DNA of 26,261 nucleotides from a virus. The notes beneath the pieces were generated by a model. That model did not search any database, was not told the origin of the DNA, and was given only the letters and a program-made list of their open reading frames with translations. Each line of letters opens with the position of its first letter. Positions within the stretch are counted from its first letter, which is position 1. The position numbers and the translations under genes are program-made. Location of the stretch: the IMG/VR virus record IMGVR_UViG_3300025671_000438, positions 1 to 26,261 of that record; one strand, given 5' to 3'. Positions 1 through 26,261 of this stretch are shown one piece after another.

Positions 1-2
1 GC

Positions 3-221
3 CTAGTAGACGTTCTCCGCAAAGCCTACCTCTACGATTCTCTGCAAAGCGATACAAAAGTGGTCACAAAGAAAGTGGTTAAGAAGCCCAAAATGCTAAA
101 GGGCGGACAAGCCACCACGTCAAAAGATGTTAAGCGCTCACGGAACAAACAGCTCCAAAGCCGCTTCAACAACACCCCCACAATCGACAATGCAATTGAC
201 CTGTACTTGTCAAATTCATAG
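3..221 (+). CDS. C-terminal end of a probable capsid scaffolding protein (partial)
   Basis: An open frame enters from the left edge and ends at TAG 219-221, giving 72 visible residues. The segment is rich in Lys, Gln and Asn (KKVVKKPKMLKGG near its middle) and ends in a short amphipathic helix (IDNAIDLYLSNS). A basic, helical C-terminus lying 8 bp before the major capsid gene fits the scaffolding protein that usually sits there in tailed phages, but no diagnostic domain is visible. The scaffold role rests on position and composition only; another head-morphogenesis protein is possible. Confidence 0.55.
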   Translation, partial: LVDVLRKAYLYDSLQSDTKVVTKKVVKKPKMLKGGQATTSKDVKRSRNKQLQSRFNNTPTIDNAIDLYLSNS

Positions 222-229
222 GCACCAAA

Positions 230-1282
230 ATGGCTACTTACCTTTCAGACCAGACCTCCGGCACCAGCGCCGTAGGTATCCGCGAAGACCTCGCGGACAT
301 GATCACCCGCATCTCACCCACCGAGACCCCAGTTTACTCAGCCCTCAAGAAAGAGACCGTAAAGAACGCTCTGTACGAGTGGCAGGTCCAGGAACTGGCA
401 GCAGCTTCAGCAACTAACGCCATCCAAGAAGGCGCAGACCAAGGGGCAGCATCTCACGTCCCAACATCTCGCGTTTCAAACCGCACCCAAATCTCAGCCA
501 AGTATGGCCAGGTTTCCGGCACTCTGGACGCGGTAGACACCGCAGGCCGCGCCCGCGAAACAGCCTACCAGAAAATGCTGAAGGGCCTGGAGCTGCGCCG
601 CGACATCGAGAAAACAATTCTCACCCCGCAAGTCAGCGCATCAGAAGTTACCGGCACATCAGCCCGCACCACCGGCACCCTGGCAGCCTACATCTCTAAC
701 TTCTCTGCAGTCACTCAAGACCAAACGTCTATGAACACCGCAGGCGCTGCCGAAGCCGACCCAGACGCAGCAACCACCGGCTATAACTTCGGTCCATACA
801 ACCTAGACTCAGACGCAGGCGCAAACATTCCGACCACCGGAACAGCCCGCGCCCTAGCTCTGAGCCTGATCGACGAGCAGATGCAGGAAGCCTTCACCGA
901 CGGCGGCCAACCGAACATCATGGTAGTTTCGCCCAAGAACAAGGCGACCTTCTCCGATCTCGGCCTAGCATCTACCAGCGTAGTTGATAACCAGATCAAC
1001 CAAACCGCAGCCAAGCCCGCCTCAGTCGTCGGCGCAGTCTCTGTGTATCTGACCGACTTCGGCCAGTTGGATGTCGTCGTAGACCGCTTCGCACCCGACA
1101 GCGCGCTGTACCTGCTGGACACCAACTACGCTTCAGTAGTCAACCTGCCTGGCCGTAACTTCAAGGTAGAAGACCTGGCCAAGACCGGCGACAGCACCAA
1201 GTTCCAAATCATCTGCGAATGGGGCGTAAAAGTCCTGGCCCCCAAGGCCCACGCAGCAATCTACGACTTGACCGGCTCCTAA
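230..1282 (+). CDS. Major capsid protein, SU10 type (DUF5309 family)
   Basis: The 350-residue product has the N-terminal pattern of SU10/DUF5309 major capsid proteins: ISPTETPVYSALKKE around residues 28-42, followed by the EWQ segment and an Ala/Gln-rich stretch, then RRDIEKTIL near residue 127. The C-terminal half carries MVVSPKNKATFSDL and a final NYASVVNLPGRNFKVEDLAKTG block typical of the HK97-like fold of this family. It forms the icosahedral head shell. Length fits the family. The ATG lies 8 bp after the upstream stop, with a weak AGG-containing ribosome site. A strong hairpin follows the gene. This is the most secure structural call in the window. Confidence 0.92.
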   Translation: MATYLSDQTSGTSAVGIREDLADMITRISPTETPVYSALKKETVKNALYEWQVQELAAASATNAIQEGADQGAASHVPTSRVSNRTQISAKYGQVSGTLDAVDTAGRARETAYQKMLKGLELRRDIEKTILTPQVSASEVTGTSARTTGTLAAYISNFSAVTQDQTSMNTAGAAEADPDAATTGYNFGPYNLDSDAGANIPTTGTARALALSLIDEQMQEAFTDGGQPNIMVVSPKNKATFSDLGLASTSVVDNQINQTAAKPASVVGAVSVYLTDFGQLDVVVDRFAPDSALYLLDTNYASVVNLPGRNFKVEDLAKTGDSTKFQIICEWGVKVLAPKAHAAIYDLTGS

Positions 1283-1295
1283 GCCGTAAGAGGAG

Positions 1296-1315
1296 CGGGG
1301 GCTTAACAGCCCCCG
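1296..1315 (+). other. Hairpin between a Shine-Dalgarno sequence and a GTG start
   Basis: The arms CGGGGGCT (1296-1303) and AGCCCCCG (1308-1315) pair perfectly over 8 bp around the loop TAAC. Directly upstream is a purine-rich ribosome site AAGAGGAG (1288-1295), and 7 nt downstream is the GTG start at 1323. If the hairpin folds, the 27-nt gap shrinks to an effective 7 nt. No T-run follows, so an ordinary intrinsic terminator is unlikely, although a pause, attenuation or mRNA-stability role after the capsid gene remains possible. Confidence 0.75.
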
Positions 1316-1322
1316 TCACTTC

Positions 1323-1646
1323 GTGAAAAAGACGCTATCACACGACCCAAACAACAAGACGACCAGCTTCTTGAAGTTTGACGGCGACGACAAGATGCTC
1401 GTCGAAAACGTCCAAGAAGTCTCCAGCATCCTGGACGCCAACAAGCGCGCGGCGAACGACTTCCAAAAAGGTAGTCTCATCGGCAACACCCAACGCCACC
1501 AGCGCAAGGTTGCCGACATCCCCGAACTATTGTACTATCAGCTAGTCGCAAAGTTTGGGCATCCAAAAGACAATCCTACGGAATGGAAGCGTTGGCTAAA
1601 CGACTACGACAACCGCTTCTTTAGAACAGGTGGCGGCACAGTATGA
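1323..1646 (+). CDS. Conserved head/neck protein of unknown function
   Basis: This 107-residue protein starts at GTG 1323 and has no membrane segment or signal. Its C-terminal half (DIPELLYYQLVAKFGHP, then EWKRWLNDYDNRFFRTGGG) is a pattern I associate with small proteins lying between the SU10-type capsid gene and the gp4-like adaptor gene in podoviruses. The function is unknown; a virion or assembly role is inferred from position. The stop overlaps the next start in ATGA. The ribosome site is unusual, being separated from GTG by the hairpin at 1296-1315. The next in-frame ATG (1395) would remove 24 residues. Confidence 0.75.
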   Translation: MKKTLSHDPNNKTTSFLKFDGDDKMLVENVQEVSSILDANKRAANDFQKGSLIGNTQRHQRKVADIPELLYYQLVAKFGHPKDNPTEWKRWLNDYDNRFFRTGGGTV

Positions 1647-2272
1647 CCATCAGCACCTACAGCGAGCTGAAGTCAGCCGTAGCCAGCTACCTCGCCCGCG
1701 ACGACCTCACCAGTCAAATCCCCACATTCATCCAAATGGCCGAAGCTCGCCTCAGCCGCACCCTCGAGACTAGATCACAAGAGCGCCGAGCCAGGGCCAC
1801 CTTCCCAGCCAACGATGAATTTATCAGCCTTCCGACAGACCTTAGAGCGCTAAGGTCTTTGCGCATTCCAGGCACGCCAACCCGCACCCTAGAATACAAA
1901 TCCCCGGAAGACCTTTTCTCGCAATACTCCAACAGCGCCACAGGCACACCCCAAGCCTACACGGTCATTGGTTGCGAGATCGCCCTACGCCCAGTGCAAA
2001 CCACGGCAACCGAAGTAGAACTAATCTACGGCGAAGCCATTGCCTCGTTATCTTCTGGCAGCGAAAGCGGCACCAACACGATTCTAACGCGGCACCCAGA
2101 CGCCTATCTCTACGGCGCTCTAGCCCAAGCCTACATCTTCTTGCAAGACGAGGCCAAAGCCCAATTCTACGATCAAGCCCTTTCCCGCTCAATCGAAGAA
2201 ATCCGCGACGACACCAACAAAAGCAGATACGGCTCGGGCCATATCGCCATCACATCAAATTATGGAGCCTAA
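1643..2272 (+). CDS. Head-tail adaptor protein (P22 gp4 / SU10 adaptor-like)
   Basis: The 209-residue product begins MTISTYSELKSAVASYLAR and continues with IPTFIQMAEARLSRTL, the classic helical start of gp4-like adaptors that dock under the portal ring. A middle beta-rich part (FISLPTDLRALRSLRI) and a C-terminal helical part (HPDAYLYGALAQAYIFLQDE) complete the family pattern. It joins the portal to the tail nozzle and supports the short-tailed interpretation. It overlaps the previous gene by ATGA, so translation is probably coupled. Family assignment is confident; the exact partner is inferred from the SU10 and P22 models. Confidence 0.82.
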   Translation: MTISTYSELKSAVASYLARDDLTSQIPTFIQMAEARLSRTLETRSQERRARATFPANDEFISLPTDLRALRSLRIPGTPTRTLEYKSPEDLFSQYSNSATGTPQAYTVIGCEIALRPVQTTATEVELIYGEAIASLSSGSESGTNTILTRHPDAYLYGALAQAYIFLQDEAKAQFYDQALSRSIEEIRDDTNKSRYGSGHIAITSNYGA

Positions 2273-2275
2273 GAC

Positions 2276-2671
2276 ATGGCCGCTTTTTCTGACTACCTTG
2301 AAAATGAACTGCTAGACCACGCCCTAGGCACAGCAGAATACCCCGTCCCGTCAGCAGTTTACGTTGCCCTAGCCACCGCATCGTTCAGCGACGCAAACAC
2401 TACGGCCAACGAAGTTTCCACGTCTGGCACGGCATACGCACGCCAGGCAGCAACCTTTGCAGCGGCATCCAGCGGATCGGCAGCTACCAGCGCAACGATC
2501 ACATTCCCGACCGCAACAGCCAACTGGGGAACTATCACCCACTTCGGCATCTACGACGCCTCAACCGCTGGAAACCTTCTGTACCACGGCGCGCTGACCA
2601 CCAGTAAGGTCATCAACAACGGCGACACGTTTGAAATCCAGTCAGGCAACCTCACCGTTTCCCACGACTAA
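2276..2671 (+). CDS. Small virion protein (possible decoration or tail-associated)
   Basis: The 131-residue product opens with a short helix (FSDYLENELLDHALG) followed by beta-rich sequence: YVALATASFSD, an Ala/Ser/Thr stretch, then WGTITHFGIYDASTAGNLLYHGAL around residues 86-109. That last pattern is common in small phage structural proteins of the mycobacteriophage Gp80-like type. The role in the particle (decoration, head fibre or tail) is not settled. The ATG is 3 bp after the adaptor stop, with GGAG about 9 nt upstream. Assignment as a virion protein rests on motif likeness and location in the structural operon. Confidence 0.65.
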   Translation: MAAFSDYLENELLDHALGTAEYPVPSAVYVALATASFSDANTTANEVSTSGTAYARQAATFAAASSGSAATSATITFPTATANWGTITHFGIYDASTAGNLLYHGALTTSKVINNGDTFEIQSGNLTVSHD

Positions 2672-2705
2672 GCCGCAAAACCCAACAAAAACAAAGGGTT
2701 AAGCC

Positions 2706-3428
2706 GTGGCTTACATGGACAACATAAGCGGTTACTTAGACCTCCAGACAGGCTACCTAGACCTCCTGTCTGGCGTCGATGTCATCTGCACAGCATCCGC
2801 GTCAGCCACGGCATCCGCCACAGCTTCGGCAACAAAGCCTGCGTCAGCCACCGCAACAGCAGCAGCCAGCGCATCAGCCACGCCGTCTGTAACCCGTGGC
2901 GGCGCGGCAGCCATCACCGCCACAGCCGACGCGACAACCACCGCTTCAGCCACAAAGCCGTCATCAGCCAGCATCACGGCAACCGCCAGCACATCAGCCA
3001 CGGCAGGCGGCGGCATTCAGGGCGAGGCAGCCGTCACGGCCTCAGCATCTGCGTCAGCAGAAGCAACAATCACCCGTGGCGGCGTGGCCACCGCAGCAGC
3101 AACAGCCACCACCACCCTAGACGCGAATTACACAGTCGCGTCAACGACCGCATCCGCAACAGCAACCGCATCGGCCCAGCTCACAACGGCAGAGCAGGGC
3201 GCGGCATCCATCAGCGCAACAGCTCAAGCGCAAGCGACAGCATCTGTCACATTCGGCGCAACGGCCACAGCGATTGCAGCAGCCTCCGCAGCCGCATCCG
3301 GCGGCCTACGCCTTGGCGGCATCGCAACAATCGCAGCAACCGCATCAATCACAGCGGCCCCAGAAGTCAAAGGCGAGCTATGGGTAGATCAAGTTTGTGA
3401 CGAACCGTTTTGGAGACGCTACGCATGA
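2706..3428 (+). CDS. Ala/Thr/Ser-rich repetitive virion protein
   Basis: This 240-residue protein is almost wholly low complexity. After a short head (MAYMDNISGYLDLQTGYLDLL) it alternates small residues (ASATATA-type) in imperfect blocks of roughly 30-40 residues, punctuated by Gly motifs such as TRGG at 63-66 and 123-126 and RLGG near 202. It closes with a non-repetitive acidic/aromatic tail (WVDQVCDEPFWRRYA). The alternating pattern suggests repeated beta-strands in an extended fibre or decoration, but no family is recognised. The start is GTG with AAAGGG 8 nt upstream; an ATG three codons later is possible. The stop overlaps the next start. Confidence 0.7.
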   Translation: MAYMDNISGYLDLQTGYLDLLSGVDVICTASASATASATASATKPASATATAAASASATPSVTRGGAAAITATADATTTASATKPSSASITATASTSATAGGGIQGEAAVTASASASAEATITRGGVATAAATATTTLDANYTVASTTASATATASAQLTTAEQGAASISATAQAQATASVTFGATATAIAAASAAASGGLRLGGIATIAATASITAAPEVKGELWVDQVCDEPFWRRYA

Positions 3429-4945
3429 TCCCCTTCGGCCAATGGCTCCCAGACCAAAGCGACCTCAACAACCCCGGCAGCACAGTCGCCCAAAACGTAT
3501 TCCCGGCAGTACGCGGCTATCGTCCTATCGGCAGCCTAGCCGAATACAGCAGCGAAACCGCCGCCACCACTAGACCCCTAAGCGTCGCAGCATTCAAGGA
3601 CAGCTCAGACGCCATCCAAGTCTACGCAGGCACGGCATCCACGCTAGAACACCTCGCGGCAGGCTCAGGCACCCTAAGCGACATTTCCAAGACCGGCGGT
3701 TACACCGCAATCCCAAATTGGAAATTCATTACCTTCGGCAACAACGTCATTGCAGCGGGCGGCACGACAATCCCCTTGCAAATCAACACGTTGAGCCAAG
3801 GCGGGGCAGCAACCTTCCAAGACCTAACCGACAGCCCGCAAGCCAAGTACATCGCCACCGTCAAAGACTTCATCGTCACGGCCCACACCAGCAGCGCAAA
3901 CATTGGACCCTTCGAAGTCCAGTGGTCAGAGATTAACCCCTCTCTTCCAGAAACAGCAGGCGTGCGCTACTGGTACGACGACGGCGCAAGCGGCTCGGCC
4001 ACAACTGGCCTAGTCAACCAGGCAGACAGTCAGACCATTTCCGACTCTGGTCAAATCACCGGCATCGTAGGCGGCGAGTTCGGCGTTGTCTTTATGGAGC
4101 GAGCCATCGCTCGAATGCAGTATGTAGGCTCCCCGTTGATATTCGCATTCGAGAAGGTAGAAACAGATCGCGGCTGCTCGTTCCCCGGCAGCATTGCAGC
4201 CATCGGCCCGGCCCAGGCCTATTTCCTATCACGCGAAGGCTTCTTCGTCTTCAACGGCTCCAATAGCCAGCCCATCGGCGCAGAACAGGTAGATAACTAC
4301 TTCTTCAGCGACTACGACGAAACCAAATCCGAACGCATCACATCCACCATCGATCCAGAAAACACAAACGTCATTTGGTCGTACGTCAGCAAAAGCAGCC
4401 CAGACGGCGAACCCGACAAACTCTTGATCTACAACTACACGACGCAAAGCTGGTCTTCAGCATCACTTAGCCATCAGTCCATCACAGCAGTGCGCACAAC
4501 AAACGTATCTGAAACGGAACTCACCGGCAATCTAGACACCGACTATTCCGTCTCCTTCGACTCCGGCCTCTACAAAGGCGGCTCGTTCTTGCTTGGGGCG
4601 ACAAAAGGGAATAAGATATGGACGTTTACAGGCACTCCTCTAGATGCCACGCTTGAAACATCCGAAGTCGAGCCAGCGCCACTAAAGCGAACCCTAGTTA
4701 CCAGCGTTACTCCATACGTCACGCTAAAGACAGGCGAGACAGCACCAACGGTAACAGCCCAGGTGCTAAGCCGGTCCAAGCAGACCGAAGCTCCCACCGC
4801 CACGGCGGAGTCTACCCTCAACGATGCAAACTTCTGCCCAACACGATCTAATGGCCGCTACCACCGCATGCGGATAAACATTACCGGAGAATGGCGGTAC
4901 GCCCTTGGCGTAGATATCACAGCGAACCAATCGGGCAGCCGCTAA
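3425..4945 (+). CDS. Tail nozzle / DNA-stabilisation-like protein
   Basis: The 506-residue product begins MIPFGQWLPDQSDLNNPGS, followed by AQNVFPAVRGYRPI, the typical opening of podoviral nozzle or packaged-DNA stabilisation proteins (P22 gp10-like). The body is beta-rich with a propeller-like character, including GIVGGEFGVVFMERAIARM, FAFEKVETDRGCSFPGSI and YFLSREGFFVFNGS between residues about 220 and 285. It probably forms the lower part of the short tail. I chose ATG 3425, overlapping the previous TGA, because GGAG lies 9 nt upstream; a TTG 15 bp earlier is a weaker start. The family call is good; the detailed role is inferred. Confidence 0.75.
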   Translation: MIPFGQWLPDQSDLNNPGSTVAQNVFPAVRGYRPIGSLAEYSSETAATTRPLSVAAFKDSSDAIQVYAGTASTLEHLAAGSGTLSDISKTGGYTAIPNWKFITFGNNVIAAGGTTIPLQINTLSQGGAATFQDLTDSPQAKYIATVKDFIVTAHTSSANIGPFEVQWSEINPSLPETAGVRYWYDDGASGSATTGLVNQADSQTISDSGQITGIVGGEFGVVFMERAIARMQYVGSPLIFAFEKVETDRGCSFPGSIAAIGPAQAYFLSREGFFVFNGSNSQPIGAEQVDNYFFSDYDETKSERITSTIDPENTNVIWSYVSKSSPDGEPDKLLIYNYTTQSWSSASLSHQSITAVRTTNVSETELTGNLDTDYSVSFDSGLYKGGSFLLGATKGNKIWTFTGTPLDATLETSEVEPAPLKRTLVTSVTPYVTLKTGETAPTVTAQVLSRSKQTEAPTATAESTLNDANFCPTRSNGRYHRMRINITGEWRYALGVDITANQSGSR

Positions 4946-5268
4946 TGGCTAGAAAAGGCGTCAACTACAGAAAGCTTCCCGAACCCGGCGGCACAGCGCG
5001 CTCAGTCGCCCAAGTCGTCAACGCACTAGTGGACGGTAAAATGAACGTCAAGGGGTCGCTCACTCTAACCGCAAGCACCACAACGACCACGATAACTGAT
5101 TATCGCGTCGGCACAAACAGCGCAATCTTCCTCATGCCAACCACGGCCAACGCCGCAGCGGCAGCCGGCACAACTTACGTCTCTGCCATCGGCCAAAACG
5201 ACTTCACAGTCACCCACGCCAACAACGCCCAAACAGACAGAGATTTCGACTATGTGGTCTTAGGATGA
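4945..5268 (+). CDS. Small conserved virion-associated protein
   Basis: The 107-residue product starts at the ATG sharing one base with the nozzle stop (TAATG). It has a basic head (MARKGVNYRKLPEPGG), a helix (SVAQVVNALVDGKM) and a beta-rich body. The end motif FTVTHANNAQTDRDFDYVVLG, preceded by PTTANAAAAAGT, recurs in small phage proteins next to nozzle genes; the residues look fit for a trimeric beta structure. Function is unknown. A longer frame from ATG 4891 exists, but it would lie within the nozzle gene and lacks the typical overlap. Confidence 0.68.
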   Translation: MARKGVNYRKLPEPGGTARSVAQVVNALVDGKMNVKGSLTLTASTTTTTITDYRVGTNSAIFLMPTTANAAAAAGTTYVSAIGQNDFTVTHANNAQTDRDFDYVVLG

Positions 5269-5687
5269 AGATTGTTCGCGTACAAATCCAAAACCTACGC
5301 AAAACCTGGCCTCACATAGCACCCCACCTACGCAAAGCAGTCTCGCTTTCACCGCAGAAGATAGCAATGGCAGACGTACTAGACGAGGCAATCACAGGCG
5401 GCTACGGCGTTTGGGCCATCATCGACGAAGACAGTTCAAAGATCGTCGCGGCCTGCACAACCAGAGTGGCCATCTACCCTAGAACCAGGGCGCTCGCGAT
5501 TGACTTCGTAGGCGGCGGAAGAATGAAAGAATGGATTAAAGAACTCGACACCACCATGACCGCCCACGCAAAAGAGCTAGGCTGCACATTCATCGAAGGC
5601 TTTGGCCGCGATGCTTGGGGTAGAGTTTTGAAAGACTACGGCTGGAAAGCAGCCTACACAACATATGAAAAGGACGTAACCAAATGA
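5265..5687 (+). CDS. GNAT-fold-like structural or internal virion protein
   Basis: The 140-residue product resembles the GNAT acyltransferase fold seen in several podovirus morphogenesis genes. After an N-terminal helix come GVWAIIDEDSSKIVAAC (beta2-beta3), ALAIDFVGGGRMKEWI (beta4 and the following helix) and a C-terminal GWKAAYTTYEKD strand. The usual acetyl-CoA loop (Q/RxxGxG/A) is replaced by GGGRMKEW, so catalysis is doubtful. T7-like phages have a comparable fold in an internal or assembly protein, and the location before the ejection proteins fits that. It overlaps both neighbours in ATGA junctions. Enzymatic acetyltransferase remains an alternative. Confidence 0.62.
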   Translation: MKIVRVQIQNLRKTWPHIAPHLRKAVSLSPQKIAMADVLDEAITGGYGVWAIIDEDSSKIVAACTTRVAIYPRTRALAIDFVGGGRMKEWIKELDTTMTAHAKELGCTFIEGFGRDAWGRVLKDYGWKAAYTTYEKDVTK

Positions 5688-6556
5688 GCATCGGTGGCAG
5701 CAAAGGCACCAGCGCAGCAGAGAAGACCTACATGGGGCAGCTAATGAGCAAGCCGCAGGTCTACCAAGGCGAGCGCGTAGCCGGGTTTACTCCTGAGCAA
5801 CAGCAGTATCAGCAAATGCTATCCGCCTACGGCCAGCAGCCCACGGCAGGCGAAACAGCGGTCAGCGGCATCGCAGGCGGCACAAGCGGCATCGACACAT
5901 CTGCGCTTCAAGAGCAATACGGCTACCAAGCCACCCCATACATCCAGCAGCAAGTCCAAGACGCAGCGCAGCAGGCACTAGGCGGCATCACGTCTAAGTA
6001 CGCTGGCGCAGGCCGACTAGGCAGCGGGGCATTCGCCGACACAGCCGCACGCGGCGTCACCGCAGCCATGGCACCCACCCTTGCCAGCGCAGCCCAGGCA
6101 GATGCACAGCGCCGGGCATCTCTTGCCAGCCAACTAGCAGGCTACAGCCAAAGCCAACTAGGCATGCAATTGCAAGCGGCCCCTCTTGCTCAGGAATTGA
6201 CCCTGCAACGCATGGGCACTCTAGGCACCGCAGGCGCACAGCAGCAACAACTGCAACAGGCCCAGCTCATGGCAGAACAGGCCAAGATCGACGAGGCCAA
6301 CGCAGCCCAGCAAGGCTACATGAACCAACTAAGCGTCGCATCAGACATCAAGCGTCAAAAGCGCGAAGAAGAGCTGAACCGCCTTCTTGGCGTAGGAAAA
6401 ATGGGCCTAGGCCTCGCAAGCGGAATGATGGGCGTTCCAGGCGGCTTTGGAATGGCGGCAAGCAGCATGCGACCCGCCCCAACAGCCACAACGACCCGAC
6501 CGGCATTCGGCCAATACATGAGCGGCGGCATCAACGGCCTATTGGGAGTAATGTAG
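5684..6556 (+). CDS. Internal virion (DNA-ejection) protein, Gln/Ala-rich
   Basis: The 290-residue product is rich in Gln, Ala and Gly and mostly helical. FTPEQQQYQQMLSAYG near residue 35 and the AGRLGSGAFADTAARGV segment around 110 are typical of small ejection proteins that precede the large internal proteins of podoviruses. A long Gln-rich helix (about 180-210) and a C-terminal Gly/Met-rich hydrophobic part (GLASGMMGVPGGFGMA) could insert into the host envelope. The role in carrying DNA across the periplasm is inferred from composition and gene order. The start overlaps the GNAT-like gene by ATGA. Confidence 0.68.
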   Translation: MSIGGSKGTSAAEKTYMGQLMSKPQVYQGERVAGFTPEQQQYQQMLSAYGQQPTAGETAVSGIAGGTSGIDTSALQEQYGYQATPYIQQQVQDAAQQALGGITSKYAGAGRLGSGAFADTAARGVTAAMAPTLASAAQADAQRRASLASQLAGYSQSQLGMQLQAAPLAQELTLQRMGTLGTAGAQQQQLQQAQLMAEQAKIDEANAAQQGYMNQLSVASDIKRQKREEELNRLLGVGKMGLGLASGMMGVPGGFGMAASSMRPAPTATTTRPAFGQYMSGGINGLLGVM

Positions 6557-6557
6557 A

Positions 6558-8699
6558 ATGCAAGGACTTCTCAGCCCCTCAATGGTCGCGGCAACTCCAA
6601 AGCCAGAACGCTTGACCGGCAACTACTATGTAGGCGGAAAGCAGGGTGACTTCATCCAGCAGGTTATGCCCTACGCCATCGACTACGCACGCCGCACCGG
6701 CCAAGACCCTCGAATGGCCATCGCCACCGCAGCCCTAGAAAGCGGATGGGGAAAGCACGCCCCAGGCGGCATGCTTTTCGGCATTAAGGGCAAGGGCCAA
6801 GAGCAAGAAACAACTGAGTATGTAGACGGCAAGCCTGTACGCATGATGCAGAGCTTTCGCAGCTACGCAAACGAAAACGACCCCACCGGCGCAAACTTCC
6901 AAGACTTCGCCGACCTGCTCGGCAAAGACCCTAGATATGCTGGCGTCCAGGCGGCAGCAGGCCGCCCCCTAGAAGAGCAACTGCGCGCCTTCGTAGAATC
7001 CCCCTACGCCACGGCCCCAGAAGAAGACCGATACAAAGAGCTTCTAAGCATTGCTTCGCGTATCTACATTCCGAAGCAATACCTGGACGAAATCGAGCAG
7101 GCCCGCTTCTACCGCGAAAACCCTGACTTCGACCCACCCATTGTCACGGCAATCCCGAACGAGCCAGAGCCTAATCGCGGCCTGCTCGGCGCAGCAGAAA
7201 GTGCGTTCAACTTCCTTACTGGAGCTGGGGCAGCAGAGGCGCGAGGCATTCCAAAGCAATACATGGACCAAGCCGCAGTGGCCAAGCCCACGCAGCCGCA
7301 ACCGCAACCGCAACCTCAACCGCAACCTCAGGCCGCCCAGCCATCAATCCTAGACGGATTAAACCCAGACATGAGCCGTGAGCAGATCAATGCGCTCCTA
7401 GACCCATCAACCGGCCAGACAGTCCTGTCTGAACAAGACATGATGCAGCCTACGCGAGAGCTTGCGTCTTACGATGCCGTCCCGGCGCAACCTGTCCAAA
7501 GCGTTGTGGGCGGAACAGCACCCACAATTCCAACGGCGCAGCCAACCCCAGGCGTTCGCGGCAGCATTGACAACGCAATTCAGGCGGTGCCGCAACCGAA
7601 CTTCGGACCAGCCCAGCCGGCACGCCGCTTCGGTCTCCTAGATCGCCTGGGCGCTGGCGTCCAAAACATGCAAACCAACCCCGCAGCCGCCAGCCTTCTT
7701 GCAACCGGGCTCTCTCAAGCATTCGGCGAAGACCCGGAAACGGCCCGCGAAGTCGGCATGACATACGCCCAGTTGATCGACCAACAAAACGAACGCCGCA
7801 ACCAGCGCCAAGCCGTCGCCAACCTAGTCCGCCAAGCAGGCGGCACAGACGCAATGGTCGCCGCAGTCACGGCAGACCCAAGCCTTGCGAAGTCAGTATT
7901 GGGACAATTGCAGACCGCGCAAGCAGGATACAAGCCAACAGCCGCAATGCAGGAATACAACCTTGCAAGGGACCAAGGATACCAAGGGTCATTCCTAGAT
8001 TTCAAGAATGATCTAGAGCAGATTGACCAATCCCAGCTTTCAGAGCTAGACAGGGCCCGCCTGGACAAAATCAGAGCCGAAACAGCATATCTTGGTGCGG
8101 CAAAATCAACGCTGCGCCCAGCAACTGTAACAGCACTAGAAACCGACATTAGGACCGCCAAGGCTGGTCTTGATCGCATCAAGAGCGTAAGCGAAACCTA
8201 CGACGACAGATTCTTGCAAAGGCAAACCCAACTTCAGATCGGCCTTGCAACGCAGCAGGACAAGATCGGCATGGCAACCGAAGGGCAAAAGAAGCTGCTT
8301 GAGGATTACACAGCGTTTAAGGTTTCGACGTTGGACAACCTGAACAGGTACATCAAAGAAATCACCGGCGCAGCCATGAGCGTGCAAGAGGCTGAGCGCA
8401 TCACAAAGTCAATGCCGAACATGGACATGTCTCCCACGGAATTCAAAAAGGCAATGAGCACCGTGGTCAGCCAACTTGAAGACCAAGTAGAACGAGCCGA
8501 GCGAATGATTGCCCAAGGCATATCACCGGTAACAAATGAGCCAATCAGCCGACCATCCGCGCCAATCAACCCGCTTCCAAACGTCACAAGCACGCCTGAG
8601 GTTGGCCAAGCGACATCTGCCCCTGGCGCAGCGGTCGCCGTCCCGCTCCCCGGCAACACCAATGACCCTCTAGATCTAGGTATTCGGGGTACTCAGTAA
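6558..8699 (+). CDS. Internal virion protein with N-terminal glucosaminidase domain
   Basis: The 713-residue protein has a FlgJ/GH73-like glucosaminidase domain at about residues 30-170: AIATAALESGWGKHAPGG holds the likely catalytic Glu61, followed by MLFGIKG and a conserved FADLLGKDPRY block. A Pro-Gln linker near 245-258 separates it from a long helical region (coiled-coil-like between about 470 and 640), and the C-terminus is Pro-rich. It is best read as a particle-borne peptidoglycan-cutting ejection protein that opens the cell wall during DNA entry. It begins 1 bp after the previous stop and shares one base with the next start. A free endolysin is unlikely because of length and location. 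Confidence 0.8.
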   Translation: MQGLLSPSMVAATPKPERLTGNYYVGGKQGDFIQQVMPYAIDYARRTGQDPRMAIATAALESGWGKHAPGGMLFGIKGKGQEQETTEYVDGKPVRMMQSFRSYANENDPTGANFQDFADLLGKDPRYAGVQAAAGRPLEEQLRAFVESPYATAPEEDRYKELLSIASRIYIPKQYLDEIEQARFYRENPDFDPPIVTAIPNEPEPNRGLLGAAESAFNFLTGAGAAEARGIPKQYMDQAAVAKPTQPQPQPQPQPQPQAAQPSILDGLNPDMSREQINALLDPSTGQTVLSEQDMMQPTRELASYDAVPAQPVQSVVGGTAPTIPTAQPTPGVRGSIDNAIQAVPQPNFGPAQPARRFGLLDRLGAGVQNMQTNPAAASLLATGLSQAFGEDPETAREVGMTYAQLIDQQNERRNQRQAVANLVRQAGGTDAMVAAVTADPSLAKSVLGQLQTAQAGYKPTAAMQEYNLARDQGYQGSFLDFKNDLEQIDQSQLSELDRARLDKIRAETAYLGAAKSTLRPATVTALETDIRTAKAGLDRIKSVSETYDDRFLQRQTQLQIGLATQQDKIGMATEGQKKLLEDYTAFKVSTLDNLNRYIKEITGAAMSVQEAERITKSMPNMDMSPTEFKKAMSTVVSQLEDQVERAERMIAQGISPVTNEPISRPSAPINPLPNVTSTPEVGQATSAPGAAVAVPLPGNTNDPLDLGIRGTQ
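7296..7331 (+). repeat. Hexamer tandem repeat encoding a Pro-Gln linker
   Basis: Six tandem hexamers (CCGCAA three times, then CCTCAA, CCGCAA and CCTCAG) encode the PQ repeats joining the glucosaminidase domain to the helical part of the internal virion protein. Such a repeat can change copy number by slippage without breaking the frame. Confidence 0.85.
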
Positions 8700-10480
8700 T
8701 GGATATCAAACAAATCAGAGAGAAGTTTCCGCAATACGCCGACGTATCGGACGGGGACCTCCTGCTGGGCTTCCACAGAAAATTCTATAGCGACATGCCC
8801 ATCAAGGACTTCATGTCTCGCGTAGACCCGGAGGATAAGGCGCGCTTTACGATCTCAGACAAAATGTGGGATTATTGGGAAAGCGAGGTCAGCAAAAAGC
8901 AAGAGGGCGAGTCAAGCGCAGAGCTGGAACAACGCCTATACGGGTCAATCGCGCCCGACGTTGGGAAGGCTGAGGGAATTACGCGCTCAGCCCTCCAAGG
9001 CGCAACATTTGGTTTTGGCGAAGAGCTTGGTGCTGCTGGTGCAGCAGCTCTTGGCAGCGCAATGGGTGAAGGCAGCTTCCCCGATATTTACCAGCAGGCC
9101 GTCGCAAACGAGCGCGAGAGGATGAAGCAGTTTTCGAAAGAAAACCCGCTAACATCTTTCGGCACTGAGTTGGCTGGCGGCCTTGCCACTGGCGGCTTGA
9201 CAGGCGTTGGCAAAACTCTAGGTGGGGTTCTTACTAGGGGCGCAATTGGCGGCGGGCTGTACGGAGCTGGCGCTACTGATGGTGGTGTTGTCGAGCGTGC
9301 GAAAGGAGCGGCGGGCGGCGCGGCAATTGCGGCCCCTTTGAGCCTTGCCGGGCATTTAGTTGCCCCCAAGATTTCTGAAGGCGCGAAGAGGCTCCGCAAG
9401 ATGGGCGTCCCATTAACGCCTGGGCAATATTTCGGCGGGTTCGCGCAATCAGTTGAACAAGCGGCAAAGCAAGTCCCTTTGGTCGGAGAGGTTCCACGCA
9501 AAGCTAGGGAACGCGCGATGAAGGAATTTACTCGCGTAACTATGGACGAGGCGTTAGCCCCTATAGGGAAAAAGCTTTCCGCAGACGCCAAAAAATACGG
9601 GCGTGAAGCGCTGCGCGAGGCCAGAGACCTAGTGTCTCAAAGCTACGACGACGTGGCCAGCAAAATTGGCTCTATATCATTCAGCCCAGGCATCCTTAAC
9701 CGCACATCCAGAGCACTTGGCGCTCGCGCGGCAGCTGGACCAGGCGGCGCAATGCGGATTGTTAGTTACGACGCGTACCCAGCAATTGGCCCCCAGGGGG
9801 TTAAGACGCTTAAGCGGTACTTCGACAAAGTTCGACGCGACTTCGGACGCAACAGGGTCATGCCTGGAAGCGAATACAAAGCCCTAGACTCAGAGCTTCG
9901 CAAGGCGGCTATGAAATTCAGGGCGTCATCCGCTGTTGAAGAACAGTCAATTGGCGACGCCATCGACAAGCTGCGCCAGGAATTGTTTGACGAGGTTGTC
10001 CGCCAGGCTGGACCAGAAGTCGGGGACGCTTTGCGAAAGACAGACTTTGCGTATAAAATGATGGACCCGATCTCACGCGCTTTTGACTCAACAGTATCTG
10101 ACGAGTTCTTCACCCCAGCGCGATTAGCAAGCAGCCTGAGAGCATCGAGCGCATCCCAAAAGCAGCAAACAGGCTTTAGGACCGGTCAGCAGCCAATGCA
10201 AAAGTTGATCGAGCAAGCCAAAGACGTTTTCGGGGAGAAAGAGTACAGCTCGGCTCGTGACTTCGCCCTTATCACGGGGCTTCTCGGAGGTCTAGGAGCC
10301 ACGACAGGCGGGGCAGGCATCCTCGGGGCAGCCGCCGCTGTGCCAGCAATATACAGCAAGATTGGTAGCAACCTGCTAATCCCGACGGTTGAAGGCGTCG
10401 GCACAGGCGTCAGTCAGGCATTGAAGCGCACAGCAGCCCCCATTGGCGGACTGCTAGGCTCGTACATGGCGCAGCAGTAA
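8699..10480 (+). CDS. Large internal virion (ejection) protein
   Basis: The 593-residue product starts MDIKQIREKFPQYADVSDGD and continues LGFHRKFYSDMPIKDFMSRV, an N-terminal motif I associate with phage internal or ejection proteins. Residues about 100-220 contain Gly/Ala-rich hydrophobic stretches (GFGEELGAAGAAALG, then AIGGGLYGAGATDGG), and another lies at about 520-545 (GLLGGLGATTGGAGILGAAAAV); these could form membrane-spanning helices of a DNA channel. The middle (about 220-470) is charged and helical. It follows the glucosaminidase protein with a one-base TAATG overlap. No enzyme motif is seen. Confidence 0.7.
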   Translation: MDIKQIREKFPQYADVSDGDLLLGFHRKFYSDMPIKDFMSRVDPEDKARFTISDKMWDYWESEVSKKQEGESSAELEQRLYGSIAPDVGKAEGITRSALQGATFGFGEELGAAGAAALGSAMGEGSFPDIYQQAVANERERMKQFSKENPLTSFGTELAGGLATGGLTGVGKTLGGVLTRGAIGGGLYGAGATDGGVVERAKGAAGGAAIAAPLSLAGHLVAPKISEGAKRLRKMGVPLTPGQYFGGFAQSVEQAAKQVPLVGEVPRKARERAMKEFTRVTMDEALAPIGKKLSADAKKYGREALREARDLVSQSYDDVASKIGSISFSPGILNRTSRALGARAAAGPGGAMRIVSYDAYPAIGPQGVKTLKRYFDKVRRDFGRNRVMPGSEYKALDSELRKAAMKFRASSAVEEQSIGDAIDKLRQELFDEVVRQAGPEVGDALRKTDFAYKMMDPISRAFDSTVSDEFFTPARLASSLRASSASQKQQTGFRTGQQPMQKLIEQAKDVFGEKEYSSARDFALITGLLGGLGATTGGAGILGAAAAVPAIYSKIGSNLLIPTVEGVGTGVSQALKRTAAPIGGLLGSYMAQQ

Positions 10481-10500
10481 AGACCAGAGGCAAGTAACCA

Positions 10501-11172
10501 ATGACCATCTCAGCATACGACACCACAGCAGACAACAACGGCACGGCGCTTTCCGTCAACATCGCCGAAAACTGCGCGCCCGCCAATCTCAATAACGCAA
10601 TCCGTGAAGTCATGGCAGACATTGCCACTGACCTTGCCCGCGCTAACGGCAGTCAAGACGGCTTGGCAACCGGCGTATCATTCGCATTGCCGCGCGGATT
10701 TATTGGCATGTGGAGTGGTGCTCTAGCATCCATCCCAGACGGATGGGCGCTCTGCGACGGCACGAATAGCACGCCGGACCTACGCGATAGGTTCGTGGTT
10801 TCCACTGGCACAACCTACACAGCAATTGGCGACAACGGCGGCGCCGACAGCGTGACATTGGCGGAAGCCAACATTCCGGAACACAGCCACGACAGCGGGA
10901 CATTGGCCGGAACCGCGGAAAGCGCCGGGGCGCACACGCACAGCTACACCGATATATACCCAACGAATGCCAACAGCGAGAACGGAAACTACAACCAGCC
11001 ACTTGGGTTTTCTTCGACCGCTACCTCAAGCAAAACAACGGGCTCAGCCGGCGCGCACACCCACACCGTAGACATCAACAGCGGCTCAACCGGCACCTAC
11101 GGCGCGGCAACCCCAACCGCCATCGACAACCGCCCGGCCTACTACGCCTTGGCGTTCATTATGAAATTGTAA
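10501..11172 (+). CDS. Tail fibre protein with phage tail collar domain
   Basis: The 223-residue product has an N-terminal segment likely used for docking to the tail (SVNIAENCAPANLNNAIREVMADI, residues about 19-42) and then a tail collar domain: IPDGWALCDGTNSTPDLRDRF, followed by the His-rich pairs EHSHD and GAHTH (twice) and ending NRPAYYALAFIMKL. The His-x-His sites resemble those that bind metal ions in short tail fibres such as T4 gp12. It probably contributes to receptor binding. AGAGG lies about 11 nt before ATG. The two GAHTH sites flank a loop of variable type (residues about 143-184), a plausible specificity region. Confidence 0.82.
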   Translation: MTISAYDTTADNNGTALSVNIAENCAPANLNNAIREVMADIATDLARANGSQDGLATGVSFALPRGFIGMWSGALASIPDGWALCDGTNSTPDLRDRFVVSTGTTYTAIGDNGGADSVTLAEANIPEHSHDSGTLAGTAESAGAHTHSYTDIYPTNANSENGNYNQPLGFSSTATSSKTTGSAGAHTHTVDINSGSTGTYGAATPTAIDNRPAYYALAFIMKL

Positions 11173-11177
11173 GGAGG
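11171..11177 (+). promoter_or_regulatory. Near-perfect ribosome binding site for the long tail fibre
   Basis: AAGGAGG lies 7 nt before ATG 11185 and overlaps the stop codon of the collar-domain gene. It is much stronger than most sites in this operon and suggests high, independent initiation of the tail fibre gene. Confidence 0.75.
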
Positions 11178-11184
11178 CGTAGAA

Positions 11185-13524
11185 ATGGCCCAGACAGACC
11201 GCACCAAAATCAGCGAATACAGCGCCACAGCCGACAGCAACATCAATATCGGCACCACAGTCGAAGACATCCGCCTTGGCGAGTACGGAACCGACCTAGA
11301 CGCTGAAGCAGCCCGCCCGCAAGACGTAAACAACGCAATCCGCGAACTCATGTCCCATCTCAAGGACATGGACGTAGGCACGGAGCCTTTGACTTCACCG
11401 AGCCTTGGCGAGCCTACAGCCGATGTCGTAGGCCTAAACACCGCCTACACCGAAGACGGCAACGAGGCTGAAGGTAGCCTGTTCTGGAACTCGGACGAAG
11501 GAACGGCAGACCTAAAGCAGGCAAGCTCCATCCTTCAGGTTGGCCAAGAGATGCAAATCTATTGCCGCAACAACAGCGGCACGACTGCCATTCCTGATGG
11601 CACGCCGGTTTATGCCGTCGGAACTGTCGGAGCGTCTGGGCGAATTACAGTTGCACCTATGAACAACTCGTCAGGTGCAGCAATCGACCCAAAGCGGGTG
11701 CTTGGCGTTGCAACGCACAGCATTGCTGGCGGCGGCGATGGTATGGTGACAGCCTTCGGGAAAGTGCGCGGGCTCGATTTGTCTGCAACTGGGCTGGTTC
11801 CGGGTGGCTTGCCAAGTGACGGCGCTATTTTGTGGGTAGATGGCGGTGCAAATGCTGGCAAGTACACGACGACAATTCCAACCGCGCCTAACCTGAAAAT
11901 TGCTATTGGGTACGTCATTAGCGCATCAGCGGGTGACGTATTTGTCAGAGCCAACGCTGGCATTGATTTGCATAACAACCACAGAGTTGAAGTCGCAAGC
12001 GTTGCCGATAATGATTTGCTTGCATGGAACGCGACGAATTCTCGATGGGAAAATCAATCTGCTTCAGACGCCGGACTCCAAGCCGTCCTCGCAGAAGGCG
12101 CATTCGTAGACGGCGACAAAACCAAGCTTGACGGCATTGAGACCAATGCCACAGCAGATCAGACGGCGTCAGAGATCAAAACTGCTTACGAGAGCAACAG
12201 CGATACAAACGCTTTCACGGATACGCTGCTGTCCAAGCTCAACGGCATCGAGGCTGGCGCAGACGTCACCGACGCCACAAACGTGGCAGCGGCTGGCGCA
12301 GTCATGGACGGCGACTACGCAAACAACACGTACCTAGTCGGCACAGCGACTCCCGGAACCTACACTCAAGTCACCGACAACAGCACCAACTGGAACACAG
12401 CTTACGACTGGGGCGACCACTCAACAGCCGGTTACATCACCAACGGATTGCAGGACGGTGGCCAGGTATCAACCGGCCTGTACTTCCAGGACAATGCAAA
12501 CTTGCGTGTCGGCACGGGAACGGACCTGCAAATCAAATCCGACGGAACAGATGTTGAAGCGCTTCTAGGAAGCGGCTCAGACCTTAACATTCAAGCGTCT
12601 TCAACTGGATTTACATATCTAAGCAAGTCAGGGAACGCGTCCAGCGACACCCCAGTGGTTGGTGGAGCCAAAAATACGTATGGCCTAGCGGCAACAAACG
12701 GAGGCGGCGTAGGCTTTTCGTTCCTGTCCCCTAATGGGAACGGCGTCCTAACAGCCGCAGCAACAATTTATGCTAGGTATTCCGATGTCACGAACGGTTC
12801 AGAGGATACGCGCGTAGAAGTCCTCACAGAGGTGGCCGGAACGCCAACCACAGTCGCAACCTTCAGAGGGGACGCCGCATCCACCATCCCAGGCGATCTA
12901 AGCGTAACTGGAGCGCTGACGCAAGGCGGTAACGCCGTCCTCACAACCGCAGACGTAGACGATACTCCAGTAGACGGCGCAACTACGGCCCCAGTGTCTT
13001 CGAACTGGGCATACGATCACGAAAACTCTACTTCAGCTCACACAATCACGTCGATCTCCGGCCTCGGCGCGAACGTAGCCACCTTCTTAGGCACACCAAG
13101 CAGCGCAAACTTGGCGTCAGCCGTAACAGACGAAACAGGTTCAGGCGCTCTAGTGTTCGGCACTGCTCCCACCCTGTCTCAGGTTCATGACGATTCCACA
13201 ATCAGTTACAACGGCACTGACTACGGCATTGGGTATCGAAGCATCCCAACCGTATCACCGACTGGAGCAGTCACGGCATCTGCCGCACACAACGGTAAAT
13301 GTATCACTACGGACGATACGGTAACTGTTCCTAGCACGCTTGCAGTCGGCACGGTCATTTCAGTGTGGGTAAACTCCGCCAGCACAATCTCAATCGCAAA
13401 AAGCGGCGGCACAATGTACCTAAATGGGACTAGCGTTACGTCCGTGACTGCCGCAGCATACGGGATTGCGACCATCTATTTCCCGTCGTCAAGTACGATG
13501 GTGGTGACAGGAAACGTAAGCTAA
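11185..13524 (+). CDS. Long tail fibre protein
   Basis: The 779-residue product begins with a domain containing PQDVNNAIRELMSHL (about residues 45-59), similar to the docking segment of the preceding collar protein. Residues about 110-280 form a beta-rich domain. Then come fibre repeats widely seen in phages: DKTKLDGIETNATADQTAS around 312-330, a second LLSKLNGIEAGADVTDA around 348-364, WNTAYDWGDHSTAGYIT near 400-416, and a late HTITSISGLGANVATFLGTPS block near 617. No C-terminal chaperone domain with an obvious catalytic pair was recognised. It is expected to be a trimeric receptor-binding fibre. Its stop shares a base with the next start. Confidence 0.78.
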   Translation: MAQTDRTKISEYSATADSNINIGTTVEDIRLGEYGTDLDAEAARPQDVNNAIRELMSHLKDMDVGTEPLTSPSLGEPTADVVGLNTAYTEDGNEAEGSLFWNSDEGTADLKQASSILQVGQEMQIYCRNNSGTTAIPDGTPVYAVGTVGASGRITVAPMNNSSGAAIDPKRVLGVATHSIAGGGDGMVTAFGKVRGLDLSATGLVPGGLPSDGAILWVDGGANAGKYTTTIPTAPNLKIAIGYVISASAGDVFVRANAGIDLHNNHRVEVASVADNDLLAWNATNSRWENQSASDAGLQAVLAEGAFVDGDKTKLDGIETNATADQTASEIKTAYESNSDTNAFTDTLLSKLNGIEAGADVTDATNVAAAGAVMDGDYANNTYLVGTATPGTYTQVTDNSTNWNTAYDWGDHSTAGYITNGLQDGGQVSTGLYFQDNANLRVGTGTDLQIKSDGTDVEALLGSGSDLNIQASSTGFTYLSKSGNASSDTPVVGGAKNTYGLAATNGGGVGFSFLSPNGNGVLTAAATIYARYSDVTNGSEDTRVEVLTEVAGTPTTVATFRGDAASTIPGDLSVTGALTQGGNAVLTTADVDDTPVDGATTAPVSSNWAYDHENSTSAHTITSISGLGANVATFLGTPSSANLASAVTDETGSGALVFGTAPTLSQVHDDSTISYNGTDYGIGYRSIPTVSPTGAVTASAAHNGKCITTDDTVTVPSTLAVGTVISVWVNSASTISIAKSGGTMYLNGTSVTSVTAAAYGIATIYFPSSSTMVVTGNVS

Positions 13525-14354
13525 TGAGCGGCATCCATCACATGCTGTTGAGTACAACTTCTGCCGTCACCTTAACGGTAGAGTATGTTGTTGTCGGCGG
13601 TGGTGCATCCGGTGGTGGATATATCGGTGGCGGAGGCGGTGCTGGTGCTTATCGGTCATCCACACTGGAGGTAGTAGCCGGGACCGCATATAACGTTGAA
13701 ATTGGCCTTGGTGGCGCAGCAGTTGCTGGAAACGTACAAGGCAATAGCGGCTCTCCATCGACCTTTGCGTCTATTACCGCCGCAGGAGGTGGTTACGGGG
13801 GTAATTATACCTCTGCTGGCGGAAACGGAGGCTCAGGCGGCGGTGGTGGTGGCGGTAATTCTGCCGCAGGCGGCACCGCGTCTAATGCTTCATATGGGAA
13901 TAACGGCGGATCTGGAAGCCCAACCGCTACAGGCGCCAACGTTGTTGCGTCTGGTGGTGGTGGTGGATCAGGCAGCGCTGGCGCGAATGCTGCCAACGGA
14001 TCGCTTGGTGTCGGAGGAAGTGGAACCACGGCATCTGGTTTCGGAACATACGATGCAACCTACGCTGCTGGCGGCGAGGGCGCCACCTACATAGCGGAAG
14101 GTGCGACAAATGAGCCTGCGGAAGCAGCTAACACAGGCAACGGAGGTGATGGTGCTTATATCGACAACACGTCCCCCAGCCTTGCCTCTGGTGCCGGAGG
14201 GTCTGGAGTTATTTTGTTGAAGGTACCTGACACTTTTACAGTTTCTGTCAGTGCGGGAGTTACAATCAGCGGTGAGTTCGGCGTGGCTGGGTATAATGTC
14301 TACCGCATCACCGCAGCGAGCAACGGTGAAACGATTTCATTTGAAAGTGTGTGA
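13524..14354 (+). CDS. Glycine-rich fibre tip / adhesin-like protein
   Basis: The 276-residue product opens with a beta hairpin leading to VEYVVVGGGASGGGYIGGGGGAG, typical of the phage glycine-rich domain. Repeated Gly tracts continue to about residue 235, with runs of up to seven Gly near residues 109-115. The C-terminal 45 residues (VILLKVPDTFTVSVSAG and YNVYRITAASNGETISF) form a separate beta part. Gly-rich adhesins can pack as polyglycine-II sandwiches at fibre tips, as in T4-like gp38, so a host-range role is plausible. Codon use in the Gly tracts is GGT/GGA-rich, unlike upstream genes, which suggests separate ancestry. Confidence 0.7.
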   Translation: MSGIHHMLLSTTSAVTLTVEYVVVGGGASGGGYIGGGGGAGAYRSSTLEVVAGTAYNVEIGLGGAAVAGNVQGNSGSPSTFASITAAGGGYGGNYTSAGGNGGSGGGGGGGNSAAGGTASNASYGNNGGSGSPTATGANVVASGGGGGSGSAGANAANGSLGVGGSGTTASGFGTYDATYAAGGEGATYIAEGATNEPAEAANTGNGGDGAYIDNTSPSLASGAGGSGVILLKVPDTFTVSVSAGVTISGEFGVAGYNVYRITAASNGETISFESV

Positions 14355-14692
14355 TGATCTATCTAGCAAGAATAGAGCAGGGCGTTGTCTCCCAAATAAC
14401 CTTCGGTGAGGCACCAACTCAAGTGTCTGACCCGGATTGGGTTGAGTTCAGCCCTAACGCTTGGGGCGGCAAGTACCTAGACGACACTGATGGAACTCCG
14501 ATGCGTTATAACACTCCAGGATTTGGGTACACTTATGATGCCGACAGAGACGCGTTTATTCCGCCGCAGCCTTTCGCAAGTTGGGTTATCAACGAAGTGA
14601 CGTGTTTGTGGGAAGCACCTATCCCAAATCCGTTAGATGGTATTGGAGCGATATGGGATGAAGATAGCACTTCATGGAAGCTGATTGCCTAG
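14354..14692 (+). CDS. Small tail-fibre-associated protein
   Basis: The 112-residue product starts at an ATG that shares a base with the previous TGA. The segment YDADRDAFIPPQPFASWVINEVTCLWEAPIPNP (centred on residues 55-85), followed by IWDEDSTSWKLI, is a common small domain next to phage tail fibres; its exact function is not known and it may be a fibre chaperone or structural piece. An in-frame GTG one codon earlier is possible. A 44-bp gap with nothing notable follows before the next gene. Confidence 0.65.
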   Translation: MIYLARIEQGVVSQITFGEAPTQVSDPDWVEFSPNAWGGKYLDDTDGTPMRYNTPGFGYTYDADRDAFIPPQPFASWVINEVTCLWEAPIPNPLDGIGAIWDEDSTSWKLIA

Positions 14693-14736
14693 CCGTTTAT
14701 TCACGTGGCGTATAAGGCAATAGAAAAGGTTGACCA

Positions 14737-14997
14737 ATGCCGGAAGAAAGAATGACCGAGGACGAAATCAAGAGCATAGCCCAAAGCGCGGCTCGCGAAG
14801 CAGTGCGCGAGATGATGCGTGAATTCGGCCTGCATGACGAAGACGCGCCTCAGGACATCCACGAGCTGCGCAACCTACTGGGCTCATGGCGAATAGCTAA
14901 AAAGACGATCTTTCAAACCATCGTTCGGGCTACAACCACCTTCGCTCTAGGTGCGCTTGCTCTAGGTGCCTGGCTGAAAATTAAGGGCATGAAATGA
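14737..14997 (+). CDS. Small single-TM protein, DUF6127-like; possible holin or lysis accessory
   Basis: The 86-residue product has a charged helical N-terminal part (EDEIKSIAQSAAREAVREMM), then DAPQDIHELRNLLGSWRIAKKT, and one hydrophobic segment near residues 62-80 (ATTTFALGALALGAWL) ending in a short basic tail. The DIHELRxLLxSWR pattern recalls the DUF6127 family of small phage proteins. Its place directly before the endolysin remnant (ATGA overlap) suggests it belonged to a lysis cassette. A holin role is inference: one TM segment with the charged part before it is compatible but not diagnostic. AAAGG precedes ATG by about 8 nt. Confidence 0.6.
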   Translation: MPEERMTEDEIKSIAQSAAREAVREMMREFGLHDEDAPQDIHELRNLLGSWRIAKKTIFQTIVRATTTFALGALALGAWLKIKGMK

Positions 14998-15416
14998 CCA
15001 GTGAAGCACCGCTGTGGCTAGAAATCGCCATCGATGAATTGGGGCAAACCGAAATCGAAGGCCCGCACCATAACCCGCGCATCCTGGCTTACCACCAGGC
15101 AACCAGCCTCAAGGCCGCAGATGATGAGACACCGTGGTGCGCAGCGTTTGTTAATTGGTGTCTGAGTGAGGCGCGCATAGTCGGCACGAACAAGGCCAAC
15201 GCGCGATCGTTCCTAAATTGGGGGCAGGCCATTGCCATAGGCAAAATGCGCCACGGAGATATCGTGATTTTCGAGCGCAACACCATAGACTTAGCGCGTC
15301 ATGACACTAGGATCGAAAACCTAGAGGCAACATCGCAGCAGCAGGCCGTTACCCTTGCCAGGATCGACGAGAACGTCCAGGCCCTTAAGCTGTTGATGGA
15401 AAGACGCCTGCCGTAA
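14994..15416 (+). CDS. Chimeric endolysin remnant fused to a coiled-coil tail
   Basis: Residues 1 to about 96 match the N-terminal two thirds of NlpC/P60-type (TIGR02594-like) endolysins, including PWCAAF with the nucleophile Cys49. The family continues with a WQGHVGF block bearing the catalytic His and a GGNQGDAVSV block; both are absent. Instead, after FERNT, residues 97-140 form a heptad-like coiled coil (LARHDTRIENLEATSQQQAV and onward). The intact homologue is on the minus strand at 16348-16770. The likely event is deletion or recombination joining an endolysin to another lysis-region protein. Peptidoglycan cleavage seems unlikely; the gene stays in frame and may have a new role. Confidence 0.75.
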   Translation: MTSEAPLWLEIAIDELGQTEIEGPHHNPRILAYHQATSLKAADDETPWCAAFVNWCLSEARIVGTNKANARSFLNWGQAIAIGKMRHGDIVIFERNTIDLARHDTRIENLEATSQQQAVTLARIDENVQALKLLMERRLP

Positions 15417-15914
15417 ATGGGCCGTAGAAACCTACAGATCGCCACAGCGGGCGAGCTTCTAACCGCAAGCCTGCTGGAATCTGTCGGCCTTCCTTGCCAT
15501 ATCGTGCGCCGTGACGGTTATGACCTATTGGCTGAGGGCGAAAGCCGCGCCATCAGGATAGAAGTCAAAACAGCGTGCAGCACAGGAACCATGCAACATT
15601 CTTCGAACACCTACGCATGGTTCAGAAACGGCAGGGGCAAGGGTGCCGTGCCGGACATCTACGCCTTCGTTTATTGGCCGTCACGCAAGATAATTTTCGA
15701 TGTAGACTTCAAAGTAAAAACCAGGGCGTTCAAGCCTCAGGATTTCACAGACAAAAGAGAGATGGAGAGCCTAGTGTACGCCCTCAGTCTCTTTGGCTGC
15801 GCCCCTAGCCGCATATCTCTTCAAAAACCCGGTTGTGAGCCAATATTTGCCGAAGCGTCTCGTCAGTATCAAGCGATGACCCAACAATCGGCTCAAACGC
15901 CAGACAAGCGCTAG
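15417..15914 (+). CDS. PD-(D/E)XK nuclease-like protein
   Basis: The 165-residue product carries the pattern of a small PD-(D/E)XK endonuclease: Glu13 in the first helix, Asp36 in DGYDLLAEG, then Glu49-Val-Lys51 in RIEVKTA, followed by a WFRNGRGKG loop and PDIYAFVYWP. This resembles resolvase-like and group I homing-type folds that bind branched or specific DNA. ATG directly follows the previous TAA. Its stop overlaps the stop of the convergent minus-strand gene in one CTAG. The substrate is unknown; a DNA repair, recombination or host-defence-evasion role is possible. Confidence 0.65.
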   Translation: MGRRNLQIATAGELLTASLLESVGLPCHIVRRDGYDLLAEGESRAIRIEVKTACSTGTMQHSSNTYAWFRNGRGKGAVPDIYAFVYWPSRKIIFDVDFKVKTRAFKPQDFTDKREMESLVYALSLFGCAPSRISLQKPGCEPIFAEASRQYQAMTQQSAQTPDKR

Positions 15915-16126
15915 TCCCTAAGCTCGCCTCGCCGCCGCAGCTCATCCCGCAGCTCGTCACTAGAAGCACGGGCAACAGTGCGGCGAATAACCTTGCTTTT
16001 CTCCGCATCTTTCAGCGCCTTTGTTTTTTGCCGGTCCTTAACGACGTAAGCGCCCAGGGCATAAGCCGCGAGCGCTTGCGTGATTGCCGAAAAAATCGAC
16101 AAGACCTTAGAAATGATCCCGAACAT
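15911..16126 (-). CDS. Rz-like / holin-associated small membrane protein
   Basis: The 71-residue product has one N-terminal hydrophobic segment (residues about 6-29, with LSIFSAITQALAAYALGAYVV) and a strongly charged helical tail (KDRQKTKALKDAEKSKVIRR onward). This layout matches inner-membrane spanin (i-spanin, Rz-like) or related lysis accessory proteins in the third position after endolysin and holin. Its start shares one base with the holin stop (TAATG). No outer-membrane lipoprotein partner (Rz1) was recognised in another frame, so spanin function is tentative. Confidence 0.62.
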   Translation of the reverse strand: MFGIISKVLSIFSAITQALAAYALGAYVVKDRQKTKALKDAEKSKVIRRTVARASSDELRDELRRRGELRD

Positions 16127-16335
16127 TATCCGAGCTTTTTGCTTGCCATCACACGTCCGGCGATAGCCATCACGCCGCCAGCAGCGGCCACCACAGACAG
16201 GATAATGTCAACCAAATCAGCCTGCTGGCCTTCGCTGATTGTGTACCCGAACGCCTGAGCAATCACGGCGATCACAACCACCAGGCCGCCCCAGATAGTC
16301 TTAGATTGCCACCAAGCTTTGCTATCGTTTTCCAT
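16126..16335 (-). CDS. Holin (two transmembrane segments)
   Basis: The 69-residue product begins with a polar head (MENDSKAWWQSKTIWG), then a hydrophobic segment at about 17-31 (GLVVVIAVIAQAFG), a polar loop with ISEGQQADLVD, and a second hydrophobic segment at about 44-62 (ILSVVAAAGGVMAIAGRV) ending in a basic tail. The WWQSKTIWG opening and the SxxQQADLV loop are typical of a common phage holin family. Holins form lesions in the inner membrane and time lysis. AAAGG lies 8 nt before ATG. It follows the endolysin by 12 bp and overlaps the Rz-like gene. Confidence 0.82.
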   Translation of the reverse strand: MENDSKAWWQSKTIWGGLVVVIAVIAQAFGYTISEGQQADLVDIILSVVAAAGGVMAIAGRVMASKKLG

Positions 16336-16347
16336 CGTATCTACCTT

Positions 16348-16770
16348 TCATTGCGCCCGACGAATCGAGACAATACGAGATTTTTCGTAAAGAGCGACAG
16401 AAACAGCGTCACCCTGGTTGCCTCCAAGAAGCATGACGTTATCACGGTTTTCGCCCAGCCAAAAGCCGACGTGGCCCTGCCAAGGCTTTGTGCCTCTAGA
16501 CAGCACAACCACATCACCTACGGACGGCGTAGAAACCTTGCTGCCCCAGGCTTCAAAACTGCGCGCGGCAGCAGAGTTTGTCCCAGCAACGCCAGCGACT
16601 TCTAGGCACCAATTGACAAAAGCCGCACACCACGGCGTCTCATCGTCAGTAGCCTTAAGTCTGGTCGCCTGATGGTATGCCACAATGCGTGGGTTGTTAG
16701 CCTCGCCAGCGATTTCTCGCTGGCCAAGCTGATCCAACGCAACGTGCATGTGCATCGGTGCATTAATCAA
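16348..16770 (-). CDS. Endolysin, NlpC/P60-type (TIGR02594-like) peptidoglycan hydrolase
   Basis: The 140-residue product holds all expected blocks: PWCAAF with nucleophile Cys48, WQGHVGF with His100, and LLGGNQGDAVSV near 114-125. It is a small cytosolic-type lysin with no signal peptide, so it depends on the holin encoded next. I chose TTG 16770 because it overlaps the upstream TGA as TTGA, has GAGG about 10 nt upstream, and because its head (NAPMHMHVALDQLGQ) lines up residue by residue with the head of the plus-strand remnant (EAPLWLEIAIDELGQ). ATG 16755 is the alternative. Confidence 0.85.
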   Translation of the reverse strand: MINAPMHMHVALDQLGQREIAGEANNPRIVAYHQATRLKATDDETPWCAAFVNWCLEVAGVAGTNSAAARSFEAWGSKVSTPSVGDVVVLSRGTKPWQGHVGFWLGENRDNVMLLGGNQGDAVSVALYEKSRIVSIRRAQ

Positions 16771-17435
16771 AATTCGTCATCCTCATCATCTTGAGCGGCA
16801 GGGGCCGGAGCGGCTGCGGCAGCTGCGGGAGCCGCAGCGGGGGCGGCAGGCTTGAAGTTGGATTCAGCCAAGTCACTGCGATCTTCAGCGGCAACGTCCG
16901 ACTTAAGAACCCATTCTTTAACAGCCAGAGTTGGAACGGCAAACGGAGTCTTGCCACCCTGCTCTACCGTCACGCCTTCCCAGACAACCAGAGGCAGGTG
17001 GTCTGACGACGGACGGTTGGAGAATGCATCACCCAAGGAAAGCAGCGCCTTCGTAGAGCCAGCGCCAGCCTGCTCCCAAACAGCCTTGTTGCCTTTCTTC
17101 GTGTAGACCACGGCAGAGAAGCCCATCTTCCAGGTATCATCACCAATCGGATCGGGTCGCTTTACGCTCTCGCTTGGAGACGGCCACCACTCCCAACGCG
17201 GGGCAACACCCTTCATCCCGGTTGACAGTTGCCAGCCGATCTTCAGTGTGTCTAGGGCGATAATGACTCCAGACTTCATCGCCTTGAATTCTTTCTCGCC
17301 TTCAGAGTCTCGTAGACTAAACGAGCGAGACGGGACCAATACATTGCCCGCAAAGTCCATCTTCTCGCGAGCGCACCAACGCACCCAAGGGCCAGTCTGG
17401 CCAGAGCCAACAGCGGACGTGTCAAAAAAAGACAT
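16767..17435 (-). CDS. Single-stranded DNA-binding-like protein
   Basis: The 222-residue product has a basic/aromatic OB-like core with GPWVRWCAREK, PSRSFSLRDSEGEKEF and LDTLKIGWQLSTGMKGVAPRW in the first 80 residues, then DDTWKMGFSAVVYT and LPLVVWEGV. It ends in an Ala/Pro linker and the acidic tail DDEDDEF. Such acidic tails on phage SSBs contact polymerase and helicase partners. I chose ATG 17435, which has AAAGG 7 nt upstream; a TTG five codons earlier is weaker. It lies between the RecB-like nuclease and endolysin. Coating single strands for replication and recombination is the likely job. Confidence 0.75.
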   Translation of the reverse strand: MSFFDTSAVGSGQTGPWVRWCAREKMDFAGNVLVPSRSFSLRDSEGEKEFKAMKSGVIIALDTLKIGWQLSTGMKGVAPRWEWWPSPSESVKRPDPIGDDTWKMGFSAVVYTKKGNKAVWEQAGAGSTKALLSLGDAFSNRPSSDHLPLVVWEGVTVEQGGKTPFAVPTLAVKEWVLKSDVAAEDRSDLAESNFKPAAPAAAPAAAAAAPAPAAQDDEDDEF

Positions 17436-17464
17436 AGGTAAACCTTTCAACCTTCATGTTATAT

Positions 17465-18241
17465 TCACATGCCGTATAGTTCAGCACGAGGCCCTTCTAG
17501 CCCGCCCCAAAACGGATGTCCAGGATTAAATGGAACCACGGCGGCTAATTCTTCCTTTTCCCCCATCGACAAGAACCGCTCCAAGCGCTTGGTCTGCAAT
17601 TTGACGTAGTTCAGGATGTCACCAACGTCACCATCTTCGCGCAGCTCTGTCTTCTTCGGCGTCACATACAAAAACTTAACCGCGTGGTTCTTCATAGCCT
17701 TCGCATAGATCGCTCGCTGCACCTGATGTTCCATGCTTTGAGTTCCTGGCATTCTAGCAGTTGTCTTCAGGTCTATGACCAGGCCATGCTTCGGGTAGTA
17801 CAAATCGAGATATCCGATAAACGGAACAGTCCACTCATCGGTCCTGCACTTCAACTCAATTCTGTTTTGCCCGCCTTGCTCAGGAAACTCAGGCTCCCCG
17901 TACTCCTTCAAGTTCTGGACAGCCAGCTCGGTCATCGGGCCGATATTACCTAGTTCCTTCGTCACCTTTTCATCACCGAGGATAAAGCGCTGTTTAAACT
18001 GCCTGTGCGCCAGCCTCACCGATTCCTCAACGCTATCGCCCTTCAATACACGCACGACCGCATCCTCTACGCAGCACCCGCGCCAGGCGGCTGGCGACAT
18101 TGGGCCGCGTTTCTTGAATAACTTCTCAATCACGAAGATGTCAGGGGCGCTAACCCATAGATTTAGGGTGGAGGGGGACAGGTGTATGTCTTTGTTTTTG
18201 TTAGAAACAAATGCGTACTTATGCTTTTCAAAACCGTTCAC
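17465..18241 (-). CDS. RecB/Cas4-like PD-(D/E)XK exonuclease
   Basis: The 258-residue product shows the RecB-family order: LSPSTLNLW near residue 21, RGCCVE (54-59) with Glu59, GYLDLY with Asp146, DLKTT with Asp157 and Lys159, and a QxxxY motif at Gln175-Tyr179. No set of C-terminal iron-sulphur cysteines typical of Cas4 is seen, so this is the cluster-free phage type. It probably resects DNA ends for recombination or replication. It begins at GTG 18241 with GAGG upstream and overlaps the resolvase-like gene by 14 bp. It is part of the operon headed by the Cro-like protein. Confidence 0.82.
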   Translation of the reverse strand: MNGFEKHKYAFVSNKNKDIHLSPSTLNLWVSAPDIFVIEKLFKKRGPMSPAAWRGCCVEDAVVRVLKGDSVEESVRLAHRQFKQRFILGDEKVTKELGNIGPMTELAVQNLKEYGEPEFPEQGGQNRIELKCRTDEWTVPFIGYLDLYYPKHGLVIDLKTTARMPGTQSMEHQVQRAIYAKAMKNHAVKFLYVTPKKTELREDGDVGDILNYVKLQTKRLERFLSMGEKEELAAVVPFNPGHPFWGGLEGPRAELYGM

Positions 18242-18560
18242 TTTTGGACCTCATTAGTTTAAGCCATTCCGCCATAGGCAGCACAATAAGCCAATCTTTC
18301 CTATCAGCCTTCAGCGCCAAAAATTCAGTTGCTTCGTCGTGCTCAAGCAGCCTGTACAAGGTCTTAAAGCCATCGGCTCTAACCTTACATTCGCCTACCA
18401 CGCCCTCAACCTTTACATCGCCTTCGTAGGAACCCTTAGCGGCCCCAGAAAGCGGAATGCGCTCAGCGTCCAGGCCGGCCTCTCTTGATTTTGAAACGAA
18501 ATCGCGTTCACCGCGATCACCTTTTTGTTTGGACCTGCTAGGCAACTTCTCCGCCCCCAT
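18228..18560 (-). CDS. Holliday-junction-resolvase-like nuclease
   Basis: The 110-residue product matches the archaeal Hjc-like PD-(D/E)XK layout: RGERDF with Glu18 after a basic head (SRSKQKGD), RIPLSGAAKGSYEGDV with Asp48, and Glu57-Cys-Lys59, followed by a GFKTLYRLLE helix. It likely cuts branched DNA during recombination or before packaging. Its ATG lies inside the end of the repressor gene (23-bp overlap), with only a weak purine site (AGAAG), so translation may be coupled. Length is typical of minimal phage resolvases. Confidence 0.78.
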   Translation of the reverse strand: MGAEKLPSRSKQKGDRGERDFVSKSREAGLDAERIPLSGAAKGSYEGDVKVEGVVGECKVRADGFKTLYRLLEHDEATEFLALKADRKDWLIVLPMAEWLKLMRSKSERF

Positions 18561-18744
18561 CTTCTACGAAATCATTCGCGGTCACGGCATTGCCTGTGGC
18601 CAGGGATATTCTCGCCATTGTCGGCCATCGCGGCCTGGCGTGCCCATCGACCCAGCGCGAAACAGTCGCTTGGGTGACTCCAATTTTCTTGGCAAATGCG
18701 GACTGCGAAAGCCCGTTCGCATCCAGATAGTCTTGCAGTTTCAC
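18538..18744 (-). CDS. Cro/CI-like helix-turn-helix transcriptional regulator
   Basis: The 68-residue product is a single XRE-type HTH domain: QDYLDANGLSQSAFAKKIGV forms the first helices, TQATVSRWVDGHARPRWPTM the recognition helix and turn, then ISLATGNAVTANDF. There is no C-terminal dimerisation or peptidase domain, so it is Cro-like rather than full CI. I chose GTG 18744 because GGGG lies 6 nt upstream and the head then reads MKLQDYL; GTG 18756 is possible but has no good site. It heads the minus-strand recombination and lysis operon, next to a dyad operator at 18758-18770. Confidence 0.8.
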   Translation of the reverse strand: MKLQDYLDANGLSQSAFAKKIGVTQATVSRWVDGHARPRWPTMARISLATGNAVTANDFVEDGGGEVA

Positions 18745-18746
18745 CG

Positions 18747-18774
18747 TTGACCCCACTTACATTTAATGTATGCT
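18747..18774 (+). promoter_or_regulatory. Candidate rightward sigma70-type promoter
   Basis: TTGACC (18747-18752) and TATGCT (18769-18774) are separated by 16 bp, close to consensus -35 and -10 elements, and would start transcription near 18781 just before the gene at 18811. The operator dyad lies in the spacer and touches the -10, so a bound repressor should block it. Confidence 0.55.
18758..18770. promoter_or_regulatory. Operator-like dyad between divergent genes
   Basis: TACATTTAATGTA is a perfect 13-bp palindrome (6-bp arms around a central T). It sits in the 66-bp gap between the Cro-like gene and the rightward early genes, where a Cro-like dimer would be expected to bind. Only one clear copy was seen. 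Confidence 0.6.
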
Positions 18775-18794
18775 TCACGCTCTTTTAACAGCAA
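18765..18794 (-). promoter_or_regulatory. Candidate leftward promoter for the repressor-lysis operon
   Basis: On the minus strand, TTGCTG (18794-18789) and TACATT (18770-18765) are spaced by 18 bp, a weak -35/-10 pair facing the Cro-like gene. Its -10 lies inside the dyad operator. The match is modest, so this is a proposal from spacing and location. Confidence 0.4.
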
Positions 18795-18810
18795 CAGGAG
18801 AGATAGGCAA

Positions 18811-19110
18811 ATGCACTATACAGAAATTGTGAGAGCAATTTGCGGCAGCGACAGAGAGCCACCAAGGGACCAAGACGGATGGTGGCGCAATCACTTCATC
18901 GCGTACAAGACGCGGTACGGGTTGCTGCTGGACAGTTGCGGGGCATGGCCGAAAGAGCGCCCAGGTCAAACTCAGGTCCAATTGCGCCCATCCGAAAAAT
19001 CAAACGCCCCGAAGATCGACATTGTGTCCGGCGGCCACTTAATCACCATCCACCCATGCCCGGAGACAAAGGTTCTTTGGGAGGCATTAGAAAAGGTTTT
19101 CGATCAATGA
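18811..19110 (+). CDS. Small early protein of unknown function
   Basis: The 99-residue product is the first gene rightward of the operator. It starts at ATG 18811 with AGGAGAG about 9 nt upstream; an upstream in-frame ATG at 18766 would lie in the promoter and is rejected. The sequence has DQDGWWRNHFIAYKTRYGLLLDS (about 21-43) and a C-terminal amphipathic helix (ETKVLWEALEKVFDQ), with no membrane segment. No family was recognised. First-expressed small proteins at this place often affect the host, but that is inference. Its stop overlaps the next start (ATGA). Confidence 0.7.
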   Translation: MHYTEIVRAICGSDREPPRDQDGWWRNHFIAYKTRYGLLLDSCGAWPKERPGQTQVQLRPSEKSNAPKIDIVSGGHLITIHPCPETKVLWEALEKVFDQ

Positions 19111-19385
19111 AAGAAACAAGCGAGGCGACGTTACGTCAAAAAGTCCTTGAGGCCGCTAGGCAGGCTACCGTAGATCGGGAAGGCGCTTATAGCGACCCTA
19201 CGCAAATGCTAGACCACATCGCGGAAATGTGGAGCGCTTACTTAGGGCATTCTATCGAGGCTTGCGACGTGTCTTGTATGATGGTCATGTTAAAGATTGC
19301 CAGGATTAAGGCAAAGCCCGACCACGAAGATAGCTGGGTTGACATCGCTGGTTACGCAGCCATCGGAGCGGAGGCTTCGCTGTGA
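19107..19385 (+). CDS. DUF6378-like small protein
   Basis: The 92-residue product has the layout of the DUF6378 family: TVDREGAYSDPTQMLDHIAEM, then WSAYLGHSIEACDVSCMMVM, LKIARIKA and a C-terminal DSWVDIAGYAAIGAEA. The acidic and helical pattern recalls all-alpha MazG-like nucleotide pyrophosphatases, but that link is uncertain. A role in phage nucleotide handling is possible. The start overlaps the previous stop (ATGA) and the stop overlaps the following ATG (TGATG), so the genes are probably translated together. Confidence 0.72.
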   Translation: MKETSEATLRQKVLEAARQATVDREGAYSDPTQMLDHIAEMWSAYLGHSIEACDVSCMMVMLKIARIKAKPDHEDSWVDIAGYAAIGAEASL

Positions 19386-19771
19386 TGTCAATCCGCAAGA
19401 ACCAGCCCTGGAAGGAGTGCCTAGACGAGCGCGGCAGCAGTCTGCACATCGTCACGGGTCGCGTAGAAACCCAAGACGGCATTTTCTACCACACCGCTTG
19501 CGGTCAGACCTTAGAGCGCAACAACATCCCAGACACAGGAAGCTGCATCCGCACGTCCCGTTGCCGCCTTTGCTCCATAGGCGTTGACGCTGGAGTTGTT
19601 GATGAGATGGTGACCGCCGTCCTCGGTATTGACGGATACCATGTGAGCGGAATCAGCTACGACGCCCTAGCAGCGATAAGGGAGCGGTACGGCGAAAAGA
19701 GTAGGACGCTAAGAGCTATGGTGGAAAAAGAGCTTGCCGCACGCAGGGGGGAACACAATGCACCCAAATAA
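19385..19771 (+). CDS. Hypothetical protein with Cys/His cluster
   Basis: The 128-residue product contains a possible metal-binding cluster: YHTACGQTL (about 35-43) and GSCIRTSRCRLC (about 52-63), spacing that could form a zinc ribbon. The C-terminal half is helical with YDALAAIRERYGEKSRTLRA. No family is recognised. It lies between the DUF6378-like gene and the primase-helicase, overlapping both. I used ATG 19385 in the TGATG junction; an in-frame GTG one codon earlier is possible. A DNA- or RNA-binding accessory role for replication is only a guess from context. Confidence 0.62.
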   Translation: MSIRKNQPWKECLDERGSSLHIVTGRVETQDGIFYHTACGQTLERNNIPDTGSCIRTSRCRLCSIGVDAGVVDEMVTAVLGIDGYHVSGISYDALAAIRERYGEKSRTLRAMVEKELAARRGEHNAPK

Positions 19772-21755
19772 AGATGTTATAAAACAATACCTTAGCGACC
19801 TAACGGCCCCGCAAGGCGACCTAGACGCCTGCTGGGAAATCAGGTTCATCCCTCCTGATCGAGAGCCTGGAAAACCGCCATACTCTATCTTCAAGGCAGA
19901 CCCCACAACCGCCATCGACGAAATAGCCCAGTCCAACGAATACGGATACAACGTTTACGTTGGCATCAACCCTAGAAAGCCGGATGCTAAGTCCGGCACA
20001 GCGTCCGACGTACTTTGTGCGCTATGGCATGTGGCCGATTGTGACGACAAGTTGTCATCTGACAACCTGGCGGCAATCGTCAGCGAGGACGAGTACCTAG
20101 TCCCAGAAATGGTAGTCACGACCGGCACAGAGCCTGAAACGCGCCTACACGCCTATTGGCGACTGGAAGACCCTTCTTACAACATGGCGGCCTGGTCCGA
20201 CATCCAGAAAGGCATTGCGATCACTGTCGGCTCAGACGACAAGATCATTGACCCGCCAAGGATTATGCGCTTGGCCGGGACCATCAGCCACCCCAGCACA
20301 ACCAAGGCGTCTAGGGGGTACAAGCCAGAGGTCACGACCTACGAGAGGAACAGCAGCTCGGACGCAATCGCGGCTCAAGAATTCCAGTCGCTATTTGGCT
20401 TCGACCTTACGGCAAAACCGGATGCAGAGCCTAGCGACAGCTTTTTTGCCGAAATGCACGAAGGCAGGACATCCAAGGAAGTCTACGACCTGTTGCAGGC
20501 TTCTAGGCAATCTGGCGAATGGTATTTCAACATGCGCTCGGCGGTCTCAAGCCTGATCGGCAAGGGGTTCAGCGACGGCGAGATCCGAATGATCGTCGGG
20601 CCGTACTGCGACGGCGGGTTTGCAGACAAAGACCTAGACCCGTTCTTGCATGACATGCGACGCGACTGGAACATGCCAAGCCCTAAAGACAGGACGGAAA
20701 GCAGGGCCGAGGTCGCGGATATCCACTGGGGGCCGACTATCAAGCCCGCCCTCGATCACAATGACTTCGTGAAGGGGGTAATCTCCGAAGGCGCTCTTTC
20801 GCTAGTCTATGGTCCATCCAACGTAGGCAAGACCTTCTTCGTTGCCGATATTGCTATGCACGTCGCGGCAGGCATGCAATGGAGAGACAGACGAATCAAT
20901 GGTGGCGCTGTGATCTATATCGCTATGGAGGGTATGGCTGGCATCAGCAACCGCGTTGTTGCGTGGCGCAATCATTATCGCCAGCCACTAGAGAACTTCG
21001 GCCTGCTGCCAGCGACATATGACCTATGCAAGAGCGAGACTGACCCGGAGCGTTTGCTTATGAAGGTTCAGGAGGCCCAGGAAGCGATCCAGCAGCCCAT
21101 CAAGCTGATTGTGATCGACACCCTTGCCAGAGCAATGGCTGGCGGCTCAGAGAACGCCGGAGAAGATATGGGACTACTCATTAGGCACTGCGACATGCTG
21201 CGGAACGAGACGGGCGCACACGTCCTCCTAGTTCACCACAGCGGCAAGTCTGCGGAGCAAGGCGCTAGGGGCCACAGCTCGCTTAGGGCTGCGGTGGACA
21301 CGGAGATCGAGCTGAGCAAAGACGAGGACGGCCCGGCTGTTGCAATCGTCAGAAAGCAGCGAGACATGGAGATCAACGGCTACTGGCCATTCGCCCTGGA
21401 GCCTGTCGTTCTGGGCGTTGACCAAGAAGGCAACGAAGTCACAAGCTGCATCGTCGTCCCGGTAGACCAGTCAGAAATGCCGCAAAAGAAAAGGAAGCTT
21501 AGCAAGGATGCCCAGACACTGGAGGATGCCTTCGAAGAGGTCAGGACAGCAGCGCCACTCAAACGTGGAGTCTACGACGCCGCCAGCCTGCCCGAAACCC
21601 GCATCGCCTTTGAGCGCAAAATCAGAGGCAGCGTCCAAACCAAAAGCGCAGCCTGGGCAAAGGCCAGCAGAGAACTAGAAGACAGGTACGCTAGAGACGG
21701 TGATGTTCTAGTAAGAAGGTCAGCCCCATTCGAAATGGCAACAGATGAGTATTGA
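19758..21755 (+). CDS. Primase-helicase fusion (RepB-like AEP primase + RecA-like RepA helicase)
   Basis: The 665-residue product has an archaeo-eukaryotic-type primase region in its first 215 residues: WHVADCDD (Asp94 and Asp96 likely metal ligands), TRLHAYWRL (His131) and DPPRIMRLAGT. Residues about 340-550 are a RecA-like helicase: Walker A GPSNVGKT (352-359), Walker B LIVIDT (about 450-455), LLVHHSGKS near 491 and a GHSSLRAAVDTEIEL block. It should unwind DNA and lay primers at the fork. ATG 19758 follows a GGGGGGAA site and overlaps the previous gene. A linker (about 215-330) joins the parts. No polymerase is seen nearby. Confidence 0.85.
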   Translation: MHPNKDVIKQYLSDLTAPQGDLDACWEIRFIPPDREPGKPPYSIFKADPTTAIDEIAQSNEYGYNVYVGINPRKPDAKSGTASDVLCALWHVADCDDKLSSDNLAAIVSEDEYLVPEMVVTTGTEPETRLHAYWRLEDPSYNMAAWSDIQKGIAITVGSDDKIIDPPRIMRLAGTISHPSTTKASRGYKPEVTTYERNSSSDAIAAQEFQSLFGFDLTAKPDAEPSDSFFAEMHEGRTSKEVYDLLQASRQSGEWYFNMRSAVSSLIGKGFSDGEIRMIVGPYCDGGFADKDLDPFLHDMRRDWNMPSPKDRTESRAEVADIHWGPTIKPALDHNDFVKGVISEGALSLVYGPSNVGKTFFVADIAMHVAAGMQWRDRRINGGAVIYIAMEGMAGISNRVVAWRNHYRQPLENFGLLPATYDLCKSETDPERLLMKVQEAQEAIQQPIKLIVIDTLARAMAGGSENAGEDMGLLIRHCDMLRNETGAHVLLVHHSGKSAEQGARGHSSLRAAVDTEIELSKDEDGPAVAIVRKQRDMEINGYWPFALEPVVLGVDQEGNEVTSCIVVPVDQSEMPQKKRKLSKDAQTLEDAFEEVRTAAPLKRGVYDAASLPETRIAFERKIRGSVQTKSAAWAKASRELEDRYARDGDVLVRRSAPFEMATDEY

Positions 21756-21844
21756 CAGCCAGGCAACCCTATGACACAGTAGCAAGGTGTCCTCCGTAGG
21801 GACATGTTTCCTACTGTGTTGCTCCGGTCTCAAGCATGGCTGTT
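21754..21844 (+). ncRNA. Candidate structured RNA: predicted three-way junction
   Basis: Three helices can be drawn by hand. P1 pairs 21755-21761 (ACAGCCA) with 21837-21843 (TGGCTGT), extended by GC pairs after one mismatch if P3 yields. P2 is a long hairpin, 21774-21819: nine perfect outer pairs (ACACAGTAG with CTACTGTGT), a few mismatches, and an inner 6-bp stem around the loop CCGTA. P3 pairs TGCT (21820-21823) with AGCA (21833-21836). P2, P3 and the 3' strand of P1 abut without unpaired bases, which favours a compact fold. P1 begins in the stop codon of the primase-helicase. An intrinsic terminator follows at 21855. Confidence 0.6.
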
Positions 21845-21854
21845 GAGCAAACTA

Positions 21855-21891
21855 AAGCCGCCCTAGGTTAAACTGGGGCGGCTTCTTTTTT
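21855..21891 (+). terminator. Strong intrinsic terminator after the primase-helicase / ncRNA
   Basis: AAGCCGCCCTAG (21855-21866) pairs with CTGGGGCGGCTT (21873-21884) over 12 bp with one G-T wobble, around the loop GTTAAA, followed by C and six T. This is a textbook rho-independent terminator for rightward transcription and would give a defined 3' end to the candidate RNA. Confidence 0.92.
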
Positions 21892-21983
21892 GCCTAAATC
21901 GCAGAGGAGTCTAGAACGGCACCTGGGGCGGGAGACTCAAGCCGCAGGAGTAACAGCGAATCCATCCCTACCCTAGGCGCAAG

Positions 21984-22001
21984 TGTCAGCAAAAGCTGAC
22001 A
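21984..22001. other. Perfect 7-bp hairpin with AAAA loop
   Basis: TGTCAGC (21984-21990) and GCTGACA (21995-22001) pair perfectly around AAAA. No T-run follows on either strand, so a terminator is unlikely. Confidence 0.7.
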
Positions 22002-22036
22002 GCAGAACAAGCGGAACACATTGAATAACGTAGTTC

Positions 22037-22100
22037 ACAGTAGCGCGCGAACCGCATGGACCCTTAGGGGAATGCGTGTTCGTCGCAAGCGCTAAACTGT
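22037..22100. other. Long imperfect hairpin
   Basis: Nested complementary arms span 64 nt: ACAGT (22037-22041) with ACTGT (22096-22100), AGCG (22042-22045) with CGCT (22090-22093), CGAAC (22048-22052) with GTTCG (22078-22082), CGCAT (22053-22057) with ATGCG (22072-22076), and CCC with GGG around a short loop. Small bulges separate the blocks. It could act as RNA structure or as an origin-type DNA hairpin. Confidence 0.6.
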
Positions 22101-22133
22101 TGTGGTAACATTGGGTATTGCGTTAATTGCCGT

Positions 22134-22148
22134 AACAACCAAGCAACC
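22134..22148 (+). repeat. Direct repeat copy 1 (AACAACCAAGCAACC)
   Basis: This 15-nt sequence recurs exactly at 22346-22360, just over 200 bp downstream within the same non-coding region. Confidence 0.8.
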
Positions 22149-22330
22149 TAAACCCTTCTCCTTTATATAAAATCAGGCTGAAAAGGGTGTCAATAGCAGT
22201 TGAGAGATATCCCCGAAAAACGTACAAAAATACCAATCAAAGGTTGTAAGACAGCCAAAGATTCGCAAAAAGCCAAGACAATGAGACCCCGTAGAATCCA
22301 ACACAATGCGGCGGTTAAGGCAGTCAAATC

Positions 22331-22370
22331 AACCACAACAACCACAACAACCAAGCAACCCACAACAACC
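22331..22370 (+). repeat. A/C-rich tract with 9-nt repeats
   Basis: The stretch contains two tandem ACCACAACA units (22332-22340 and 22341-22349), followed by the second copy of the 15-nt direct repeat (22346-22360) and further ACAACAACC. As RNA it would be unstructured. The sequence TGTTGTGGT at 22098-22106 is the exact complement of the 9-nt unit. Confidence 0.75.
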
Positions 22371-22450
22371 CGCCCGCCGCAAACTCCCCTGCGCGCACTC
22401 CGTGACGCGCATGCCGCACTGCCGGATCAATATTACCATGACAATAGAAA

Positions 22451-22503
22451 TGCACCATTGGCCTCGCCCCTCCCTTCGGGAGTCCGGGGCGAGCCAAGGT
22501 GCA
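22451..22503. other. Long GC-rich hairpin (18 bp, two bulges)
   Basis: TGCACC (22451-22456) pairs with GGTGCA (22498-22503), and the helix continues through TTGG/CCAA and CTCGCCCC/GGGGCGAG with one bulged base between each block. An inner hairpin CTCCC-TTC-GGGAG caps it. Rightward there is no T-run; leftward the flanking bases read TTTCTATT, so a weak terminator for leftward transcripts is conceivable. It is among the strongest potential structures in the window. Confidence 0.75.
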
Positions 22504-22534
22504 ACTGAGCGAGACAGCCTAAAAACGTGATGCA

Positions 22535-22549
22535 ATACAACAATTGTAT
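22535..22549. promoter_or_regulatory. Dyad, possible operator
   Basis: ATACAA and TTGTAT are perfect inverted 6-bp arms around CAA. The dyad lies about 70 bp before the next gene, in its presumed leader. It differs from the 18758-18770 dyad, so a different binding protein would be expected. Confidence 0.4.
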
Positions 22550-22572
22550 GGACATGTGCGCAACCTTGTGCC

Positions 22573-22596
22573 AAACATCAAAACATCAAAACAGCA
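22573..22596 (+). repeat. Three tandem 8-bp repeats before the gene at 22619
   Basis: AAACATCA occurs twice in tandem and is followed by AAACAGCA (one mismatch). The tract lies directly before the ribosome site AAGGAA of the next gene and may act as an A-rich translation enhancer or a protein-binding leader. Confidence 0.65.
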
Positions 22597-22618
22597 CAGC
22601 AACAAGGAAACCCAAGAA

Positions 22619-22885
22619 ATGAAACCACAGACCATCAACGCAATCATGAGCCTGATCCCCCGTAGATTCCACCCAGTGCAGCGCGATTGGACCCTGCATT
22701 CGCGCGTTGTAACCGGCAATCCCCGCGTTGCTCGCATCTGGATACACCGCACCCCCAAGCAGATCGGCAATGCGTGGCGCATTGTTGTTCGCGATAGCGC
22801 TGGCAAGGCGGTTTACGGCAACTGGGGAAACTGGGAAGACGTGTTGGCGCGGGAGGAAGCATTGCTTGCCCGCCTGGGGGAGTAG
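22619..22885 (+). CDS. Small protein of unknown function
   Basis: The 88-residue product starts at ATG 22619 with AAGGAA about 11 nt upstream; a longer frame from TTG 22544 would run through the tandem repeats and is rejected. It is basic in the middle (RVVTGNPRVARIWIHRTPKQ), then has WRIVVRDSAGKAVYGNWGNWE and an acidic/Ala C-terminal helix. The compact alternating strand pattern suggests a small beta-rich nucleic-acid- or protein-binding domain. No family is recognised. It opens the last plus-strand gene cluster. Confidence 0.65.
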   Translation: MKPQTINAIMSLIPRRFHPVQRDWTLHSRVVTGNPRVARIWIHRTPKQIGNAWRIVVRDSAGKAVYGNWGNWEDVLAREEALLARLGE

Positions 22886-22890
22886 CGCGC

Positions 22891-23103
22891 ATGACCCTAG
22901 CAGAAGCTTTAAAGAGGGCTAAGGCAACCAGCCCTCACTCACACATCCACCACGACTCCTGGCCTGTAGATAATTACGTAGTCCCAGGCCCAGGCAACAC
23001 GGTTGTCATGGCAGACAGCAGCAAGCCAGTTTCGGCGGCCAGCATCGACGCCGCCCAAACCCCAAACTTCTATGTGCGCATGGCGGCAAGGAAGAAGTCA
23101 TGA
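22891..23103 (+). CDS. Small protein of unknown function
   Basis: The 70-residue product begins MTLAEALKRAKATSPHSHIHHDSW, with a short N-terminal helix and a His-rich patch (HSHIHH, residues 16-21), then NYVVPGPGNTVVMADSS and a basic end (MAARKKS). The His patch could bind metal, but nothing else supports that. GGAG lies about 9 nt before ATG. It overlaps the following gene in ATGA. No family is recognised. Confidence 0.58.
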   Translation: MTLAEALKRAKATSPHSHIHHDSWPVDNYVVPGPGNTVVMADSSKPVSAASIDAAQTPNFYVRMAARKKS

Positions 23104-23510
23104 GAATCAACAAAATCTCAGCGCACCCCTTCTGGTCAGGACAGCAAGACCTTTTGACCATCGGCGACATCGACGAAGTTGCTGTAGAATTCAGCAGAGA
23201 CGCAGCCACGGGAGTTACGCAGGTAAGCGTCTACGTAACCAACGCAGGTCACCCAGAGTTAGACTTCGAAAAGCATTGGCCAATCAGTCCAGAGCAGTTC
23301 GTTGAGATCGGCGAGCGGCTAAGGCATATGGGCAGCAAAAAGCGCAAGGCAACCGCGCCAGAATTCCAGCAGAAAGAGGCGTCCAACAGCCAGCGCGTCA
23401 GCCGCCTAGCTGCGGAGTTGGCGCGGCAGGTGGAAGAACAGGAAGCACGAAGAAGTCGCAAAGGCCCTAGGCGGCCAGTTGGAAGACCAAGAAAAGAAAA
23501 GAAGGATTAG
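23100..23510 (+). CDS. Small protein with C-terminal AT-hook-like motif
   Basis: The 136-residue product has an N-terminal alpha/beta part (residues 1-75) with LTIGDIDEVAVEFS, VSVYVTNAGHPELDF and PISPEQFVEIGERLRHM, then a charged helix (about 90-118) and a basic tail with RRPVGRPRKEKKD. The GRPRK core is the AT-hook signature for minor-groove DNA binding. A DNA-binding role for the tail is supported by motif; what the front domain does is unknown. The front domain resembles in layout the two proteins encoded just downstream. The start overlaps the previous stop (ATGA). Confidence 0.62.
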   Translation: MRINKISAHPFWSGQQDLLTIGDIDEVAVEFSRDAATGVTQVSVYVTNAGHPELDFEKHWPISPEQFVEIGERLRHMGSKKRKATAPEFQQKEASNSQRVSRLAAELARQVEEQEARRSRKGPRRPVGRPRKEKKD

Positions 23511-23514
23511 AGCA

Positions 23515-23742
23515 ATGAGCAAACAACCAACCGTGTACGGAAAAGGCCCTGACCTTCTATCGACTGTAGAGGTCACGGTAGGCGTAGACTATCCGGACGT
23601 TCGGATTGTTTTGAAAAGCACGCGGGACGGCAATGTGGCGTGCTTGTTGCACCCTACTGCCGCGCGGCTTATCGCTGGCCAGTTGAATGCGGTAGCACTG
23701 CAAGTTGAGATGGCAAATGAGAAGAAGGGGGTTAAGGGATGA
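23515..23742 (+). CDS. Small alpha/beta protein of unknown function
   Basis: The 75-residue product starts at ATG 23515 with AGGA about 9 nt upstream; a TTG-start frame 36 bp earlier overlaps the previous gene and is rejected. It shows strands (STVEVTVGVDYPDVRIVLKS and GNVACLLHP) followed by one long helix (AARLIAGQLNAVALQVEMANE). This strand-strand-Pro-helix layout is common in small phage and prophage proteins of unknown role. It overlaps the next gene in ATGA, and that neighbour has the same layout, which suggests an old duplication. Confidence 0.62.
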   Translation: MSKQPTVYGKGPDLLSTVEVTVGVDYPDVRIVLKSTRDGNVACLLHPTAARLIAGQLNAVALQVEMANEKKGVKG

Positions 23743-23957
23743 CGATAGAGAAGACATGGAACGCTGGCGAGGTTGTGAGTCTGGCGGTTGATTTGCAAGG
23801 CGAATCGGTCGCTATCATAGCCGACACCATCGACAGCGAAGGCGTCCTGGGGCCACTAGAATACCTGGAATTCCCGGCGAGCATGCTGCCAGGGTTGATT
23901 ACGCAGTTGTTGGATGCTCAAGCTGCGGGGGAGCCTAAAGAGAAGGAGGCGTTCTAA
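23739..23957 (+). CDS. Small alpha/beta protein, possible paralogue of the preceding gene
   Basis: The 72-residue product has strands (EVVSLAVDLQGESVAIIADT and LGPLEYLEFP) and then a helix (MLPGLITQLLDAQAAGE), ending acidic/basic (PKEKEAF). The layout matches the preceding 75-residue protein: a strand pair, a Pro, then one amphipathic helix. No catalytic residues stand out. The strong ribosome site of the next gene lies inside its last codons. It starts in an ATGA overlap. Confidence 0.62.
   Translation: MTIEKTWNAGEVVSLAVDLQGESVAIIADTIDSEGVLGPLEYLEFPASMLPGLITQLLDAQAAGEPKEKEAF
23943..23949 (+). promoter_or_regulatory. Strong ribosome binding site of the pentapeptide-repeat gene
   Basis: AAGGAGG ends 8 nt before ATG 23958 and is embedded in the last codons of the upstream gene. 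It is stronger than neighbouring sites and points to high expression of the pentapeptide-repeat protein. Confidence 0.7.
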
Positions 23958-24293
23958 ATGGAGATGACTCAGAAAGAGCTAACAGAAATTTTGGCTGACC
24001 ATAGCCTATGGCTCAAAGGGCACGGGGGAAAACTAGCGAACCTGATTGACTCGGACCTGTCTAAAGCGAACCTAGACGGCGCGAACCTGGTCAAAGCAAA
24101 CCTGGAAGGCGCTACCTTGACCGGTGCTGACTTGCGCGGTGCTAAGTTGGCCAATGCGAACCTGATCGGTGCCGACCTGACCAACGCGAACCTGGTAGGT
24201 GCTGACTTGACCGGCGCTAGACTAGCAGGCGCGTATCTGCACGGCGCGAAACTGGAAGGCGCGCTTGTGGGAGATGGAGTTGAACGCAAATGA
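23958..24293 (+). CDS. Pentapeptide-repeat protein
   Basis: The 111-residue product has a helical head (EMTQKELTEILADHSLWLKG), then from about residue 33 to 105 an unbroken series of A(N/D)LxG-type pentapeptides, about 14 units, predicting a short right-handed quadrilateral beta helix. Such proteins can mimic DNA and inhibit gyrase (MfpA and Qnr types), but many have no known function. The regular array gives a repetitive DNA sequence, with GCGAACCTG-like units. ATG follows the previous TAA directly and has a strong AAGGAGG site. The stop overlaps the next ATG. Confidence 0.85.
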   Translation: MEMTQKELTEILADHSLWLKGHGGKLANLIDSDLSKANLDGANLVKANLEGATLTGADLRGAKLANANLIGADLTNANLVGADLTGARLAGAYLHGAKLEGALVGDGVERK

Positions 24294-24306
24294 CAATTGA
24301 GGCAAA
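24287..24306 (+). repeat. 20-nt direct repeat at two gene starts, copy 1
   Basis: CAAATGACAATTGAGGCAAA spans the start codon (ATG 24290) of the methylase-like gene and recurs exactly at 24903-24922 over the start of the ThyX gene. Confidence 0.85.
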
Positions 24307-24916
24307 GGTGGCTGCGCTTTATGTAGAAAACGGCGGGTGCTATTTCGGCATCGATGGCGTTGAACCGTGGGATAAAGAGCGGGACGCTAGGCTTTACGGC
24401 GGCCCTTATCCTGTAGTTGCGCATCCACCTTGCAATCTTTGGACGCGGTTTGCTCATGTGAACTACGCTAGATGGGGTGGTGAACATAACCGCCCAGGGA
24501 ATGACGGCGGATGTTTCAGCCATGCTCTCAAAACGGTGCGGCAGTTCGGGGGCGTGTTAGAGCACCCAGCATTTTCGGACGCTTGGAAAGAGTATCACCT
24601 AAAGCGGCCCGAAGGCTTAGGCTGGATAAACGTCAAGGATGGAGAGTGGGTCTGTGAGGTTTGGCAATCGGCCTATGGCCACAAGGCTAGAAAAAGGACG
24701 TGGCTTTTGTACTGCGGCGGCGCACAGCCGCCAGAACTAGAATGGAGCCGCCCAGAAGGGACGCATCAGATAGGTTTTCACGATCAACGGGGCAAAGCCA
24801 GGAACAAGCCGACAGTCAGCGGCAAAGCGGCAAGCGCTACACCGATCAAGTTTCGGGATGCGCTGATATATATGGCAAGAAATTCAAACAAGGATGCAGG
24901 AACAAATGACAATTGA
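24290..24916 (+). CDS. DNA-methylase-like protein with PPC motif
   Basis: The 208-residue product has an N-terminal segment ending PYPVVAHPPCNLW (about residues 39-51) and a later FGGVLEHPAFSDAW block (about 85-98), a pair typical of a phage protein family sometimes annotated as cytosine-methylase-like. The PPC motif recalls the catalytic Pro-Cys of C5-cytosine methyltransferases, but a full set of SAM-binding motifs is not visible. It could modify bases, or be a diverged or inactive relative. It overlaps the pentapeptide-repeat gene (ATGA), and its stop lies inside the start of ThyX. Confidence 0.6.
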   Translation: MTIEAKVAALYVENGGCYFGIDGVEPWDKERDARLYGGPYPVVAHPPCNLWTRFAHVNYARWGGEHNRPGNDGGCFSHALKTVRQFGGVLEHPAFSDAWKEYHLKRPEGLGWINVKDGEWVCEVWQSAYGHKARKRTWLLYCGGAQPPELEWSRPEGTHQIGFHDQRGKARNKPTVSGKAASATPIKFRDALIYMARNSNKDAGTNDN

Positions 24917-24922
24917 GGCAAA
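24903..24922 (+). repeat. 20-nt direct repeat at two gene starts, copy 2
   Basis: This exact second copy of the 24287-24306 sequence gives the ThyX protein the same first residues (MTIEAKV) as the preceding protein. Confidence 0.85.
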
Positions 24923-25694
24923 AGTAGTGGCTCATAGCAGCCACCCAGGCAGTCCAGACCTGATAACTCTGCAATTGCGGTATCCTAGGCTTATTCACGC
25001 TGAGTTTATGACGCATAGGGTGTTTAGTCGTAATGCGAGCAGCAGCCGGGCGGTTCCGGTGAATAAGATGATCAAGGACGTTCTCGACGACCCTGCTATT
25101 CCGTCAGAATGGGGCAGTAATCAACCAGGAATGCAGGCTGGGGTAGAGGTCAAGGACGCCGGGCAAGCAAAGGAGATTTGGCTTGCTGCTAGAGATGCTG
25201 CGGTGAACTACGCAAAAGAAGCCGCTGGCGTTGGGCTTCATAAACAAATCGTAAACCGGCTTCTGGAGCCATTTTCGCACATTAGCGTCGTTTGCACGGC
25301 AACGGATTGGGACGGCTTCTTCACCCTTAGAGACCATCCAGACGCTGATCCGACCATCCGCGAGCTTGCCGTGGCAATGAAGGCGGCCATTGCCGCTTCA
25401 AAGCCTGTCGCTCTGCTGGAAGGCGAATGGCATGTCCCCTACGCTGATTTTGTTTTGCCTGTCTCTGGCACTGCTAGGGTAGATTGTTCTGCCGCCCGGT
25501 GCGCACGGGTTTCTTATTTGAATCATGATGGATCGGGGCCGTTGCCGATCAAGGATTTTCGGTTGAAGAATAGGTTGTTGGCGGATCGGCACATGAGCCC
25601 GTTCGAACATCAAGCGACGCCTAGGCCGGGGGAGCGGCACGCCAATCTGAACGGCTGGAAGTCTTATCGTAGTGTTTTGGAGGAAAGCAAATGA
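24906..25694 (+). CDS. thyX: Flavin-dependent thymidylate synthase (ThyX), variant motif
   Basis: The 262-residue product carries the ThyX signature region as MTHRVFSRNASSSRAVPV (residues 35-52). Compared with the canonical RHRxxSxNExSxR, the first Arg is Thr36 and the Glu is Ala44, while His37, Arg38, Ser41, Asn43, Ser46 and Arg48 remain. The C-terminal block SAARCARVSYLNHDG and HMSPFEHQATP is also typical. ThyX methylates dUMP to dTMP using methylene-tetrahydrofolate and FAD/NADPH. I chose ATG 24906 because of the shared start repeat; ATG 24894 is an in-frame alternative. It overlaps dCTP deaminase, forming a dTMP supply unit. Confidence 0.83.
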   Translation: MTIEAKVVAHSSHPGSPDLITLQLRYPRLIHAEFMTHRVFSRNASSSRAVPVNKMIKDVLDDPAIPSEWGSNQPGMQAGVEVKDAGQAKEIWLAARDAAVNYAKEAAGVGLHKQIVNRLLEPFSHISVVCTATDWDGFFTLRDHPDADPTIRELAVAMKAAIAASKPVALLEGEWHVPYADFVLPVSGTARVDCSAARCARVSYLNHDGSGPLPIKDFRLKNRLLADRHMSPFEHQATPRPGERHANLNGWKSYRSVLEESK

Positions 25695-26248
25695 CGCAGC
25701 TACTGACTGACAAGCAGATTCGGAGGCTCGCTCGCAAGGGAATGATCAAGCCGTTTCATGAAGAAGAATACGGTTTTGCGCCGCTTAGCGCTGGCGTGAC
25801 AAGCCTGGGCTATGATGCAAGGCTAGGTTATGAATTTAAGCAGTTTACGATCATGGGCGTGCAGACGATAGACCCAACAAATGTGAGCCATGAAGACTTT
25901 CACGAGGAAACACTCTATAACGATCTGTATTGCTTAGACCCTGGATCGTTCGTACTGGCTCACACAATCGAGTATTTCCGGATGCCTGAGAATGTAGGCG
26001 CTGTTTGTCATGGCAAATCGACCTATGCCCGCTGTGGCATTCACGTCAACGTCACTCCCCTAGAGCCTGGATGGGAAGGGCAAGTGACGCTGGAGATTTT
26101 CAATCAAAGTCCAAGGACCGTTCTTTTGCATCCAGGTCGCGGAATCTGTCAATTTCAGTTTTTTGCTGTTAACGAGCGTCCAGAGATCACTTACCGCGAT
26201 AAAGGTGGGAAATATCAGGGGCAAACGGGGGTGACGCATGGGCGGTAG
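25691..26248 (+). CDS. dcd: dCTP deaminase
   Basis: The 185-residue product matches the dCTP deaminase/dUTPase fold: a head with LTDKQIRRLARKGMIKPF, LGYDARLGYEF near 36-46, the GKSTYARCGI motif (about 107-116), then HVNVTPLEPGWEGQVTLEI with the catalytic Glu region, and a closing GRGICQFQFF. It converts dCTP to dUTP, feeding dUMP to ThyX next door. Whether it also hydrolyses dUTP, as bifunctional forms do, cannot be told by eye; no separate dUTPase is visible. It overlaps ThyX by ATGA and the next gene by about 11 bp. Confidence 0.87.
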   Translation: MTQLLTDKQIRRLARKGMIKPFHEEEYGFAPLSAGVTSLGYDARLGYEFKQFTIMGVQTIDPTNVSHEDFHEETLYNDLYCLDPGSFVLAHTIEYFRMPENVGAVCHGKSTYARCGIHVNVTPLEPGWEGQVTLEIFNQSPRTVLLHPGRGICQFQFFAVNERPEITYRDKGGKYQGQTGVTHGR

Positions 26249-26261
26249 TAGATACAAAGTG
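26238..26261 (+). CDS. Start of a further gene (partial, cut by the window edge)
   Basis: ATG 26238 begins an open frame reading MGGSRYKV to the right edge. It overlaps the end of the dCTP deaminase gene, as is usual in this operon, and has GGGGGTG about 4-5 nt upstream. Eight residues are too few for any functional call. Confidence 0.5.

Follow-up and report, generated by a model that had tools for sequence, protein, structure and literature searches.

In the crenarchaeal plasmid pRN1, a stem-loop of ~100 nt behind orf904, the gene for its primase-polymerase/helicase, is necessary and sufficient in cis, and the terminator neighbouring this origin stem-loop is dispensable; the sequence of the stem-loop is unconserved, but its structure is kept (Berkner et al., PMC4234260). 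A similar stem-loop has been noted in phage BIP-1 as a putative origin (PMC4234260). RSF1010 has a hairpin site, ssiA, to which its AEP primase RepB′ binds (PMC4434180), and phage NrS-1, according to the accessible part of its description, initiates at the short motifs TTTGGTTA and GTG (PMC8718748). AEP primases fused to RepA-type helicases and winged-helix domains are also known from mobile elements (PMC5862659).

The DNA analysed here (hereafter the window) is an IMG/VR virus record of 26,261 bases, in which a 673-residue protein, Rep, is encoded directly upstream of a two-tier stem-loop and a terminator (Table 1). Against Pfam, Rep matched AAA_25 (1.8e-38) and, weakly, Prim-Pol, and a PDB search with a profile built from six relatives returned RSF1010 RepA (1g8y, 1.3e-6) and the cyanophage S-2L PrimPol (6zp9, 2.4e-4). 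Structural comparison (VIA) of the AlphaFold2 model (pLDDT 78.5) gave Z 23.2 with RepA over residues 325–587 and Z 20.2 with 6zp9 (rmsd 2.8 over 183 residues, Rep 9–222), S-2L PrimPol being the best structural match of the prim-pol domain. With its AEP primase-polymerase and RepA-type helicase, Rep is therefore of a kind that acts at origins, and we regard it as a putative origin-binding initiator. Its last 80 residues contain helices at 591–606, 620–633 and 638–654, modelled with low confidence, and in the Rep relatives the C-terminal end resembles a small domain of helices, possibly of the winged-helix type.

Table 1. Positions of the rep gene and of the elements downstream of it in the window
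Feature	Positions	Strand	Basis
rep, coding for an AEP primase-polymerase joined to a hexameric helicase of the RSF1010 RepA type and a helical, possibly winged-helix, C-terminal domain	19734–21755	+	Pfam, PDB profiles, AF2
Two-tier stem-loop, 95 nt, candidate replication-origin element	21752–21846	.	folding; position repeated in relatives
Closing helix, 5′ arm, stop codon 21753–21755 inside	21752–21761	.	sequence, fold
Closing helix, 3′ arm	21837–21846	.	sequence, fold
46-nt hairpin	21774–21819	.	outer arms ACACAGTAG/CTACTGTGT, inner stem GTGTCCT/GGGACAT
Intrinsic terminator, presumed end of the Rep transcript	21855–21890	+	12-bp stem 21855–21884, then T-run
Additional (third) occurrence of CACAGTAG(C), the word of the hairpin arms	22036–22044	+	repeat count; not significant alone

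The stem-loop consists of a closing helix of 10 bp, two of them G-U, and an enclosed 46-nt hairpin, both evident from sequence and folding, and the Rep stop codon, TGA, sits within the 5′ arm of the closing helix. A preliminary description of this DNA had already recognised that helix, although at the shorter extent of 21755–21761 paired with 21837–21843. It had also recorded the hairpin, which we recovered with nine outer base pairs, all perfect, as well as the inner stem, and the terminator, which has the expected GC-rich stem (8 GC among its 12 bp) running into CTTTTTT and is most simply taken as the end of the Rep transcript. Two finer points did not hold: the small hairpin proposed at 21820–21836 comprises only 4 bp, which are seen in the DNA fold and give way to different pairing in the minimum-energy fold of the RNA, and the stacking is not gapless on both sides, 12 nt lying between the closing helix and the 46-nt hairpin on the 5′ side. 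The 156-nt stretch that contains both stem-loop and terminator folds at −69.5 kcal/mol (z −6.2), a value as low as which was found in none of 200 shuffles. Taken alone, the fold of the 95-nt element (z −3.9 on the plus strand) is not exceptional, because other stretches fold comparably (it was one of the seven lowest in a scan of the record by 1047 sliding windows, and thus not unique) and nine perfect 9-bp inverted repeats are present in the 26 kb. The significance of the stem-loop comes from its position, not from the strength of its fold.

The same ~860-nt stretch, with few convincing genes, holds a second long hairpin at 22451–22504 (TGCACC…CTCGCCCC/GGGGCGAG…GGTGCA; 121 nt, z −4.6), which may be another site of priming or a repeat with no connection to the first. 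Elsewhere in the window, TCAGCCA occurs six times within 300 nt (2701–2900) at the start of the ORF 2706–3428, and positions 24290–24913 encode a phrog_12600 protein common to Pseudomonas and Caulobacter phages and small microviruses.

Relatives of Rep were gathered by helicase-based searches of IMG/VR. Immediately after the stop codon of Rep, these relatives carry short repeats, direct and inverted, and nested hairpins that usually consist of a 7-mer in 4–13 copies of either orientation. The identity of the 7-mer varies by lineage (CGGGACA, TGTAGAA, GTATGAA, GTGTAAA, CATCACA, CCAGACA, CGAAACA, ACTTCCG and others), and in many relatives the inverted copies nest into a hairpin centred on a sequence such as CCCCCTAAAGGGGG or CCCTTTAGGG. 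In the Roseobacter phages CRP-811 and CRP-823, Rep is followed by ACTACAAA repeats and an inverted-repeat hairpin; in the accessible portions of the literature on CRP-8xx roseophages and on mycobacteriophage RepA origins, a comparable element was not found. Measured against other genes of the same loci, the 150 nt behind Rep fold markedly better (median z −3.42, n = 35, versus −0.36, n = 160; p = 1.5e-8) and the 300 nt behind Rep hold more copies of one 7-mer (2–13 versus 2–4; p = 3e-20), in a comparison where most of the 160 control sites extend into coding sequence and the loci are partly non-independent. At least three copies of one 7-mer were found at 31 of the 35 loci. A second set, taken from bacterial genomes, comprised 75 loci, of which 54 had at least four copies or z < −3, and some of this set resembled the window in having a strong hairpin but two or three copies. 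Neither hairpin nor repeats were detected behind Rep in four relatives (L038, L057, L105 and L107). The repeats occur in both orientations and also beyond the hairpins, as would be expected of protein-binding DNA sites. We also noticed that a motif similar to TTTCAATGGGTTA recurs near the repeats behind Rep in several lineages (L014, L018, L021, L099 and L003); it may be a conserved signal for priming, comparable to the TTTGGTTA of NrS-1 in the accessible part of that phage's description.

The nearest relatives, L008, L010, L011, L012 and L030, encode Rep proteins 39–42% identical to that of the window (the L030 gene being partial), and each carries a hairpin of 43–44 nt that starts 14–15 nt past the Rep stop, where the window hairpin, at 46 nt, starts 18 nt past it. 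Position and approximate size are common to the window hairpin and those of L008–L012; direct alignment of these hairpins revealed no convincing sequence homology. Comparison of L008 with its sisters, only four distinct sequences in all, showed two pairs altered on both sides. Inspected by eye, the nearest relatives show no terminator behind the hairpin, and their next gene apparently lies within ~100 nt. A DNA similarity search in phage records returned no match, and across all IMG/VR an exact 18-mer of the element occurs only in a near-identical contig, L087, whose stretch, identical over the region, is the only DNA homologous to the element. L087 and the window diverge precisely at position 23957, where there is an 8-base indel, a pattern that suggests recombination or assembly branching; a pentapeptide-repeat-like ORF with a 15-nt period occupies 23957–24293. 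A capsid-based search for sister phages found contigs whose capsid matches that of the window fully or at 95% identity, but these do not span the region of the element. L249 and L250 encode a capsid protein identical to that of the window, and the candidate origin region falls outside these two contigs.

We consider the stem-loop to be a DNA element, namely the replication origin of the phage or its initiator-binding or priming part, and put the probability of this at roughly two in three. From the precedents of pRN1, of ssiA in RSF1010 and of the AEP/RepA fusions, we infer that Rep, produced from the gene directly upstream, would bind the inverted arms, probably via its C-terminal domain, that its RepA-type hexameric helicase would load and open the stem-loop, and that its primase-polymerase domain would begin to synthesise DNA on the strand so exposed. 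The neighbouring T-run hairpin would serve as an ordinary intrinsic terminator closing the Rep transcript. Cumulative GC skew, a weak indicator in what is a fragment, is lowest at ~22.5–23.5 kb, about 1–2 kb from the element. Several short repeat copies beside rep, as in iteron origins, are seen in most relatives and not in the window. Here CACAGTAG is present three times, two of the copies being the hairpin arms, a number reached in 15 of 200 shuffles and not significant as an iteron array. Exact and mismatch counts likewise yielded no significant iterons in the window, the best mismatch family being TGGCTGTT (six copies at one mismatch, equalled in 2% of shuffles at one of several settings).

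The pattern over the relatives is more interesting than the lone hairpin. There is an even chance, in our estimate, that phages and prophages with a prim-pol/RepA-helicase fusion share one class of origin, of which we found no description, with nested inverted repeats directly behind rep and a repeat word that is swapped between lineages, presumably along with the region of Rep that binds DNA; the window would then be a variant reduced to the stem-loop and nearly devoid of extra repeats.

The preliminary description had instead suggested a functional RNA. In that case the element would be a structured non-coding or cis-acting RNA, such as a 3′-UTR small RNA derived from the Rep mRNA, ended by the terminator and serving as a regulator or as a protector of the mRNA 3′ end. 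The stable fold, the genuine terminator immediately downstream and several plus-strand G-U pairs would all suit such an RNA, which we nevertheless judge unlikely. The element folds equally well from either strand (minus −38.7 versus plus −40.1; z −4.1 versus −3.9), and in 32 post-stop regions (the window, 30 IMG/VR loci and one roseophage) the plus strand folded better in 17 (p = 0.67), giving no strand preference, with equal G-U fractions across the strands (0.085 and 0.084). Because both DNA strands fold equally and the relatives show no strand preference, the functional-RNA reading is unsupported. The Rfam search proposed in the same description, once run, produced no match for the element at gathering score, and the best sub-threshold match at permissive thresholds was ctRNA_pGA1, with 24 versus 45 bits. 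Its suggestion of a tRNA-reminiscent layout gained nothing from ARAGORN, which predicted no tRNA or tmRNA genes. A simple scan found no promoter-like site near the element. The orientation of the relatives' repeats, which run both ways and extend outside the hairpins, also argues against an RNA, as does the want of a visible terminator behind the hairpin in the nearest relatives.

We find it quite unlikely that the region is an operon-end double structure acting solely in transcription termination or as a barrier to 3′ exonucleases, with no role in replication. The terminator is convincing and the run of plus-strand genes ends at this region, but a 12-bp terminator has no need of a preceding 95-nt stem-loop, and the position of the stem-loop recurs in relatives in which such a terminator was not seen and whose next gene appears to follow so closely. 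Chance folding of GC-rich intergenic DNA, for which one might cite the other stretches of the record at z −4 to −5 and the frequency of 9-bp inverted repeats (nine per 26 kb), is very unlikely, given that the exact position behind Rep recurs in most relatives and that the size is about equal in the nearest ones.

If the stem-loop is indeed an origin element, a simple rule would locate the origins of many uncultivated phages and prophages, directly behind the primase-polymerase/helicase gene, and the lineages would offer a natural series for studying joint change in an initiator and its binding word. The case also counsels against taking strong folds behind replication genes for new RNAs without a strand test.

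Among the described systems, the primase-polymerases of phage NrS-1 and cyanophage S-2L share the AEP prim-pol domain with Rep, whereas a stem-loop is not described for NrS-1 in the accessible part of the report (PMC8718748). At the iteron origins known from RepA-type plasmids and from phages, P1 among them, the initiator gene adjoins short repeats, as in most relatives; the window differs in that its repeats fall short of significance. The initiator of P1, also named RepA, is unrelated. The oriV of RSF1010, with its RepA helicase, RepB′ primase, RepC initiator, ssiA/ssiB hairpins and iterons, comes closer in its helicase fold, its AEP primase and its use of hairpins as priming sites (a candidate role here), as well as in the iterons seen in most relatives; it differs in that three proteins do there what one fused protein would do here, and in that the window is without a clear iteron array. 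For pRN1, the function of the stem-loop has been shown, for that system only; its terminator precedes the stem-loop, whereas here the terminator follows it, and its Rep has an SF3 helicase, whereas the helicase of the window Rep is of the RecA-fold AAA_25/RepA kind. Since the SF3 helicase defines the pRN1 family, we describe the locus as one that would work like pRN1 rather than as a member. With pRN1 it has in common an AEP prim-pol domain in Rep, a stem-loop of ~100 nt at the stop codon of the prim-pol/helicase gene, an adjoining terminator, and a turnover of sequence in which the structure is retained.
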